Below, one piece after another: positions 1-64,000 of a stretch of 64,000 nucleotides of DNA. Source of the stretch: Haloarcula mannanilytica (lineage in GTDB: Archaea > Halobacteriota > Halobacteria > Halobacteriales > Haloarculaceae); contig NZ_BIXZ01000004.1 of the NCBI RefSeq assembly GCF_005406125.1, forward strand, positions 62,001 through 126,000, in the 5' to 3' direction. A program made the position numbers and the translations under genes. Position 1 is the first letter of the stretch. Every line of letters begins with the position of its first letter. Under the pieces are notes generated by a model. That model ran no database searches, was not told the DNA's origin, and saw nothing but the letters and a program-made list of their open reading frames with translations.

Positions 1-1
1 G

Positions 2-388
2 CGAGAGCAGCACATCCGCAAGGAGCGGGCCACGTCGAACATCTGTACGAACCAGGCGTGGGTCGCGTTGCGGACCGCCATGCACGCCGCGTGGCTTGGC
101 CCGGACGGACTGGTTGACCTCGCGGAGGACTGTGTGACTCGCGCCCGCGACCTGGCCGACCGCCTCGACGGCATCGTCGGCGTGAAGGCCCCGGTCCACG
201 ACCACCACCACTTCCGGGAGTTCCTTGCCCGCACGGACCAGCCGGCCAGCGCCATCGTCGGGGACCTCACGGACGAGGGCTTCGCGGTTCACGCGGTCGA
301 CGACCACCTCGTGCAGGTGTGTGCGACCGAGACGACAGCCGAGGCCGAAGACGAGTTCGTGGCGGCGTTCCGAGAGGTGGCGAAATGA
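2..388 (+). CDS. gcvPA: Glycine dehydrogenase (decarboxylating) subunit 1, C-terminal part
   Basis: This is the last ~128 residues of the P-protein subunit 1 of the glycine cleavage system, cut by the window edge; the frame is open from base 2. The peptide near the edge, ending in [10 protein letters not shown], is the typical P-protein segment (family knowledge), and the reading frame ends at a TGA at 386-388. In archaea the P-protein is split in two, and the second half, gcvPB, follows on the same strand here. The two subunits form the PLP-dependent decarboxylase that transfers the aminomethyl group of glycine to the H-protein lipoyl arm. The PLP lysine is in the second subunit. The stop overlaps an ATG in an ATGA arrangement, which would normally couple it to the next gene; here a repeat sits in between. 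Confidence 0.93.
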
Positions 389-406
389 CACTCGCCGCAC
401 TGCGCC

Positions 407-546
407 CGGCGAAACACCGTGGGACAAACCACGTCCCACGAGCATCACGCTCGACACGGGGGTGTCTCTTCGCCTCGCAATACTCGGCGAAACACCGTGG
501 GACAAACCGCGTCCCACGAGCGTCACGCTCGACACGGGGGTGTCTC
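407..546 (+). repeat. Two-copy palindromic direct repeat at the gcvPA/gcvPB junction
   Basis: Two 62-base copies lie at 407-468 and 485-546, offset by 78 bases, and differ at only two positions. Each copy holds three successive inverted repeats: gtgggac/gtcccac (419-425 and 433-439 in copy 1), gagc/gctc (440-443 and 449-452) and gacac/gtgtc (453-457 and 462-466). Outer arms acacc/ggtgt could enclose the first two. The second copy ends two bases before the GTG start of gcvPB. A 56-codon open frame runs through both copies from an ATG at 385 to a TGA at 550-552. The role is unknown; a mobile palindromic element or an mRNA structure controlling gcvPB are both possible. Confidence 0.85.
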
Positions 547-548
547 GC

Positions 549-1970
549 GTGAAATACGACCAGGCGCGCTGGACCGACGACAGCGACGACCTGTACGAGC
601 CGTTGCTCTCGGAGAAAGCGAGCGAAACCGTCGAGGTCGATGACTCGCCGCTGCCCGATGACCTGACGCGGGACGCCCTTTCCTTGCCGGACCCGGCCGA
701 ACCTGAACTGGCACGGCACTACACGCGCCTCTCACAGATGAATTACGGCGTCGAGAGCGGGCCGTTCCCGCTTGGCTCGTGTACGATGAAGTACAACCCC
801 TCCTTCACCGAGGACGTGGCTGCGCGGGCGGACGCTGCTATCCACCCGGATCGGCCCGATTCAACGGTTCAGGGGACGCTGGCACTGTGTCACCGCCTGC
901 AGGACTATTTGGGTCGCATCGGCGGCATGGACGCGGTGACCTTGCAGCCACCGGCCGGCGCAGCCGGCGAGTTCACCGGGGTTCAAATTGCGAAGGCCTA
1001 CCACGAACACAACGATGACGAGCGACGGGAGGTTGTCATTCCGGATTCGGCACACGGCACAAACTTCGCGACGGCGGCGATGGCCGGCTACGAGGTCGTG
1101 GAACTGCCAAGCGGCGACGACGGCTGTGTCGACATCGAGGCGCTGGAGGCGGCCGTTGGCGATGACACCGCCGCGCTCATGCTCACAAACCCCAACACGC
1201 TGGGGCTGTTCGAGCGCGACATCGAACACATCGCCGATATCGTCCACGACGCCGGCGGCCTGCTGTACTACGACGGCGCGAACCTCAACGCCTTGCTCGG
1301 GCGCGCTCGCCCCGGTGACATGGGCTTTGACGTGATGCACTACAACGTCCACAAGACGTTCGCGACGCCCCACGGCGGCGGTGGCCCCGGGGCCGGCCCG
1401 GTCGGCGTCCGCGAGGAGCTGGCCCAGTTCCTCCCGAACCCACACGTCAGAGAGCGCGGCGGCAACTACGAACACTACGAGCCGGACAGCTCCATCGGGA
1501 AGGTGCATGGCTTCTACGGCAACTGGCCGGTGCTGGTCAAGACCTTCGCCTACATCGCCCGACTCGGTGACGAGGGTCTCAGCGACGCCAGCGCCAAGGC
1601 CGTCCTCAACGCGAACTACCTCGCCGAACAGATTGAGTACGAGGTGCCCTTCGGCCCGTTCCACCACGAGTTCGTCGCCAGCGCGGGCGAGCAAGACGCC
1701 GCCGACGCGGCCAAGCGGATGCTCGACTACGGCGTCCACCCGCCGACGACGAAGTGGCCCGAAATCGTCGACGAGGCGCTGATGACCGAGCCGACGGAGG
1801 GCGAGACCAAACGCTCGCTGGATCAGCTCGCGGCCGCGTTCAACGCTGTCGCCGGCGATTCAGACGCCGAACTGGCCGAGGCCCCGTCCCGTCCGGCGGC
1901 GAAACGCATCGACCAGGTGACCGCGGCTCGAAACCCTCGCCTCTCCTGGCAGGCGCTTGACGACACGTAG
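549..1970 (+). CDS. gcvPB: Glycine dehydrogenase (decarboxylating) subunit 2
   Basis: This 473-residue protein is the PLP-binding half of the glycine cleavage P-protein. The PLP lysine lies in the motif YNVHKTFATPHGGGGPG, with the family's glycine-rich loop just after it. Further conserved pieces are the NYGVESGPFPLGSCTMKYNP segment near residue 70 and the TNPNTLG segment. A longer open frame extends back to 225, but that extension is the translation of the junction repeat and of gcvPA out of frame. I therefore chose the GTG at 549, which begins a typical KYDQARW N terminus and overlaps the TGA of the small frame crossing the repeat. It should be co-transcribed with gcvPA. Confidence 0.93.
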   Translation: MKYDQARWTDDSDDLYEPLLSEKASETVEVDDSPLPDDLTRDALSLPDPAEPELARHYTRLSQMNYGVESGPFPLGSCTMKYNPSFTEDVAARADAAIHPDRPDSTVQGTLALCHRLQDYLGRIGGMDAVTLQPPAGAAGEFTGVQIAKAYHEHNDDERREVVIPDSAHGTNFATAAMAGYEVVELPSGDDGCVDIEALEAAVGDDTAALMLTNPNTLGLFERDIEHIADIVHDAGGLLYYDGANLNALLGRARPGDMGFDVMHYNVHKTFATPHGGGGPGAGPVGVREELAQFLPNPHVRERGGNYEHYEPDSSIGKVHGFYGNWPVLVKTFAYIARLGDEGLSDASAKAVLNANYLAEQIEYEVPFGPFHHEFVASAGEQDAADAAKRMLDYGVHPPTTKWPEIVDEALMTEPTEGETKRSLDQLAAAFNAVAGDSDAELAEAPSRPAAKRIDQVTAARNPRLSWQALDDT

Positions 1971-2046
1971 CCGCGCGTTTCGACATTTGATACTTCCGCC
2001 CGAGCGTATATGCCAACCCACCGAATAGCACCCACAAGACTACGCT

Positions 2047-5000
2047 ATGTCCGATACGCCGAGCCTGTTGTCTGTTGGCCGTGCCGCCGGGGATGCGGAC
2101 ACAGCACTCCGTGACGAGTCGTTCACAGTAACGCGGGTCGACACCGCGGCTGCCACGCTGGCGGAACTGGCCGACCGAACCTACGACGCTGTCGTCTGTG
2201 AACAGGACTTACCGGGCGAGGAAACCGGTCTGGACGTGTTGGCGGCGATACGCGAGCGGGACGCCGCGCTCCCGGTGGTGCTCACCACTGCTGCCCCCGA
2301 CGGCGTGGTCGCCGCGCGCGCGACGCAACTGGACACCACCGAGTACGTCCCGCGGAGCGACGTTGACCTAACTGACCGAGTGTTCGACGTGATGGGCCGA
2401 CAGCGGCCGGGCAGGGCTGCGACCGGCTCGAACGAGCTAGCGACCACCAGTGGTGCCTCGTCCTCGGACTTACCCCCGGAGCTGGCCGACTCTTTCGACG
2501 CTATCGCTGGCAGCATCTCCGACGCCGTCGTCACTATCGACGCCGAGAGCGAAATCGTCTACGCCAACGCGGGACTCGCCGACCTGACGGGCTACGACCG
2601 CGCTGAGTTGGTCGGCGACGACTTCGTGAAACTCATCCCCGAACACTTGCGCAGCGCCCACCACGAGGGGCTGAACCGATACCTGCGGACCGGCGAGCAA
2701 AACGTCGATTGGGAGTACCTCGAACTCCCGCTCGTGACCGCCGACGGCGAGGAACTGGCCGTCGCCGTCTCCTTCGGTGACTTCGAGCGCGACGGCCGCT
2801 GGTACTGTACGGGCGTGCTTCGGGACATCTCCGACCGGAAGGAGCGCGAGCGCGCGCTCGAAGAGACGAACCAGCGACTCGACCTAGTCCTCAACGGAAC
2901 GAACACCGGCGTCTACGAGTGGAACCTCGGGACTGACGCGGTGGCGCTGGACGAATCGGCTGCAGAACTGCTTGGCACGACGACAGCGGCGTTCGACGGC
3001 GATATCGAAGCACTGGAGTCGCTCGTTCACCCCGACGACGTGGCGTCGCTCCACGCGGCGTTCGAGCGGATCCGCGGTCCAGAGGCCCAGTTCGAGACGG
3101 AGTTCCGGACCGTCGTTGACGGCGAGACGCGGTGGATTCTCACCCGCGGTGTCGTTCAGGAACGGGACGCACAGGCACCTCGGATCGTGGCTATCGCTAC
3201 GGACATCACCGACCGGAAAGAGCGCGAGCGCGCGCTGGAAACTAACAATGAGTCACTCCGGGCGCTGACAGAACTCGCCATGGAGGGCGGACTCTCCGAG
3301 TCCGAAATCGTCGAACGCGTGCTCGAAATCGGACTGGAACGGCTGGGCCTCTCGTTTGGCTACCTGAGCCGTGTTTCGGATGGAGTCCACGAGATAGTAA
3401 CGACGGCCGGCGAACACCCTGCGCTCGAACCAGGCCTGGAAACCGCCCTCGATGACACCTACTGTCGACGGGTCATGGAAACCGGCGAGCTACTTACTAT
3501 CGCTGACGCCGAAGACGAGGGCTGGGCCACTCTCCACGAGCAAAGCGGTGTCGCCTGCTACGTGGGCGGGCGCATCACCGTCGGCGGCGAGCCCTACGGG
3601 ACGCTGTGTTTCGGAGACGAAACGCCGCGGGCAACGCCCTACTCCGAGAACGAAACGGCGTTCATCGAACTGCTGGTCGAGTGGGTGAACCGCGAACTCG
3701 AACGCCGCCACCGCGAGGACGAACTCGAACGGTACGAGAACATTATCGAAGCGGTGGATGACGGCGTGTACGCGCTCGACTCCGAGGGCCATTTCGAGTT
3801 CGTCAATCAGGCGATGACGGCGCTTACGGGCTATTCCAAGTCGGAGCTACTCGGCTCCTACACCGGCTTCATCAAGGACGACGCCGTCGTCGAGCGCGCC
3901 GAATCCATCGTCCAGGAGATGATTTTCGAGGACCGCGACGACGAGGAGTCGTTCGAACTGGCGATCCAGCAGGCATCGGGGAACGAGTTCCCCGCTGAGG
4001 ATCATATGACGCTGCTGTACGATGACGACGGACGGTTCGACGGAACCGCGGGTGTCATTCGAGATATCACGGAACAGAAACGGCGCGACGAGGCGCTATC
4101 CGGACTCTTAGATACGACCCGGTCACTCATGCAGGCCCATACGCCCGAAGAGGTCGCCGAAACGGTCATCGAGGCGACCGAGTCGGATCTCGGATTCGAC
4201 CACTCGCTGGTCCGGCTGTACGACGAGGAGTCGGACACGCTCCGGCCGGTCGCCGCCAGCGACGAAGTGCCGGAACGGCCGGTGTACGATGCTGACGAGA
4301 GGTTCCCCGGGAAGGCATTCCAGCGCGGTGAGCCTCTGGTCGTCGACGAGTTCGACCGGGTCGACAACTACGATACCGACGACATCGCGGCGACGATGTA
4401 CCTCCCGATGGGCGACCACGGGGTCGTGAGCATCGGGGCGCGACAGGGCCACGAGTTCACCGATTCGGATGTCTCTATCGCGGAGATTCTCGCGTCCAAC
4501 GCAGCCGCCGCGTTCGACCGCGTCGAGCGCGAACGGAGCCTACTTCGGTACGAATCCGTGGTCGAGAACGTCCGTGATATGGTGTACGTCCTCGACGACG
4601 AGGGGCGAGTCCAACTGGTCACCGAGCCGCTGGCAGAGTGGCTCGGCTACGAGCAGTCGTCGCTGCTGGGCCAGCATCCCCGTCTCGTGCTCGACCAGGA
4701 CGCTATCGACGAGTTCAACTGTCGGATCGGCGACCTCTGCCGGCAGGGCGGGACCGGAGCGGTCCAGCTCGAAACGACGCTGGAAACGGCCGCCGGGGAG
4801 CAGCGACCGGCCGAAATCGAGGTCTCACTGCTCGATGCGGATCGGTTCCGTGGCACCGTCGGCGTCGTCCGGGACCTGACTGAACTCAAGCAGGCGCGGG
4901 CGGAACTGGAAGACGAGCGCGACCGCTTCTCGTACCTGTTCAACACGCTACCCGACGCCGTCATCGAGACGGAGACAGTCGCGGACGAGTCGGTCGTCAG

Positions 5001-5931
5001 ATCGGTCAATCCGGCCTTCTCGGAGGTGTTCGGATACAGCGAGGACACCGCGGTGGACCGGCCACTCTCCGAGTTGCTCCGACCGCCGGACACCACACAC
5101 GATGCGCTGCCCCGGTTCGACGACCGACAGGCGAACGGCGATCCCTTCCAGACCGAACTCCGACTGATGACTGAGACAGGGTTCCGTGATTTCCTCTTCC
5201 GGGGCGTGCCGTACAGCCGGGACGGTGACAGTGTCCGCGGGTTCGGTATCTACACTGACATCACCGACCAGCGGGAGCGCGAGCGCCGCTTGAAACTGCT
5301 CAACCGCGTCCTCCGGCACAATCTGCGGAACGACCTGACTGTCATCCTCGGGATGGCTGACGCGTTGGCAGAGCGCATCGACGACGACGAGCGCACCGCT
5401 ATTCTCGACAGGCTCCAGCGGAAGGCCGAGGAGGTGGCGTCCCTGAGCGAGCGGGCACGTGACATGGAGCGGTCCGTTCGCCGCGACCAGTTCGGCACGG
5501 ACCCGGTCGATGTGACCGCGGCCGTCTCGGATATCGTGTCCTCGTATCGCGACGAACACGCCGCCCACATTGAGACCGACCTCCCGGAGTCGCCGGTCGC
5601 GGCGGGCGACGGCCGACTCCATCGGATTCTGGGCGAACTCCTCGAAAACAGCCTCGAACACGCCGGCGAGGATCCATCCGTCCGCATCGATATCGAGGCG
5701 GACCAGCGAACCGTCTCAATCACAGTTGCCGACGACGGACCGGGGATTCCACAGCACGAACTCGACGTGGTGACCGGCGACGAACCGATTACGCAACTCC
5801 GTCACGGGACCGGCCTCGGCCTGTGGCTGGTCGTCTGGGTGACTGAAACCTACGGTGGCACCGTCGAGTTCGCCGACGGCCCGGACGACGGGGCAGTCGT
5901 CACGCTGGAACTACCGCGGATCGATACCTAG
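2047..5931 (+). CDS. Soluble multi-PAS/GAF sensor histidine kinase
   Basis: This is a 1294-residue signalling kinase with no membrane segment. Approximate order: receiver-like domain 1-120, PAS 148-268, PAS 274-394, GAF 411-551, PAS 561-678, GAF 685-825, PAS 831-951, PAS 958-1081, HisKA around 1085-1150 and HATPase_c 1185-1294. The PAS domains end in the usual DISDRKERERALE-type linkers. The H-box is LNRVLRHNLRNDLTV, the haloarchaeal form; the N-box is GELLENSLEHA; the G-boxes are VADDGPGIP and GTGLGLW. The N-terminal receiver has Glu where the phospho-acceptor Asp is expected (VVCEQDLPG) and Arg in place of the conserved Lys (YVPRSD), so it is probably not phosphorylated. The ligand is unknown. 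It meets the following response regulator tail to tail with a 4-base overlap. Confidence 0.93.
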   Translation: MSDTPSLLSVGRAAGDADTALRDESFTVTRVDTAAATLAELADRTYDAVVCEQDLPGEETGLDVLAAIRERDAALPVVLTTAAPDGVVAARATQLDTTEYVPRSDVDLTDRVFDVMGRQRPGRAATGSNELATTSGASSSDLPPELADSFDAIAGSISDAVVTIDAESEIVYANAGLADLTGYDRAELVGDDFVKLIPEHLRSAHHEGLNRYLRTGEQNVDWEYLELPLVTADGEELAVAVSFGDFERDGRWYCTGVLRDISDRKERERALEETNQRLDLVLNGTNTGVYEWNLGTDAVALDESAAELLGTTTAAFDGDIEALESLVHPDDVASLHAAFERIRGPEAQFETEFRTVVDGETRWILTRGVVQERDAQAPRIVAIATDITDRKERERALETNNESLRALTELAMEGGLSESEIVERVLEIGLERLGLSFGYLSRVSDGVHEIVTTAGEHPALEPGLETALDDTYCRRVMETGELLTIADAEDEGWATLHEQSGVACYVGGRITVGGEPYGTLCFGDETPRATPYSENETAFIELLVEWVNRELERRHREDELERYENIIEAVDDGVYALDSEGHFEFVNQAMTALTGYSKSELLGSYTGFIKDDAVVERAESIVQEMIFEDRDDEESFELAIQQASGNEFPAEDHMTLLYDDDGRFDGTAGVIRDITEQKRRDEALSGLLDTTRSLMQAHTPEEVAETVIEATESDLGFDHSLVRLYDEESDTLRPVAASDEVPERPVYDADERFPGKAFQRGEPLVVDEFDRVDNYDTDDIAATMYLPMGDHGVVSIGARQGHEFTDSDVSIAEILASNAAAAFDRVERERSLLRYESVVENVRDMVYVLDDEGRVQLVTEPLAEWLGYEQSSLLGQHPRLVLDQDAIDEFNCRIGDLCRQGGTGAVQLETTLETAAGEQRPAEIEVSLLDADRFRGTVGVVRDLTELKQARAELEDERDRFSYLFNTLPDAVIETETVADESVVRSVNPAFSEVFGYSEDTAVDRPLSELLRPPDTTHDALPRFDDRQANGDPFQTELRLMTETGFRDFLFRGVPYSRDGDSVRGFGIYTDITDQRERERRLKLLNRVLRHNLRNDLTVILGMADALAERIDDDERTAILDRLQRKAEEVASLSERARDMERSVRRDQFGTDPVDVTAAVSDIVSSYRDEHAAHIETDLPESPVAAGDGRLHRILGELLENSLEHAGEDPSVRIDIEADQRTVSITVADDGPGIPQHELDVVTGDEPITQLRHGTGLGLWLVVWVTETYGGTVEFADGPDDGAVVTLELPRIDT

Positions 5932-6296
5932 ATCGCGTCGCGGATCCGGTCGGCGAGAACACTGTACTGCTCCGTGCCAGTCCCTTTCTGGACGACGGAA
6001 GTCACGCCGTGTTCCGCGGCGGCGTCTGCGACATCGTCGTGTTCGCGGGCTGTAAACAGCAGGAACGGGATGTCGATGTCGTTGTCCCTGAGCGCGGCAC
6101 ACAGCTCCATCCCGTCCAGCCGGGGCATCTTGTAGTCACTGACGACGGCGTCGAAATCGCCATCGGTTGCCAGGTCCAGCGCCGTCTCGGGGTCGGCCTC
6201 CGTCGTGATTTCGAACCCGTCTTCCTGTCCCAGAAACGTGCCGACGATATCCAGGACATCTACGTCCTCATCCACCAGTAGGACCTCGATACTCAT
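5928..6296 (-). CDS. Single-domain response regulator (CheY-like receiver)
   Basis: This 122-residue stand-alone receiver begins MSIEVLLVDEDVDVLDIVG, with the acidic pocket DED, the phospho-acceptor Asp in AVVSDYKMPRLDG, the Thr in LLFTAREH and the Lys in VVQKGTG. There is no output domain, so it must act through a partner. It is convergent with the multi-PAS kinase and shares the last four bases (ctag), which makes the kinase a plausible but unproven cognate. An open frame continues upstream to 6965, but the start at 6296 gives the normal receiver N terminus and the extension overlaps two other likely genes. Confidence 0.9.
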   Translation of the reverse strand: MSIEVLLVDEDVDVLDIVGTFLGQEDGFEITTEADPETALDLATDGDFDAVVSDYKMPRLDGMELCAALRDNDIDIPFLLFTAREHDDVADAAAEHGVTSVVQKGTGTEQYSVLADRIRDAI

Positions 6297-6334
6297 CGGT
6301 TCTAAATCCGTGATACCCCCGTAAAAACTCTCGG

Positions 6335-6538
6335 TCACCGCATCGTGTCCAGATCGACGACGACCGCCCTGTCGACGGTGATCCACGTCGACAGCTTGGC
6401 GACGCCGGAGAGCCCCCGCGGCGACACGGTACAGCGGTCCGGTTCGTCGGTGTACTCCACGACGGTCATCGATAGCTCGTGGGAGTCCGGTGATCGCTGA
6501 GCGGTCGCGTTTCCTGCACCGTCCGGATCGAGACTCAT
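6335..6538 (-). CDS. Small haloarchaeal protein, DUF7511-like
   Basis: This 67-residue protein contains the pattern YTDEPDRCTVSP followed by STWITVDRAVVVDLD, which I recognise as the DUF7511 type found as tiny genes in many haloarchaea. The function is unknown. It lies just upstream of, and on the same strand as, the response regulator (38 bases apart), so the two may be transcribed together. No cysteine pairs or membrane segment are present beyond one Cys. The assignment to DUF7511 is from memory of the motif. Confidence 0.7.
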   Translation of the reverse strand: MSLDPDGAGNATAQRSPDSHELSMTVVEYTDEPDRCTVSPRGLSGVAKLSTWITVDRAVVVDLDTMR

Positions 6539-6606
6539 CGGTATCAGATACCTCTCCGGGCCAGGTTAAAACGGCTGCTAAGAGGTCTCTATACCGCTCC
6601 GGAGAG

Positions 6607-6777
6607 CTATGCTGCCTGTCCAGTGTCGACTTCGCCGTCGATGCGGACGAACCCGTAGTCACACTCCGGACAGTGCCACTTGATCTTGGTCCCCAGGTGC
6701 ATTGTCGTGCTCGCGACCTTCCAGAAATCGCGGTACTCTTCGCATTCGGGACAGTAGTGTTCGAGTTCGAGGCCCAT
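6607..6777 (-). CDS. Small zinc-ribbon protein, DUF7838-like
   Basis: This 56-residue protein carries two CPEC knuckles, HYCPECEEY near residue 8 and WHCPECDYGFVRI near residue 35, spaced to make one zinc ribbon. The segment between them, FWKVASTTMHLGTKIKW, matches the haloarchaeal DUF7838 family. The start at 6777 directly gives the MGLELEHYCPEC N terminus. Such tiny zinc proteins are numerous in haloarchaea and some affect swarming and biofilm formation, but nothing here assigns a role to this one. It is divergent from msrA, 90 bases away. Confidence 0.8.
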   Translation of the reverse strand: MGLELEHYCPECEEYRDFWKVASTTMHLGTKIKWHCPECDYGFVRIDGEVDTGQAA

Positions 6778-6867
6778 ATCGCGTTGTTTCCGCGGGGGTA
6801 CAGTTGAATTTCCCGGTTCCGCCCGGGCGTCGAAGGGGGCAAACCGCTGGGACGCCTACAGTCCAGT

Positions 6868-7536
6868 ATGACACAGGGTGCGTACGAGCCGGCCCAGCCG
6901 TCGGAACTGGCCGTCGATGCCGAATCACTGCCGCCGTCGGCAACTGAGACGGCAACGTTCGGCATGGGCTGTTTCTGGGGGCCGGACGCCCGCTTTGGCG
7001 CGATAGCGGGCGTGGTCAGGACGCGGGTCGGCTACGCCGGCGGGACCGAACCCGACCCCAGCTACTACTCGCTGGGCGACCACACCGAGGTCGTGCAGGT
7101 CGAGTACGACCTCGACACGGTGAGCTACGAGGACCTGCTGGACGTGGTCTGGGCGAACCACGACCCGTTCTCGGCCCCGCACAAGCGCCAGTACCGCGGC
7201 GTCGTGCTGGTCCACGACGACCGCCAGCGCGAGATCGCCGCGGAGTCGCGGGACGCTCTCGAAGCGAGGACGGGGAAATCCGTCGAGACGCCCATCGAGT
7301 CCCTCGACCGGTTCTACCTAGCGGAGGACTACCATCAGAAGTACGAACTCCGGTCGACGCCAGTAGTCGCCGACGAACTCGAAGATATCTACGGCGACGC
7401 GTTCGTCGATTCGACCGTCGCCGCCCGGCTCAACGGCTTCGTCGCCGGCCACGGCGACAGCGATGAGCGCGAGGCGCTGTTCGCACAGTTGGACCTCCCG
7501 CCGGCCGCGCTCTCGGAAGTCCGCCGCCGACTCTGA
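6868..7536 (+). CDS. msrA: Peptide-methionine (S)-S-oxide reductase MsrA
   Basis: This 222-residue enzyme reduces methionine-S-sulfoxide in proteins using the catalytic Cys of the GMGCFWGPDA motif near residue 36. Other MsrA signatures are RVGYAGG, GDHTEVVQVEYD and FYLAEDYHQKYELR. It is longer than bacterial MsrA: about 25 residues precede the core and ~45 residues follow it, ending in a segment (FAQLDLPPAALSEV) without the resolving cysteines common in some MsrA forms, so recycling probably depends on another thiol partner. It stands alone between a zinc-ribbon gene and cobalamin adenosyltransferase. Confidence 0.93.
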   Translation: MTQGAYEPAQPSELAVDAESLPPSATETATFGMGCFWGPDARFGAIAGVVRTRVGYAGGTEPDPSYYSLGDHTEVVQVEYDLDTVSYEDLLDVVWANHDPFSAPHKRQYRGVVLVHDDRQREIAAESRDALEARTGKSVETPIESLDRFYLAEDYHQKYELRSTPVVADELEDIYGDAFVDSTVAARLNGFVAGHGDSDEREALFAQLDLPPAALSEVRRRL

Positions 7537-7582
7537 ACACGTGCATACCCTGTCCCGCTCCGGCCCCAACGATTCGCCCACG

Positions 7583-7590
7583 CTTATAAG
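7583..7590 (+). promoter_or_regulatory. TATA box for the cobalamin adenosyltransferase gene
   Basis: The sequence cttataag starts 32 bases before the ATG at 7615, which places the expected transcription start about at the start codon. This supports a leaderless mRNA and decides the ATG at 7615 over the GTG at 7600. Confidence 0.6.
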
Positions 7591-7614
7591 GCGCTGGCAG
7601 TGCCAGCATTTCGT

Positions 7615-8151
7615 ATGACCATTTATACCGGCCGTGGCGACCAGGGCCAGACGGACCTCCGAAACATGGAGCGGGTGTCGAAAGACAGCCGCCGCATCGA
7701 GGCCTATGGCACCGTCGACGAGGTGAACGCGCTGGTCGGCGTCGTCAGGCCGACCGGCCACGACGACATCGACGAGAAGCTCCGCGTGATTCAGAACCAC
7801 CTCCACATCGTTCAGGCGGACTTCGCCAACCCCAGCCCGGACGAGGACGACCCGCGGATACAGGAGTCCCACGTCGAGACACTTGAGGACCTCATCGACG
7901 AGGCCGACGCGGAACTGGACCCGCTTGAGTCGTTCATCCTCCCCTCCGGGTCGGAACCGGGGGCGAAGCTTCACCACGCACGCGCGGTCTGTCGGCGCGC
8001 AGAGCGTCGCTGTGTCTCCTTCGCCGCAGAGGAAGCCGGCGTCAACGAAACGGCCATCATCTACCTGAACCGGCTCTCTGACGCCCTGTTTACGCTTGCC
8101 CGCCTCGTCAACAAGCGCGAGGGCGTCCGCGAGGAGAACCCCGACTACTGA
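7615..8151 (+). CDS. Cob(I)alamin adenosyltransferase (PduO type)
   Basis: This 178-residue protein transfers adenosine from ATP to cob(I)alamin to make coenzyme B12. The N terminus MTIYTGRGDQGQTDL holds the ATP-binding signature of the PduO family. Later motifs are RIEAYGTVDEVNALVG, FILPSGSEPGAKLHHARAVCRRAER and YLNRLSDALFTLAR, all diagnostic. A GTG at 7600 would add five residues, but the TATA box position favours the ATG. A run of six T residues follows 13 bases after the stop. Confidence 0.94.
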   Translation: MTIYTGRGDQGQTDLRNMERVSKDSRRIEAYGTVDEVNALVGVVRPTGHDDIDEKLRVIQNHLHIVQADFANPSPDEDDPRIQESHVETLEDLIDEADAELDPLESFILPSGSEPGAKLHHARAVCRRAERRCVSFAAEEAGVNETAIIYLNRLSDALFTLARLVNKREGVREENPDY

Positions 8152-8163
8152 CGCTGCAGGACG

Positions 8164-8169
8164 TTTTTT
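8164..8169 (+). terminator. Poly-T terminator
   Basis: Six consecutive T residues lie shortly after the stop codon of the adenosyltransferase gene, fitting the T-rich termination signals of archaea. No strong hairpin is needed or seen. Confidence 0.45.
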
Positions 8170-8255
8170 CGTTGGCAGGTAGCCGTCTGAGACTCGATGC
8201 CGTGCCGGCGACGCCGGTTCGCAATAGCAAAGTGACCGGCCCGGAAGGGTGAGGT

Positions 8256-9230
8256 ATGAAAGCGACCGCGAAGGCACATCCGATTCAGGGGCTGGTCAAG
8301 TACCACGGGATGCGCGACGAGGAACTGCGACTGCCGTACCACGACAGCATCTCTGTCTGTACCGCGCCGAGCCACTCGAAGACGACGGCCGCCTTCGACC
8401 CGGACCGCGATGAGGACGTGTACGTCATCGACGGCGAGGAAGTCACCGGCCGCGGGGCCGAACGCATCGACGCTGTCGTCGAGCATGTCCGCAATCTCGC
8501 GGGCATCGACCACGGTGTGCGCTTCGAGTCGGCGAACAACTTCCCGACGAACATCGGCTTTGGCTCCTCCTCGTCGGGCTTTGCCGCCGCGGCGATGGCC
8601 CTCGTTGAGGCGGCCGGGCTGGACATGACTCGACCCGAAATTTCGACTGTTGCGCGCCGTGGCTCCTCCTCGGCCGCCCGCGCGGTGACGGGCGCGTTCT
8701 CCCACCTCCGGACCGGCATGAACGACAAAGACTGCCGCAGCGAGCGCATCGAGACGGACCTCGAAGACGACCTCCGCATCGTCGCCGGCATGGTCCCTTC
8801 CTACAAGGAAACCGAGGAGGCCCACAAGGAGGCCGCCGAAAGTCACATGTTCGAATCCCGGATGGCCCACATCCACGGCCAGATTTCGGACATGCGCGAC
8901 GCACTGTACGAGGCTGATTTCGACGCCGTCTTCGACCTCGCCGAGAAGGACTCCCTGTCGCTGGCCGCCGCGACGATGACCGGCCCCGCCGGCTGGGTGT
9001 ACTGGCAGCCACGCACCATCGAGATTTTCAACGCCGTCCGAGAGCTCCGCAACAGCGAGGACGTGCCGGTGTACTTCTCCGTCGACACTGGCGCGAGCGT
9101 CTACATCAACACGACCGAAGCGTACGTCGACCGCGTCGAGGAGACGGTCGCTGACTGCGGCGTCGACACCCGTGTCTGGGAGGTCGGCGGTCCCGCACAG
9201 ATACTCGATTCGGACGAGGCGCTGTTCTGA
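8256..9230 (+). CDS. mvaD: Phosphomevalonate decarboxylase (alternative mevalonate pathway)
   Basis: This 324-residue GHMP-fold enzyme has the N terminus MKATAKAHPIQGLVKYHG, the active-site loop FPTNIGFGSSSSGFAAAA near residue 95, and ARRGSSSAARAVTGAFSHL near 130. This is the haloarchaeal homologue of diphosphomevalonate decarboxylase. In Haloferax volcanii the family was shown to act on phosphomevalonate to give isopentenyl phosphate, which isopentenyl phosphate kinase then phosphorylates; I transfer that substrate by family membership. It supplies isoprenoids for archaeal lipids, carotenoids and squalene. The gene stands alone on its strand; the kinase is not seen in this window. Confidence 0.92.
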   Translation: MKATAKAHPIQGLVKYHGMRDEELRLPYHDSISVCTAPSHSKTTAAFDPDRDEDVYVIDGEEVTGRGAERIDAVVEHVRNLAGIDHGVRFESANNFPTNIGFGSSSSGFAAAAMALVEAAGLDMTRPEISTVARRGSSSAARAVTGAFSHLRTGMNDKDCRSERIETDLEDDLRIVAGMVPSYKETEEAHKEAAESHMFESRMAHIHGQISDMRDALYEADFDAVFDLAEKDSLSLAAATMTGPAGWVYWQPRTIEIFNAVRELRNSEDVPVYFSVDTGASVYINTTEAYVDRVEETVADCGVDTRVWEVGGPAQILDSDEALF

Positions 9231-9296
9231 GCGGCTAGCGACCGGTCCGAAGCCGAGCACAGGGTTAACCGGATGCCGTCCTAACCGGCGGACACA

Positions 9297-10442
9297 ATGC
9301 GCGTCGCCGTTCTCGGAGCCGGATACGCCGGGCTCACGCTCGCCAGAAAGCTTGAACAGACACTTCCCGACAGCGTCTCGCTGGTCGTCGTCGACGAGCA
9401 GGCTGAACACCTCGTCCAGCACGAACTCCATCGGGTCGTCCGGCGGCCGTCGCTGGCCGAGGAGATAACTGTCGACCTCGACGCTGTCCTCGACTGTGAG
9501 ATCCGACAGGCGACGGTCACGGACGTAGACCCCGACGCGGGGACGGCGACGCTTGACGGTTCGGAGACGCTGTCCTACGACGTGGGTGCGGTGTGTCTCG
9601 GCGCACGAACGGCCTTCTACGGTCTTCCGGGCGTGCGCGAGCACGCGACGCCGCTGAAGCGCCTTGCGGACGCCCGCGAGATACGCGAGGGGTTCCTCAA
9701 CTTGGATGACGGCGACCGCGTTGTCGTCGGCGGTGCCGGCCTGTCGGGTATCCAGGTGGCCGGCGAACTGGCCGAAATGCGCGAGGACAGCGACATCGAG
9801 GTCCTGCTGCTCGAACAGGAGGACGCCGTTGCGCCGTCGTTCCCGGCATCGTTCCAGTCGGCGGTCCACGACGCGCTGGTCGGTGTCGGTGTCACTGTCC
9901 AGACCGGGACCGGCGTGGCCGAAGCCGACGCTGACTCGCTCACCCTCGATGACGGCTCGGAGTTGGCGATGGACCAGTTCGTCTGGACCGGCGGTATCGA
10001 GGGGTCGCTGGCGCTCGATGCCGACCGACCTGTCGTCCGGGCGGACCTCCGACTAGGCGAGTCGACCTTTGCCGTCGGCGACGCGGCCAAAGTGGTCGAC
10101 AGCGACGGCGAGGCCGTGCCCGCAAGCGCATCGGCGGCCATCCGCGAGGCCCGCGTCGCCGCCGACAACATCGCAACGCTGGTCGACCACAGACGGGGCA
10201 ACTCCGGCGAGTTCCAGCCCCGACTCACCCAGTACCAGTTCGACGTACCGGGGTGGCTCGTCTCGGTCGGCGACGACGCTGTGGCGAAGGTCGGCCCTTC
10301 TATCCTCACCGGGCGGGCCGCGCTGGCGCTGAAGACGACCGTCGGCGCGGGCTATCTGGGCACGGTGGGTGCCGTCGAGAATGCGGTCGACCTCGTCAGG
10401 GATGAACTGGACCTCGATGAGGAGGAGCCAGAAGGGGAGTAG
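9297..10442 (+). CDS. Type II NADH dehydrogenase-like FAD oxidoreductase
   Basis: This 381-residue flavoprotein has two Rossmann motifs: VAVLGAGYAGLTLARKL at residue 3 for FAD and VVVGGAGLSGIQVAGELAE near 145 for NAD(P)H. The segment STFAVGDAAKVVDSDGEAVPASASAAIREA is the second FAD contact of the Ndh/FccB group. It probably oxidises NADH and reduces menaquinone at the membrane face without proton pumping, complementing the complex I-like operon at 29.7-40.4 kb, which lacks the NADH-binding subunits. Substrate and acceptor are inferred. No membrane helix is evident apart from a hydrophobic stretch near the C terminus. Confidence 0.85.
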   Translation: MRVAVLGAGYAGLTLARKLEQTLPDSVSLVVVDEQAEHLVQHELHRVVRRPSLAEEITVDLDAVLDCEIRQATVTDVDPDAGTATLDGSETLSYDVGAVCLGARTAFYGLPGVREHATPLKRLADAREIREGFLNLDDGDRVVVGGAGLSGIQVAGELAEMREDSDIEVLLLEQEDAVAPSFPASFQSAVHDALVGVGVTVQTGTGVAEADADSLTLDDGSELAMDQFVWTGGIEGSLALDADRPVVRADLRLGESTFAVGDAAKVVDSDGEAVPASASAAIREARVAADNIATLVDHRRGNSGEFQPRLTQYQFDVPGWLVSVGDDAVAKVGPSILTGRAALALKTTVGAGYLGTVGAVENAVDLVRDELDLDEEEPEGE

Positions 10443-10470
10443 AAGGACGGGAAAACAGGAAAACAGCGCG

Positions 10471-11448
10471 TCAGTCCTCGTCGTCTTCGGTCGCGTTGGC
10501 GAGTACGTCGTCTGGTTCGATCCAGATGACGAACTCGTCTTCGTCGTCGCGGTCGACGACGCCGTTGATGTACTCGCCGTCGACCGGGGCGGTGTTCACC
10601 TCGGACTCGGCGACGGGGACGACCTGCCGGACCTCGTCGACGATCCAGCCCATCGCGCCCTGTTCCTCGAACACGTCCGCGTCGAAGACGACGATGAGGT
10701 TCTGCGTGCCCTCGCTGTCGATGTCCATCATCGCCTTGGGGTTGAGAATCGTCGTAATCTGGCCCCGGAGGTCGACGACACCCTCGACGTAGTCGTCGGT
10801 GTTCGGGACGCGGGTGACCGTCTCGCGCTTGACGATCTCCTCGACGTAGTCGATGTCGAGACAGTAGTACTCGTCGCCGAGCGCGAATTCGAGCACCCGA
10901 ACCAGTTCCTCTGTCTGGGTGGACTCGTCGTCGATAGCCGCGGCGCGAGCGCCGCCCTCGGTGGTGGCGGCGTTGCTCGACTCCATCGCCTCCTCGATGA
11001 GCTCCTGGTCGGGCAGTTCGACACCGGTCGGTCCCTGCATCGGGTTGGCCGTCGCCGACAGATCGTCGGTCGGCTGGTCGACAGCGCCGGCGTCGGTGTC
11101 GCCGGTCGCTACCTGTGCGGAGGCCTCGGCCGCCCGCTGTGCGGCGGCGAGAGCGTCAGCGTCGCCCTGACCAGCTGCATCGGCGGAATCAGAACCGCTG
11201 TCGTTGCCTTCAGCAGCCTGCCCGTCGGTTGCAGCCGTGGCGTCGTCCGTCTCGTCGCTGTCGGTCGCCTCCGTCGCGGTCGTTTCTGTCGCTCCACCCT
11301 CGGCTCCGCTCTCGTCGTCAGGCTGTTCACCGGAGCCGTCCGCGGAGGTTTCGTCTGTCTCCTCGGCGTCGTCGGTACTTTCGGCCTTGTTCCCCTCGCG
11401 CATCTGTCGGATGCGTTCCGCCCTGTCCATACGTTCGTCGTCACTCAT
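10471..11448 (-). CDS. cheW: CheW-domain chemotaxis adaptor with long acidic N-terminal region
   Basis: This 325-residue protein has about 180 residues of low-complexity, Asp/Glu/Ala/Thr-rich sequence followed by a CheW domain (about 185-320). CheW hallmarks are LVRVLEFALGDEYYCLDIDYVEEIV, the RVPNTDDYVEGVVDLRGQITTILNP segment, and IVDEVRQVVPV. CheW couples receptors to the CheA kinase in the signalling array. Its start overlaps the stop of the upstream ParA-like gene by four bases (11445-11448), so both are translated from one message. The acidic leader is unusually long for a CheW and may be a tether or a partner-binding tail. Confidence 0.92.
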   Translation of the reverse strand: MSDDERMDRAERIRQMREGNKAESTDDAEETDETSADGSGEQPDDESGAEGGATETTATEATDSDETDDATAATDGQAAEGNDSGSDSADAAGQGDADALAAAQRAAEASAQVATGDTDAGAVDQPTDDLSATANPMQGPTGVELPDQELIEEAMESSNAATTEGGARAAAIDDESTQTEELVRVLEFALGDEYYCLDIDYVEEIVKRETVTRVPNTDDYVEGVVDLRGQITTILNPKAMMDIDSEGTQNLIVVFDADVFEEQGAMGWIVDEVRQVVPVAESEVNTAPVDGEYINGVVDRDDEDEFVIWIEPDDVLANATEDDED

Positions 11449-12347
11449 GCTGGTACCTCTGTGTCGGTAAAGCCGAACTGCTCGTCGAGTTCCGTGGCGA
11501 TGTCCTCGAAGACAGCCGCCATGTCACACGATTCCTCGGTCGCGAAGATAGACTGGCCGGCGCTGAACGCGCGCTGGAGCGCGACCCGCTTGCGGACCTC
11601 CCAGACGGGGCTGTCCGGGAACGCCATGTTGAACCATTCGAGCATCGTCTCGTCCTCGGACGTGGTCTCGACGCGGTTGGCGACGACGCCGAGCGTGTTG
11701 ATCGACGCGTCCGTCTGGCGCTCCATCGCAGCCATCTGGTCCATCAGCAGTTCGATGGCTCGCTCGGAGGTGGCTTCAGTCAGTGCGGGAATGAGGACGT
11801 TCTGTGCGGCGTACATGCCGGTGTCGGTCAGCTTCCCGTAAAAGGGCGGGCAGTCGATGATGACGTAGTCGTAGTCGGTCTCAAGCGTCGACAGCGCCCG
11901 GTCGAGCGTATCGAGCGCGTGCGATCCCGTGACCATCTCCGGCGTGACGTTGATCGCGAACGAGGCCAGCGCGGCCTGGTTGATATCTCCGCCCTGGGTG
12001 TTGACCCGGGCGATGAGGTCCGCGATAGTCAGTTCGTGTTCGGCCTGGAGCATGTCGATGCTGGAGGGGATCACATCCATCTCCTCGCCCTCACAGATGA
12101 GGTCGCCCAGCGCCGACGGGTCGCCGGTCAGTGCGTCGAACAGCGTTGGCGGGTCAGCGTCGTACTCATCGACCAGCCCGACGCCCTCCGTGGCGTTGCC
12201 CTGTGGGTCGAGGTCGATAAAGAGGACATCCCGGCCGCGGTCGTTCAGTGCACCGGCTACGTTGATAGCAACTGTCGTCTTTCCGGTCCCGCCCTTCGCG
12301 TTGGTCACGCAGAAGCGCGCTGGACCGGTTCCTGATTGCCGGTTCAT
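11445..12347 (-). CDS. parA: ParA/MinD-type partitioning ATPase
   Basis: This 300-residue P-loop ATPase has the deviant Walker A motif KGGTGKTTVAINVAGAL near residue 18, LFIDLDPQGNATEGVGL (A' motif), and DYVIIDCPPFYGKL (switch II). There is no obvious membrane-targeting amphipathic helix at the C terminus. ParA proteins position plasmids, chromosomes or protein arrays by ATP-dependent surface gradients. Its tight coupling to cheW suggests it places chemosensory arrays, as bacterial ParC does with ParP. An open frame reaches back to 12380, but the TATA box at 12381-12388 would put the transcription start near the ATG at 12347, which I chose. Confidence 0.9.
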   Translation of the reverse strand: MNRQSGTGPARFCVTNAKGGTGKTTVAINVAGALNDRGRDVLFIDLDPQGNATEGVGLVDEYDADPPTLFDALTGDPSALGDLICEGEEMDVIPSSIDMLQAEHELTIADLIARVNTQGGDINQAALASFAINVTPEMVTGSHALDTLDRALSTLETDYDYVIIDCPPFYGKLTDTGMYAAQNVLIPALTEATSERAIELLMDQMAAMERQTDASINTLGVVANRVETTSEDETMLEWFNMAFPDSPVWEVRKRVALQRAFSAGQSIFATEESCDMAAVFEDIATELDEQFGFTDTEVPA

Positions 12348-12380
12348 CGTCGAAGTGTCCACAGGTCGACCCCGAGCCAC

Positions 12381-12388
12381 TATAAAAA
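12381..12388 (-). promoter_or_regulatory. TATA box of the parA-cheW operon
   Basis: On the minus strand the sequence tttttata lies about 34 bases before the ATG at 12347. It excludes the longer open frame starting at 12380 and supports a leaderless or very short-leader transcript. Confidence 0.6.
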
Positions 12389-12487
12389 TGTGGTCCCGAT
12401 TATCAACGTCGCAACTCGGGAGCGGGAAGACAATGATTCGGAAATGCCCGTGAGCGCGTGCATGACGGGAGTCTGACGGTGTGCAAG

Positions 12488-12496
12488 ATTTATCAT
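12488..12496 (+). promoter_or_regulatory. TATA-like box of the ArlD/E-domain gene
   Basis: The sequence gatttatca begins 33 bases before the ATG at 12521. It lies in the 173-base divergent region shared with the parA-cheW operon. Confidence 0.5.
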
Positions 12497-12520
12497 CGTG
12501 TAGATTGAAGGGGTAGTATC

Positions 12521-13006
12521 ATGACTATCAACCCGCGCGACTACGACTTAGACGAGTTACGGAAGATGGCTCGCCAGCGGGGGAACGGGGTGAGCGACGA
12601 GGACGTTCCGGACCCGGCGAACCTCGATATGGGGCTTGACGACGCCGACGAGGAAGTGCTTGCGGGGAGTTCCTTTCGCTCCGGCCTGTACCGCGAACTG
12701 CTCCCGTTCCTCGGCGGTGAGGCCGAGGAGAAGCCCTATCTCGGGACCCTCCCCGAGACGTACGCCGCGGAGTTCGTCATCTTCGAGTGGCTCGAGTTCC
12801 TGCTGATGCACTCCGGCTATCAGGGGGCCGACGAGGCGCTCGATTACTACCGCTCTATCGACTGGATCACCGAGGACGTACAGGACGACCTCTCGGATTA
12901 CTTGCTCGGTATCGACGAGTCCGCGACCAACGACGACAACGAACTGAGCGTCGACGACCACATGTTGAGTCTCGTCTACGTCGCGAAGCTCACCGCGATG
13001 ACGTAA
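12521..13006 (+). CDS. ArlD/ArlE (FlaD/E) domain protein
   Basis: This 161-residue protein has a C-terminal archaellum accessory domain of the FlaD/E type: KPYLGTLPETYAAEFVIFEWLEFLLMHSG, then ALDYYRSIDWITEDVQDDLSDYLLG, followed by DHMLSLVYVAKLTAM. The first ~55 residues (DYDLDELRKMARQRGNG) resemble the N terminus of haloarchaeal FlaCE/FlaD proteins. In the archaellum, ArlCDE form the cytoplasmic ring that receives the chemotaxis signal through CheF. No archaellin or ArlHIJ gene is nearby, so this is an orphan paralogue. Its neighbours, a ParA-CheW pair and an actin-like gene, point to a role in positioning or linking the motility apparatus, which is an inference. Confidence 0.85.
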   Translation: MTINPRDYDLDELRKMARQRGNGVSDEDVPDPANLDMGLDDADEEVLAGSSFRSGLYRELLPFLGGEAEEKPYLGTLPETYAAEFVIFEWLEFLLMHSGYQGADEALDYYRSIDWITEDVQDDLSDYLLGIDESATNDDNELSVDDHMLSLVYVAKLTAMT

Positions 13007-13111
13007 CCTTCATTTTCAGCAACAATTCTCCGTTTCAAATCCCTGATAGCGACGGGTGTCGACGCCGGCTCCCCGAGGGGGCGGCTATCAGTCCTGAATA
13101 CTAGGGAGAGA

Positions 13112-13119
13112 ATATATAC
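13112..13119 (+). promoter_or_regulatory. TATA box of the actin-like gene
   Basis: The sequence atatatac begins 34 bases before the ATG at 13146, indicating a dedicated promoter and a nearly leaderless transcript for the actin-like gene. Confidence 0.6.
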
Positions 13120-13145
13120 CGGCCGGTCGACAAAGACGACCGTAC

Positions 13146-14240
13146 ATGAGTGACGACGACGCGGACGACGGAGCCGGGTCCGAATCGGACGCCGGTGTGT
13201 CGTCAAGCGGCGCTGCGGCTGTTCCGGTCGGGGTCAAGCTCGGAAGCACCCGGACCGTCATTGCCCTGCCAGGCGAACACGGGACGGAGAATCGAATCAT
13301 CAAGACGCTGACGTGCATGGCGACCTACGAGGACGCCCTGACCGGCGAGGAGAAGGTCCTCTACGGCGAGGAAGCGGCTCGCGAGTACCCGGACCGCGTC
13401 GAGTACATGCTTCGGTCGGGACTGCCTGAAGACGCCGACCGGGCCGAGATGACCAAGACGTTCTTCGAGGCGATCATCGAGGAAAACGACATCCCGGCAA
13501 ACAGCGGCGTGGTGTATGCCATCCCGACCATCGACAATCCGACTGGGCTGGAGAACCTGCAGAACGTCATCGAGAACTCCTCGATCGGGCTGGATCTCGT
13601 CGAGAGCTATCCGGAGTCGCTGTGTGGCTCCATTCCGGCCTTTGGCGATGATCTCGAAGCCATCGACGAGATCTTCGTCGCCGTCAACATGGGGTCGACG
13701 AACCTCGAAGCCTCCGCGTACCGACGGGGCGAGCAGTTGTCTCCGTTCACGACGGGCGCAGTGACCGGCAACGAAGTCGACCGGATGATCGCCAACTACG
13801 TCGAGGAGGAGACCCAGGGCCGTGTCAACATCGACAACCAGACCGCCCGCGAATACAAGGAAGAGCACGCCGACTTCGTCGATTTCGAGCCGTTCACGGA
13901 CATCATCCAGCAGCCCGGCGGCGGCTCACACGAGTTCACTATCGAGCGCTCGGTGATGGACGCGCTCGACGAGTACCTCGACGACGCCGTCGACGAGCTG
14001 GCGAACACGTTCCTGCCGGAGCTGGCAAACGACTACATGAAGGTGTACCAGCTGGCGCTGGACCGGCCCATCGCCATCACCGGCGGCATGGCCTGTATCC
14101 CCGGCATCGTCGAGGAGTTCGAGGAGCGACTCAGCGCGGAGCTGAACCGTGACATCGACGTTATCGCCGCCGACGAACCGGATATCGCTCCGACTATCGG
14201 CGCACAGCGAATCGCGGCCCGTCTCGTAGATACCAACTAG
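13146..14240 (+). CDS. Actin/MreB-fold ATPase, salactin-like
   Basis: This 364-residue protein has the ASKHA nucleotide-binding motifs in order: phosphate-1 loop VGVKLGSTRTVIALP (about 28-42), phosphate-2 loop VAVNMGSTNLEASAY (about 178-192) and adenosine motif AITGGMACIPG (about 312-322). The N terminus is a ~25-residue acidic tail. The size and motifs fit the haloarchaeal actin homologue salactin, which forms dynamically unstable filaments in Halobacterium; I cannot confirm orthology without an alignment. A plasmid ParM/Alp-like or MreB-like protein is the alternative. It has its own promoter and sits next to an ArlD/E-domain gene and the parA-cheW operon. Confidence 0.8.
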   Translation: MSDDDADDGAGSESDAGVSSSGAAAVPVGVKLGSTRTVIALPGEHGTENRIIKTLTCMATYEDALTGEEKVLYGEEAAREYPDRVEYMLRSGLPEDADRAEMTKTFFEAIIEENDIPANSGVVYAIPTIDNPTGLENLQNVIENSSIGLDLVESYPESLCGSIPAFGDDLEAIDEIFVAVNMGSTNLEASAYRRGEQLSPFTTGAVTGNEVDRMIANYVEEETQGRVNIDNQTAREYKEEHADFVDFEPFTDIIQQPGGGSHEFTIERSVMDALDEYLDDAVDELANTFLPELANDYMKVYQLALDRPIAITGGMACIPGIVEEFEERLSAELNRDIDVIAADEPDIAPTIGAQRIAARLVDTN

Positions 14241-14422
14241 GGGTTCCGCCAGCAGTCCAGCCACCGCTCGATTACGGGTTCGGACTGGGCCATCTTGTGC
14301 TCGGTGTCGTTCGATAGCAGTTCGAACACGTCAGTATCGATTCCGAGGCGGACCCTGTCGGCCGAAACTCCCCCACCCTGTAGGTCCCGGGCTGGCTGGC
14401 CGCCAAGACGGATACGTGGCAT
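14237..14422 (-). CDS. Hypothetical protein, 61 residues
   Basis: This small frame converges on the actin-like gene, sharing the bases ctag at the two stops. It begins MPRIRLGGQPARDLQG and contains DTDVFELLSNDTEHKM and a C-terminal ERWLDCWRNP. Third-position GC is high, as in its neighbours, and there is no competing frame in the spacer, which supports it being real. There are no recognised motifs. It could be a haloarchaeal lineage-specific protein or a chance frame. Confidence 0.45.
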   Translation of the reverse strand: MPRIRLGGQPARDLQGGGVSADRVRLGIDTDVFELLSNDTEHKMAQSEPVIERWLDCWRNP

Positions 14423-14632
14423 GTGGCCGGCTACGGCAGCATGATACCTAAATCCAAGTCAGACAACCGTCTGCCGGTCGACGGACGAACCTGTGAAGCG
14501 ACGGCAGATCGGCGGACGCAGCCACCTGCGAGCGGTAGCGGTATGATCTGCTCCCGGGAGATATTAATTTATACTTCCAGTATCAGAATAGATAAGTGAA
14601 TCTCAAGTCCTAAGGAGTGTTTTGTTCCGATA

Positions 14633-16129
14633 ATGGGAAAAATTATCAATTTAGATAATTCAGATACCGCTCCGCCCGACGTGCTCACGAGCACCGGCTC
14701 GGGCGGGTTCCTCTCGACAGGCTATCTCCGCGACGAGCCGGCGCTGGCGGCCGTCGACGGCGACGAAACGCCGCGGTTTGCACTCACGAGCAGTAAGCAC
14801 GGCATCGAAATCGGGCCGGAAGCGTCAGGCGAGACGGTCCGACCGGGGAGCGACTACCGCATGATCGGCGTCGTGACGGACAAGCGACTCCTCTTGTTGG
14901 TGGGCAGCGACGACGGCGACACGCGGTTCGCGATCCCGCACGTCGAAATCGACCAGATAGCCGGTGACCGGTCGCTGGGACACGGCCGCATCACGTTCCG
15001 GCGGTGCGGCGACACGGAGTGGCGAGTCCACTGCGGCAAGGAGGGGCTCGTGGACCTGACGGCGTATCTCTCACACGCCTCGCAGGCGTGGGTCCGCGTC
15101 GAGAACATCTTGGACGAGGTCAAGCGGATGCTCGTCACAGCGACCGAGCAGCGCGACCGGGGGGACCACGACGCGGCACTGGAGACGGTGCTGGAAGCCG
15201 GTGAGCGGCTTGATGCGGCTAGCAAGACGGCCGCCGAGTTTGGTCCGTCCGGTGAGACGAACGCACTCGCAGGCCGTGTCGCGACGGTACGAGAGCGCCA
15301 CATCGCGACACTCACGGAGGTCCGCCGGAGCCGCGCGCGGCAGGCGGTCGACACCGGCGAGCAGCGCTGGCGACGAAACGAGTTCGAAGCGGCCTACGAC
15401 GCCTACGACGAGGCACGAGCGGAATACGAGGAGATACTATCCCTCCCGACAGCGGCCATCCCCGAACGCGACGACATCCGTGACGAGCGAGACCGACTCG
15501 ATACCGTGGTGGAAGATCTCGAACGGTCGCCGCTGCGCGTCGCGGTCTCAGCCGACAACGAGGCCGTCGCGGCGGAGGACCCGGCTGTCGCCGCCGACCA
15601 CTGGATCGAGGCGCTGGAAGCCTACCGCGAGGTCCTCGAACTCGACTGGGGTGCGGACGAGCGCCGGTTCGCCGGTGACCCCGAGAGGGTCCGAGACCGA
15701 CTGGGGACCGTCGCGGAAAACCTCGTCGCTGCGCGGCGGACGGTCGCAACGGATGCGATGGAAGCCGGGGACTGGTACGCTGATGCCAGCCAACCCGACG
15801 CCGCGATAGAAGAGTATGAGGCGGCACGGGCGGCGTTCGAAACCGCGCTGGCCGCAGCCAGAGACTGCTATCCGGATGCCACCGACCACCTGGCGGCGGA
15901 GCTCGATGCCGTCGAACAGCGGCTCTCGCGGGCAAAAGCAAGAGCCGACGGCGAACCCGTCGATGTCGACGACCGCTTCGGTGATACCGAGCCGACGCCG
16001 GACCTCGGCCTAGCGACGGCCGATGACCGCTCGCCGTCACCGGCTGATGCGACTGAGCTTTCGGACATCGAGAGCGGTGTCGACGGACCCGATACAAAAA
16101 TTGACCCGACGGGCCACGGCGGCCAGTAA
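14633..16129 (+). CDS. PH-like/helical-repeat protein of unknown function
   Basis: This is a 498-residue soluble protein. Residues ~40-165 look like a bacterial PH (GRAM-like) beta domain (YRMIGVVTDKRLLLLVG, FAIPHVEIDQIAGD, GRITFRRCGDTEWRVHCG). Residues ~170-430 are Ala/Arg/Glu-rich helices with TPR-like spacing (WRRNEFEAAYDAYDEARAEY and AGDWYADASQPDAAIEEYEAA), and the last ~60 are an acidic, disordered-looking tail. An AT-rich promoter (14561-14573) and an AAGGAG at 14612-14617 precede the ATG. No enzyme motif is visible; a scaffold role is possible because it follows the actin-like gene. Confidence 0.8.
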   Translation: MGKIINLDNSDTAPPDVLTSTGSGGFLSTGYLRDEPALAAVDGDETPRFALTSSKHGIEIGPEASGETVRPGSDYRMIGVVTDKRLLLLVGSDDGDTRFAIPHVEIDQIAGDRSLGHGRITFRRCGDTEWRVHCGKEGLVDLTAYLSHASQAWVRVENILDEVKRMLVTATEQRDRGDHDAALETVLEAGERLDAASKTAAEFGPSGETNALAGRVATVRERHIATLTEVRRSRARQAVDTGEQRWRRNEFEAAYDAYDEARAEYEEILSLPTAAIPERDDIRDERDRLDTVVEDLERSPLRVAVSADNEAVAAEDPAVAADHWIEALEAYREVLELDWGADERRFAGDPERVRDRLGTVAENLVAARRTVATDAMEAGDWYADASQPDAAIEEYEAARAAFETALAAARDCYPDATDHLAAELDAVEQRLSRAKARADGEPVDVDDRFGDTEPTPDLGLATADDRSPSPADATELSDIESGVDGPDTKIDPTGHGGQ

Positions 16130-16289
16130 TCTTCGACCACTGTCTATTGCTGATTCGGTTCCTGAATCTACCGTGTCGTAGTGGCCGTTCCGCCATGAAA
16201 CGAGAATTCTGTACAGCGGTATGTGAAAATATACCATAATCAGCCGCTTCAGCCCGTCTCCCGCCGACATCGACTATGGACGGGAGAAG

Positions 16290-16297
16290 ATTTATAT
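16290..16297 (+). promoter_or_regulatory. TATA box of the 44-residue zinc-finger gene
   Basis: The sequence atttatat begins 34 bases before the ATG at 16324. It excludes the longer frame starting at 16276. Confidence 0.55.
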
Positions 16298-16323
16298 TCT
16301 TTAATGAAGTATGCACAATTATA

Positions 16324-16458
16324 ATGAACTGCACCAACTGCGGCACACGGATGTCTTACAACGACCAGACGACAAAGCTCACAGAGTTCGTCTGCCCCAG
16401 TTGCCACGAAACCGTCATCGACTGGAAGGCCGAGGCCCGAAACGCCCGCGTCCACTGA
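16324..16458 (+). CDS. Very small zinc-finger protein, 44 residues
   Basis: The protein MNCTNCGTRMSYNDQ... carries CTNCG at residue 3 and CPSCHETV at about residue 25, one predicted zinc knuckle pair. The start at 16324 is set by the TATA box at 16290-16297. Proteins of this size and pattern are common in haloarchaea and mostly uncharacterised. A T6 run follows the stop. It is monocistronic. Confidence 0.75.
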   Translation: MNCTNCGTRMSYNDQTTKLTEFVCPSCHETVIDWKAEARNARVH

Positions 16459-16471
16459 GCAGTTCACACCG

Positions 16472-16477
16472 TTTTTT
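16472..16477 (+). terminator. Poly-T terminator
   Basis: Six T residues lie 13 bases after the stop of the small zinc-finger gene, consistent with archaeal intrinsic termination. Confidence 0.4.
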
Positions 16478-16620
16478 CGTCGCTACTCTCGCGTGTAGCC
16501 ACTGGCCCGCCGACTGACTACCGTGGCTTGGCGCACGTCTTAAGTTCGATAAACACGAGAAGAATTGCTTATAGGGCAAGATGAGGCCTCTTGTCAATCG
16601 TAGCGGGGTTTGTTTGTAAC

Positions 16621-16803
16621 CTATCTCAGTGAGTCGTCCCCTGGCTGAGAGTGAGTTCTACCCCACCACGCACCGAAGTAGAGTACTGCAACGGTTCCCC
16701 ATCCTGCTGCAATGAGTGTGTGACCCTCAATTAGAGCCACCAAAATGAGAAGTATAGAACCAAGCAACAATCCAAGATGAGATCGGCGTCCGGGTAAGTC
16801 CAT
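16621..16803 (-). CDS. Small membrane protein, 60 residues
   Basis: The protein starts MDLPGRRSHLG and has a hydrophobic stretch GLLLGSILLILVALIEGHTLIAAGWGTVAVLYFGAWW that can form two short membrane helices, ending in a charged tail. The open frame continues to 16863, but the TATA-like box at 16826-16834 on the minus strand favours the start at 16803. The function is unknown. It lies in an AT-richer patch (about 16.5-17.4 kb) unlike the flanking DNA. Confidence 0.6.
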   Translation of the reverse strand: MDLPGRRSHLGLLLGSILLILVALIEGHTLIAAGWGTVAVLYFGAWWGRTHSQPGDDSLR

Positions 16804-16825
16804 AACGTGAGCTACTGTTTGAAAG

Positions 16826-16834
16826 TTTATATTA
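16826..16834 (-). promoter_or_regulatory. TATA-like box of the 60-residue membrane protein gene
   Basis: On the minus strand, aatataaac lies about 30 bases before the ATG at 16803. Confidence 0.45.
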
Positions 16835-16946
16835 ATTTCCCGAGTGTTCAGGTAGTGATTCAATGACAGAGTAACGACTTCTTAGACAAGCCTCTTCCAG
16901 TCAGTAGAGACGAATCTTTTACTGGACCAAACTTCTGTTAGGACGT

Positions 16947-17237
16947 ATGGAGGCAGTTCAACGGCTGTTGTTTCGTGAGCCAGATGGCCGACGGAAGGGC
17001 CTCTTATTCTCACTCATCTCGTTCATTTGCATCCTTGGATGGGTATATTTCGGTATTGTACTTAACGGCCCTCACAACCTGCTCTTTTTGGGTATTGCGT
17101 TTGCGTTCTCTGGGTTAGCCGAATCTCTGCCGCCGAACCGACACCGTTCGGCAGGAGTACTGCGAATACTTGGTCTCGGTATCCTCGGTGTCTTCATTGT
17201 TCTCCTCATATTGCGTCCAGAATCGATATGGGGCTGA
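16947..17237 (+). CDS. Small membrane protein, 96 residues
   Basis: This protein has a positively charged N terminus (FREPDGRRKG) and three predicted membrane segments: LLFSLISFICILGWVYFGIVL, NLLFLGIAFAFSGLAESL and ILGLGILGVFIVLLIL. It is divergent from the other small membrane protein at 16621-16803. No family is recognised. The lower GC and use of A/T-ending codons suggest recent acquisition or relaxed selection. Confidence 0.65.
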   Translation: MEAVQRLLFREPDGRRKGLLFSLISFICILGWVYFGIVLNGPHNLLFLGIAFAFSGLAESLPPNRHRSAGVLRILGLGILGVFIVLLILRPESIWG

Positions 17238-17334
17238 GCGCGAGCGAGCGGGTTTGACAAATCCGCAGGTCTACTGATCATATAATTCATTAAAAATAAT
17301 ATCGAAATAAATAACTTAGTGAACTGGTCTATGA

Positions 17335-19524
<2,190 letters not shown>

Positions 19525-19581
19525 GGGTCTTGGTGACCTTTCGTCGGCTGTAGTCCTGCGAAAAGATGGTTTCAGTGTTCG

Positions 19582-20916
19582 TTACTGCGACTCAGATTCG
19601 GTCTGCGTGTGGTAGCTTCCCGACCCGGCGTCCTGTTTCCCGCGCCGAATCAGTTCGCGGTCCGTCGGCGGGAGCGTTTCGCCCGCCAGCGGGATGTGCC
19701 AGTGCCCGAGCGTCCCGATGATGTGCGTTCGGCTCCCCTCGACATCGAGCCGGAGCGTCGGACCGAGCGAGCCGCCGAACCGGCGCATTTGCTCGGACTC
19801 GGGCAGATGGGCGATCTCGTCCAGCGTCTCGCCGTCGAAGTCGTAGTAGTTGAAGAAGCTCTGGACCAGCACCTCCTCGCCGTGGGGGAAGGCCATCCAC
19901 GAGTACGACTGGAACGGCGCGTTTTCGGGGTTCGTGGCGACGAGTCCGGACTCGTTCAGCGGGACGTACTCGCCCCGGAGGTCCTCGGCGACGAAGCCGT
20001 ACAGTGCGTCGAATCCCTCCAGTCCCGGCGCGAACGTGTGGAGGTGGCTGGAGATGAACAGGTAGTACAGGCCGTCGCGGTACACGATGTGTGGCCGTTC
20101 AAGTTCCTGATTGACGCCCACGGCGTCTAGCAGCGGGTCTTCGAGTTCCCACTCCAGTGGGTCGCCCGTCGGCGAGCGAGCGATGCCGACGCTGCCGTTG
20201 AACTCCTGTAGCGCGTCGTCGCCACCGCAGACATCGCTCCCTTCCGGAACCGGCGTGTTCGCCTCGAAGAGGAGCCACGTCTCGCCCGTCTCGGGGTCCT
20301 CGAAGAACCACGGGTCACGGAAGGTGTATATCATCCCGCGGGACTGGTCTTCGCGCTCGTAGCGCTCGCCATCAGGCGTCAGCAGTTCGTGGTGGGTCCA
20401 CGGCCCCGATAGCTCGAACCCGTCTGTTGTATCGATGCTGCCCCCCTCCGCGCCGACGATGCGCTGCGTGTAGGTCAGGTCGTCGGCTCCGTCTTCGCCC
20501 GCTGCGGTGTAGAACAGGTAGACGCTGCCGTCGTCATCGTACAGCGCGGATCCGGCCCACTGGCGCTGGCCCAGCGCGTCCTCGAACACCGGACCGGCGT
20601 TGTGCCAGGTGCGGCCGTCGTCGGAGTAGAAACAGCGAATCGTCGCCACGTCGTGTCGCTTGCCGGGCAGCAGGTCCGACGGGGCGGTCAGCGAGAAACA
20701 GACCCGGTAGCCATCGACTTCAGCCAATGTGCCATCGCGGTTGCGGAGAAACCAGGTGTCCCAGATGTGGACCTCCGGAATCTGTTCGGTCGCGGGCGGG
20801 TAGACGATGGGGGCGACGGTGTCGTCGGTCCGCTCGATCCGTTCCGCCTGCTTGTGTGTCCAGCCGGCGCGGGCCCCTGTTCCGGAATGACCCTCGCCGA
20901 GCGACTCCTTTGCCAT
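19582..20916 (-). CDS. Glycoside hydrolase family 68 levansucrase/inulosucrase-type fructosyltransferase
   Basis: This 444-residue enzyme has the GH68 signatures: nucleophile Asp53 in HIWDTWFLRN, transition-state Asp in YTFRDPWFFEDP, and the acid/base Glu in NQELERPH. It splits sucrose and builds a fructan, or acts as an invertase. No Sec or Tat signal peptide is seen, although bacterial levansucrases are secreted. Levansucrase genes in haloarchaea have been described, so the family is not new here. The longer frame to 20937 was rejected because a TATA box (20941-20946) lies 25-30 bases before the ATG at 20916. It is convergent with the GH32 gene, 57 bases away. Confidence 0.92.
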   Translation of the reverse strand: MAKESLGEGHSGTGARAGWTHKQAERIERTDDTVAPIVYPPATEQIPEVHIWDTWFLRNRDGTLAEVDGYRVCFSLTAPSDLLPGKRHDVATIRCFYSDDGRTWHNAGPVFEDALGQRQWAGSALYDDDGSVYLFYTAAGEDGADDLTYTQRIVGAEGGSIDTTDGFELSGPWTHHELLTPDGERYEREDQSRGMIYTFRDPWFFEDPETGETWLLFEANTPVPEGSDVCGGDDALQEFNGSVGIARSPTGDPLEWELEDPLLDAVGVNQELERPHIVYRDGLYYLFISSHLHTFAPGLEGFDALYGFVAEDLRGEYVPLNESGLVATNPENAPFQSYSWMAFPHGEEVLVQSFFNYYDFDGETLDEIAHLPESEQMRRFGGSLGPTLRLDVEGSRTHIIGTLGHWHIPLAGETLPPTDRELIRRGKQDAGSGSYHTQTESESQ

Positions 20917-20940
20917 GTCCCACGTTGGGTCGACCACGGG

Positions 20941-20946
20941 TATAAA
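20941..20946 (-). promoter_or_regulatory. TATA box of the GH68 gene
   Basis: On the minus strand, tttata lies 25-30 bases before the ATG at 20916 and decides that start. Confidence 0.55.
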
Positions 20947-21061
20947 CCTTGGCAGGTGGGTACTACTGCTGTTGTATGAAAAATTTCCTATGGGTTCGTT
21001 TTCGCGGCGGCGATGACAACGGCGACCGAAGGAGCGTCGTCAAAACGACCAGCCAGTACCG

Positions 21062-21331
21062 CTACTCGCCGGAATCCTCGCTCCGGCCGACGCCCTCCGG
21101 ACCGGTGATATCGAGCGGCCGGATCCACTCATACCAGATGAAGACGACACCGAGGCCGTACCCCAGCGCCCAGGCGGCACTCCCGATCCAGGGATAGCCG
21201 AGGGTACTGAACCCCCAGTTTGCGAGACCCGGGAGGATGATCGCTGCGACGACCGTCAGCGCCAACACGACTGCGTCCTGGCTGTTCACGGCCGTGGCCT
21301 CCCCGTTGCTCGCACGTTCATACCCCTTCAT
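21062..21331 (-). CDS. Small membrane protein, 89 residues
   Basis: From the ATG at 21331 the protein begins MKGYERASNGEATA and has two hydrophobic segments, AVVLALTVVAAIILPGLANWGF and WIGSAAWALGYGLGVVFIWYEWI, with an acidic C terminus. The frame is open back to 21367, but the extension is rich in Arg/His/Gln and less typical. No family is recognised. It is divergent from the squalene/phytoene synthase-like gene, so both promoters lie within about 110 bases. Confidence 0.6.
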   Translation of the reverse strand: MKGYERASNGEATAVNSQDAVVLALTVVAAIILPGLANWGFSTLGYPWIGSAAWALGYGLGVVFIWYEWIRPLDITGPEGVGRSEDSGE

Positions 21332-21406
21332 TCGGCGTGGACACTGGTGAGTCTGTCGAAACGCCAAGCCGTGACTGGTCTTGACGCCGACGCCGTAGCC
21401 GTCCCA

Positions 21407-21414
21407 TTTTTATC
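21407..21414 (+). promoter_or_regulatory. TATA box of the squalene/phytoene synthase-like gene
   Basis: The sequence tttttatc begins 36 bases before the ATG at 21443 and excludes the long upstream extension of the frame to 21347. Confidence 0.5.
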
Positions 21415-21442
21415 ATCGTATGCCCTACCCCGGATGTCGGGA

Positions 21443-22489
21443 ATGTCTCAGAACCACACAGACCGGTCGTCTTCGGAAGACATCGAGTGGTGCTACGATG
21501 CCGTCCATCGTGTGTCGCGGACGTTTAGTCTCACGATTTCGGAACTCAACGAACCGATGGCCCGGGACATCTGTCTGGGCTATCTGCTCTGCCGTGTGGC
21601 TGACACGGTCGAGGACGCCGGTCACCTCCCTCCAGCGGTACAGACCGAACTTCTGCAGACGTACAGCCGCTCGCTCGAACCCTCCAGCGGGACGACCGTC
21701 TCGTCGTTTCACGACGCCGTTGAAGAGTGGATTCCCGCGACGACGGACGCGGACTGGGAAGTTGTCGAGAATGCGGGCCGCATCGTCGACGTGTTTCACA
21801 CCCTCGATGACCACTCCACACAGGCGATTCGCGGGCCGGTCCGGGAACTCGTCGACGGGATGGCGATGTTCGTCGACCGCTACGCCGACGCCGGCGGACT
21901 GCGAATCAAGACCCTCGACGAACTCGAAGAGTACTGCTGGTACGCCGCTGGCACCGTCGGGACGCTGGTGACCGGGCTGGTCTCCCACGAGGCCACCGAC
22001 GAGCAGGTGGCTCAGATGGAGGAAAACGCCCGCTCGTTTGCCCTCCTGCTCCAGCTCGTCAACGTCGCCAAAGACGCCGCGACGGACATGGAGGAGGAGA
22101 ACAACGTCTATCTCCCGCTTGAACTGCTCCACGAACAGGGCCTGGACCACAGCGACGTGAGCGACACCGACAACGTCGAGTCGCTGGTCCCGGTCATCGA
22201 GCAGGTCACCGAGCGCGCAGAGAGCTACCTCGACGATGCCCAGGCGTGGCTCGAAGCGATGCCCGAGACTCGCGGGAACACCCTCTCGGCGTGGGCGATT
22301 CCGTTCCTGCTTGCCGTCGGAACGATCCGCGAACTCCGCGAGCGGCCCGCAGACGTTATCGAGCAGGGCAACGTCAAGATCTCCCGCGAGGAGGTTCACT
22401 CCGTGACACAGCAGTTTGGCGGTGACGGAGACCCCTCGATTGGGGAGTTACGGGCCAAGATCCGAAAGCAGCCGCTCCACGAGTACTGA
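21443..22489 (+). CDS. Squalene/phytoene synthase family protein
   Basis: This 348-residue all-helical prenyl-condensing enzyme has the two Asp-rich motifs, LLCRVADTVEDAG (about residue 50) and VNVAKDAATDMEEENNVYLP (about 210). RVSRTFSLTISEL near the N terminus is the usual substrate-binding start. It should join two prenyl diphosphates head to head: farnesyl to squalene, or geranylgeranyl to phytoene. The FDTVED-like motif and the VFHTL segment look closer to squalene synthase, but this is a judgement by eye. The start could also be the ATG at 21434, three codons upstream. It uses the isoprenoid supply made by enzymes such as the decarboxylase at 8.3 kb. Confidence 0.85.
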   Translation: MSQNHTDRSSSEDIEWCYDAVHRVSRTFSLTISELNEPMARDICLGYLLCRVADTVEDAGHLPPAVQTELLQTYSRSLEPSSGTTVSSFHDAVEEWIPATTDADWEVVENAGRIVDVFHTLDDHSTQAIRGPVRELVDGMAMFVDRYADAGGLRIKTLDELEEYCWYAAGTVGTLVTGLVSHEATDEQVAQMEENARSFALLLQLVNVAKDAATDMEEENNVYLPLELLHEQGLDHSDVSDTDNVESLVPVIEQVTERAESYLDDAQAWLEAMPETRGNTLSAWAIPFLLAVGTIRELRERPADVIEQGNVKISREEVHSVTQQFGGDGDPSIGELRAKIRKQPLHEY

Positions 22490-22579
22490 CGACGACCGAG
22501 ACATTCCCTTCTGCGTTCGTCCGCGGCCGGAGTCACGTCGACTCCCACCCGGACGTGTCCCTCTCTCCGCACCCGCAGG

Positions 22580-23023
22580 TCACGCCGCGTCACGCGCGTC
22601 GTATCGCTGCACAATCTTCCTGAGCCACTGAAGTTTCAATCCGACCATCGCCAGCGTGCCGGCCGTCGCGACGCCCGGGCGACGACGCCAGGCCGCCCAC
22701 AGTGCGACAACCGATGCCAGCGCGCCGCCGGTGTTGTAGACGTTTGGGTGGTCAAGTCCCAGTGTTCCGTTGTCCTGCTCCCCGAGCCACCACCGCTCTG
22801 CCAGCACGGCGCGGGTCATCCAGGCGTCCTCGGTGTCCGGCGGCGCGAACAGGACCGGATTGATGACCGTCCACAGGAGGGCTGCGGCCAGGAGCCGCCA
22901 GCGCCGCTGATACACCGCGTACACGATGACCGCGCCGGTCGGCACCCGCGACCAGCCGCTCTTTGGATTCGAATGGCGGGCCCAGAACCAGTCCCGGACG
23001 CTGTCCGGTAGCGGTACTGTCAT
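22580..23023 (-). CDS. DUF6653-like membrane protein
   Basis: This 147-residue protein contains RHSNPKSGWSRVPTGAVIVYAVYQRRWRLLAAALLWTVINPVLFAPP, followed by AWMTRAVLAERWW and a C-terminal hydrophobic segment (TAGTLAMVGLKLQWLRKIV). I recognise this as the DUF6653 type. Two or three membrane helices are predicted; no catalytic motif is seen. It is divergent from the nuclease-like gene at 23145, with a TATA-like element near 23045-23053 on the minus strand. Confidence 0.75.
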   Translation of the reverse strand: MTVPLPDSVRDWFWARHSNPKSGWSRVPTGAVIVYAVYQRRWRLLAAALLWTVINPVLFAPPDTEDAWMTRAVLAERWWLGEQDNGTLGLDHPNVYNTGGALASVVALWAAWRRRPGVATAGTLAMVGLKLQWLRKIVQRYDARDAA

Positions 23024-23144
23024 GTCTATCTATCAATCGTGTCAAAGTATAACACTGCCGCCGGGCGCTGTGGCCCAGAGCACCTGCCCGGATCTGTTCG
23101 TCCGGGGACAGAACACTCATGTCCGCCCTGTGTGAACGCCGCCT

Positions 23145-24386
23145 ATGGCCACAGCGGCGTCGGGGCTCTCCGAGCCACGGGTACTCGCCCGGACGAAAGA
23201 CCGGCTGTTCGCGGACCGCGAGGACGCCTACGTCGTCGCGGACACACAGTTCGCACAGCAGCGCTGGCTGGACGAGACGCCAATCGAGGCGAGCGTGCAG
23301 GCGACGCTCGCGCCGTTCAACCACGTCCGGGTCGGGACGGGCTATCCCGACCTCGTGGGCGTGCAGACGCTCTCGACGGACCTGCTGTCCGTCGACCGGC
23401 TCGGCGACCGGCCGCCGCTGATCGCCGTCGAGGCGAAGGGGTACACTGAAAACGGTGCCGTCGATGCCGAGCGCGGCGTCGTCCAGGCCTACGACCGGCT
23501 CAACGAGGCCAACGTCGCCTTCCTGACCGCACCTCGGAGCGGTATCTCCACCGCCGCGCGGACGATGGCCCGTGAACTGAACGTCGGCGTCCTGGGCGTC
23601 GAACGCGATGGCACGGTTGCAGTGCTCGAACAGCCCCGCGTGGTCGGCCACGGCTCGATGGACGCCGCCTCGGCTATCCGGTTCCAGGCCAGCGCCCAGG
23701 GCGTCGCCGACCAGAACTTCGGGCTCAACCATCCGAAGAACTACATCGCGGTGCCGCTGGCCGTCCACCACGACGGCGACACGCGAGACCTGCTCGCCAC
23801 TCACGTCGTCGGGGCCGTCGACGGCGCTCTCGCCGGGGCGCAGTTCCTGAACCTCGTCGATACCGGCCAGGGTTCGCTCACGCTGACGCCGCTGGGCCGG
23901 GAAGTCGTCCGCTTCGCACTCCGGACGGTCGGCGACCTCGACGCCGCCTTGCGTCGGTTCGAGGACTGGCAGCGCTCCCGCAAGCGGTTCATCGATATCG
24001 CACCGCAGTGGGGTCAGCTCGTCCGCCGCGTGGTCTCTGACTACCCGGCCACGGAGTTGCTCGTCGACGGACTCTACGCCTGCCACCGGGACGGCTACGG
24101 CTCCCCGTCACTGGTCGAGTTCGTCGAGTACCTCCACGCGCTCCACCCCGAGTTCACCGTCGAACTGTTCCTCCGCGGCGACGAGGCTGTTCGCCAGCGG
24201 GTACTGACCGGCGACGGCGACCTCCGCCGCTCGGAACTCACTGACGGCAGCGTCTACCACTCCCCTACTGTCTTCCAGTTGAAGGCGATTTACTACCACG
24301 CCGGTATTGTGACCGACCGCGGCGCGGAGCCATCCAATCTCGACCCCGAGCGCGACGAGTGGGCGCTGAGTGACCCGCTCGCGTAG
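23145..24386 (+). CDS. PD-(D/E)XK nuclease-like protein with C-terminal winged-helix-like region
   Basis: This 413-residue protein has a restriction-endonuclease-like core near its N terminus: YPDLVGVQ (Asp69), then 26 residues later IAVEAKGYT (Glu96, Lys98), followed by RGVVQAYDRLNEANVAFLTAP and VGVLGVERDG, the typical alpha-beta continuation. The C-terminal half is helical with LTPLGREVVRFAL and FQLKAIYYHAGIV, resembling winged helices. I infer a metal-dependent DNA nuclease or a DNA-binding protein with such a core. No methyltransferase or other defence gene is adjacent, so a classical restriction system is not supported. It is probably a conserved haloarchaeal protein of unknown role. Confidence 0.7.
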   Translation: MATAASGLSEPRVLARTKDRLFADREDAYVVADTQFAQQRWLDETPIEASVQATLAPFNHVRVGTGYPDLVGVQTLSTDLLSVDRLGDRPPLIAVEAKGYTENGAVDAERGVVQAYDRLNEANVAFLTAPRSGISTAARTMARELNVGVLGVERDGTVAVLEQPRVVGHGSMDAASAIRFQASAQGVADQNFGLNHPKNYIAVPLAVHHDGDTRDLLATHVVGAVDGALAGAQFLNLVDTGQGSLTLTPLGREVVRFALRTVGDLDAALRRFEDWQRSRKRFIDIAPQWGQLVRRVVSDYPATELLVDGLYACHRDGYGSPSLVEFVEYLHALHPEFTVELFLRGDEAVRQRVLTGDGDLRRSELTDGSVYHSPTVFQLKAIYYHAGIVTDRGAEPSNLDPERDEWALSDPLA

Positions 24387-24459
24387 CGACGCCGGATTGG
24401 TTCGTTGTCTTTCTACCGACGCATAACCCTGAAGCCTCGGTAGCCCCTACAGTAGCACA

Positions 24460-24837
24460 ATGCCCCGAACCCTGGAACTCCCCAACGGCGATGTCGTCTC
24501 ACCGGACGACGTGTTCTGCTACAACGACTATCCCTATCGGCTCGTCTGGCTGGAGAGCGACACCCACGAGTTCGCGCTCTCGCCGCTGTACTGGGGCGAC
24601 AGCGGCATGGACATCCCGTTTCAGGACCGCGAGGCGCTCGTCGATCAGTGGGAGGTCGATTCGCAGGGTCGGATGACCGCCGAGGAGTGGGCGACCTGGC
24701 TGGACGACGCGACGGATGATCCTCGCTACAGCGACGACGAGGTCGCGTCGCTCGCGGCCGAACTCCCGACGGAGTGGGACGCTGATGACGGGGATTCCGG
24801 CTCGGGTGGCGGCCTCCGGGACCGACTCGGTCTGTGA
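24460..24837 (+). CDS. Conserved hypothetical acidic protein
   Basis: This 125-residue protein begins MPRTLELPNGDVVSPDDVF and contains DYPYRLVWLESDTHEFALSPLYWG, DREALVDQWEVDSQGRMTAEEW and a Gly/Asp-rich tail ending GGLRDRLGL. It has no Cys cluster and no membrane segment. I recognise no domain. It is monocistronic or transcribed with the TRAM protein gene 51 bases downstream. Confidence 0.8.
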   Translation: MPRTLELPNGDVVSPDDVFCYNDYPYRLVWLESDTHEFALSPLYWGDSGMDIPFQDREALVDQWEVDSQGRMTAEEWATWLDDATDDPRYSDDEVASLAAELPTEWDADDGDSGSGGGLRDRLGL

Positions 24838-24888
24838 GCGTCGACGGACTCTGAAAGCTATTAATCCGTCCGTGCTGCAATCCCGTGC

Positions 24889-25239
24889 ATGGAACCAATC
24901 TGGCTCGCCGCCGGCGGGGCCGCCCTCGCTGTGGGCCTCGTGCTGGCATTCGCAGTGAACCGGCGGACCTCGGACAGCAACGCGTCGAAACGCGCTCATG
25001 AGGCCGCACAGGAGCGAGAGCCACCGGTCGAACTCGGCGAGACATACGAGTTCGGTATCAGTGAGTTCACCGACCACCACTCCGGCGACCGCGTGGCCGT
25101 CGGGAAAGTCGAGGGATTCGTCCTGTTCACCGAGGACGTGCCGTCGTCAGTGTCAGCCGGTGACGTGATCCGGGCGAAGGTACTGTCGTTCAACAGAGAC
25201 CACACTTCCGCTGACGCCCGGTTCGTTGAGCGCGCCTGA
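24889..25239 (+). CDS. Membrane-anchored TRAM-domain protein
   Basis: This 116-residue protein has an N-terminal hydrophobic helix (LAAGGAALAVGLVLAFAVN) directly followed by a charged linker and a C-terminal TRAM domain from about residue 48: LGETYEFGISEFTDHHSGDRVA, GFVLFTEDV, GDVIRAKVLSFNRDHTSADARFV. TRAM is a small OB-like RNA-binding fold found in archaeal RNA chaperones and tRNA-modifying enzymes. The N-terminal anchor suggests the domain sits at the inner membrane face, an unusual arrangement. A TATA-like element attaa lies about 30 bases before the ATG. Confidence 0.85.
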   Translation: MEPIWLAAGGAALAVGLVLAFAVNRRTSDSNASKRAHEAAQEREPPVELGETYEFGISEFTDHHSGDRVAVGKVEGFVLFTEDVPSSVSAGDVIRAKVLSFNRDHTSADARFVERA

Positions 25240-25333
25240 GCGGTTACAGCAGGGAACTGGGACACACGGCACCCCGACAGTCCCGATGGCCATGGAGAAA
25301 CGGATATGTGTCCACCCCGATAAGACAGTCACA

Positions 25334-25948
25334 ATGAGCGAATCGGATGGGGCGGGTGCGAAACAGGACACTCGCGACGTGATTATGGAGGCCACGTTTC
25401 GAGCGCTGAGCAAGCACGGGTACAAGGATTTGCGGGTCCGGGACATCGGCGAGGAGATGGACATGTCCCGGCAGGTGATTCACTATCACTACGACGGCAA
25501 GTACGATCTCATCTCCTCGTTTCTGGAGTATATTATCGACCAGTACGAGGGCAGCGTCGAAGTCGACGACGAAACCGACCCCCGATCCGAGCTGGATACG
25601 CGCATCGACCGCTGCCTGTTCGGCCCGGAGTTCGACGACTTCTCGCACTGGGACCGAATGAAAGTGTACCACGAGTTGTACGCCTACGCCCAGAACGACG
25701 ATGAACACCGGGAACTGTTCAACGAACACTACGACCGGCTCCGGGAAAGTATCGTCGCGGCTATCGAAGAGGGCATCGAGCAGGGGACGTTTCGCGATGT
25801 CGACGCCGAACTGATGGGCCAGCTCATCACCGACGTGATTCACGCGGCTCGGGGTCGGCGGATCGCCCTCGGGCACGAGGACGCCCCCGCGGAAGCCAAG
25901 CGAGCCATCGACGATTTCATTCTCGACTCGCTGTACCCGCCGCAGTAG
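25334..25948 (+). CDS. TetR/AcrR family transcriptional regulator
   Basis: This 204-residue regulator has the TetR helix-turn-helix: DVIMEATFRALSKHGYKDLRVRDIGEEMDMSRQVIHYHYDGKYDLISSFL at residues ~14-65. The C-terminal ~130 residues are helical and ligand-binding in this family; here they are rich in acidic and aromatic residues. The frame is open upstream to 25226, but that would overlap the TRAM gene, and the ATG at 25334 gives the standard N terminus. It is followed by three convergent genes (DoxX, flavoprotein, pirin) that it might control, although no operator was assigned to it. Confidence 0.92.
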   Translation: MSESDGAGAKQDTRDVIMEATFRALSKHGYKDLRVRDIGEEMDMSRQVIHYHYDGKYDLISSFLEYIIDQYEGSVEVDDETDPRSELDTRIDRCLFGPEFDDFSHWDRMKVYHELYAYAQNDDEHRELFNEHYDRLRESIVAAIEEGIEQGTFRDVDAELMGQLITDVIHAARGRRIALGHEDAPAEAKRAIDDFILDSLYPPQ

Positions 25949-25972
25949 CGAAGTAGCGGCCGTAAAACAGCG

Positions 25973-26386
25973 TTAGACGGGACTGATACCGACACTGAGC
26001 GCCCACGTGCCGGTAGCGGATGCTGCGACGACGAGCGCGCCGCCAGCGAGCGTCACGTTCTTCAGGAAGCTGTTCAGCTCGTCCTGTCGGTCCTCGTCCG
26101 GCACGGCCCAGAAGTCGTGCATCGCAACGGCTGAGACGACCAGGAACACCGCGAGGGCGACCGCCGCGACGACGGGGAAGACCCCCACGGTCACACCGAT
26201 CCCGCCGAGGATGAGGAGGCCGCCGGACGCGAGGACGGAGAGCTTCGGCGCGGGGAGGCCCTTGTACTCGGCGTAACCGGCCATCTGTTCAGTCTGCGTG
26301 AAGTGGCTCAGCCCGGTGTACGCGAGCACGCCACCGAAGAGGACGCGGCCGACGACGAGCAACACGACGTTGAGTTCGGGTGCCAT
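25973..26386 (-). CDS. DoxX family membrane protein
   Basis: This 137-residue protein has four hydrophobic helices and the DoxX pattern VVGRVLFGGVLAYTGLSHF near the N terminus, LASGGLLILGGIGV in the middle and LNSFLKNVTLAGGALVVAAS near the end. DoxX/DoxD proteins are quinone-linked or redox-associated membrane proteins, and their exact function in haloarchaea is unknown. It lies downstream of a flavoprotein and pirin on the same strand; spacing of 95 bases suggests a shared function rather than tight translational coupling. Confidence 0.88.
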   Translation of the reverse strand: MAPELNVVLLVVGRVLFGGVLAYTGLSHFTQTEQMAGYAEYKGLPAPKLSVLASGGLLILGGIGVTVGVFPVVAAVALAVFLVVSAVAMHDFWAVPDEDRQDELNSFLKNVTLAGGALVVAASATGTWALSVGISPV

Positions 26387-26480
26387 CAGGCGCTCACCAC
26401 CGAGACTGTACGATAGCTTTCAACGGAACGGATCTGGGGACTAGTGGAGTTCATTGGAATAGTAGATGGTGACCGCGTGG

Positions 26481-27041
26481 TTAGAGTTCCGGTACGTCCG
26501 ACGGCATGTCGAAGTCGTGGTAGTACTCGCCTTTCTCCTTCGAGAGGATGTCGAGCACGGCGGCTGCGCCGTCGCCGGCCGCGATGACGGCCTGCCACTT
26601 CTCCGCTCGTCCCATGGCCCCGGTCGCGTACACGTTCTCGACCGACGTTTCCATGTCGACAGTCACGTCGACGACATCCTCATCGGTGAATTCACAGCCG
26701 AGGTCTTCCGCGAGACTGCGGTCGCCACCCGTTGCGAGGACGACGTAGTCCGCGGCGTACTCGTCGTCGTCCGTCGACAGGACGAACCCGTCGTCGGTCT
26801 GTTCGATGTCGGTGACTTCCGCCTCGTGCAGCGTCGCACCTCGGTCGCGGGCCTGCCCGCGAGCAATAGTGAGGAACTCCTCACCGCTGATGGACCGCAC
26901 AGCGGGGTAGTTGAACAGGTGCGCCTTGTGCATCCAAGACTCGTCGGTGTCGAAGGCAATCGTTTCGAGGTCGTTTTTCGCCGCGTACTGTGCCGCACTC
27001 AAGCCGGCGGGACCGCCGCCGACAACTGCTACATCTGCCAT
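26481..27041 (-). CDS. Short thioredoxin-reductase-like FAD protein
   Basis: This 186-residue protein contains the FAD motif VAVVGGGPAGLSAAQYAAKN at residue 4 and the family C-terminal flavin contact VYATGAMGRAEKWQAVIAAGDGAAAVLDIL. It lacks the inserted NADPH-binding domain and the CxxC disulfide centre of thioredoxin reductase, so it consists of a single FAD domain. It probably needs an external electron donor or acts on its own flavin. A TATA box (27061-27070) and a perfect TTACC-N4-GGTAA palindrome lie upstream. Confidence 0.85.
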   Translation of the reverse strand: MADVAVVGGGPAGLSAAQYAAKNDLETIAFDTDESWMHKAHLFNYPAVRSISGEEFLTIARGQARDRGATLHEAEVTDIEQTDDGFVLSTDDDEYAADYVVLATGGDRSLAEDLGCEFTDEDVVDVTVDMETSVENVYATGAMGRAEKWQAVIAAGDGAAAVLDILSKEKGEYYHDFDMPSDVPEL

Positions 27042-27060
27042 GTGTCACAGCATGGACCGC

Positions 27061-27070
27061 GTATAAAAGA
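27061..27070 (-). promoter_or_regulatory. TATA box of the FAD protein gene
   Basis: On the minus strand the sequence tcttttatac lies 20-29 bases before the ATG at 27041. Confidence 0.55.
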
Positions 27071-27073
27071 GTC

Positions 27074-27087
27074 TTACCATATGGTAA
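27074..27087. promoter_or_regulatory. Perfect palindrome TTACCATATGGTAA, operator-like
   Basis: This 14-base perfect palindrome lies immediately upstream of the TATA box of the FAD protein gene. A related palindrome with the same half-sites occurs before pirin (27938-27953), suggesting one regulator binds both. The position upstream of TATA would fit an activator or a repressor blocking TFB. Confidence 0.6.
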
Positions 27088-27176
27088 AATATCGCCCGGA
27101 TTGCAGAAACAGAGACGGACGGCCGATTGTCAGCCAGCTCGTTCACACGGACTCGGAGCCAGTTGACGCCGCCAAT

Positions 27177-27926
27177 TTACAGAACGTACGGCCCGCGCTG
27201 TCGAATCGGCTCCCCGTGTGGGCGTCCCGAGACGGCGACCACACGAAGCGACTCATCACTCCGTAGTGTCAGGGACTGCGCGTCGGTGACTGGCACTACA
27301 TCGCCAGCGGCGAACGACTGCCCCTCGACCGTTCCATCGCCGGCGACACCATAGAGGAATCCCGACCACTCCTCGGGCACCGACCACGTCCACGCGTCGG
27401 CCACGGACACGTCCAGATACTCCATCGGCGTATAGAGGCTAATTGGCGACCCGTCGCCGATAACCGTCGTGACTGTCGCGCCGCCACGTTCCGCCGTGGG
27501 CAGTTCGTCGGCTGTCGCATCGACGTAGTCCGGGTCCGCGTCTTTCTCCGCCTGTGGCAGATTCACCCAGAGTTGCAGTCCGGTACAGGCCTGTCCGTCC
27601 GCGGGGAACTCGGAGTGACGGATCCCGCTCCCGGTCGTGATTCGCATCGCGTCGTTCTCGTAAGCGGTGTTTGTGACGCCGAGCGAGTCCTCGTGCTCCA
27701 TGCCGCCCTCGATCATGTACGAGACGATCTCGAACCCCCGGTGGGGATGCATCGGAAACCCCTTGTCGGGGTCGATATAGAACTGCTCGAACAGGACGAA
27801 CGGATCCAAGTTGTTCGGATAGCTATCCGTGGGAAACGCACGGTTCGAGTTCACGCCCGTTCCGTGCTGGACCATCTCGCCGGAAATCGGCCCGTCAGCC
27901 GACGCCCGTGACTCGTTCTCGGTCAT
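27177..27926 (-). CDS. Pirin family protein (bicupin)
   Basis: This 249-residue protein has the pirin N-terminal cupin with FPMHPHRGFEIVSYMIEGGMEHEDSLG, including the metal-binding His residues, then GSGIRHSEFP, and a second cupin (IGDGSPISLYTPMEYLDVSV, GQSFAAGDVVPV). Pirins include quercetin dioxygenases and redox-sensing regulators; the substrate cannot be told here. The upstream region holds a TTTACC-N4-GGTAAA palindrome close to the start codon. Confidence 0.9.
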   Translation of the reverse strand: MTENESRASADGPISGEMVQHGTGVNSNRAFPTDSYPNNLDPFVLFEQFYIDPDKGFPMHPHRGFEIVSYMIEGGMEHEDSLGVTNTAYENDAMRITTGSGIRHSEFPADGQACTGLQLWVNLPQAEKDADPDYVDATADELPTAERGGATVTTVIGDGSPISLYTPMEYLDVSVADAWTWSVPEEWSGFLYGVAGDGTVEGQSFAAGDVVPVTDAQSLTLRSDESLRVVAVSGRPHGEPIRQRGPYVL

Positions 27927-27937
27927 ACCTCTCCTTG

Positions 27938-27953
27938 TTTACCGAGCGGTAAA
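27938..27953. promoter_or_regulatory. Palindrome TTTACC-N4-GGTAAA upstream of pirin, operator-like
   Basis: The sequence TTTACCGAGCGGTAAA ends 12 bases before the pirin ATG on the minus strand, so it would overlap the expected transcription start. Half-sites match those at 27074-27087. This location suits repression. Confidence 0.6.
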
Positions 27954-28156
27954 AACTATCGGGAGTGAAGTGCGACTGATCTCCGGCCCTGATTCGGTGG
28001 CACTTTTCTCACCGGGAGCGAATCTGTGACAGCGGAAGTAGTCCAGCCTTGCAGACGGGCAACTGCCTCACGCTACTGCTCTTTCGGCGTAGATACAGTG
28101 TAGACAGGGTCGCCTACTACAGTGGGACTATCCTTCAAAAGCGTGCAGCGAGCGGA

Positions 28157-28231
28157 TGGGTTGGGGCGGATTCGAACCGCCGACTTCCTCCGTGTGAAGG
28201 AGGTATCATAACCGAACTAGATCACCAACCC
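28157..28231 (-). tRNA. tRNA-Val (anticodon CAC)
   Basis: The minus strand folds into a 75-base cloverleaf. The acceptor arm pairs GGGTTGG with CCAACCC, followed by A. The anticodon stem is CCTCC/GGAGG with loop TTCACAC, giving anticodon CAC for valine GUG codons. The T arm is GGCGG-TTCGAAT-CCGCC. The 3' CCA is not encoded. No intron is visible. Confidence 0.95.
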
Positions 28232-28279
28232 GATGCACTCGACTCTATTCGAGCGCATCCCTTAAGAATTGCTTTCCGA

Positions 28280-28549
28280 CTACGCTTCCGTCTCTTCCTT
28301 GCCGCGGTAGTCGCCGATCTTCCCGCGGGCGTCAGCGATCGCTTCCTCAGCCTCGCCTTCGGCCTTCTCCTGCAGTTCTTTTAGGTCGGCCTTGACAGCC
28401 TCCAGTCGGCTGGGTTCTGGCTCCGCTTCCTTGCCGGTGAGTTCGCGGAACCGCTCCTCGACCGGTTCGAGTTCTTCTTTCACGCCTTTCGTGGCGGTCT
28501 TGCCGGCGCGTTTCAGGTAGTATCGTGCGTCTTCGAAGTGTTTGTTCAT
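28280..28549 (-). CDS. Small helical protein, DUF7553-like
   Basis: This 89-residue, highly charged helical protein begins MNKHFEDARYYLKRAGKTATKG and continues KEELEPVEERFRELTG and ADLKELQEKAEGEAEEAIADARGKIGDYRG. The pattern matches a haloarchaeal family annotated DUF7553. It has a long predicted coiled coil and no membrane helix. The open frame extends to 28900, antisense to the MBL gene; the start at 28549 is preferred because the protein family starts there. It lies just after the tRNA-Val gene on the same strand. Confidence 0.75.
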   Translation of the reverse strand: MNKHFEDARYYLKRAGKTATKGVKEELEPVEERFRELTGKEAEPEPSRLEAVKADLKELQEKAEGEAEEAIADARGKIGDYRGKEETEA

Positions 28550-28697
28550 ATCTGTCCCTACGCGAAGGACGAATATATCTCTTGTGCCCGGAAAACAATG
28601 AAAAACCGCGGCTAATCGAGGGACGGCGAGCGGCCACGATGATAAACGTGCCGGGCGGGTACGAACTGTTTTGCGCCGCCACCTGCAACGGGGAGAC

Positions 28698-29645
28698 ATG
28701 TTCACACGGGTGTCGATTCCGACGCCGTTCCAGGTCGGGGCAGTCAACGCATATATCGCGCGGCGAACGCTCGTCGATCCGGGACCTGACAGCGAGGAAG
28801 CGTGGTCGCGCCTGGTCGAGACGCTTGAGGCCCGCGAACTCTCGCCGGGTGACATCGAACAAGTTCTGGTCACACACCCACACCCGGACCATTTCGGCAT
28901 GGCGAACCGCTTCGCCGAGCGGGGCGCACGCGTCCTCGCCAGCGGACCGGCGGCGGAGATAATGACTGATTTCGCGGCGCAACTCCACGCCGAGCAGTCG
29001 TACTTCGCGGATTTCTTCGAGCGCTGTGGGGTCTCTCGGGAGACTGCTGAGACGGTGACGCAGTTGCCCGAGGCGTTCCTGCCCTACGCCCAGAGTGTTG
29101 ACACCGACCGCGTGCTGGACGCGGGAGACGCCGTGACCGTCGACGATACCGAACTCACGGTCGACACTGTCGACGGGCACGCCGCGGGCGAAATCATTTT
29201 TTCGTACGACTCCCAGGGCCACCGCGAAGCGCTCGTCGGTGACAACGTGCTTGGCGATATCACGCCGAATCCGTTCCTCCAGATACCCGACGACAGCGGG
29301 ACGCGCCCGCGGGTGTTGCCGGCGTTTAACGACTCGCTCCGGTGGCTGCGCGAGCAGGGCCACGACCGGTTTCTCACCGGCCACCGCGAGCCGGTCGAGT
29401 CGCCACAGGAGCGTATCGACGACATCCTCGCGGAACACGACCAGCGCACTGCGGAGGTCGCCGACATCGTCTCCGGCGGCGCGACGACACCGAGCGACGT
29501 GATGACGGCGCTGTTTGGCGACCTCCCGGCCACGGAGTACTTTGCCGGGATGAGCGAGGCCGTCGGCCACTTGGACGTGCTTGAAGCCACTGGACGCGTC
29601 GAGAACCGCGAGAGCGGTGGCGTGTTCGTCTACGAGTCGGCGTAA
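28698..29645 (+). CDS. Metallo-beta-lactamase fold hydrolase
   Basis: This 315-residue protein has the metal-binding motif VLVTHPHPDHFGMANRFAERG (THxHxDH) near residue 60, followed by TVDGHAAGEIIFSYD, LVGDNVLGDITPNP and FLTGHREPV as later metal ligands. The C-terminal ~70 residues form a helical, winged-helix-like tail (GATTPSDVMTALFGDL, HLDVLEATGRVENR), as in lactamase proteins of the LACTB2 group. It could be a thioesterase-like or ribonuclease-like hydrolase. I chose the ATG at 28698, which gives the family start MFTRVSIPTPFQVGAVN. Confidence 0.9.
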   Translation: MFTRVSIPTPFQVGAVNAYIARRTLVDPGPDSEEAWSRLVETLEARELSPGDIEQVLVTHPHPDHFGMANRFAERGARVLASGPAAEIMTDFAAQLHAEQSYFADFFERCGVSRETAETVTQLPEAFLPYAQSVDTDRVLDAGDAVTVDDTELTVDTVDGHAAGEIIFSYDSQGHREALVGDNVLGDITPNPFLQIPDDSGTRPRVLPAFNDSLRWLREQGHDRFLTGHREPVESPQERIDDILAEHDQRTAEVADIVSGGATTPSDVMTALFGDLPATEYFAGMSEAVGHLDVLEATGRVENRESGGVFVYESA

Positions 29646-29668
29646 AGTCCGCTCTATGTGAGCGTGTG

Positions 29669-29673
29669 AAAAA
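29669..29673 (-). terminator. T-rich terminator after the nuo operon
   Basis: On the minus strand, five T residues follow the stop codon of nuoN after about 24 bases, consistent with the end of the nuo transcript. Evidence is weak because the run is short. Confidence 0.3.
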
Positions 29674-29697
29674 GGAAACCGACGCGTCAGATCGTGC

Positions 29698-31248
29698 TTA
29701 CAACAACTGCGCGGCCTGGAACGCAACGTCGTAGACGCGGCCGAAGCCGGGCAGCAGGAGCACCGTTACGATAGCAGCACCGACGACAGCGGTGTACAGC
29801 CCCATCGGATAGGATTCGATAGTCTGACTGCCGTTTGGCTCCTCGATCCACATCGCCTTGACGACACGGGAGTAGTAGAACAGGCTGAGCGCGCTGTTGA
29901 TGATGAGCGCGGCGGCCAGCGACCACGCACCGACTTCAAGCGTCGCCGAGAACAGGTAGAACTTCGAGAAGAAGCCGCCGCCGATCGGCAGGCCGGCGAG
30001 GCTAAAGAGGAACACCGTCATCGCCGCGCAGGCAATCGGTGCCTCCTTTGCGAGCCCGTTGTAGTCCTCGAAGGTGCGGCCAACGCCCCAGTACTCCGCC
30101 AGCGCGATGAACAGGAACGCGCCCGTGTTCATGAAGCCATACACCATCAGGTGGGACATGCCGGCACTCATACTGAGGCTCAGCCCCTCGCCGGAACTGG
30201 ACACGGCGGCGAGCCCGATGAGGACGTAGCCGGCGTGGCCGACACTGGAGTAGGCCAGCATCCGCTTGACCGTCTCCTGGGTCGCGGCGGCGAAGTTCCC
30301 GATGAACATCGTCGCGATGGCGAGAATCTGGAACGCCATCACCCAGTTGATCGCGCCGCCGGTGGCAAGCAGGTCACCGATGGGGAACGCGACGGCGAAG
30401 ACACGGAACGCCAGCACGAAGCCGGCGGCCTTCGACGCCGAGGAGAGGAACGCCGAAATCGGGGCCGGTGCGCCCTCGTAGGCCTCCGGTGCCCAGAAGT
30501 GGAACGGCACGGCGGCGGTCTTGAACGCGACGCCGCCGATAATCATCAGGATACCGACGCCGAGTATGGCCATCGGAACGGCGGGGTCACCGGCCTGTGC
30601 CTGTATCGACCCGTTGACGATGGTCTGGACCGTCCCGCTGGAGATGGCCGTCGCGATGCCGTCGAACCGGAGGACACCCGTCGCGGCGTACACCAGCGAG
30701 ATGCCGTAGGCCAGCACCGCCGAGGACACCGCGCCGATGAGGAAGTACTTCAGTCCGGCCTCGACGCTGCCCTTGTTCTCCTTGAGGAAGGCGACGAGCG
30801 CGTACGACGGCAGCGACACCAGTTCCAGTGCGACGAAGGCCGATGCCAGGCTGTTGGCCGCGCTCAGGAGACTCATCCCGGTCGCGGACAGCAGGACCAG
30901 CGCGAAGAACTCCGCCTGGTAGCTGTGTTCGGCAACGTAGTCGTAGCTCGCGAGGACGACCAGCGTGGTGACGCTGGCGACGATAGCCATGAAGAACAGG
31001 GCCATCTGGTCGACGACGAGCTGGTTGTTGAACAGCGCGACGCCGGTGCTGTCGGCGATCCCGGTGCCGGCGGAGATAAACCAGCCGGCGAACCCGAAGG
31101 AAACCAGGGAGCCGACGACCGAGATGCCGGCGATGGCACCCGTGTTCGTCGTATCCGGGTCGATGGAGTCAGCGAGCAGCAACACTAGAGAGGCAAGGCC
31201 CAGCGACAGTGCCGGGGCGAGTGCCATCCAGTCAGGGAGTGCGACCAT
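29698..31248 (-). CDS. nuoN: NADH dehydrogenase-like complex subunit N
   Basis: This 516-residue membrane subunit belongs to the antiporter-like family of complex I. It has about 14 hydrophobic helices. Family motifs include LVLLSATGMSLLSAANSLASAFVALELVSLPSYALVAF, the broken-helix Lys region (AVPFHFWAPEAYEGAPAPISAFLSSASKAAG), and KRMLAYSSVGHAGYVLIGL. It is the last gene of the operon, and its ATG abuts the stop of nuoM. It works in proton translocation coupled to quinone reduction. Confidence 0.95.
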   Translation of the reverse strand: MVALPDWMALAPALSLGLASLVLLLADSIDPDTTNTGAIAGISVVGSLVSFGFAGWFISAGTGIADSTGVALFNNQLVVDQMALFFMAIVASVTTLVVLASYDYVAEHSYQAEFFALVLLSATGMSLLSAANSLASAFVALELVSLPSYALVAFLKENKGSVEAGLKYFLIGAVSSAVLAYGISLVYAATGVLRFDGIATAISSGTVQTIVNGSIQAQAGDPAVPMAILGVGILMIIGGVAFKTAAVPFHFWAPEAYEGAPAPISAFLSSASKAAGFVLAFRVFAVAFPIGDLLATGGAINWVMAFQILAIATMFIGNFAAATQETVKRMLAYSSVGHAGYVLIGLAAVSSSGEGLSLSMSAGMSHLMVYGFMNTGAFLFIALAEYWGVGRTFEDYNGLAKEAPIACAAMTVFLFSLAGLPIGGGFFSKFYLFSATLEVGAWSLAAALIINSALSLFYYSRVVKAMWIEEPNGSQTIESYPMGLYTAVVGAAIVTVLLLPGFGRVYDVAFQAAQLL

Positions 31249-32784
31249 CTATGCACCACCTCCGAGTTCGAGAACCGGTGAAATCGAGTCCGTTATCATT
31301 CCAAAGGAGATGTCTGGTGCGACACCGAGTGCGATGACCAGCAGCAGCAACACTGCCAGGGGCGCAACGTCGTGGAGCGCAGCCGGGCCGACCTCGTAGT
31401 CGGTTTCCAGGCTGAAGGCCCCGAACAACGTGCGCTGCATGGCCCACAGCAGGTAGCCGGCGACGATGACGATGCCGAACATCGCCAGCGACGTGAGCAC
31501 CGGCGCGGCCCCGCCGAGCGTGGGCGCGTCGAACGAACCCTGGAAGATGAAGTACTCTCCGGCGAAGCCGGCCATCAGCGGCAGGCCCATGTAGCCGAAG
31601 GCGGCGGCGACGAAGATGCCGACCGTCCAGGGCATCCGGTCCGCCAGCCCGGACATGTCACCGACCATCCGCGTGTGCGTCGTGTTGTAGATGACGCCGA
31701 CGCACATGAACATCAGCCCCGAGATGAGGCCGTGAGCGATCATCTGGAAGGTCGCCCCGCCCATACCGTAGGGCGTGAACGCGACCAGGCCCAGGATGAC
31801 ATAGCCCATTGAGGAAATCGAGGAGTAAGCGACGATGCGCTTGAGGTCACGCTGTGCGAGCGCGAGCATCGCGCCGTAGATGACGCTGACGACGCCGATG
31901 ATTGCCAGCGGAACCGCGAGTTGTCGCGCTGTGTCAGCGAGCATCGTGAAGTTGAACCGCAGCAGTGCGTAGGTCCCCATCTTCAGGAGGACGCCGGCCA
32001 GCATGACCGACACCGGCGTCGGGGCCTCGACGTGGGCGTCCGGCAGCCACGTGTGCAGCGGGAAGACGGGCACCTTCACCGCGAACCCGAAGAACATCAG
32101 GATGAACGAAATCGTCATCAGGTTCACCCCGGCGATGGTCGGCAGGCCGCTCGCGGTGCGGAACGCCTCGGCCATCGCAGGCAGGGACAGCGACGTGAGG
32201 TCAGTGCTGAACACGAGCGCGAACAGGCCCGCGAACATGACCAGCGACGCCACGTTCGTGTAGACGAAGAACTTGATCGCGGCGTACTTCCGGCGCGGGC
32301 CGCCCCAGACACCGATGAGCAGGTACATCGGGATGAGGACGCCCTCCCAGAAGACGAACCAGAGGAAGAAATCGAGCGCGGAGAACACGCCGATGAGGCT
32401 CACTTCCATGAACAACATTAGTCCGTAGAACTGGGACTGTCGCTCGTCGATTGGCGTCCACGCCGAGACGATGGCGAGCGTCGTCAGTACTGTCGTCAGC
32501 GCCAGCAGCGGCATGCTAATGCCGTCGAGGCCGACGAAGTACGACACTTCTAGTTCGCCCAGCGTCAGCCATGGGATCTGCTGGCTGAAGGCGATATCGG
32601 CGGGCGACAGCAAGGCGTTGCCCGTGCCGCCGTACTGTGTGAGGTACACCCAGTACATGTAGAGGCTGCCAAGCGCCGGGATCACACTAATCGCAGCCGC
32701 GAGCTTCCCGGCGTACTTATCGGGAGAGAGGAACACGACGCCGGTTCCGAGCAGGGTCACCAGCAGGAGTGCAGCGACCCACAT
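31249..32784 (-). CDS. nuoM: NADH dehydrogenase-like complex subunit M
   Basis: This 511-residue antiporter-like subunit contains DGISMPLLALTTVLTTLAIVSAW, FFLWFVFWEGVLIPMYLLIGVWGGPRRKYAAIKFFVYTNVAS, the conserved Lys helix KVPVFPLHTWLPDAHVEAPTPVSVMLAGVLLKMG, and KRIVAYSSISSMGYVILGL. These define NuoM. The catalytic Glu of helix 5 lies in FWEGVLIP. It directly follows nuoL and precedes nuoN with no spacer, so the three proton-pumping subunits are translationally linked. Confidence 0.96.
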   Translation of the reverse strand: MWVAALLLVTLLGTGVVFLSPDKYAGKLAAAISVIPALGSLYMYWVYLTQYGGTGNALLSPADIAFSQQIPWLTLGELEVSYFVGLDGISMPLLALTTVLTTLAIVSAWTPIDERQSQFYGLMLFMEVSLIGVFSALDFFLWFVFWEGVLIPMYLLIGVWGGPRRKYAAIKFFVYTNVASLVMFAGLFALVFSTDLTSLSLPAMAEAFRTASGLPTIAGVNLMTISFILMFFGFAVKVPVFPLHTWLPDAHVEAPTPVSVMLAGVLLKMGTYALLRFNFTMLADTARQLAVPLAIIGVVSVIYGAMLALAQRDLKRIVAYSSISSMGYVILGLVAFTPYGMGGATFQMIAHGLISGLMFMCVGVIYNTTHTRMVGDMSGLADRMPWTVGIFVAAAFGYMGLPLMAGFAGEYFIFQGSFDAPTLGGAAPVLTSLAMFGIVIVAGYLLWAMQRTLFGAFSLETDYEVGPAALHDVAPLAVLLLLVIALGVAPDISFGMITDSISPVLELGGGA

Positions 32785-34881
32785 TCAGAACCACCCTCCC
32801 ATGATGCCGAAGGCGGCAAGCAAGAGCACGAGTCCAAGCGTCAGTAGTGTCGCGTAGTTGCTGACGACGCCGGACTGGATGCGTCGGATGCGGCTGCCGC
32901 CGAACAGGCTCACGCTGGAGACGCCGTTGACGACGCCGTCGACGACGCCCTGATCGAACTTGTCCATCGCACGCGCGAGCGGGTGGGTGACACCCGTCGC
33001 GAGCCACACCTGATACTCGTCCTGGTAGTAGTTGTGCATGAGTAGCGTCTTCAGACCACCGAGTTTGTCCGTGTGCTCGACCGGGTCGGCACCGCCGTAG
33101 AGACTCCGCGCGACGAGCACGCCGGCGAGTGCCAGCCCGAGCGAGACAGCCGCCGAAGCCAGCAGTGTGCCGATTTCACCGCCCAGCGGATAGGCCGGGT
33201 CGACGTGGGGCACCTCGTGCAGCAGTTCCTCGTAATGGTGCAGGTCCGTCGAGAGGAGGGCCGGCCAGCCGCCTTCTTCGGGGCCGGTCAGCCACTTGTG
33301 GAGGAAGTCGATGTGGGCACCGGTGAGCTTCGCGACCGGGGCCATGTTGATGAAGCCGATGGTCGTTGCGAGGATGCCAAGCACCGTCAGCGGGCCCTTG
33401 ACGTTCCAGTGGACGGGCTCGGGGTCGCGTGCGGTGTCCGAGCGCGCGTCACCGTGGAAGGTCAGGTACACCATCCGGAAGGTGTAGAAGCCGGTGAAGA
33501 ACACGGCCAGCAGGCCCATGGCGTACGCGGCGAGGTAGGCCGTTCCGAGGCCGCCCTCGGTCCCAAAGCCGTGGATGAGCGCCTCGTACAGCACCTCGTC
33601 TTTCGACCAGAAGCCGGCGAAGGGAACGATGCCGGCCAGTGCGAGCGAGCCAGCGAGGAACGTCCAGTAGGTCACCGGCATCCGGTCTTTCAGACCGCCC
33701 ATGTCCCACATGTTCTCGTTGTGGTGCATAGCGATGATGACCGACCCCGCGCCGAGGAACAGTAGCGCCTTGAACACGGCGTGGGTCGTCAGGTGGAAGA
33801 CCGCGGCGATGTAGCCACCCGACCCCAGCGCGAGCATCATGTACCCGTACTGTGAGATCGTCGAGTACGCCAGAACCTGCTTGATTTCCTGTTTGACCAG
33901 GCCCATCGTCGCCGCGAACAGTGCGGTGAAGCCACCGACGAGCGCGATAACGGCGAGTGCCGTCGGAGAGATTGCATAGAAGCCGTACATGCGTGCGACC
34001 AGGTAGACACCGGCCGCGACCATCGTCGCTGCGTGGATAAGCGCCGAAACCGGCGTCGGGCCTTCCATCGCGTCGGGCAGCCACGTGTGCAGCGGGAACT
34101 GTGCGGACTTGCCGATGACGCCGCCCAGCACGAGGAGGCCGAGCACGGTGAACCAGGCCTGTGGGCCCATGCCGACCGTCTCAAGCATTGCGATGCCTTC
34201 GACTTCGCCGTCGACGATGGCATGTTCGGCCAGCATCGGGAAGCTCTCGGCGACGACTTCGCCGCCTTCTGTGATCGGGGCGAACAGGCCGGTCCCGAAG
34301 GTGGCGAAGATGCCGACGACGCCGATGAGGAAGAAGTAGTCACCGAAGCGGGTGACCAGGAACGCCTTCTTCGCGGCGCTTGGCGGGCCGTCCTCGCGGA
34401 ACCAGAAGCCGATGAGCAGGTACGAACACAGGCCCACCAGCTCGAAGAACATGAACGCCATCAGGAGATTGTTGGCGACGACGAACCCGAGCATGCTCGC
34501 CGTGAACAGGCCGAGGCCGGCGTAATAGCGCGGGAGGCCGGTCTCGCCCTCGTCGTTCATGTAGCCAAGCGAGAAGATGTGGACGAGGAACGAGATGAGA
34601 CAGACGATAAGCAGCATGAGCGCCGACAGCGGGTCCAGCAGGAGTCCGAAGTTAAGCTGGAGCGATTCGACGCTCGTGGTCCACTGGTACAGTATCTCGT
34701 TGTGGACTGAACCGCCGGCCACCGTCAGCGCGACCCAGATCGATAGCAGGAGTGACCCGCCCGTCGCGGTGATACCAGCGAGCGCGCCGCCTTTCGGCAT
34801 GCGGTCGCCGGCAAATAGCGCGACGAGGAACGATACGAACGGCAGCAGGACAATCGCCGGAGCGTATGTGAATGCAGCCAT
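32785..34881 (-). CDS. nuoL: NADH dehydrogenase-like complex subunit L
   Basis: This 698-residue subunit is the distal antiporter-like component with a C-terminal lateral helix. Motifs: DPLSALMLLIVCLISFLVHIFSLGYM, FFELVGLCSYLLIGFWF, GKSAQFPLHTWLPDAMEGPTPVSALIHAATMVAAGVYLVARM, and KQVLAYSTISQYGYMMLALG. The C-terminal part (residues ~560-640) contains a soluble His/Glu-rich stretch before the last helices. It is separated from nuoK by three bases. Confidence 0.96.
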   Translation of the reverse strand: MAAFTYAPAIVLLPFVSFLVALFAGDRMPKGGALAGITATGGSLLLSIWVALTVAGGSVHNEILYQWTTSVESLQLNFGLLLDPLSALMLLIVCLISFLVHIFSLGYMNDEGETGLPRYYAGLGLFTASMLGFVVANNLLMAFMFFELVGLCSYLLIGFWFREDGPPSAAKKAFLVTRFGDYFFLIGVVGIFATFGTGLFAPITEGGEVVAESFPMLAEHAIVDGEVEGIAMLETVGMGPQAWFTVLGLLVLGGVIGKSAQFPLHTWLPDAMEGPTPVSALIHAATMVAAGVYLVARMYGFYAISPTALAVIALVGGFTALFAATMGLVKQEIKQVLAYSTISQYGYMMLALGSGGYIAAVFHLTTHAVFKALLFLGAGSVIIAMHHNENMWDMGGLKDRMPVTYWTFLAGSLALAGIVPFAGFWSKDEVLYEALIHGFGTEGGLGTAYLAAYAMGLLAVFFTGFYTFRMVYLTFHGDARSDTARDPEPVHWNVKGPLTVLGILATTIGFINMAPVAKLTGAHIDFLHKWLTGPEEGGWPALLSTDLHHYEELLHEVPHVDPAYPLGGEIGTLLASAAVSLGLALAGVLVARSLYGGADPVEHTDKLGGLKTLLMHNYYQDEYQVWLATGVTHPLARAMDKFDQGVVDGVVNGVSSVSLFGGSRIRRIQSGVVSNYATLLTLGLVLLLAAFGIMGGWF

Positions 34882-34884
34882 CTG

Positions 34885-35187
34885 TTACCACCTCATCGTC
34901 GTCGCCTTCGTCACGTCCACGTCTGTGAAGTTGCGGTACAGGACCAGGATGATACCGATGCCGATGGCGACTTCCGCGGCGGCGAGTGCCATCGTGAACA
35001 GGCTGAACACCTGGCCGGTGAGGTTCCCGTGCTGGAGCGAGAACGCGACGAGATTGATGTTCGCAGCGTTCAGCATCAGCTCGACGGACATCAGGAAGAT
35101 GAGCGCGTTCCGTCGCGTGAGGATGCCGAACAGGCCGATACAGAATATGGCGGCCGACAGCAAGAGGTACGTCTCGGCCGGAATCAC
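34885..35187 (-). CDS. nuoK: NADH dehydrogenase-like complex subunit K
   Basis: This 100-residue membrane subunit has three helices: YLLLSAAIFCIGLFGIL, ALIFLMSVELMLNAANINLVAFS (with the conserved Glu of NuoK) and FTMALAAAEVAIGIGIILVLYRN (second conserved Glu). The start overlaps the nuoJ2 stop by four bases. Confidence 0.95.
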   Translation of the reverse strand: MIPAETYLLLSAAIFCIGLFGILTRRNALIFLMSVELMLNAANINLVAFSLQHGNLTGQVFSLFTMALAAAEVAIGIGIILVLYRNFTDVDVTKATTMRW

Positions 35188-35582
35188 GAGTCGTCACCTC
35201 CGGGACCACCGTCAGCGGCAACGGCCATGTCGTCGTCGTCCGTGGTTTCCACACCGAGCGTTACTGACTCGCCGGCGACCTCTCGTCGGGCGAGCATGAC
35301 GGCCCCGACGAGGGCTGCCACGAGGACGATATCGATAATCTCCAAGGCGACGAGGAAGCCTTCACCGGGGACGGCTGTCTCTCCTTCGCCCATAATCACG
35401 CTGGGATCGATATTGAACATTGCCGCCCCGAGGCTCTTCGTTATCGCCGCGCCCTCGCCGAACCCTGCCGGCGTCGGAAACGAGGCGCCCACGAACACCG
35501 CGCCGAGGACGACGAACAGGGCGATTGCGGCCAGTCCAGCGACGAAACTCCCCTCCGTTTGCAGTTCTGGTTTGTTGGTCAT
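35184..35582 (-). CDS. nuoJ2: NADH dehydrogenase-like complex subunit J, C-terminal half
   Basis: This 132-residue protein corresponds to the C-terminal half of bacterial NuoJ: two hydrophobic segments (VAGLAAIALFVVLGAVFVG and GEGFLVALEIIDIVLVAALVGAVMLARRE) and an acidic tail. In haloarchaea NuoJ is split into two genes; here the ATG overlaps the stop of the upstream half by four bases. The long acidic C-terminal extension (DDDDMAVAADGGPGGDD) is not part of the bacterial core. Together the two pieces should form one NuoJ, which carries the pi-bulge helix in complex I. Confidence 0.92.
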   Translation of the reverse strand: MTNKPELQTEGSFVAGLAAIALFVVLGAVFVGASFPTPAGFGEGAAITKSLGAAMFNIDPSVIMGEGETAVPGEGFLVALEIIDIVLVAALVGAVMLARREVAGESVTLGVETTDDDDMAVAADGGPGGDDS

Positions 35583-35848
35583 GGTGTCACCTCGATCACC
35601 GACTCGTCCTCACGGGTCAACATCACCGCGAAGGTGATGAGGACGAGGACGCCGCCGACGTACACCAGGATCTGCATCGTTGCGACGAACGCCGCCTGGT
35701 TCATTACGTAGAACACTGCGACGCTGACCAGTGACACGCCCAGTAACAGCGCCGAGTGCCAGACGTCCCGGACTAACACGACGCCCGCAGCGCTGCCCAC
35801 CGTTACCATAGCGAACAGCGCGAACGCAATTGACTCTGCCAGTGCCAT
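35579..35848 (-). CDS. nuoJ1: NADH dehydrogenase-like complex subunit J, N-terminal half
   Basis: This 89-residue protein is the N-terminal half of NuoJ, with helices AFALFAMVTVGSAAGVVLV, HSALLLGVSLVSVAVFYVMNQAAFVATMQILVYVGGVLVLITFAVML. The conserved NuoJ motif is in QILVYVGGVLVLITFAVML. It is preceded by 246 bases without an apparent gene that separate it from nuoI, unlike all the other junctions in this operon. Confidence 0.92.
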   Translation of the reverse strand: MALAESIAFALFAMVTVGSAAGVVLVRDVWHSALLLGVSLVSVAVFYVMNQAAFVATMQILVYVGGVLVLITFAVMLTREDESVIEVTP

Positions 35849-36094
35849 CTTACTTGGAGACTCTTTGCGGCGTCCCTTTGAAGATTCCTCTTTCGTCTCG
35901 CCAGTAGAGCCACTGTTTGCCGGTATGACCCCCCGATTCTGGGGGCGTATCAGTCCACAGCCGAATATGTGTCACCCGTGCTGTGTGTCGCAGGGACTTG
36001 CACGCGTGCGAGGTGCTGTAGACCTACGGGCAATCGAGAAACAGATCCGCGCGTTCGTCCGTACCACGACCCAGCCGAAACGTATCCGACGCAG
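35849..36094. other. Long intergenic spacer between nuoI and nuoJ1
   Basis: This 246-base spacer interrupts an otherwise tightly packed operon. It holds a G/C hairpin (ccccc 35930-35934, loop gattct, ggggg 35941-35945). I see no convincing gene, tRNA or TATA box. It could be a processing or attenuation site, or the remnant of a lost gene. Confidence 0.6.
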
Positions 36095-36556
36095 TTACTG
36101 GTAGTCGACTTCGCCGTCGCCTTCGCCGATCCATGCGCCCCGATCGGGTTCACGGGACTCCAGCGGGTCGATGTCCTTGTACCACGGCACGTTCTTGAGT
36201 TGCTCTTTGTCGTAGGCGAACTCGTCTTTCGTGTCCGCCGTGAACTCGAAGTTCTGGGTCAGCAGGATGGCGTCGGTCGGACAGACCTCCTCACACAGCC
36301 GGCAGTAGATACACTGGCCGATGTGGAGGTTGTACTGCTCGCCGTTGCGCTGTTCGTCCATCACGATCTGAATGGTGTTGTTCGGGCAGACGTTCTCGCA
36401 CTGCCGACACCAGATACACCGCTCCTGGCTCCACTTGTGGACGCCGCGGAAACGGGGGCTCACCTCGGGGGCGACATCCGGGTATTCCACCGTGAACGTC
36501 TCCCCGTCGAGGGCGTGTTTCATCGTCGTCGCCATTGATTTCAGGATTCCAATCAT
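36095..36556 (-). CDS. nuoI: NADH dehydrogenase-like complex subunit I (ferredoxin-type)
   Basis: This 153-residue protein carries two 4Fe-4S motifs, ERCIWCRQCENVCPNNTIQ near residue 46 and GQCIYCRLCEEVCPTDAIL near residue 80, which bind clusters N6a and N6b. The C-terminal ~45 residues are acidic, as in haloarchaeal proteins. NuoI passes electrons toward NuoB. It is the most upstream part of the segment following the long spacer, with 43 bases to nuoH. Confidence 0.96.
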   Translation of the reverse strand: MIGILKSMATTMKHALDGETFTVEYPDVAPEVSPRFRGVHKWSQERCIWCRQCENVCPNNTIQIVMDEQRNGEQYNLHIGQCIYCRLCEEVCPTDAILLTQNFEFTADTKDEFAYDKEQLKNVPWYKDIDPLESREPDRGAWIGEGDGEVDYQ

Positions 36557-36599
36557 GAGAGGTCACCTCCGGTCGCTCGTCGGATGGTGCATGTAGCCG

Positions 36600-37643
36600 T
36601 CATTGGACGGTCACCCCGACGATAACTGCGGTCAGCAGCAGGTTCGCAAGCGAGAGCACCAGCATCCCCTTCCAGCCGATCTCGATGAGCTGGTCGATCC
36701 GGACACGGGGCACTGCCGAACGAGCCCACTGCGTGAACAGGAAGACGCCCCAGATCTTGATGAGGAACCAGACGATGCCCGGCAGGACCGGACCGGCTGG
36801 GCCGCCGAGGAAGATCGTGGCGATAATCGCCCCGCCGAGGAAGATGTGGATGAACTCCCCGAGGTAGATGAGGACGAAGTAGACCGAGGAGTACTCGGTC
36901 TGGTAGCCAGCGACGATCTCAGTCGGCGCTTCCGGAATGTCGAACGGGTTCCGGCCGACCTCCGCGAGGTTCGCGATCATAAAGAGGACGAACGCGAACG
37001 GGTTCACGAACGCGTACCACGACGGCAGCGGGCCGATCAGGGACTGCTGCTGGGCCGCGACGATCTCGCTCATCTGGAGCGAGCCGGCGAAGATGACCAC
37101 CGACGCGCCCGTCAGGATGAGCGGGATCTCGTAGGCGAGGTTCTGTGCGACCGCGCGCAGACCGCCGAGGAACGAGTACTTGTTGTTCGACGCGTATCCG
37201 GCCATCACGAGGCCGACAGAGGCCATCGAGGCCGTTGCGAACACGTATGCCAGGCCGACCTCGGGGTCAGCGAGTTGGATGCCGTTGCCCATCGGGATTA
37301 CGGCAAAGCCAAGCAATGCGGTGCTGGCAATAACGAGCGGCGCGAGGTCCCAGGCCGGCCGGTCGACGCCTTCGGGAACAATGAGTTCCTTCGACAGCAG
37401 GCGAACGGCGTCGGCCACGATAATGAACAGCCCGTACGGGCCGATCCGGTCGACGGCGATGCGGTCAGTGAACGCGGCGGTAATCTTCCGTTTTGCCCAC
37501 GGACCGGCAAGCGCCGTGTTCGTCATCATGAGCGTCCCGATGAGCGCGGCTCCGATGAGGCTCGTCACGATCATCACGACCGTGCTGTTGGGATCGAGCC
37601 TAAGCAGGTTCGCGAGCGTTTCGGGTAACGGCGCCGACTGCAT
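36600..37643 (-). CDS. nuoH: NADH dehydrogenase-like complex subunit H
   Basis: This 347-residue subunit has eight or more membrane helices. Conserved quinone-site and E-channel features are WAKRKITAAFTDRIAVDRIGPYGLFIIVADAVRLLSKE, YEIPLILTGASVVIFAGS, and the charged loop NLAEVGRNPFDIPEAPTEIVAGYQTEYSSVYF. It anchors NuoB/C/D/I to the membrane arm. Its ATG shares one base with the nuoCD stop, so the two genes are coupled. Confidence 0.96.
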   Translation of the reverse strand: MQSAPLPETLANLLRLDPNSTVVMIVTSLIGAALIGTLMMTNTALAGPWAKRKITAAFTDRIAVDRIGPYGLFIIVADAVRLLSKELIVPEGVDRPAWDLAPLVIASTALLGFAVIPMGNGIQLADPEVGLAYVFATASMASVGLVMAGYASNNKYSFLGGLRAVAQNLAYEIPLILTGASVVIFAGSLQMSEIVAAQQQSLIGPLPSWYAFVNPFAFVLFMIANLAEVGRNPFDIPEAPTEIVAGYQTEYSSVYFVLIYLGEFIHIFLGGAIIATIFLGGPAGPVLPGIVWFLIKIWGVFLFTQWARSAVPRVRIDQLIEIGWKGMLVLSLANLLLTAVIVGVTVQ

Positions 37644-39325
37644 TACCGGTCCACCTCCCCGAGCACGATGTCGAGGCTCCCGAGCGAGGCGATCATGTCA
37701 GGGATGTACTCGCCCTGGGACATCTCCGGCAGCGTCTGCAGGTTCGAGAAGCACGGGCTGCGGATCTTGAATCGGGCCGGCTTGTCCGTCCCGTCCGAGC
37801 GGATGTAGATGCCGAGTTCGCCCTTCGCGCCCTCGACGGAGCGGTAGATCTCCTTGTCGGGCTCCGGTCGGAGCGTCCGTGGGACGTTGGCCTGAATCTC
37901 GCGGTCGTCTTCCGGCCACTGCTCCAGCAGGTCGACACACTGTTCGATGATGCGGGCCGACTCCTCGACCTCGCGGAGCCGAACGAGGACGCGGCTGAAG
38001 TTGTCGCCGCCCTCTTCGGTGACGACGTTCCAGTCGAGTTCGTCGTAGTAGCCGTAGGGGTCGTCCCGCCGGAGGTCGTAGTCGACGCCCGAGCCACGTG
38101 CGACTGGGCCAGTCGCGCCGTACTGCTTGACCTGGTCCTTCGAGAGGACGCCGGTGTCGACACACCGCATCTGGAAGATCTCGTTGCCGGTGACCAAGTC
38201 GTGAATCTCTTCGAGCTTGTGTGGGAGGTCATCGAGGAAGTCGCGGATCTTCTCGAAGTACTCCTCGCGGGGTTCGGGGAGGTCCCAGGCGACCCCGCCA
38301 AGTCGAAGATAGTTGAACATCAGCCGCTGGCCGGTCAGATCCTCAAGCAGGTTCTGGACGATCTCGCGGTCGCGGATGCCGTACTGGAAGACGGCGGTGA
38401 AGTCGCCGAACACGTCCAGCGCGAACGTCGCCAGCGCGAGCTCGTGCGAGGCGATCCGGCACATCTCCGCGGACATCGTCCGGATGACCTGCGCGTACTC
38501 GGGGACCTCGATGTCGGCGAGATCCTCGGCAGCGCGCGCGTACGCCCACTCGTTGAGGATACCAGCGGAAATGTAGTCCCAGCGGTCCGGGTACGGCATG
38601 ATCTGGTGGCGGTAGGTACCCTGCTGGCACATCTGCTCCTCACAGCGGTGCAGGTAGCCGATATCGGGTTCGATGTCGGCGATCTGCTCGCCGTCAAGCA
38701 CCGTCTCGACGTGGAGCACGCCGTGAGTTGCGGGGTGGTGTGGACCGATGTTGACGAACATCGTGTCCGGGTCGTCTTCGCTACGCTTGTCCTCGTCCAG
38801 CGGGTTCGCGTGCTCGCGCAGGGAGACGATCTGTGGCTGGTCCTGGTTGTAGTCCTGACTCAGCGGATGGCCCTGCCACGTCTCGGGCAGGAGGATGCGC
38901 CGCAGGTCCGGGTGGTCGTCGTAGTCAATGCCGACGAGGTCGTAGGCCTCCCGCTCGTGCCAGTCCGCGGTGTCGTAGACGCGAGCAGCCGACTCGTTGT
39001 GCGGGTCGTCTTTCGGCGACGGGACGATGATCGACAGCTCCTGTGTCGGGTCGTTGTACTTTCGCAGGTGGTAGATCGATTCGTACCGGTCGTCGTACTC
39101 CTGTGCAGTGACACAGGAGCAGTGGTCGAAGCCGGCCTCCTCTTTCAGCGTCGAGAGGACTTCCTGAACCTCGTCGGGACGGATGACGAACCCCTCGGCG
39201 TTGACGTGCTGTTCGCGGTCGAGGACGTGGCCCCCGAGCAGGTCCGCGAGCGCGTCGTAATCGAGGCCGTCCTCTGTTACGCCGACATCGAGCGCCGTAT
39301 CGCGTGATGGTTTCTCTAAACTCAT
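37643..39325 (-). CDS. nuoCD: NADH dehydrogenase-like complex fused subunit C/D
   Basis: This 560-residue protein is a NuoC-NuoD fusion. The NuoC part (~35-165) contains YDRYESIYHLRKYNDPTQELSIIVPSP and the YDLVGIDYDDHPDLRRILLPE motif; NuoD (~190-560) has NIGPHHPATHGVLHVETVLDGEQI, PDIGYLHRCEEQMCQQGTYRHQIMPYPDRWDYISAG and ends with a C-terminal segment LGSLDIVLGEVDR. The fusion is also known in other organisms. It forms part of the quinone-binding cavity with NuoB. Confidence 0.96.
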   Translation of the reverse strand: MSLEKPSRDTALDVGVTEDGLDYDALADLLGGHVLDREQHVNAEGFVIRPDEVQEVLSTLKEEAGFDHCSCVTAQEYDDRYESIYHLRKYNDPTQELSIIVPSPKDDPHNESAARVYDTADWHEREAYDLVGIDYDDHPDLRRILLPETWQGHPLSQDYNQDQPQIVSLREHANPLDEDKRSEDDPDTMFVNIGPHHPATHGVLHVETVLDGEQIADIEPDIGYLHRCEEQMCQQGTYRHQIMPYPDRWDYISAGILNEWAYARAAEDLADIEVPEYAQVIRTMSAEMCRIASHELALATFALDVFGDFTAVFQYGIRDREIVQNLLEDLTGQRLMFNYLRLGGVAWDLPEPREEYFEKIRDFLDDLPHKLEEIHDLVTGNEIFQMRCVDTGVLSKDQVKQYGATGPVARGSGVDYDLRRDDPYGYYDELDWNVVTEEGGDNFSRVLVRLREVEESARIIEQCVDLLEQWPEDDREIQANVPRTLRPEPDKEIYRSVEGAKGELGIYIRSDGTDKPARFKIRSPCFSNLQTLPEMSQGEYIPDMIASLGSLDIVLGEVDR

Positions 39326-39328
39326 GGG

Positions 39329-40021
39329 TTAGGGAGAGTTGTTCCAGTTGTACCGCATGACGAGGTCGTCCTCGTCGATCTCGCTGGCGAGTTTGTCCAC
39401 GAGCTCGTCCTGTTCGAGGTCGCCGAACTGCTCCAGTTCGTAGGGTTTGACCGTCACCGGCGAGGACTCGCCCTCGGCGATGCGCTCTTGCAGCTTGGCG
39501 ACGCCATAGATGAGCGCTTCGGGACGGGGCGGACAGCCCGGAACGTGGATGTCGACCGGGATGACCTCCTCTGCGCCCTTGATGACGTTGTACCCTTCCT
39601 GGAACGGCCCGCCGGAAATGGTACACGACCCCATCGAGACGACGAACTTCGGCTCGGGCATCTGGTCGTAGACGCGCTTCATCCGCGGCGCGAACTTCGA
39701 GACGATGGTCCCCGGGACGATGATAACGTCCGCCTGGCGCGGGGACGCGCGTGGGACCCCTGACCCGAAGCGGTCGAGGTCGTGTTTGATCGCGTAGGTG
39801 TGGATCATCTCGATGCTACAGCAGGCGATGCCGAACTGCAGCATGAACATCGACGACCCCCTGACCCAGTTCATGAACTTGTCGAACTTGGTCAGGATGA
39901 ACGGCGTCGATCCGAACGCCTCGCGAAGCGTCGAGTTGAAGCGGTCGTCGGCCCCGTCACCCATGCGGGCCTCCTGTGTCGATACGTCTTCGACGGCCGG
40001 TGGTGTCTGGTCACTACTCAT
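39329..40021 (-). CDS. nuoB: NADH dehydrogenase-like complex subunit B
   Basis: This 230-residue protein binds the last cluster N2. The ligands are in FGIACCSIEMIHTYAIK (tandem Cys), FVVSMGSCTISGGPF and HVPGCPPRPEALIYG. The N-terminal ~35 residues precede the core (TPPAVEDVSTQEARMGDG). Its start overlaps the nuoA stop by eight bases. NuoB hands electrons to the quinone with NuoCD. Confidence 0.96.
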   Translation of the reverse strand: MSSDQTPPAVEDVSTQEARMGDGADDRFNSTLREAFGSTPFILTKFDKFMNWVRGSSMFMLQFGIACCSIEMIHTYAIKHDLDRFGSGVPRASPRQADVIIVPGTIVSKFAPRMKRVYDQMPEPKFVVSMGSCTISGGPFQEGYNVIKGAEEVIPVDIHVPGCPPRPEALIYGVAKLQERIAEGESSPVTVKPYELEQFGDLEQDELVDKLASEIDEDDLVMRYNWNNSP

Positions 40022-40427
40022 ATGTGTCTGCCCCCTTCGTGGCGCGCGGACTGCGCACCCACTGGACTGCGCCGTTACGCCACGCCCATCCGAGACCGAC
40101 GACGAGAATGCCGATGAATGCGACCATCGGCAGCAGTGCCTTGGTCATCCCGACTTCAGCGACTGCGTCGCTGTAGATGACCGTCCACGGGAAGATGAGG
40201 ACGGTCTCGATGTCGAAGACGACGAACAGCAGCGCGACCATGTAGTACTGGATATTAAACTTGATCTGCTGGCTGCTGCCAGTCGGCACTTCACCGGACT
40301 CGTAGGTGGTGCGTTTGCCTTGTTCCGGCACGCTGGGCCGCAAGAGGCTCGAAACTGCCATCATCGTCAGTGGGATGGCTAGCGCCACGACCGCGAGCGC
40401 GCCGATGGCGATCCATGGATTACTCAT
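40014..40427 (-). CDS. nuoA: NADH dehydrogenase-like complex subunit A
   Basis: This 137-residue subunit has three helices: IAIGALAVVALAIPLTMMAVSSLLRP, then YESGEVPTGSSQQIKFNIQYYMVALLFVVFDIETVLIFPW, then MVAFIGILVVGLGWAWRNGAVQW. The acidic/aromatic loop QIKFNIQYYMVALLFVVFDIE is the family signature. It is the first gene of the operon. A minus-strand TATA box (ccttatatg at 40466-40474) sits about 40 bases upstream, indicating a short leader. Confidence 0.96.
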   Translation of the reverse strand: MSNPWIAIGALAVVALAIPLTMMAVSSLLRPSVPEQGKRTTYESGEVPTGSSQQIKFNIQYYMVALLFVVFDIETVLIFPWTVIYSDAVAEVGMTKALLPMVAFIGILVVGLGWAWRNGAVQWVRSPRATKGADTYE

Positions 40428-40465
40428 TCCGGTATCTCCTATCGTCTGCCGGTTAGAAGTACTCG

Positions 40466-40474
40466 CATATAAGG
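40466..40474 (-). promoter_or_regulatory. TATA box of the nuo operon
   Basis: On the minus strand the AT-rich element ccttatatg lies about 40-48 bases before the nuoA ATG at 40427, implying a leader of roughly 15-20 bases. Confidence 0.55.
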
Positions 40475-40586
40475 GTTCATTGTTCGGTTTTTCGGCCCTG
40501 TGGGTCGTTTAAGAGCCGACGATACAGCAGCCGGGAAGTGTCACTATGTCTCCTATATTTCCTGTGGAGTTTGACACTCTCGTCCG

Positions 40587-41237
40587 TTACTCCTCCCAGT
40601 ACTCGTCTTTGAATCCCGGCGTCCCGAGCTCGTGGAGGTCACGCGACACCTCGCCGACCTCAGTCTGGAGGCCCTCGTGATACGAGACGAGGCGGTCACG
40701 GAGGTCGTCATACTGTCGCGCGAGAATCTGGGCCGCCGACAGCGCGGCGTTGAACGACTTGCCGGCATCGACCGCGGTGAGGGGCGCGCCCTGTGGCATC
40801 CCGATGACAGAGTCGACGGACTTCTCCTGGACCGGAACGCCGATGACCGGCAGGGGGTAGGCGATGCTGGCAGTCATGTTCGGCAGGTCTGCGGATTTAC
40901 CGCCGGCACCGGCGATTATCACGTCGATGCCGCGGTCGGCAGCCGTCTCTGCATACGCGTACATCAATTCGGGCGTCCGATGGGCCGAGCAGACGAACGT
41001 CTCGAACGTGAAGCGGCTCTCGGGCGCGTCGGTGTAGTCGGTCTGCTCCTCGAAGCCGAGTTCGTCGGCGAGCGCCGCGTAGGCCCCGGGCCGCTTGCCT
41101 TGCCCGCCGGCCATCGTCGGCAGGTCCGAATCCGAGCCCATGATGATGCCGACGTCGGGCGTCAGGTCGTTCGGTCGGTCCATCTCGGCCTCTTCGTGCA
41201 ACTGGTCGATGAGCGACTGGACGCTGTCTGCGGGCAT
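40587..41237 (-). CDS. purE: N5-carboxyaminoimidazole ribonucleotide mutase
   Basis: This 216-residue enzyme moves the carboxylate of N5-CAIR to C4 to form CAIR in purine synthesis. PurE signatures: VGIIMGSDSDLPTMAGG, CSAHRTPELMYAYAETAADRGIDVIIAGAGGKSADLPNMTASIAYPLPVIGVPVQ and SFNAALSAAQILA. The open frame continues to 41315, but the ATG at 41237 gives the sensible N terminus (MPADSVQSLIDQLHEEAEMD). Between GSDSDL and the His of SAHRTP this protein has ~20 extra residues (GKRPGAYAALADELGF). The partner enzyme PurK is encoded 13 kb away. Confidence 0.95.
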   Translation of the reverse strand: MPADSVQSLIDQLHEEAEMDRPNDLTPDVGIIMGSDSDLPTMAGGQGKRPGAYAALADELGFEEQTDYTDAPESRFTFETFVCSAHRTPELMYAYAETAADRGIDVIIAGAGGKSADLPNMTASIAYPLPVIGVPVQEKSVDSVIGMPQGAPLTAVDAGKSFNAALSAAQILARQYDDLRDRLVSYHEGLQTEVGEVSRDLHELGTPGFKDEYWEE

Positions 41238-41283
41238 ACGACCGACTGGAACCGGGACCGGCGTAAGTGTGGGCGGTTTCCGA

Positions 41284-41703
41284 TTAGTTGGCCAGCGCCG
41301 ATTCCAGTTCGGCAAGCAGCGTCTGTGGTTCTGCGGGGAAGCATTTGAGAGGGTCAGTACGGCCGGTGACCTGTATCCTGAGCGCGTTCCGCTTGCGGTA
41401 CGTGAGCGCGAGGCTGACTGCGCCGGCGACAGCGAAGGCCCCGCCGAGCAGGACAGACCGATCGAGCGACAGCAGGCCGAACCCGACCAGCGCGGCGCTC
41501 ATCACTGCGAGAAACCAGTCGATGTCCTGCAGACTGACCTCGACCACGTCGTCAAGGTCGACGACCAGTGGCCCGTCGCCGCGGTCAACTACCAGTCGGT
41601 CAGCACCGAGGACGACAGTTCCGCCGGTTCGGAGTCTGCCGGTGTACCGCTCGGTGTTAACAGGCGCGGTGTCTGCAGTCGCGCTGTCGCTATCGTCGTC
41701 CAC
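41284..41703 (-). CDS. Membrane protein with PH-like N terminus
   Basis: This 139-residue protein has a small beta-rich N terminus (YTGRLRTGGTVVLGADRLVVDRGDGPLVVDLDDVVEVSL) resembling a PH-like motif, then two helices (FLAVMSAALVGFGLL and VLLGGAFAVAGAVSLALTY) and a cytosolic tail. It ends two bases after the start side of the NCS2 permease gene region and is probably co-transcribed with it. No function is known. Confidence 0.8.
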   Translation of the reverse strand: MDDDSDSATADTAPVNTERYTGRLRTGGTVVLGADRLVVDRGDGPLVVDLDDVVEVSLQDIDWFLAVMSAALVGFGLLSLDRSVLLGGAFAVAGAVSLALTYRKRNALRIQVTGRTDPLKCFPAEPQTLLAELESALAN

Positions 41704-41705
41704 GG

Positions 41706-43328
41706 TCAGTCGTCGCTCACGGCGGGCGGACGGTCGCCGCCGCGCCCGCGGATGCGGTCTATCGCTGAGACGTATTCGCTGTCGTCCTCCGTGAGCGCGG
41801 CCCAGGCCGCGAGACCGCGCTCCTCGCGGGTCCCGGGCACGGTGTTGTCGAGGATGAAGGCGACGATGCCGCCGACAACCATCCCGGTGCCGCCCATGAC
41901 AAACAGCGTGGTCGCGACGACATCAGTCCCGAGAACGCCGCCGAGTGCTGGGACGACCGCCAGACCCTGCTGGAGCGCCGTCGAGCCGCCAACATCCATT
42001 CCCTGACCAAGCTGGCTCATGTACTCCGGCACTGCGAGGCCGGCAAAGAGCGCGAAGCCGACGATGAAGACGTTCCGGTTGGCATCAAGGTCGACGTACT
42101 TGAGCTGTGAGAGGCCGACGGCGGCGATCTGTCCGAACATGACCATGTAGAGGCCGCCGATGATCGGCGAGGGAATGGTCGCGAACAACTGGCCCGCCGG
42201 TCCGAAGTAGCCGACCAGAATCATCACGACGGCCCCGATCTGGACGACATAGCGGGAGGCGACGCCGGTGATAGCGATGGCACCGACGTTCTCAGTGTAG
42301 GAGGTACAGCCGTTGCCGGTACCCATGATGCCGGCGAAGATATTTCCGATACCCTCCATGCCGATGCCGTGGTTGATTCGGCGGCCGCCCGGCGCGCCGC
42401 GGCCGGCGATGCGGGCGACGGAGTGGTAGTCGCCGAAGCTCTCGATAACGGAGGCGAGCATCCCGGCGAACATCCCGACGATGAACCCCGGCGTGAACTG
42501 CGGGAGCCCCCACTGGAACGGGTAGACGGGCTGGACCAGCGGCGCGCTCGTGACCGACCCGAGCGAGACGTAGCTGACCGAGCCCGCGGCGAAGACGCCG
42601 GTGACCGAGAGGATGGCCGCAACACTCCACGCAAACAGCATGCCCAGAAGAACGGGAAAGAGCTTGAACGCACGGTGGCGACGGTCGAGATACTGCGAAC
42701 ACGCGACAATCGAGAGCATTGTCAGCCCGAGCAGCCACCAGTTCTGGCCGGTCCCGGGGTCGGTCATGTTCGGATTGGCTATCTCCGGGACGTTAAACAG
42801 CGCCAGTCCGATGAGCGCAATGACCGGCGCGATGACCACCGGACCGACGTACCGCTTCAGTTTCCCCATGAGACCACTGTAGCCGATTACCACCTCGACG
42901 ATGCCGGCGACGATGACGGCCCCCTGTAGCTCGACGAGCATGGTCTGCCAGTCCGCACCCTGCTGGGCGAGCACGCCGATTATCGCCAGCCCGGGTGCGA
43001 GCATGGAGAACGTCCCGCCCTGGACGATTGGGTATCGGTTTCCGAGCGTCGTCTGGGCGAGCGTCGCGATGCCGGAGACGACGAAAAACGTCCCGATGAG
43101 GCGGCCGACCTGGTCCGGCGCGGCCTCGACCATCCCCATCGCGCCCGCGAGTCCGAGCGGGATGGCCACGGACGCACCGATCATGGTCAGGTAGTGCTGG
43201 ACGCCGAGCAGTATCGCCTGCTTTCGCGGCGGCTTGTCGTCGATGCCGTACTCGACGAAGCCGGCGGTCGTCGGTTCTTCCGGTGTGGTACCGTTTTGGC
43301 CGTCATCCGGCGGTGTCTCGTCAGTCAT
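41706..43328 (-). CDS. NCS2 family xanthine/uracil permease
   Basis: This 540-residue transporter has 12-14 hydrophobic helices. Family motifs are LLGVQHYLTMIGASVAIPLGL, YPIVQGGTFSMLAPGLAIIG, GCTSYTENVGAIAITGVASRYVVQIGAVVMIL and the FGQIAAVGLSQLKYVDL segment. The open frame extends back to 43631, but the ATG at 43328 gives a 45-residue acidic N terminus followed by the transport core. Xanthine and uracil are the usual substrates; the exact nucleobase is not predictable by eye. It is divergent from the HEAT-repeat gene, 133 bases away. Confidence 0.93.
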   Translation of the reverse strand: MTDETPPDDGQNGTTPEEPTTAGFVEYGIDDKPPRKQAILLGVQHYLTMIGASVAIPLGLAGAMGMVEAAPDQVGRLIGTFFVVSGIATLAQTTLGNRYPIVQGGTFSMLAPGLAIIGVLAQQGADWQTMLVELQGAVIVAGIVEVVIGYSGLMGKLKRYVGPVVIAPVIALIGLALFNVPEIANPNMTDPGTGQNWWLLGLTMLSIVACSQYLDRRHRAFKLFPVLLGMLFAWSVAAILSVTGVFAAGSVSYVSLGSVTSAPLVQPVYPFQWGLPQFTPGFIVGMFAGMLASVIESFGDYHSVARIAGRGAPGGRRINHGIGMEGIGNIFAGIMGTGNGCTSYTENVGAIAITGVASRYVVQIGAVVMILVGYFGPAGQLFATIPSPIIGGLYMVMFGQIAAVGLSQLKYVDLDANRNVFIVGFALFAGLAVPEYMSQLGQGMDVGGSTALQQGLAVVPALGGVLGTDVVATTLFVMGGTGMVVGGIVAFILDNTVPGTREERGLAAWAALTEDDSEYVSAIDRIRGRGGDRPPAVSDD

Positions 43329-43461
43329 GCTCGCTACCCGTGGCACTGCAACTCCCGATACATATTCTTTGCTCGTTGGCCCAGCGAGCGACAGCACTGC
43401 GACAGTTCGGACCCGCTTCGAAAGGAAAACGCTCTTGGCCCGCTCCGACACAGACTTGGAC

Positions 43462-44736
43462 ATGAGCAACGGGGACGACGATGCCGACGCGTCAGACGAC
43501 GCCGAGGCAGCAGACGAGATCGACGTGACCGCCGAAGAACTGGAATCGCGTCTCACAGAAGCCAGCGATGACCTGGAGGCCGCAGAGACGGAGGCCGACC
43601 TCGACGACGTGGAGTCGTCCCTCGACGACATCGAGAGCGACCTCGAAGCCGCTGACCTGCCCGAGCCCGACGAGGACGACGACGAAGCCGAGGACCCGCG
43701 CGAGGAACTGGAGTCCCAGCTCTCGGACCTCCGTGACGATCTCGACGCACAGCGTGGCCCCTACGCAGAGGACGTGGTTACCATCGTCACCGACGCGCAG
43801 GACACTGTCACCGACAGCGAGTGGACTGACGACGGCGAAGACGATGCGCAGGAGGCCGTCGAGACGTTCCTCGACGCGAGCGCGGAGTTCGTCGACCACG
43901 ACGCCAACACGGGCGGCGAGTTCGTCGCTGCCGGGGACGCGCTGGGCACGGTCGCTGACGCGATCGAGGCAGCAGATCTCGACCCCGACGAGGACACGGA
44001 GACCATCGAGGGCCTCCTCGAAGCGGCGGAAGCCCTAGAGACGGGGCTCGATGAAGCCGAAGTCTGGGACGACCTGACTGTCCAGGAGCAACTGGACGCC
44101 CGCGGGTTCTACGACGTGTTGACCAACGAGAACCGGAAGGACTTCCCTCCGGAGTGGAACGCCGCGAAGCTCCACGCCGAGAACGGGAACTTCGAGGAGG
44201 TCCTGTTCGCCTACGACAAGCTCGGGTCGGAGTTCTTCGACGGCTACATCGTCGACATCCTCTACAACCTCGGCAGCGACGCCGAGCCGGCCTTCGACGC
44301 GATGCATCAGAAGGCACAGAAACGCGAGAAAGGGCCAATCGAGGTCCTGGGCAAGATCGGCGACGAGCGCGCAACCGAGACGCTGCACGACTACATCGAC
44401 GGCGACGGCGACCCCGCGCTCCAGAAGGTCACGCTGCGCGCGCTGGGCGCTATCGGCAGCGCGGAGTCGGCCCAGCCGGTCGCCAACCGACTCGACGCCG
44501 ACAGCGAGGAAGTCCGCTCGGTCGCGGCCCGCGCGCTCGGCCTGCTCGGTGACACCCGCGCTATCGACCCGCTGAGTGACGTGCTCGAATCCGACGACAG
44601 CGACTCCGTGCGCGCCTCCGCCGCGTGGGCGCTCCGACAGATCGGAACCGAGACGGCACTCGATGAAGCTGCTCGCTACACCGACGACCGCGCGTATCTC
44701 GTCCAGGCCGAAGCCGAGAAGGCCGCGAGCCCCTGA
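43462..44736 (+). CDS. HEAT-repeat protein with acidic coiled N-terminal region
   Basis: This 424-residue protein has an acidic helical N terminus (residues 1-110, very rich in Asp/Glu, with repeated DLEAAETEADLDDVESS-like blocks) and C-terminal PBS-lyase-like HEAT repeats (about 270-420): GKIGDERATETLHDYI, LRALGAIGSAESAQPVANRL, ARALGLLGDTRAIDPLSDVL, AWALRQIGTETALDEAARY. These repeats bind protein partners. The frame is open from 43234, but the ATG at 43462 avoids antisense overlap with the permease. Confidence 0.9.
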   Translation: MSNGDDDADASDDAEAADEIDVTAEELESRLTEASDDLEAAETEADLDDVESSLDDIESDLEAADLPEPDEDDDEAEDPREELESQLSDLRDDLDAQRGPYAEDVVTIVTDAQDTVTDSEWTDDGEDDAQEAVETFLDASAEFVDHDANTGGEFVAAGDALGTVADAIEAADLDPDEDTETIEGLLEAAEALETGLDEAEVWDDLTVQEQLDARGFYDVLTNENRKDFPPEWNAAKLHAENGNFEEVLFAYDKLGSEFFDGYIVDILYNLGSDAEPAFDAMHQKAQKREKGPIEVLGKIGDERATETLHDYIDGDGDPALQKVTLRALGAIGSAESAQPVANRLDADSEEVRSVAARALGLLGDTRAIDPLSDVLESDDSDSVRASAAWALRQIGTETALDEAARYTDDRAYLVQAEAEKAASP

Positions 44737-44747
44737 AGCCGAGAAGG

Positions 44748-44756
44748 TTTTTATAC
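44748..44756 (+). promoter_or_regulatory. TATA box of the phospholipase-D-like gene
   Basis: The sequence tttttatac starts 31 bases before the ATG at 44779, so the transcript should be leaderless. Confidence 0.6.
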
Positions 44757-44778
44757 GAACGGGCGGCCAGACGCCCCG

Positions 44779-46404
44779 ATGCGGTCGCTCGCTCCACTCG
44801 TCTGCTGCGTGCTCGTCCTCGTCGCTACAGCCCCGCAGATCGGTACTGGTCAGGTGTCGTCACCCGCCACAACAGCCAGTACCCCCGGTGATCCGTCGAT
44901 TCACGCGGTGTATCCGGACCCGGTCGCCGGCGGCGACGACGGAGAGTTCGTCGTTCTCGACGTTCCCGACAGGACCGACATCGGACAGTACGCTATCACC
45001 GACGGCGATAGCACTGCCGGGGTTCCAAATACGACCGCACGCGGGCAGGTCGTCTTCTCGACGGCACCGAACCGAACGCGCAAACTCACCGACCGGCCAG
45101 TCGTCGGCCTCGACGGGCACTTCGCGCTGGCAAACGGCGGCGAGCGGGTTCGACTCCAGCGGGCCAACCAGACCGTCGACGCCGTCCGGTACACCGACGC
45201 TGTTGAGGGCGAACTCGGCGTCGTGAACGGGTCGGTCATCCGCTGGCGGCCGCTGGGCGCGACGGACCGCCCGGTCGTCCGTGCCGCCGGTGGCGAGGTC
45301 CGTGCGTTCGCGCTACCGGACGCGCCTGCTGCCCCGCTCCGGCCGATACGGAACGCCAGCGATCGGGTGTACCTGGCCGGTTACACGCTCTCGTCGGCCA
45401 GAGTCGCCGACGCTCTTATCGCTGCCCAGCGCCGCGGTGCGACGGTCCGCGTCCTTCTCGAAGGTGAGCCGGTCGGCAGTCGCACCGCCACTGAAGCCCG
45501 CACGCTCGACCGGCTGACCGACGCCGGCGTCTCGGTTCGGGTACTGACAGGCTCGCGCGCCAGATACCGGTACCACCACGCGAAGTACGCCGTCGCCGAC
45601 GAGCAGGCCGTCGTACTGACGGAGAACTGGAAACCCGCGGGCACTGGTGGCAACAGCAGCCGCGGCTGGGGCGTCATCACGGCACAGCCGCGTGTCGTCG
45701 ACGGGCTGAATCAGACGTTCCGAACCGATGCCGGGTGGCAGGACAGCGAGCGGTGGCAGGAGTACCGGCAGGGCCGACAGTTCGAGCAAGGGGAGCCAGC
45801 GACGGGCTCGTACCCGAGTGAGTACCGGACAGCGTCGGTGTCTGTCCGGCGGACGGATCTGCTTGTCACTCCGGACAACGCGCAGGGTGTTCTCGTCGAG
45901 ACGATAGACGGTGCCGACGAATCTATCGATGTTATCCAGCCCACGGTCGGAAGCTGGGACAGCCCACTGCTTCGAGCGCTCCGCCGAGCGGCATCCCGCG
46001 GTGTCGAGGTCCGTCTGCTTCTGAGTGATGCATGGTACGTCCGCGAGGAGAACTCGCAGACGGCACAGCGGTTTCAGGAGTGGGCCGAGCGCAACGACGC
46101 GCCGCTGACGGCGGCGGTGGCAAACCCCGACGGCCGGTACGAGAAGATCCACGCGAAGGGGGCCGTCATCGACGACGAGCGCGTCGTCGTCGGCAGTCTC
46201 AACTGGAACGAGCAGGCGGCGACCGAAAACCGGGAGGTCGTGCTGGTGCTGCACGGCAGCGACGCGGCGGACTACTTCGGAGCTGTCTTCGACGCTGACT
46301 GGGAGGCCGGCGGGTTCGACACACCTGTCGGCGTGCTTGCGGCCCTGCTCGGCGTCCTCGTGGTCGCCGGGCTCGCCGCTCGGCGGCTCGTATTCGAGCG
46401 GTAG
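44779..46404 (+). CDS. Exported LTD plus phospholipase-D-like nuclease, C-terminally anchored
   Basis: This 541-residue protein has a Sec signal peptide (MRSLAPLVCCVLVLVATAPQ), a lamin-tail-type beta domain (about 35-130; HAVYPDPVAGGDDGEFVVLDVPD), two PLD-type catalytic halves, and a C-terminal helix (GVLAALLGVLVVAGLAARRLV). Both HKD motifs are present: HHAKYAVADE near residue 270 and HAKGAVIDDE near 460, each followed by the Asn/Gly-rich partner (TENWKPAGTGG and GSLNWNEQAATENRE). It is probably an exported phosphodiesterase acting on DNA or phospholipid outside the cell. It is monocistronic. Confidence 0.9.
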   Translation: MRSLAPLVCCVLVLVATAPQIGTGQVSSPATTASTPGDPSIHAVYPDPVAGGDDGEFVVLDVPDRTDIGQYAITDGDSTAGVPNTTARGQVVFSTAPNRTRKLTDRPVVGLDGHFALANGGERVRLQRANQTVDAVRYTDAVEGELGVVNGSVIRWRPLGATDRPVVRAAGGEVRAFALPDAPAAPLRPIRNASDRVYLAGYTLSSARVADALIAAQRRGATVRVLLEGEPVGSRTATEARTLDRLTDAGVSVRVLTGSRARYRYHHAKYAVADEQAVVLTENWKPAGTGGNSSRGWGVITAQPRVVDGLNQTFRTDAGWQDSERWQEYRQGRQFEQGEPATGSYPSEYRTASVSVRRTDLLVTPDNAQGVLVETIDGADESIDVIQPTVGSWDSPLLRALRRAASRGVEVRLLLSDAWYVREENSQTAQRFQEWAERNDAPLTAAVANPDGRYEKIHAKGAVIDDERVVVGSLNWNEQAATENREVVLVLHGSDAADYFGAVFDADWEAGGFDTPVGVLAALLGVLVVAGLAARRLVFER

Positions 46405-46442
46405 AATCCAGCGTGACGATGTGCTGGCGCAGCGTCGCAGGC

Positions 46443-48356
46443 TTACACTTCTTCGGGCAGCGCCGTCGAACTGCCGAGTTCTTCGTCGATTTCGGCCTCG
46501 GCCATCTTCTCGACCAGGGCGTCGATAACCGACTCGCGTCGGCCCTTGACGAACTTGATGGAGCCGACGACGAGGTGGCCGCCGCCGGAGACGCCGCCAC
46601 CGTCGACCTCCTCGGTCAGTTCGGTGACCATCCGCGGGATATCAAGCCGGACGCCGTCAGAGCGCAGGACGGCGAAGTCCGGGCCGTAGCCGATGGTGAT
46701 GACGGGGTCGCCCGTCTCGGCGACCTTCCGGTCGTGGATTTCGCCGGTCGTCTTGCCCGGCGCGGGGTAGGTAAAGCGGTGGGCGTGGTTCTCCACGTCA
46801 ATCGTGTAGAGGTGCGCGCCGTTGTCGAGGCGCTCGTGCTCGACGTGGCTCATGGCGGCGTCGAGCTGGTCCTCGACATCGCGCTCGGCGCGCTCGGCGA
46901 GGAAGTCGACGACTTCCCCGTGGCGGTCCCGGTCGTCGCAGTCGACGTTCAACACGTCGGTGATGAGCTGTTCGCCGGAGTTGTAGCGGAGCCAGTGGGT
47001 TGCGTAGTCAAGCGCTTCGCCGATGTCGCGCAGGTCGCTCTCGTCGTAGTCCTTCTCGGCAGCGAGGTCGATGTAGTCCCGCATCGCCTCGGCCTCCGAG
47101 CGGTCCGACAGGCCCGCAACCGCGGGAACGTGTCGGAGGTCCTCGGTGAGGTCGGGGTCGATCATCCGGGCGAGTTCGACACACAGCATGCCCGTGGTGA
47201 TGCGGTAGTCCTCGTCGTGGAGGTAGGGGTTGACGTGTTGCTCGATGAGCGGCTCGACGGCTTCCGGGTCCGGATGGTGGTGATCGACGACGACGACGGG
47301 GATATCGTAGTGCCGGAGGTTGCGGTAGGCCGGCGTGTCCTCCTCGGTCGAGCCGTTGTCGAGCATCAGGAGCATCGGGAGCTTCTGGCCGTGGCGGGTG
47401 CGGTCCTCCAGCGCGAAGTTGAGGTCCCGGGTCACGTCCTCCATCTCGTAGTAGGGGGCCTTGCTCGGCAGGCGCTTGAGGAGGTGCTGGGGCGCGCTGG
47501 CATCCTCGTACTGGGAGGCGATGAACGACTCCAGCGCGACCTGTAGCGGGACGCTCGCACAGAGGCCGTCGCCGTCGGCGTGGTGGCGCATCCGGATCGG
47601 GCGGCCCGAAAGGACAGTTTTGCGGAGTTCCGTCGCAACGTCACGGAGATCGTCCCACAGCTTCTCGAAGGCGGGCCACTCGACCAGCGGTTCCACGTCG
47701 GCCGGTTCGGCGGCCTCGGCCAGCGCCGCCTCGAGATCGCTCTCGATGTCGGCGGCTTCCTCGCCGTCGAGGACGGTCAGTGACTCGGCCTCGACCTGCA
47801 GGCCGTCGTCGCGTTCCTCGGCGCGCCCGGAGACGCGGACGATGTCGTCGATTTCGATGTCGGGGTGAGCACGGACGCCGGCCTCCTCGAAGGCGGCACA
47901 CGGGACGATGCCGGTTTCGTCGCGGACTTGGAAGATAGTCGGGCCGCCGGTCTGTTTGATCTGGACGACTTGGCCCTCGATGACGACCGTGTTACCGGTG
48001 GCGTCGCCGAGGTCGGCGACGGTGGTCGCGTCGCCGTGGACGACGCGCTGCTCCTCGTAGTCGGCGACCCGCACCTCTTCAAAGCTCAGATCGCCGTCGG
48101 GGCGGATCTCGCCGAGTTCGACGATGAGGTCGTCGCCCACGTCGTACTGCCCCAGGAGATTCGAGTCGTGAACGAGCCCGGAGACAGCGTCGGAGAGGTC
48201 GACGAACACGCCGTATTCGACGGTGCCGTTGACAGTTGCATGATACAGTGCGCCTTCTTCGAGATCATCGGACGTACATTGGTCCGCGAGATCGTAGACG
48301 ATGGTCCCGCCGTCGGGGACCGTGGCACCGTCGCCGGTGCCAGTTGGCGAAGACAT
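46443..48356 (-). CDS. S1/OB-fold DHH-family exonuclease (RecJ-like)
   Basis: This 637-residue phosphoesterase has an N-terminal S1 domain (about 25-95: GALYHATVNGTVEYGVFVDLSDAVSGLVHDSNL), an OB fold (about 110-180: EGQVVQIKQTGGPTIFQVRDETG), and DHH/DHHA1 domains (about 200-600). Key motifs are MRHHADGDGLCA, LDNGSTEED, VVVDHHHPDPEAV (the DHH motif) and GGGVSGGGHLVVGSIK. It should degrade single-stranded DNA or RNA 5' to 3'. The open frame extends to 48689, but the ATG at 48356 abuts the promoter region shared with the divergent JAMM gene. Confidence 0.9.
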   Translation of the reverse strand: MSSPTGTGDGATVPDGGTIVYDLADQCTSDDLEEGALYHATVNGTVEYGVFVDLSDAVSGLVHDSNLLGQYDVGDDLIVELGEIRPDGDLSFEEVRVADYEEQRVVHGDATTVADLGDATGNTVVIEGQVVQIKQTGGPTIFQVRDETGIVPCAAFEEAGVRAHPDIEIDDIVRVSGRAEERDDGLQVEAESLTVLDGEEAADIESDLEAALAEAAEPADVEPLVEWPAFEKLWDDLRDVATELRKTVLSGRPIRMRHHADGDGLCASVPLQVALESFIASQYEDASAPQHLLKRLPSKAPYYEMEDVTRDLNFALEDRTRHGQKLPMLLMLDNGSTEEDTPAYRNLRHYDIPVVVVDHHHPDPEAVEPLIEQHVNPYLHDEDYRITTGMLCVELARMIDPDLTEDLRHVPAVAGLSDRSEAEAMRDYIDLAAEKDYDESDLRDIGEALDYATHWLRYNSGEQLITDVLNVDCDDRDRHGEVVDFLAERAERDVEDQLDAAMSHVEHERLDNGAHLYTIDVENHAHRFTYPAPGKTTGEIHDRKVAETGDPVITIGYGPDFAVLRSDGVRLDIPRMVTELTEEVDGGGVSGGGHLVVGSIKFVKGRRESVIDALVEKMAEAEIDEELGSSTALPEEV

Positions 48357-48450
48357 TTGCCAGTTCTTCGGTGCTCCCCGGTTTGTACTCTTCGGAATCG
48401 GTGGCGGGACGAACACAACGCGTAAAAAGCGGCCGGCCCGACTGCGTGGT

Positions 48451-48948
48451 ATGGGGTTGTTCCGAACGAGCGGGATACTCGGGATCGCGGAGTCCGCACT
48501 CGAATTCGCGCTCGCAGCCTCCGAAGAGGCCCATCCCAACGAGTACATGGGCCTTCTCCGGGGCGATGACGCCAGCAAGCTCGGGCTTGACGACGACGGC
48601 ACGGTGCTGACCGACGTGCTGGTCATCCCGGGGACGGAATCGAACCCGGTCAGCGCGACCGTCAAAACGAGCATGGTCCCCAATGACATGCGGGCAGCGG
48701 GGTCGATTCACTCCCATCCGAACGGCGTCCTCAAGCCCAGCGACGCCGATCTCGCTACGTTCGGTCGCGGCGACGTACACATCATCGTCGGCTATCCGTA
48801 CGGCCGCGACGACTGGAAGGCCTTCGACAGTGACGGCTCGGTCGTGGACCTTCCGGTACTCGACGTGGAACCGCCGGAGGAGTCCTTCTTCGACTTCGAC
48901 CAGGCCGACATCGACGCGGAACTGCGCGAGGAGGAGTTCGACTCGTGA
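48451..48948 (+). CDS. JAMM/MPN+ metalloprotease (candidate desampylase)
   Basis: This 165-residue protein has the complete JAMM zinc site: Glu31 in [11 protein letters not shown], His87 and His89 in [16 protein letters not shown], with Ser97 and Asp100. In Haloferax JAMM proteins of this kind remove SAMP (ubiquitin-like) tags from proteins or release sulfur-carrier SAMPs; I assign the activity by family only. Its stop overlaps the GTG start of ribL, so the two are co-translated. The frame extends to 48301 but the ATG at 48451 gives the family start [14 protein letters not shown]. Confidence 0.88.
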
Positions 48949-49376
48949 CCCGCGTCGTCGCGCAGGGGACCTTCGATATCCTCCATCCGGGCCACGTCCA
49001 CTACCTGCAGGACGCAGCCGACATGGGCGACGAACTGCACGTCATCGTCGCCCGCTCGGTCAACGTCACCCACAAGGAGCCGCCGGTCGTGCCGGACGAG
49101 CAGCGCCGGGAGATGGTCGGCGCGCTCAAGCCGGTCGACGAGGCCCATCTCGGCCACCCGGAAGACATCTTCGTCCCAATCGAGCGCATCGAACCGGACA
49201 TCATCGCGCTTGGCTACGACCAGCACCACGACGACGAACAGCTGGAAGCGGCGCTGTCCGCTCGTGGTCTCGACTGTGACATCCGGCGTGCCAGTCCGCT
49301 GGAAGCTGACGTGGCCGACCGGCTCCTCTCGACGGGCCGGATTATCGATCGGATTCTCGACGAACGTAGCGAGTAA
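48945..49376 (+). CDS. ribL: FAD synthetase, cytidylyltransferase type
   Basis: This 143-residue archaeal FAD synthetase adenylates FMN to FAD. It has the nucleotidyltransferase HxGH motif ([15 protein letters not shown]) and the later signature [13 protein letters not shown]. The start is a GTG in the overlap GTGA with the JAMM gene; a GTG start is unusual but forced by the spacing. It gives FAD for the many flavoproteins here, and ribH lies 2.6 kb downstream. Confidence 0.92.
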
Positions 49377-49802
49377 CTATTCGACGGTGACCATCGCTTC
49401 CGAGACGACGCGCTCGTCCGAGGCGTCAGTGCCGGCTTCCACCGCCACGGTGTACTCGCCAGATGATGCGTCGTCCGGGACGGCGACGGCCAGCGTTCCC
49501 GTCACCGAATCGGCGACGGGGTCCCAAACTAATTCGGGCGGGTAGGACTCCCGAACAGCGGTGGGCTCGGGCTCGAAGTCCTCGTATGTCACCTGCCAGC
49601 TCTCGGGAATCTCGGCCAGCTGCCAGGTCATGACGCCGACGGACGAGGCCTGTACTTCGATCCGCGCCGTCTCACCGGGTGCGGCGGTCGCGTTCGACGT
49701 GTCGATTGACAGACTGCCGCCCGAGCCGCCGCCGGGCGCGCCACAGCCGGCGAGACAGAGCGCGCCAGCCGAGAGCGCGAGCATCGTTCTTCGGGTTCGC
49801 AT
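49377..49802 (-). CDS. Lipoprotein with an immunoglobulin-like or CARDB-like domain
   Basis: This 141-residue protein has a signal sequence with a lipobox (MRTRRTMLALSAGALCLAGC), a Gly/Ser linker, then a beta-rich domain with repeated strands (AAPGETARIEVQASSVGVMTWQLAEI, GTLAVAVPDDASSGEYTVAVEAG). The twin Arg in MRTRRTML suggests Tat export, typical of haloarchaeal lipoproteins. The function is unknown. It ends directly against the stop of ribL (convergent, no gap). Confidence 0.8.
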   Translation of the reverse strand: MRTRRTMLALSAGALCLAGCGAPGGGSGGSLSIDTSNATAAPGETARIEVQASSVGVMTWQLAEIPESWQVTYEDFEPEPTAVRESYPPELVWDPVADSVTGTLAVAVPDDASSGEYTVAVEAGTDASDERVVSEAMVTVE

Positions 49803-50024
49803 ACCGGCTGTTCCGGCGGCCGGGGCAAAACGATTCGCACGGGAACAGTTCGAAACCACCTCTGGCTTGAACGCCGGCGCTGTTCGGAAAGAGACGGTAT
49901 TCCTACACGAAAACTGCACATCCGTGCTTGTTCGCTGCCGATCATCCTAAAAGACGACCATGAATACCGGGGGTTGGAAGTCATCGGTCAGGTGATTGGC
50001 CCCGCCGTCGAACAGTCAACTGCC

Positions 50025-50291
50025 ATGTCAGCCACCGCAAGCGCGGTCGTGGTACAGACAGGCGGTCCCGCGATCTCCGCCGAGGCAGCCAGATATCTCG
50101 CCGGAGGCCTCGCGGCCCTCGCCGTCGGATTAGCGGCGCTGGGCTCGGGCTTCGCTGAACGCGGTATCGGCGCGGCGGCGGTCGGGGCCATCGCCGAGGA
50201 CCCCGATATGTTCGGCCGGGGACTCATTCTCACGGTCCTGCCCGAGACGCTCGTTATCCTCACGCTGGTGACCGTGTTCGTCGTAACGTAG
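50025..50291 (+). CDS. atpK: A-type ATP synthase proteolipid subunit K, orphan copy
   Basis: This 88-residue protein is the rotor c-ring subunit of the A-type ATP synthase. It has two hydrophobic helices, AARYLAGGLAALAVGLAALGSG and GLILTVLPETLVILTLVTVFVV, joined by the polar loop FAERGIGAAAVGAIAEDPDMFGRG. The conserved ion-binding Glu sits in LPETLVIL. No other ATP synthase gene is near, so this looks like a detached copy. An upstream TTG at 49974 would lengthen it, but the ATG at 50025 gives the normal family length. A T6 run follows the stop. Confidence 0.88.
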   Translation: MSATASAVVVQTGGPAISAEAARYLAGGLAALAVGLAALGSGFAERGIGAAAVGAIAEDPDMFGRGLILTVLPETLVILTLVTVFVVT

Positions 50292-50322
50292 CAAAACTAC
50301 CCGTTTCCGCGGCCCATTCCAA

Positions 50323-50328
50323 TTTTTT
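50323..50328 (+). terminator. Poly-T terminator after atpK
   Basis: Six T residues lie 32 bases after the stop of atpK, consistent with archaeal termination. Confidence 0.4.
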
Positions 50329-50386
50329 GCCGCGTTCAAACGTTGGAATACAGACGGTGTCAACGAGAACGAGTACCGCAAGCTCC

Positions 50387-51547
50387 TCAGATGAGGTCAG
50401 CTTCGGCTAGTCGGTCGACGGCTTCCTCCAGGCGCTCCTTGCTGTTGGCGTAAGAAATGCGGGCGTAGCCGGGCGTTCCGAACGCAGTGCCGGGAACGGT
50501 AGCGACCTGCGCCTCCGAGATAGCCTGGTCGCACCATTCGGTATCGTCCCCATCGGGGGCAATCTCGGGCATCATGTAGAACGCACCCTGTGGTTCGGGG
50601 ACGTGGACGCCGTGGTCCTCGAACAGGCCCATGAGGAACTCGCGGCGCTCGGCGAAGGCCTGGCGCATCTCCTCGACGGCGTCGTCGGTGTTCCGGATCG
50701 CTTCGACGCCGGCGTGCTGGACGAAGTTCACGGCACACGAGACCGAATGGGAATGGACCTTCCCAGCCTGCGAGATCAGTTCCTCCGGCCCGGCGAAGTA
50801 ACCCAGTCGCCAGCCGGTCATCGAGTAGGCCTTCGAGAAGCCGTTGAGCGTAATCGTTCGGTCTTCCATGCCCTCAAGCGTGCCAAGCGAGATGGCCTCT
50901 GCCCCGTCGTAGGTAATCTCCTTGTAGATTTCGTCCGAGATAACCGTGATGTCGTGTTCGACGGCGAGGTCCCGGACGCCTTCCATCGCGTCGCGGGAGT
51001 ACACCGCGCCGTGGGGGTTGCCCGGGGAGTTGACGACCAGCAGTTCCGTCTCGTCGGAGACGGCGTCGGCGAGGTCATCGAGCGCGCCTTCCAGTTGGAA
51101 GTCGTGGGCGGCGGTGTCGACGCGGGTCAGCGAGCCGCCGGCGAGCTTCGCCATCGCCTCGTAGGAAACCCATGCCGGGTCAAGCAGGGCGACTTCGTCT
51201 CCGTCGTCAATAACTGTCTGGAAGATTTCATATAAGGCCTGCTTGCCACCCGGCGTGACGATGAGGTTCTCCGGGCCGTACTGGGTGAGGCCATCGTCGT
51301 GAAGCTTGTCGGCGATGGCCTCCTTCAGTTCGGGGATGCCGTTGGAGGACGTGTAGCCGGTGTGGCCGGCATCAAGTGCGTCCTTGGCGGCGTCTTTGAT
51401 GTTCTCCGGTGTGTCGAAGTCGGGTTCGCCGACGCTCAGGTCGACGACATCTTTCCCCTCGGCTTCCAGCTCTGCGGCCTTGTTGCTGATCGCGAGGGTC
51501 GCGCTCGGTTCTACACGTTCGACGCGGGAAGCGAAGTCCATAGTCAT
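50387..51547 (-). CDS. Aspartate aminotransferase-like PLP enzyme
   Basis: This 386-residue class I/II aminotransferase has VDLSVGEPDFDTPENI, GPENLIVTPGGKQALYEIF, NSPGNPHGAVY, ISDEIYKEITYDG and the PLP Lys in LNGFSKAYSMTGWRLGY. Residue 13-16 context and the SSNGIPELKEAI segment fit aspartate or aromatic-amino-acid aminotransferases. The ATG at 51547 overlaps the ribH stop by four bases, so both lie on one transcript. Confidence 0.9.
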   Translation of the reverse strand: MTMDFASRVERVEPSATLAISNKAAELEAEGKDVVDLSVGEPDFDTPENIKDAAKDALDAGHTGYTSSNGIPELKEAIADKLHDDGLTQYGPENLIVTPGGKQALYEIFQTVIDDGDEVALLDPAWVSYEAMAKLAGGSLTRVDTAAHDFQLEGALDDLADAVSDETELLVVNSPGNPHGAVYSRDAMEGVRDLAVEHDITVISDEIYKEITYDGAEAISLGTLEGMEDRTITLNGFSKAYSMTGWRLGYFAGPEELISQAGKVHSHSVSCAVNFVQHAGVEAIRNTDDAVEEMRQAFAERREFLMGLFEDHGVHVPEPQGAFYMMPEIAPDGDDTEWCDQAISEAQVATVPGTAFGTPGYARISYANSKERLEEAVDRLAEADLI

Positions 51548-51957
51548 TGTTCGAGTTCCGTGGCGAGGTCGATTGCGCTCTGGACGGCCGAGGCCCCTTT
51601 GTCGGTTCGGGCCTCGGCTTCGTCCTGGCTCATGCCCGGGCCGATGATGCCCAGCGTGACGGGGGTGTCGCGGTCGAGGGACACGTCGGTCAGCCCCTGT
51701 GCGGCGGCGTGGCCGATGACCTCGTCGTGGTCGGTGTCGCCGCTGATGATCGCGCCGAGGACGGCCACGGCATCAACGTCCGACCGGCGTGCGAGCCGGT
51801 CGGCCGCCAGCGGCGTGTCGTAGGACCCTGGAACGGCGAGCGACGCGACGATGTCGGCGTCGTTGTCGGCTGCCGTCTCGCGTGCGCCGCGCTCCATCGC
51901 CTCGATAACTGCCCCGTGTTTGTCGTACTGGGCGACAACCAGCCCGAGCTGCACCAT
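51544..51957 (-). CDS. ribH: 6,7-dimethyl-8-ribityllumazine synthase
   Basis: This 137-residue enzyme condenses the riboflavin precursor with dihydroxybutanone phosphate. Signatures: GLVVAQYDKHGAVIEAMERGARE, LAVPGSYDTPLAADRLARRSDVDAVAVLGAIISGDTDHDEVIGHAAAQGLTDVSL and PVTLGIIGPGMSQDEAEART. The GAIISGDTDHDEV loop contains the conserved catalytic His. It is the first gene of a two-gene unit with the aminotransferase. Confidence 0.95.
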   Translation of the reverse strand: MVQLGLVVAQYDKHGAVIEAMERGARETAADNDADIVASLAVPGSYDTPLAADRLARRSDVDAVAVLGAIISGDTDHDEVIGHAAAQGLTDVSLDRDTPVTLGIIGPGMSQDEAEARTDKGASAVQSAIDLATELEQ

Positions 51958-52093
51958 ACCTGACTCCCGGGCAGGGGCAAGTAAAGAACTACCGTTCCGT
52001 CTCGCTCGCGCCGGTGACAGCCACAGCCCGTCAGCCGTATGACACCTGTTGGAAACCAGAAGGATTCTAATGCCCCATGTGCTTGAGCCAGGT

Positions 52094-54067
52094 ATGGCTG
52101 AGTCGTCCCTGCTGTCTGCCCTCCACGATATCCGGGACCGGAGCCGGTCCTGGTTCGCGGACGACCCTCTCGCTACGGTGAAGCTTGTCGTTGCCGTGAC
52201 GCTTCTCGGGCTCGTCCTCAGAGTCGCGGCCCTCGGGAGCCGCGTCGCCCACTTCGACGAGGGGCGTGTCGCCTACTGGGCGCTCAATCTGCGTGACTCG
52301 GGGTCCTTTGCCTATCGGTATATCATCCATGGCCCGTTCATCCAGCACGTCGATAGCTGGGTGTTCACCGTCGCCGCGCCGACCGACTTCACGATGCGGC
52401 TGCCGGTAGCGATTGTCGGGGGCCTGCTCCCGCTGACGGCGCTGCTCTTTCGGGAGCACCTCCGGTCTGACGAGACCGTTCTCACGGCCGCGTTTCTCGC
52501 GCTCAATCCGGTCCTCCTCTACTTCTCGCGGTTCATGCGTAGCGACGTGCTGGTCGCGGCGTTCATGTTCACCGCCTTCGGTCTGCTCGTCCGATTTGTC
52601 GACACCCGCAAGCCGCGGTATCTCTACGGCGTCGGGGCGTTCATGGCGCTGGGATTCGCCTCGAAGGAAAACGCCATCGTCTACGTGCTGACGTGGCTGG
52701 GCGCGACCGGCCTCCTGCTGGCGAAGGTGCTCGTCCTCCCCAATGGCTACCGCGACGCGGCCGGCTTCCTCCGGAGCGTCCCGAGCGCCGGCGCAATCTG
52801 GGGCCGACTGCGGGGCCGCTTCTGGGCGGACATCCGTCGGGTCCGCGACATCGGCCGCTCGTTCCGTGACCGCCACGATAGCGCCGCCTCCGTCCTCGCG
52901 GCGTACGCGAGTCACATCGTCCTCGCCACACTGGTGTTCGCTTTCGTCTCGCTGTTCTTCTACGCCCCTCGCGGAGCCGGCGTCGCCGGCATCGAACACC
53001 CGCCCGCGCCGGCGGCAAGCGGCGACGTGAACTTCTGGTCCGGCGTGACGAACCTGTCGCTGTTTCCCGAACTCGTCCAGACCACCTGGGAGCGCGTCGT
53101 CGACCAGTACACCGAATGGTTCTCGCCGGCTTCGGAGAAGGCGACGACGACGGACACCGGCCTCATCGAATCCATCGAGACGTTCTACGAGAGCGTCGAC
53201 GGCCACTACGAGGTATTGTTGAAAGCGCTGGGCTACGCTGCGGCACCGCTGCTCCTGTTCTCGGCGTTCGGGTACGCGCTCGACCGGCTCGGCACCGTCG
53301 AGCCGCGCCACCTCATCCCGTTCCTGGCCTACGGCGGTTACGTCTCCATTCTGGGCTACCCAATCGGGACCGACATCGGCGCGCCGTGGCTCGCTGTCCA
53401 CGTCGTCGTTCCGCTGTCGGTTCCGGCCGCCGTCGGACTCGCTGCCGTGGTTCGGTGGGGGAGCGAATCGCTGTCGGCTGAGGACGTGACTGGAGTCGCT
53501 ATCGCTGCGACCATCCTCCTGCTCGTGACGGCGCTCGTCGGCAACACCGCCGCCACGCAGGTGTACGCAAACGAACATCTGGAGGGGAATCCGCTGGTCC
53601 AGTACGCCCAGCCACAGGAGTCACTCCGTGCCGACTTAGCGGAGATGGACCGCATCGCGACAGCCCACGGGAACGGTACCGACGTTGTGATGTACCACGG
53701 GGAGAGCGGCGACGCCTACGACGGCGGCGACGCGTACGTCAAGGAAGACCGCGATGAGTGGAACGACTCGTGGTGGGACACCAGACCGACCTGTCTGCAG
53801 TGGCACAACTCGCTCCCGCTCCCGTGGTACTTCGCGGCCGACGACGTGAACGTCACCTGTGAGAACCGTCCCGGTGTCCTCGTTGAGCAGGCACAGGCGG
53901 GGCAGCCACCGATACTCATCACCCAGCAGGTCGACAGCACGGTGCCCACCCAGCGACTCGAAGACGCCGGGTACGAGCCCCGGACCCACCGGATGCGGAC
54001 GAAGTACAGTTCGAACGATATGACCGTCTGGGTTCACGAGTCATACGGGCGAGAAACCAACGCTTAA
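52094..54067 (+). CDS. Agl23-like (TIGR03663 family) membrane glycosyltransferase-type protein
   Basis: This 657-residue protein has many hydrophobic helices and the GT-C type motif AHFDEGRVAYWALNLRDSG near residue 53 (Asp-Glu pair). Later segments are KPRYLYGVGAFMALGFASKENAIVYV and WLAVHVVVPLSVPAAVGLAAVV, and a C-terminal ~150-residue extracellular domain. The TIGR03663 family is linked to flippase activity and the haloarchaeal N-glycosylation clusters. No other agl gene is nearby. The frame is open back to 52049, with ATGs at 52070 and 52094; I took 52094 because the protein starts MAESSLLSALHDI there. Confidence 0.8.
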   Translation: MAESSLLSALHDIRDRSRSWFADDPLATVKLVVAVTLLGLVLRVAALGSRVAHFDEGRVAYWALNLRDSGSFAYRYIIHGPFIQHVDSWVFTVAAPTDFTMRLPVAIVGGLLPLTALLFREHLRSDETVLTAAFLALNPVLLYFSRFMRSDVLVAAFMFTAFGLLVRFVDTRKPRYLYGVGAFMALGFASKENAIVYVLTWLGATGLLLAKVLVLPNGYRDAAGFLRSVPSAGAIWGRLRGRFWADIRRVRDIGRSFRDRHDSAASVLAAYASHIVLATLVFAFVSLFFYAPRGAGVAGIEHPPAPAASGDVNFWSGVTNLSLFPELVQTTWERVVDQYTEWFSPASEKATTTDTGLIESIETFYESVDGHYEVLLKALGYAAAPLLLFSAFGYALDRLGTVEPRHLIPFLAYGGYVSILGYPIGTDIGAPWLAVHVVVPLSVPAAVGLAAVVRWGSESLSAEDVTGVAIAATILLLVTALVGNTAATQVYANEHLEGNPLVQYAQPQESLRADLAEMDRIATAHGNGTDVVMYHGESGDAYDGGDAYVKEDRDEWNDSWWDTRPTCLQWHNSLPLPWYFAADDVNVTCENRPGVLVEQAQAGQPPILITQQVDSTVPTQRLEDAGYEPRTHRMRTKYSSNDMTVWVHESYGRETNA

Positions 54068-54091
54068 CCCCGCCGCTGTGAAAGCGCGCGT

Positions 54092-55237
54092 ATGACGCTT
54101 ACGTCACCAGGACCGACTGTCGGCGTTGTCGGCGGTGGCCAACTCGGCCGGATGCTGGGCGAGGCGGCCGCGCCGCTTGGCCTCGAATTGCTCGTGACCG
54201 ACCCGACGCCGGACTGCCCGGCCGCGCCGGTCGTCCGCGACCAGCTCGTTGGCGACTTCGACGAGGAATCGACCCTGCGGGAACTCGCCGAGCGCGCCGA
54301 CTACCTCACGTTCGAAATCGAACTGGCCGATCCCGACGTGTTAGAGCGGGTCGCCGAGGAGACCGGGACGCCGGTCCACCCTGATCCCGAGACGCTCCGG
54401 ACGATTCAGGACAAGCTCGTCCAGAAGCGCCGGCTGGCCGAGGCCGGTGTGCCAGTGCCAGCGTTCCGCGCTGTCGACACCGCCGAGGACCTCCGCGAGG
54501 CCTGCGAGGAACTGGGCTACCCCGCGATGCTCAAAGCCCGGACCGGCGGCTACGACGGCCGCGGGAACGTCCCCGTCGAAGGCCCCGAGGATGTCGAGGA
54601 CGCCATCGACGCCATCGCCGGCCCTGCGATGGTCGAGGAGATGGTCGACTTCGAGCGCGAACTCGCGGTCATGGGCTGTCGCGGTGCCGACGAACGGGAC
54701 ACGTTCCCGGTTACCGAGACAATTCACCGCGAGGAAATCCTCCGAGAGTCCGTCGCGCCGGCCAGAGCGTCGGAAGCCGTCCGCGAGCGCGCACGGGACG
54801 TTGCCCATGATGTGCTCGACGTGATGGACGGCCGCGGCGTGTTCGGTATCGAACTGTTCGAGACGAGCGACGGCGACATCCTGCTCAACGAGATCGCACC
54901 ACGCCCGCACAACTCCGGGCACTGGACTATCGAGGGCTGTCACACCTCCCAGTTCGAGCAACACCTGCGGGCCGTCACCGGCAAGCCGCTGGGGTCGACC
55001 GACCAGCGGTTCCCGACCGTCTCGACCAACATTCTCGGCGATGTTGCGGAGCGCCAGCCCGCAGAATTAGCGGGCGAAGACGGTGTGCTGGAGACGCCGC
55101 GGGCACACTTGCACTGGTACGGCAAGCGCGAGGTGTACGACCTCCGGAAGATGGGCCACGTGACGCTGACCGGGGACGACGAGGATGACCTGCTCGCCGA
55201 CGCGCGCGAACTCCGCGACGGCCTGACCTTCGAGTGA
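54092..55237 (+). CDS. purK: N5-carboxyaminoimidazole ribonucleotide synthase
   Basis: This 381-residue ATP-grasp enzyme makes N5-CAIR from AIR, bicarbonate and ATP. Signatures: VGVVGGGQLGRMLGEAAAPLGLELLVTDPTPDCPAAPV, YLTFEIELADPDVLERV, DKLVQKRRLAEAGVPVPAF, LKARTGGYDGRGNV, MGCRGADERDTFPVTETIH, and NEIAPRPHNSGHWTIEGCHTSQFEQHLRAV. It works with PurE, which is encoded 13 kb away on the opposite strand. It lies 24 bases after the Agl23-like gene. Confidence 0.95.
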   Translation: MTLTSPGPTVGVVGGGQLGRMLGEAAAPLGLELLVTDPTPDCPAAPVVRDQLVGDFDEESTLRELAERADYLTFEIELADPDVLERVAEETGTPVHPDPETLRTIQDKLVQKRRLAEAGVPVPAFRAVDTAEDLREACEELGYPAMLKARTGGYDGRGNVPVEGPEDVEDAIDAIAGPAMVEEMVDFERELAVMGCRGADERDTFPVTETIHREEILRESVAPARASEAVRERARDVAHDVLDVMDGRGVFGIELFETSDGDILLNEIAPRPHNSGHWTIEGCHTSQFEQHLRAVTGKPLGSTDQRFPTVSTNILGDVAERQPAELAGEDGVLETPRAHLHWYGKREVYDLRKMGHVTLTGDDEDDLLADARELRDGLTFE

Positions 55238-55314
55238 GCGGCACGGACTGACTTTTGGGAGGGGCCGCGAGTCGGAACCGAGCGGTCTTTGGCCGTTCAG
55301 TGCAGAGTCGGAGT

Positions 55315-55758
55315 ATGGAACGACGGGCCTTCCTCCGGGCTGTCGGGCCGGCGGCCGCCGCCGGGCTGGCAGGCTGTATCGGCGGCGGAACCGCTGAGGG
55401 TGACTACGACGTGGGGATGTCCGCGAAGGCGTTTCGCCCGGTTCGAATCGCCGTCGAACCGGGCACGACCGTCCGGTGGCTCAACACGAGCAAGCAGGGC
55501 CATTCGGTCACGGCCTACGAGGAGCAAATCCCGGACGAGGCCGACTACTTCGCCTCCGGCGGCTTCGACACCGAGCAGGCGGCCCGCGACAATTGGGGGA
55601 GTTCCTCCGGCGGGACGATGTTCGAGGGCGACGATTTCACCCACACCTTCGAGGTACTCGGTGAGTACCCTTACTTTTGCATTCCACACGAGCGGGCCGG
55701 GATGGTCGGGACCGTTGTCGTGACCGAGAACCCGGAGACGGCGACAAGCGGCGAGTAG
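55315..55758 (+). CDS. Tat-exported blue copper (halocyanin/plastocyanin-like) lipoprotein
   Basis: This 147-residue protein starts with a twin-arginine signal and lipobox (MERRAFLRAVGPAAAAGLAGC). The cupredoxin domain follows: GTTVRWLNTSKQGHSVTAYEEQIP (His ligand), then YPYFCIPHERAGMVGTVVV (Cys, His, Met ligands). It should carry electrons at the outside of the membrane. Residues 70-120 contain a Gly/Ser-rich region. The frame extends to 55255, but ATG 55315 directly precedes the signal peptide. Confidence 0.9.
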   Translation: MERRAFLRAVGPAAAAGLAGCIGGGTAEGDYDVGMSAKAFRPVRIAVEPGTTVRWLNTSKQGHSVTAYEEQIPDEADYFASGGFDTEQAARDNWGSSSGGTMFEGDDFTHTFEVLGEYPYFCIPHERAGMVGTVVVTENPETATSGE

Positions 55759-55794
55759 GGTCTGTGCTGTCGCCCGGCCGCGAGATCGCCCGTC

Positions 55795-56283
55795 TCAGTT
55801 CTCTTGAATGGGATCTGGCACCGAGATACCGGCCGCCGGTTCGTCCTCGCGTTCGTCGCTGACACTGACCGTCAGCACCGGCATCGGGGCGACGCGGACG
55901 ACTTTCTCCGTGACGCTACCCAGGAGGTACCGGTCGTATCCGGTCCGCCCGTGGGTTCCCATGACGATGAGGCCGATGTCGTTCTCCGTGGCGTAGGCGA
56001 CGATGCCGGCCGGCGGATTCCCCCATCTGACCTCCCGAACCGCGTCGAGTCCGGCCTCAAGCGCCCGCTGGGCGACCGCTTTCGTCGCGTCCTCCCCGTC
56101 CGCGGTGAGCGTTTCCTCCACGCGCTGTTGCACGTCGTCGGGGACCGACCCGTACGCCCGGTCGTCGACGACGTGGAGCGTGTGGACATCGGCCCCGAAC
56201 TTTTCGGCCAGTGCAACGCCGTGATCGGCGACCACGCTCATGTCACCGCTCCCATCGGTCGGAATCAGCACTGACTCGTACAT
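55795..56283 (-). CDS. Universal stress protein (UspA family)
   Basis: This 162-residue protein begins MYESVLIPTDGSGDMSVVADHGVALAEKFGADVHTLHVVD and ends in the ATP-binding motif GTHGRTGYDRYLLGSVTEKVVR, with GNPPAGIVAYATENDIGLIVMG before it. Such proteins bind ATP and respond to stress; nothing here assigns a specific stimulus. It ends 36 bases from the convergent blue copper gene. Its promoter carries an inverted repeat (56315-56331) directly upstream of the TATA box. Confidence 0.93.
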   Translation of the reverse strand: MYESVLIPTDGSGDMSVVADHGVALAEKFGADVHTLHVVDDRAYGSVPDDVQQRVEETLTADGEDATKAVAQRALEAGLDAVREVRWGNPPAGIVAYATENDIGLIVMGTHGRTGYDRYLLGSVTEKVVRVAPMPVLTVSVSDEREDEPAAGISVPDPIQEN

Positions 56284-56305
56284 GTGTTATGTTACCATGT
56301 CCCGC

Positions 56306-56331
56306 AGTATAAACCCATGTCTGACACATGG
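56306..56331 (-). promoter_or_regulatory. TATA box with adjacent inverted repeat upstream of uspA
   Basis: On the minus strand the TATA element tttatact (56306-56313) lies 23-30 bases before the ATG at 56283. Just upstream, CCATGT-N5-ACATGG (56315-56331) is a perfect 6-base-arm inverted repeat, probably a regulator site. Confidence 0.45.
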
Positions 56332-56390
56332 CTATCTGGCTCGTTCGCTCACTACGACGGAAAAAGTTCGAGCGTCGGTGCTGAACCGCG

Positions 56391-57032
56391 TTAGGCTTCG
56401 ACGTCTACGTCTTCTTCGTCCACGTCGACAGCCGTCTCCTCTTCGGCGGCGACTTCTTCGGGCCGCGCTTCGAGCGTGGTCTTCTTGATCTCGACGCGTC
56501 GGAGCGGGTAGATGTCCTTGGCCTCGCCGTAGATGGCCGAGGAGAGCCGCCCCTCGACGACGCTGTCGATCAGCTGTTCGAAGGTGCGGTCCTCGGCCGT
56601 CTCGCGGACGAGGTCGATCATCGTCCGGCGGATGGCCTTCTCCTGGGAGGCGTCGGCCTTCTTCGTCGTCACGGCAACGGGCTGGACCTGGACGCGGTAG
56701 TCGTCCGTGGTCAGCACGGTGACGTAGGCCTCGACCTTCGAGGAGCCACGACGGACGAGCGAGCGGAGGTAGTCCCGCGTGAGCTCGTGGCGGATGAACT
56801 CCGTGTACGCCGAGTCTGAGGCGACCTCGTTGATCTTGAAGGTCAGCTTGGTGTTGTTCTCGCTGGCGTCGTTGGTCAGTTCGCCAAGCGTTGTTTCGAT
56901 GGTGCGTCCGAGCACCTTGTCCGGTTCGTCTGCCGGTGTCTTACCGAGAACCTCCCGGTCGAACTGCTCGGGAGCCTGCACGGTGTACCACCGTTTCTGT
57001 TCTGCGCGTTTTGAAACGCTTCGTTCACTCAT
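56391..57032 (-). CDS. rps3ae: 30S ribosomal protein eS1 (S3Ae)
   Basis: This 213-residue protein is the archaeal/eukaryotic ribosomal protein eS1: MSERSVSKRAEQKRWYTVQAPEQFDREVLGKT, ELTNDASENNTKLTFKINEVAS, RRGSSKVEAYVTVLTTDDYRVQVQPVAVT, and EGRLSSAIYGEAKDIYPLRRVEIKK. It has a short acidic C-terminal tail. The open frame to 57152 would add 40 unrelated residues. Its start overlaps pcc1 by eight bases, so it is the last gene of the uS15 operon. Confidence 0.95.
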   Translation of the reverse strand: MSERSVSKRAEQKRWYTVQAPEQFDREVLGKTPADEPDKVLGRTIETTLGELTNDASENNTKLTFKINEVASDSAYTEFIRHELTRDYLRSLVRRGSSKVEAYVTVLTTDDYRVQVQPVAVTTKKADASQEKAIRRTMIDLVRETAEDRTFEQLIDSVVEGRLSSAIYGEAKDIYPLRRVEIKKTTLEARPEEVAAEEETAVDVDEEDVDVEA

Positions 57033-57255
57033 GGTTGGATTCTGTGTGTTGGTCTGCGAGCTGTGCTGCAACCCGGATGTTGACGACGTAGTCGTCGACG
57101 GTCGCCTGTAGGCCGCTGGTCGAATCCCGCTCGACAGTCGTGACCACCGCATCGCCCTCGACGCGTGTGGTCATCTCGTCGGTGTTGTCGGGCTGTACCG
57201 CGCGTGCGACGCGTTCGGGCGCGTCGTGTGTCGTCCGAATTTCGGCCCGTTTCAT
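57025..57255 (-). CDS. pcc1: KEOPS complex subunit Pcc1
   Basis: This 76-residue protein forms the Pcc1 dimer of the KEOPS complex, which makes the universal t6A37 modification of tRNAs. Sequence features: RAEIRTTHDAPERVARAVQPDNTDEMTTRVEGDAVVTTVERDSTSGLQATVDDYVVNIRVAAQLAD, the compact alpha/beta fold. It overlaps the RecJ-like gene by four bases and eS1 by eight, so the three are translationally coupled. Confidence 0.92.
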   Translation of the reverse strand: MKRAEIRTTHDAPERVARAVQPDNTDEMTTRVEGDAVVTTVERDSTSGLQATVDDYVVNIRVAAQLADQHTESNHE

Positions 57256-58376
57256 ACTGCCTCCCGGAACGCTTCGATGAAACCCGCCGTCGAAACGTCG
57301 AACCGGGCGCGTGCCCGGTCACCCGTCCCGATGGCGTCGCCGCCGACCGTCTCGGCGGCTGCGTGCATCGTCTCGGACACGTCCCGGCCGTCCGTGGCGC
57401 GGGCCGCGGCCCGGTCGTCGGTGACGACGAGCGTCACCGGCTCCGGCGCGCGGAAGTCCGCGAGCAGTCTGGCGACGGTGCCGGTCGGCATCGCGTCGCC
57501 CCGGGCGACGAACAGGCCGTCGTACCGGCCCGTGGTCGCTTCGGACACTGCTTCGTGGGCGCGCGTGGCGTGACTGTGCCACGCGGTCAGCGCGTCCTCG
57601 CGGACGGCCTCGTGGCCAAGCGCGAGCGCGACGGCGGTGCCTGGCTGTTCCCGAGCGACGGCATCGAGCACGTCGGCGTAGCCGCCGACCGTCTCGAAGG
57701 GGCCACCCACTGTCGGGCGGAGCGCACGCTGGATCGCGTCGGCGGCCCGGGGCGGTGCGTCCGCGGTGACGACCAGAGCAACCAGCGACGCGAGGCGTCG
57801 GTGGTCGTCGGCCGAGAGATCCACAGATTGGGCCCGGTCCGCGTCGAGCCCCAGGTCGGCGAGCGTGGCCCGGGCTGCGTCGGCGTCGCCCGAGAAGGGC
57901 GCGACGAACAGCGTCGAGTGGGCCAGCCCGTCCGCAAGGTCCGACGTCGGAACGGCGACGCCGGGCCGGCGTTCGAGGCCGGCCTGCTCTGCGGCTTCGG
58001 CGACGGTCCCGTCGACTTCGCCGGCGGCAATGGTGCCAGCCAGGGCGAGCGCGGGGTCGACCGTCCCGCCGAGTTCGCGGGCGGTTTCGAAGGCGGTCGC
58101 GGCAACGCGGTCGGTCAGCGTCACGTCGGCGGTTGGCTGCGTGCGACCGATGGCGACAGTGATGTCGGTCTCCGTGGTCCGGTCGGGGTCCTCGAACGGG
58201 CGGACGACGCTCGCCTGAAACGGCGTGTCATCCAATGCCCGTGCCAGCAGGCCAGTCGCGGCGAGCGCTTCGCCAGTCGCGTCGCTGACGAGGCGTACAA
58301 ACGCGGCCTCGCGGAGCGACCCGGCGAGGTCGCCGGGCGACGTGGCTGGCGTCGGTTCCCGACCGGTCGCCGACAT
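57252..58376 (-). CDS. Degenerate RecJ/Cdc45-like DHH-family protein
   Basis: This 374-residue protein lies in the position where archaeal operons carry a RecJ/Cdc45-type gene. I see the remains of a DHH-type fold: SDATGEALAATGLLARAL in place of the DxDG motif and a C-terminal RFDVSTAGFIEAFREAV. No DHH triplet or clear metal-binding Asp set is found, so it is probably catalytically dead. Such proteins could act with the GINS-MCM helicase. The alternative is a distinct nuclease-like family of unknown role. It is coupled to pcc1 (ATGA overlap) and abuts uS15. Confidence 0.7.
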   Translation of the reverse strand: MSATGREPTPATSPGDLAGSLREAAFVRLVSDATGEALAATGLLARALDDTPFQASVVRPFEDPDRTTETDITVAIGRTQPTADVTLTDRVAATAFETARELGGTVDPALALAGTIAAGEVDGTVAEAAEQAGLERRPGVAVPTSDLADGLAHSTLFVAPFSGDADAARATLADLGLDADRAQSVDLSADDHRRLASLVALVVTADAPPRAADAIQRALRPTVGGPFETVGGYADVLDAVAREQPGTAVALALGHEAVREDALTAWHSHATRAHEAVSEATTGRYDGLFVARGDAMPTGTVARLLADFRAPEPVTLVVTDDRAAARATDGRDVSETMHAAAETVGGDAIGTGDRARARFDVSTAGFIEAFREAV

Positions 58377-58847
58377 CTATTCGAGACCCAGGGCTTCGAC
58401 GGCGTTGTCGTAGCTGTAGGTAAAGTCCTCGTCGACCTCGTCGCCGCGGTAGTAGTCGATGAGGCGGCGAATCTTCGACTGCGTGTTCTGGAGCGCACGC
58501 TTGTTCTGGTAGTCGCCGGGGTTCTCGTCCATGTGGTCGCGCAGGCGGACGGCCCGCTCGAGCAGGTTCCGAAGGTCTTCCGGTAGGTCCGGCTCGGCCT
58601 CGTTCTCCTCGAGGATCTCGGTGACTTTCTTGCCGGTCGCGAGTGAGACATCAGGGATCGGCGTGCCCTGAACGCCCTCGTCGCGCAGCTTCAGGCCGAT
58701 CTCGCTTGGCGAGTGGCCCTGCTCGGCCAGTTCGACGACGCGCTCTTCGATGGCGTCCTCGTCGACATCACTCCACTCCGGGGGTTCGTCTGCCGCCGGT
58801 TTGTCCGAGTCGGACGAACCGCGACGGCGTGTATGCATTCGTGCCAT
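58377..58847 (-). CDS. rps15: 30S ribosomal protein uS15
   Basis: This 156-residue protein is the archaeal form of uS15: MARMHTRRRGSSDSDKPAADEPP, EERVVELAEQGHSPSEIGLKLRDEGVQG, and RALQNTQSKIRRLIDYYRGDEVDEDF. It binds 16S rRNA. The longer frame to 58925 is not needed because ATG 58847 gives the family start. It is the first gene of the uS15-RecJ-like-Pcc1-eS1 operon, abutting the next gene. Confidence 0.95.
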   Translation of the reverse strand: MARMHTRRRGSSDSDKPAADEPPEWSDVDEDAIEERVVELAEQGHSPSEIGLKLRDEGVQGTPIPDVSLATGKKVTEILEENEAEPDLPEDLRNLLERAVRLRDHMDENPGDYQNKRALQNTQSKIRRLIDYYRGDEVDEDFTYSYDNAVEALGLE

Positions 58848-59094
58848 TGTAATCTGGTTGGAACGGCACAGACCGCTGTGCTGCAACAGGTTTCGATGCG
58901 GTGTTGGCGCTGGTGCGCCGAACACGGCCGCAATCCCAAGCCGTGAAAGTCCACGGCGAGTCAGATTTGCGGTCGTGCAGTTCCCGTTGTGGTGTCGGCG
59001 GTCACGCGACTAAACCGTTTTCATCTCCGCTGGACCGTCAGCCCGTCGACAGCCTGGCCATTCAGCTTATACGGCAAGAGATGCTCCACAGGGT
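58848..59094. other. Divergent promoter region between uS15 and a pilin-like gene
   Basis: The 247 bases between the two starts carry no convincing gene. On the plus strand a TATA box lies at 59066-59073 for the downstream gene. No clear TATA box was found for the ribosomal operon. Confidence 0.5.
59066..59073 (+). promoter_or_regulatory. TATA box of the DUF7289-like gene
   Basis: The sequence cttatacg lies 22-29 bases before the ATG at 59095, fitting a leaderless transcript. Confidence 0.5.
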
Positions 59095-60507
59095 ATGCAC
59101 GGTAATGGTCGGGCACCAAACCGAGGACAAAGTGGCCCGCTCGGGCTCATCCTCGTGTTCGCCCTCGTCATTGCTTCGACGACGGCTGTTGTCGTCGTCG
59201 GTGCAGAGGCCATCACCACCACGCAGGGCCGACTGGATCTCGAACGCACCGAGAACACGATGACGCAGTTCGACTCGAAGGTCGCGCTCGTTGCCCTCGG
59301 TCAGTCGAGCGTCCAGCAGGTCGACTTGCCAGCCAGCGGCGACTCCGCGTACGACGTTCGAGGGGACGCGGGGTGGATGAACATCACCTACACGAACGCG
59401 TCCGGGGACGTGACGATCATCAGGAACGGCTCCCTCGGGGCGGTCGTCTACGACGGCGACGGGTCGGAGATCGCGTATCAGGGCGGCGGCGTCTGGCGGA
59501 CCGACGCCGACGGCCAGGCGGTCATGATCTCGCCGCCGGAGTTCCACTACCGGAGTCGAACGCTGACGCTCCCTCTTGTGACGGTCTCCGGAGATGAGAC
59601 CATCGAGAGGCGAGCTACCGTCACGCGCAACGACACGACCCAGTACTTCCCCGACACGGCCCGGGACGAGGCCCTGCGGAACCCGCTCAACGGGAGCGAT
59701 ATCAACGTCACCGTCCAGAGCGACTACTATCGCGCCTGGGGATCCTATTTCGAGGAACGGACCGACGGGACAGTCACGTATGACCACTCGAAAGAGACGG
59801 TGACCGCCGAGCTCGTCATCCCGTTCAACGCATCCTTCGACAACGTCGCCGCCACGACAGACCCTAGCGGGTTGTCGGTAAAGGGAGCGGGGTCCCCGCC
59901 CTCGCCGTACAGCCAGGGTGTCAGTTTCCCCTCCGTCGATTCCAGAATCGAAGGCAAGGTCGAGGACTGTGAAAGCGGTGGGGGGTGTGACGACTCAGAA
60001 CCATCGACGATCAGCAGTTCAGGCACGTATTACTACGACACTGATCCGGGGAGTTTGACAGTCGACAATCCCGGTGGAAACGTCACGATTGTGGTAAACG
60101 ACGACTTCACGTCGGATACTGTCGAGATAAACGGCGTCGGTGACGACGAAGTCGTGACCGTCTACGTGCGACGGAGCTTCACGCTCACTAATGAGATGAA
60201 CAAAAACGACGGCGACCCGACTGACCTCAAAACGCTCGTTCACTCGGACGGGGCTGTCGAACTAAAGGGGAGTACGACGTACGTCGGTGTTCTGATCGCG
60301 CCGGGCTCGACCTGCGAACAGCGCGGGTCCGGAACCGTGGAGGGGGGCGTCATCTGCAAACAGATCAGTATCCGTGGAAACCCGTCGAACACATTCGATT
60401 ACAACCCTGCTATTCAAGAAATGGGGCTTGATCTGACGGACCCCAGTGACACGCAGATCACGTATCTCCACGTCTCTGTCAACGACGTGAACGTGACTGA
60501 CGGCTGA
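59095..60507 (+). CDS. DUF7289-like exported protein with pilin-like N terminus
   Basis: This 470-residue protein has an N-terminal helix (GPLGLILVFALVIASTTAVVVVGAEAI) preceded by a short charged leader, like type IV pilin-like proteins. The rest is a large beta-rich, Asn/Thr-rich extracellular domain with many N-x-S/T sequons (for example NASG, NGSL, NDTT), suggesting N-glycosylation. It resembles the DUF7289 proteins encoded nearby. It converges on the five-gene operon below, so it may belong to the same apparatus. Confidence 0.78.
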   Translation: MHGNGRAPNRGQSGPLGLILVFALVIASTTAVVVVGAEAITTTQGRLDLERTENTMTQFDSKVALVALGQSSVQQVDLPASGDSAYDVRGDAGWMNITYTNASGDVTIIRNGSLGAVVYDGDGSEIAYQGGGVWRTDADGQAVMISPPEFHYRSRTLTLPLVTVSGDETIERRATVTRNDTTQYFPDTARDEALRNPLNGSDINVTVQSDYYRAWGSYFEERTDGTVTYDHSKETVTAELVIPFNASFDNVAATTDPSGLSVKGAGSPPSPYSQGVSFPSVDSRIEGKVEDCESGGGCDDSEPSTISSSGTYYYDTDPGSLTVDNPGGNVTIVVNDDFTSDTVEINGVGDDEVVTVYVRRSFTLTNEMNKNDGDPTDLKTLVHSDGAVELKGSTTYVGVLIAPGSTCEQRGSGTVEGGVICKQISIRGNPSNTFDYNPAIQEMGLDLTDPSDTQITYLHVSVNDVNVTDG

Positions 60508-60508
60508 T

Positions 60509-61255
60509 CTACCGCTCGATATCGATCTGTATGTCGTGGCTGACGACGTAGACGCGCTCGACTGACCCACTCGCCGGGTACTCACAGCGCAGCATCGTCT
60601 GTGTCTGGGTGGGGCAGTCAAAGCCCTGTCCGAGGAAGTAATCGGTCCATAGCGGCGCTCGTGGCGACTCGATCCTGACGGAGACGTTGCTCGTTGCGCC
60701 CCCCGTGTCGTTATACCGGACCGCAGAGCCGTCGTTGAGCGTCCGGATGAGCGCGGTCGACCCGCCGACGCTGGTCTGATTCGACGCCCGGAGGACGACC
60801 ATATTGAGCAGGAGGCGCTCGTTCCGGACCACGTGTGGTGGCTCCCGGATGACGAGTCCGCCGTCTGGGTTCGTCCTGAAGACGGCCCCCATGTTGTACA
60901 CCAGACGCTGATCGCGGTTGTTACGGTAGACGATGGGCCTTGAGGTCCGGTTCAGAACGGGAGTTTCGTTAACAGTCACGTTCAGCGTCGTCCCCTCGGC
61001 GGTGTACACCGTCGACTCGCCCACGCTGACCTCCGTCCCTCTGCTTGGGGCACCTCGCATGTACACGTCGGCGACGTTGTCGGCGAGGATGTCGAAGGCC
61101 CGCTCCGCGTTGTCGAGTTGCTCGGTTTGCTTTACGTCCTCCAGCGTACCGAGCCCGCTGACGGAGACGACAGCGACCGCGGAGATGATGAGACTGAACA
61201 CGAGTACGTATCCTAGGACTTCGCTTGCCGCCCGAGCGTCCGTCGGCTCAAGCAT
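60509..61255 (-). CDS. DUF7289-like pilin-like protein
   Basis: This 248-residue protein begins MLEPTDARAASEVLGYVLVFSLIISAVAVVSVSG and continues with a beta-rich ectodomain (VYMRGAPSRGTEVSVGE, VSVRIESPRAPLWTDYFLGQGFDC). The N-terminal helix with a preceding charged leader is pilin-like, although no strict prepilin-peptidase site is clear. It is the last gene of the operon; its start overlaps the DUF7266-like gene by eight bases and it ends one base from the convergent DUF7289-like gene. Confidence 0.8.
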   Translation of the reverse strand: MLEPTDARAASEVLGYVLVFSLIISAVAVVSVSGLGTLEDVKQTEQLDNAERAFDILADNVADVYMRGAPSRGTEVSVGESTVYTAEGTTLNVTVNETPVLNRTSRPIVYRNNRDQRLVYNMGAVFRTNPDGGLVIREPPHVVRNERLLLNMVVLRASNQTSVGGSTALIRTLNDGSAVRYNDTGGATSNVSVRIESPRAPLWTDYFLGQGFDCPTQTQTMLRCEYPASGSVERVYVVSHDIQIDIER

Positions 61256-61706
61256 CGTTCACCTCTAAGGCGTCGCTGCCGTGTGTCCCGTTGTAGGTGA
61301 CTGCGACGGTCCCGCCATCGACGGTCGATTCTCGGAGGGTCGTTCGGTTCGTCACGCTCACCGTGACCCTGACTTCGGGAGCAGCCGATGTCAGAACGAG
61401 CCGTTCCGCACTCGGATCGAGAGACAGCCGATAGCTGCTTCCGGACACCCGTTCCGGGAACGTCTGTCGGGTGGTGGCTGTCAGCGACGTGCCGCTGCTG
61501 TCCGCCGCTACCACCAGTCTATCGACGCGGGCGAAGTCCGCGGCCACCTGCTGGCCGATGACTGACAGCTCCTCTCTGATGACGCTCTCCTGTCGTTGCT
61601 CGACGAAGCCGGTCCCGGCTACCAACAGCCCGGTCACCAGAATGGCCGTTATCGCCAGCGTGAGGGCGTACCCGAGCGGCGTCGAGACGGCACGGGTCTC
61701 ACGCAT
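61248..61706 (-). CDS. DUF7266-like pilin-like protein
   Basis: This 152-residue protein starts MRETRAVSTPLGYALTLAITAILVTGLLVAGTGFVEQRQESVI. Its N-terminal helix and short ectodomain (SLDPSAERLVLTSAAPEVRVTVSVTN) are typical for haloarchaeal pseudopilin-like families. The open frame extends to 61796, but ATG 61706 gives the family start and overlaps the DUF7261-like gene by eight bases. Confidence 0.8.
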   Translation of the reverse strand: MRETRAVSTPLGYALTLAITAILVTGLLVAGTGFVEQRQESVIREELSVIGQQVAADFARVDRLVVAADSSGTSLTATTRQTFPERVSGSSYRLSLDPSAERLVLTSAAPEVRVTVSVTNRTTLRESTVDGGTVAVTYNGTHGSDALEVNDA

Positions 61707-62646
61707 CCGGCTCACCCGGTGCGACTCGCACCGTCGTATTGTACCACACGTCCGGTCCATCGTACACGAACCGGACTTCCGCGTCGTAGATGGCATCGTC
61801 AGACAGGGTTGTCAGTGGGATCGACAGGCCTCCATCGGAGTAGGCGACCATCTCGAACTCACCGCTCACGCCGTTCGTGTTCTTGAACTCGATGTCGTAC
61901 TCGTCCCCGGCACCGTTCCCGAACCAGAAGTTCGCGCCGCTGTCGTTCCGCCGCAGGGCATCGCAGGGCTGGCCGTTTACCAGTCCGGCTGTCACCTCGA
62001 TTCGGTTCGCTGCCGACGACGGGACTGTGCAGTGTTCGGTCCGGTTCTCCGACGCTGTCGTTCCGTTTCGAAACGTTTTGATGTGTACCTCACCGGAAGT
62101 TTCCCAGATTCGCGCCCGCCAGCTGTTCCGGTCACCGGTGACCGTTGTGTCATTAGCCATCACGACCAGCGGGGTACTCTCGTCGGGGAGGTCGGAGGAG
62201 TTGAACACCAGTCCACGAGTCCCGTTTGCACCCGGGACCCGCTCTGCGCCGTCGGCGACGGTGTAGTCGTTATCCGCCCTGTCGATAGCGCCGCTGACGC
62301 GCTTGCCGTTCCGATGGTCGACGTACGTGACGTTGCTGAGCGTTCCGGAGGTGGCTGACAGGGCTTCAGTCTGGGTACTCACATTCCGAAGGCTTCGGTT
62401 AAACGCATCGACCGGGGCGGACGGGTTGTAGTAGTTCGCTTGCCTGATGGCCGTGCCGGCGTTTGCCTCGGTGGCTGCCCTCGCTGCCAGCGCTCCGTCG
62501 GCCCCGGCTGTCTCGCCCCGGCTTGCGAGGTTCTCGGTGAAGATAGCCGAATTGACCACCAGCGCCAGCCCGATGAAGACAAGCGCGAGCGCAAGCCCAG
62601 CGACCAGCAACAGCTGTCCACGGCTGTCGTCGCTCAGATGCGCCAC
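61699..62646 (-). CDS. DUF7261-like pilin-like protein
   Basis: This 315-residue protein starts MAHLSDDSRGQLLLVAGLALALVFIGLALVVNSAIFTENLASRGET. The RGQLLLVAGLALALVFI N-terminal helix is the DUF7261 type, which resembles TadE/TadG-like pilin proteins. The ectodomain is beta-rich and carries sequons (NRSL, NVTY, NGTR). It overlaps the DUF7288-like gene by 13 bases. Confidence 0.8.
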   Translation of the reverse strand: MAHLSDDSRGQLLLVAGLALALVFIGLALVVNSAIFTENLASRGETAGADGALAARAATEANAGTAIRQANYYNPSAPVDAFNRSLRNVSTQTEALSATSGTLSNVTYVDHRNGKRVSGAIDRADNDYTVADGAERVPGANGTRGLVFNSSDLPDESTPLVVMANDTTVTGDRNSWRARIWETSGEVHIKTFRNGTTASENRTEHCTVPSSAANRIEVTAGLVNGQPCDALRRNDSGANFWFGNGAGDEYDIEFKNTNGVSGEFEMVAYSDGGLSIPLTTLSDDAIYDAEVRFVYDGPDVWYNTTVRVAPGEPDA

Positions 62647-63218
62647 GAAACCACCTCCACACGGACTGTGTTGTAGACGGTGTCCCCTCTATCCGGGACG
62701 GGGAACTCCGACGCTTCGGACAGCGTCGTCTCGTTTTGTGTTCCGTCAGTGTCGTACAGGTGATCGTCGTCCGTCAATGTGAGCGTGTATGAGGCCGACA
62801 CCGCGTTGTCGCTCGGGCGACCGTTGTACAGGTAGATGATCGGGCTCTGGCTCCGGTCGCCACGGAACCTGATATAGACGTTGTACGCGACGCCCCGCTC
62901 GTCGAAGACCCGCTCCAGCATCGCCCCAAACGTGTTGTCCGGCGGCGTGCTGGCGTACACGCCAAGCCCCGTCTCGCTCGCGTTGTGGTACTGAGCGCTG
63001 CTGTTGTCCCAGTACAACAGCGCGGGTTTGAGCGCGTTCCGCTCCGCCGCGGTCGCTAACAGCCCGTCGCTGATCGCTCGCTGCTGGTTCTCGATGTGCT
63101 GGCTCGACGTGCTCGCAGACAACGGCGTCACTGCCGTCATCTGCAACGCGAAGATGAGTCCCGTCAGGAGCACGAGACTGGCGACGATAGCCTCCAACGT
63201 GTGTGCTTGCCCCCGCAT
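62634..63218 (-). CDS. DUF7288-like pilin-like protein
   Basis: This 194-residue protein starts MRGQAHTLEAIVASLVLLTGLIFALQMTAVTPLSAST. The N-terminal helix follows a very short leader with a Glu at the fifth helix position (TLEAIVASL), the hallmark of type IV pilins. The ectodomain contains YNVYIRFRGDRSQSPIIYLYNG. Its start abuts the stop of the DUF7287-like gene. Confidence 0.8.
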   Translation of the reverse strand: MRGQAHTLEAIVASLVLLTGLIFALQMTAVTPLSASTSSQHIENQQRAISDGLLATAAERNALKPALLYWDNSSAQYHNASETGLGVYASTPPDNTFGAMLERVFDERGVAYNVYIRFRGDRSQSPIIYLYNGRPSDNAVSASYTLTLTDDDHLYDTDGTQNETTLSEASEFPVPDRGDTVYNTVRVEVVSWRI

Positions 63219-63806
63219 CTACCACACCTCCACGACGACGGTCACGTCTTTTCCATGTAACCAGACGACCCGCAACGCCGTCACGCTTGCCTCGTTATTC
63301 GCCGGCAACGGCTGTCCCCGTGTCAGGACTACATCATCTGCGTTCGAGCAGGTCGTCGCCGCGACCAGCGAGTCGCCGCTGTCGTCCCAGCAGAGCGTGT
63401 CACGGGCCGTCGCTGTCGACGAGGCGTTCCCGACAACGGTCACGTTGACGTTTTGGGTGGCGGGATCGAGGCCGAGCTGTTCGGCGAGGGGTGTCTTCTC
63501 GAATGCACACGCGGTCGTGTTGTCGAAGAACTGGACTGTACAGTCCGTCCGCAGCGAGTACGGGCTCCGTGGCGACCCGAGTACCGACTTGGTAAGGTGG
63601 TCGACGGCCCGGTCTGCGGTGACGGTCTGTGCCTGTGCGCTGGCAGTGAACGGCGACAACAGCCCCGGAACGAACAGGAAGATGAAGATGAGGACTCCGA
63701 GAAAGAGGCTAATCCCGATGGCGAAATCGAGGTTCGTCTGTCCCCGCAACGCAGCACCCGCTCGTGGCTCCTCGTTTGAACGCGTACGTGTCCTGTCCCG
63801 TTGCAT
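63219..63806 (-). CDS. DUF7287-like pilin-like protein
   Basis: This 195-residue protein begins MQRDRTRTRSNEEPRAGAALRGQTNLDFAIGISLFLGVLIFIFLFVPGLLSPF. The GQTNLDFAIGISLFLGVLIFIFL helix with its preceding charged leader is pilin-like. The ectodomain has six Cys residues that could form disulfides. A GTG at 63812 is an alternative start; the ATG at 63806 is preferred. It is the first gene of the five-gene operon. Confidence 0.8.
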   Translation of the reverse strand: MQRDRTRTRSNEEPRAGAALRGQTNLDFAIGISLFLGVLIFIFLFVPGLLSPFTASAQAQTVTADRAVDHLTKSVLGSPRSPYSLRTDCTVQFFDNTTACAFEKTPLAEQLGLDPATQNVNVTVVGNASSTATARDTLCWDDSGDSLVAATTCSNADDVVLTRGQPLPANNEASVTALRVVWLHGKDVTVVVEVW

Positions 63807-63958
63807 ACTCACTCCGGCCTGGTACTGTCTGCTTGTCTCTCACACTGGATACTCTTGTACATTGTGGCCCCCCAGGTGCGACGGACGCTACTGACTCACA
63901 CCCCCGCAACGGTTCGATGCCTTTATCAAAAGCCACTGGATACGAATAGGTGCAGCGC

Positions 63959-64000
63959 GGGCTCGTAGATCAGGGGTAGATCACTCCCTTGGCATGGGAG
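63959..64000 (+). tRNA. tRNA-Ala (anticodon GGC), 5' part
   Basis: The window ends within this gene. The acceptor 5' strand GGGCTCG starts at 63959, followed by TA, a D arm (GATC...GATC), and the anticodon arm CTCCC-TTGGCAT-GGGAG with anticodon GGC for alanine. The T arm and 3' acceptor strand lie beyond the window. Confidence 0.9.

Follow-up and report, generated by a model that had tools for sequence, protein, structure and literature searches.

The Haloarcula arlD–salactin–parA–cheW block as a candidate pole-organising locus

Gene content of the locus

The window, a 64,000-nucleotide stretch of Haloarcula DNA, contains five predicted genes at 10471–16129, all present at the positions given in an earlier note on this DNA. 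Four are recognised by Pfam and the fifth by a structure model, and the features are as follows.

10471–11448, minus strand: cheW (Pfam CheW, E=4e-22), with the CheW domain at the C-terminus (residues 185–317)
11445–12380, minus strand: parA (Pfam AAA_31/ParA, E=4e-37)
12348–12520, no strand: divergent putative promoter region, with boxes read from the sequence
12521–13006, plus strand: arlD (Arch_fla_DE, PF04659, E=1.5e-29)
13146–14240, plus strand: salactin (PF25229, E=2e-186)
14633–16129, plus strand: gene for a PH-like barrel followed by TPR-like helical repeats (AlphaFold2 and Foldseek)

The proposal of two divergent promoters holds up at the level of sequence. The putative box TATAAAAA (12381–12388) faces parA–cheW and the putative box TTTATC (12489–12494) faces arlD, and the CTATAAAAAT and AAGATTTA boxes are kept in eight other Haloarcula/Halomicroarcula loci; as a sequence feature, this putative promoter pair between parA and arlD is real. 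Salactin has a putative TATATA box of its own at 13113–13118, which is present in most other Haloarcula species compared. As the TATA-like box at 12381–12388 abuts the upstream GTG, the start of parA is likely the ATG at 12347, giving a predicted protein of 300 aa, and parA and cheW overlap by 4 bp (ATGA).

The fifth protein gave only a sub-threshold Pfam match (bPH_3, E=0.26). Its AlphaFold2 model (pLDDT 85.7) has an N-terminal beta barrel followed by TPR-like helices, and Foldseek matched the barrel to PH domains (USP37, DENND3, and GRK2) and returned TPR matches as well. As previously noted, the block holds no further archaellum gene, since the arl/che cluster of this genome (L157, G000:C2) sits on another contig.

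Identity of the actin-like and ArlD/E-domain genes

The gene formerly described as salactin-like is, by its Pfam match, salactin itself: it matches PF25229 over the whole actin domain with 619 bits against a curated cut-off of 27.1, placing it in the same family as Halobacterium salinarum salactin (VNG0153C), and it is single-copy in this genome. In H. salinarum, the only species in which it has been seen, salactin forms dynamically unstable filaments that grow from polar foci (PMC10746226).

A genome search found only two Arch_fla_DE genes, one of which adjoins salactin. In a tree of ArlD and ArlCE, whose short domain leaves many forks open, the window gene falls in the ArlD clade with ArlD from arl clusters and apart from ArlCE (SH-aLRT 90 on the ArlD side and 86 on the ArlCE side), and an N-terminal NPxxYDxxELR motif is common to the window protein and arl-cluster ArlD. 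We considered a new Arch_fla_DE paralogue and rejected it, because the genome has only these two genes and the tree gives ArlD. On clade and motif, the gene is ArlD itself and the sole ArlD candidate of the genome. The structure model of ArlD is of moderate quality (pLDDT 73.9), and a fold search with it found no PDB relative.

The same clade and N-terminal signature are found in the ArlD/FlaD of the Haloferax archaellum, where ArlD–GFP is the standard marker of the polar motor (PMC6509185, PMC11588486). Unlike Haloferax arlD, the window gene is not part of the arl cluster but neighbours salactin and parA–cheW. A place inside the arl cluster is usual for arlD without defining its function; in this genome the arl/che cluster contains arlCE and arlFGHIJ and lacks arlD, and most sampled genera with salactin likewise keep arlD apart from their main arl cluster.

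Linkage of arlD and salactin

In 69 of the 80 haloarchaeal salactin loci, an ArlD/E-domain gene on the same strand lies immediately upstream of salactin. After de-duplication there were 77 adjacent sequences, of which 67 fall in the ArlD clade and the other 10 group with ArlCE or are unplaced. With only two Arch_fla_DE genes in this genome, one of them at salactin, and adjacency in 69/80 loci, the pairing is more than chance. It is not obligatory, as salactin stands apart from arlD in family f12 (probably Halobacteriaceae). Halosimplex and genus g5 also keep arlD, there together with parA–cheW, away from salactin.

The surroundings of the pair vary. In species of Haloferax, Halogeometricum, and Halobellus and in G126 and G359, it belongs to an arl/che island with the order cheY–cheC–cheD–arlD–salactin. 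In Halovenus carboxidivorans, salactin is inside the arl operon (arlG–salactin–arlCE–arlH–salactin–arlCE–arlH–arlI–arlJ), and SHR40 has a similar arrangement. One might argue from the island, found in several genera, that a single ancestral linkage is plausible and that adjacency is a remnant of it that was never separated. However, the pair spans 18 neighbourhood groups (67 loci; the count depends on a strict grouping rule, since a loose rule of one shared gene fused nearly all), it adjoins in all 48 salactin-bearing genomes of Halorubrum, a genus in which the two genes overlap by 4 bp (ATGA), and it outlived the archaellum in Halocatena (see below). Because passive linkage should have decayed as its surroundings did, we regard the remnant explanation as improbable.

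The salactin study (Zheng et al. 2023) reported poor synteny and proposed a role in DNA segregation (PMC10746226). Outside Halobacterium we find the opposite: in Haloarcula and most other haloarchaea recovered, salactin is paired with arlD or sits in an arl/che island. The Halobacterium-centred synteny analysis thus overlooked a conserved partner. The archaellum, ParA, and CheW were not found in the text of that paper, and a literature search with partial coverage found no paper tying salactin to ArlD.

Co-occurrence with the archaellum

Among haloarchaeal genomes with salactin, 39 of 40 have ArlDE genes and archaellins, compared with ArlDE in 53 of 106 without salactin (Fisher p=7e-9, kinship ignored). 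Across 106 Haloarculaceae genomes, ArlDE is present in 76/76 with salactin and 8/30 without it (p=2e-16, again ignoring kinship), and no full-length salactin was found there without an ArlD/E gene. In the haloarchaea sampled, salactin is essentially confined to ArlD/E-bearing genomes.

All seven Halocatena genomes have a single ArlDE gene, adjoining salactin, and neither ArlJ nor archaellin was found in them; Halocatena kept arlD–salactin after archaellum loss. Some Archaeoglobi and a Methanocella-like genome also have salactin and lack archaellum genes, so salactin's ancestral role was not specific to the archaellum. Archaeoglobi have an independent operon of salactin, a coiled-coil gene, and a MinD/ParA gene, with type IV pilus tadC adjacent in four cases and pilB too in one. 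An absolute rule that salactin occurs in archaellated species only is therefore ruled out: co-occurrence is strong in the haloarchaea sampled and broken in Halocatena and some Methanotecta.

In one reading, salactin would position or segregate the archaellar motor or polar cap, with ArlD coupling motor to filament and thereby ensuring a motor at each daughter pole, and the DNA phenotype would be indirect. The siting in the arl/che island and arl operon, the co-occurrence of salactin with ArlDE, and the joint absence of salactin and archaellum from G419, G474, and G060, whose congeneric relatives have both, are consistent with this. So is the kinship with MamK, the nearest actin relative of salactin (PMC10746226, the sole source of this likeness), which positions the magnetosome, albeit in bacteria and with unrelated cargo. 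Motility rings of the H. salinarum deletion mutant were nevertheless unchanged (PMC10746226), salactin is missing from over half of the sampled haloarchaea that have an archaellum, and Halocatena keeps the pair with its archaellum gone. We consider motor positioning a real possibility that stays somewhat short of an even chance.

Alternatively, salactin may be the chromosome-segregation actin that was published, with ArlD (re-)used as a mark of the pole and shared anchoring as the sole meaning of the pair, the archaellum not being cargo. The H. salinarum mutant, normal in motility, is defective in viability and, under low phosphate, in DNA distribution (PMC10746226); the retention of the pair in Halocatena and the MinD/ParA gene beside salactin in non-archaellated Archaeoglobi point the same way. 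Yet a general DNA segregation factor would not be expected in an arl/che island or arl operon, as seen in several genera, nor essentially limited to ArlD/E-bearing genomes among the haloarchaea sampled. This reading is possible but rather unlikely.

The parA–cheW pair

ParA has a deviant Walker A motif (KGGTGKTT). The CheW protein has a conserved basic N-terminal motif, ERMDRAERIRQMREGNK, an acidic linker of ~160 residues, and the C-terminal CheW domain. The motif occurs in 29 of 41 CheW ORFs examined, which form the ParA-linked clade, and is absent from the others; CheW1 of the same genome (L157) lacks both the motif and the long acidic linker. The pair thus combines a ParA ATPase with a CheW-domain adaptor whose N-terminus is distinct from that of signalling CheW and bears a conserved motif. 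This resembles Vibrio ParC–ParP (PMC5706961) and Rhodobacter PpfA–TlpT, in which a ParA-type ATPase is encoded with an adaptor made of an N-terminal segment, a linker, and an array domain (CheW-like in ParP). Unlike these, the window pair, a candidate for such positioning, is archaeal, and its N-terminal motif is short and basic and its linker acidic. Haloferax MinD4 and MinD2, deviant-Walker ATPases like the window ParA, affect the polar placement of ArlD and CheW (PMC11588486), but they are of MinD rather than ParA type, whereas the window ParA is operonic with a CheW. No haloarchaeal ParA–CheW pair was found described in a literature search of partial coverage.

The earlier note asked whether this gene order is conserved. 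The arlD–salactin part is, but the block is modular: parA is divergent to arlD in ~28 Haloarculaceae-type loci, parA–cheW accompanies arlD in Haloarculaceae and hardly anywhere else, other lineages having arlD–salactin without it. The PH/helical gene follows salactin in many Haloarculaceae; outside this family, the neighbour survey did not find it beside salactin, and its relatives are variable, with extra C-terminal domains. These distributions would suit parA–cheW and the PH/helical gene being unrelated passengers of an arlD–salactin unit. Against this, CheW and ArlD act in the same pathway, and parA–cheW adjoins arlD in the loci recovered (all via salactin or ArlD/E searches) even where salactin lies elsewhere, as in G075 and in Halosimplex, where arlD–parA–cheW is 5 kb from salactin. 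We find passenger status doubtful, though it keeps some weight.

A proposed pole-organising unit built on ArlD

We propose, as an evenly balanced proposition, that the block is a pole-organising locus of two units sharing ArlD, namely arlD–salactin and parA–cheW. ArlD, a component of the polar archaellum motor/switch, would contact salactin as its polar anchor or nucleator, and salactin filaments would grow and shrink from ArlD at the pole. The filament could then position or pass on polar material, be it the archaellar motor or polar cap, chromosomes, or both; the polar cap may itself be touched by ArlCDE (PMC8978795). The CheW-like adaptor would link ParA to chemoreceptor arrays: its basic N-terminal peptide would stimulate ParA and be the part through which ParA acts, and its C-terminal domain would dock in the arrays, which would thereby be placed at the same pole, as in Vibrio ParC–ParP. 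As the pairing is widespread, sometimes inside the arl operon, and outlives motor loss in one genus, ArlD is a strong candidate for the factor that fixes salactin at the pole. A broader version, which we offer tentatively, makes salactin an integral but separable part of the archaellum/polar-cap system, in which a bifunctional ArlD anchors and nucleates filaments and joins the motor, ParA–CheW array placement, and chromosome distribution, part of this persisting in Halocatena.

The original suggestion of a locus positioning a cell pole or motility apparatus is strengthened in its polar and motility link, through ArlD, salactin, their adjacency, the island siting, and the near confinement of salactin to ArlD/E-bearing genomes among the haloarchaea sampled, while positioning of the motility apparatus is not established. 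Actin-like and ArlD/E-domain genes that are unlinked to parA–cheW in other haloarchaea and have no motility or localisation phenotype had been named as evidence against it, and half of this was found, in the normal rings of the H. salinarum mutant and the exceptions among genomes: Halorubrum G473 retains arlD, archaellum genes, and archaellins and lacks salactin, and Halocatena retains the pair without the archaellum. These three observations agree better with a pole-organising unit built on ArlD than with motility-apparatus positioning.

The parA–cheW pair is an archaeal candidate for a chemoreceptor positioning pair of the ParC–ParP type. If ArlD is indeed the anchor, gene linkage would connect an actin filament with a rotary motor for motility, and the DNA-segregation reading of salactin would be reopened; existing Haloferax and Halobacterium strains would allow a test of the idea. 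The finding bears on how salactin is anchored and nucleated, on its cargo, and on what the euryarchaeal polar cap consists of.

Gene content and control signals of the block

The window belongs to a Haloarcula genome. The earlier note had proposed five genes as a cell-pole or motility-apparatus positioning locus, and all five were confirmed at their positions:

10471-11448 (-), cheW
11445-12380 (-), parA
12521-13006 (+), arlD
13146-14240 (+), salactin
14633-16129 (+), PH/helical protein

Pfam matches cover CheW, a ParA-type ATPase, Arch_fla_DE and Salactin (PF25229); the last, at 619 bits, decisively identifies the actin-like gene as salactin. The fifth protein is confidently predicted to fold as a PH-like barrel followed by TPR-like helices. 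The parA and cheW genes overlap by 4 bp, and ATG at 12347 is the likelier parA start. The divergent promoters hold up as sequence: TATA-like boxes face both ways in the parA/arlD intergenic region and are conserved in other Haloarcula species, most of which also carry one ahead of salactin.

Downstream, we observed a CxxC zinc-ribbon micro-ORF (about 44 residues, ~16320-16470) preceded by a TATA-like box, and a GH32-type glycosidase gene (17413-19524; levanase/inulinase-like by eye) whose syntenic position is kept across most Haloarcula loci. Relatives of the PH/helical protein at six loci (L038, L042, L043, L056, L058 and L061) have an extra C-terminal domain, restriction-endonuclease-like by eye in the alignment, and two copies stand near salactin in Halorientalis.

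The Arch_fla_DE gene is ArlD

Sequence comparison indicates that the window's Arch_fla_DE gene is arlD. Its genome holds only two PF04659 genes, this one and an arlCE, and the arl/che cluster on another contig contains archaellin, cheY, cheC, cheD, arlCE, arlF, arlG, arlH, arlI and arlJ, and no arlD. A tree built from 158 domains places the window gene, along with 67 of the 77 genes adjoining salactin, in a group with ArlD from the arl cluster of family f12 (Halobacterium-like) and ArlD from family f17; the ArlCE group lies on the other side (supports 90 and 86; the domain is short and many forks are open). The N-terminal signature NPxxYDxxELR is common to full-length ArlDs. An extra ArlD-like paralogue lies a few kb from salactin in Haloferax (locus L073, 14955-15506) and genome G126 (locus L179, 5239-5694), adjoining an acyl-CoA dehydrogenase-like gene in both.

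arlD and salactin form a conserved unit

The block's components are known families; the novelty lies in the conserved pairing of arlD with salactin as a unit, and in where this unit sits within the arl/che system. The survey took in 80 salactin genes from named genomes, each with 1.2 kb or more of upstream sequence. For 69 of them an ArlDE gene comes immediately before salactin in the same orientation, at a median gap below 100 bp; in Halorubrum the two overlap by 4 bp. Salactin adjoins arlD in all 48 salactin-bearing genomes of 52 Halorubrum-type genomes. The 67 linked loci spread over 18 neighbourhood groups, so the pair was kept together while its surroundings changed. The order cheY-cheC-cheD-arlD-salactin, beside archaellin/arl genes, occurs in Haloferax larsenii, H. 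elongans, Halogeometricum limi, three Halobellus species and G126, and genome G359 has both genes within one ~20-kb che/arl region. In Halovenus carboxidivorans, and in a similar way in SHR40, the arl operon itself contains salactin copies, placed between arlG and arlI. These operons (L063, L066) each hold two salactin genes and duplicated arlCE modules, L066 also a duplicated arlH module. The neighbourhoods surveyed in f12, probably Halobacteriaceae, lack the adjacency, which accords with the poor synteny reported even within Halobacterium (PMC10746226); that study mentions neither archaella nor ArlD.

Of the 40 salactin-bearing genomes in the order (146 genomes), 39 carry both ArlDE genes and archaellins; the remaining one is 86% complete. 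ArlDE is present in 53 of the 106 without salactin. Among 106 Haloarculaceae, ArlDE accompanies strong salactin matches in 76/76, and none of the 22 ArlDE-less genomes has a full salactin (Fisher p=7e-9 and p=2e-16, respectively, uncorrected for the genomes' phylogeny). Both are absent from G419, G474 and G060, genomes whose same-genus relatives carry both. Salactin and the archaellum do not always go together. In Halorubrum genome G473, arlD (L221 5800-6213) and archaellins are retained with no salactin adjacent or elsewhere in the assembly. Salactin is missing from over half of the archaellated haloarchaea in the sample, and it occurs in the absence of archaellum genes in some Archaeoglobi and in a Methanocella-like genome.

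The strongest single sign of an ArlD-salactin role apart from the archaellum is Halocatena, sampled as seven genomes from this single genus (completeness 94-99%; two have the same coordinates and could be near-duplicates, and two match Halocatena marina and H. pleomorpha). None of the seven has archaellin, or ArlJ above the type IV pilus background, yet each has one ArlDE gene, on the ArlD side of the domain tree, adjoining salactin (7/7); the pair thus survives without the motor.

ParA- and MinD-type ATPase genes

The parA-linked CheW genes form one clade (SH-aLRT 99), separate from same-genome CheW1 and the short f12 CheW. Close to their start is a near-invariant RMDRAxRIRxMREGxR motif, which may contact ParA; an acidic linker follows. 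The arrangement resembles ParC-ParP (PMC5706961), a ParA with an adaptor bearing a CheW-like domain. The parA-cheW pair adjoins arlD even where salactin has moved off (G075, Halosimplex). In f12, a MinD-type ATPase gene directly follows arlJ (L158 15470-16471; L160 2738-3676), and L160 also has a short CheW close by.

Archaeoglobi have a conserved operon of salactin, a coiled-coil gene and a MinD/ParA ATPase (L231 2517-9712; L241, L242, L243, L234, L244-L249), with type IV pilus tadC close by in four loci and pilB plus a pilin-like gene in one. This operon links salactin independently, for a second time, to positioning ATPases and archaellum-type machines.

A possible role for ArlD at the pole

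The genomic facts are firm. The observation of the locus was right, and its reading as a pole/motility positioning locus was partly so. In Halobacterium salinarum, deleting salactin left motility rings unchanged and produced a DNA phenotype (PMC10746226), which disfavours a simple motility role. The mechanism we propose is a hypothesis: several lines of support converge on it, and its simplest form faces this one published negative result. Because salactin filaments lengthen from polar foci by gaining subunits at the far end (PMC10746226), their near end must be held in place. The Haloferax ArlD is a motor protein located at the pole (PMC6509185, PMC11588486), and ArlCDE possibly contacts the polar cap (PMC8978795). 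Most parsimoniously, ArlD would anchor or nucleate salactin at the pole, with the motor, the polar cap or DNA as candidate cargo.
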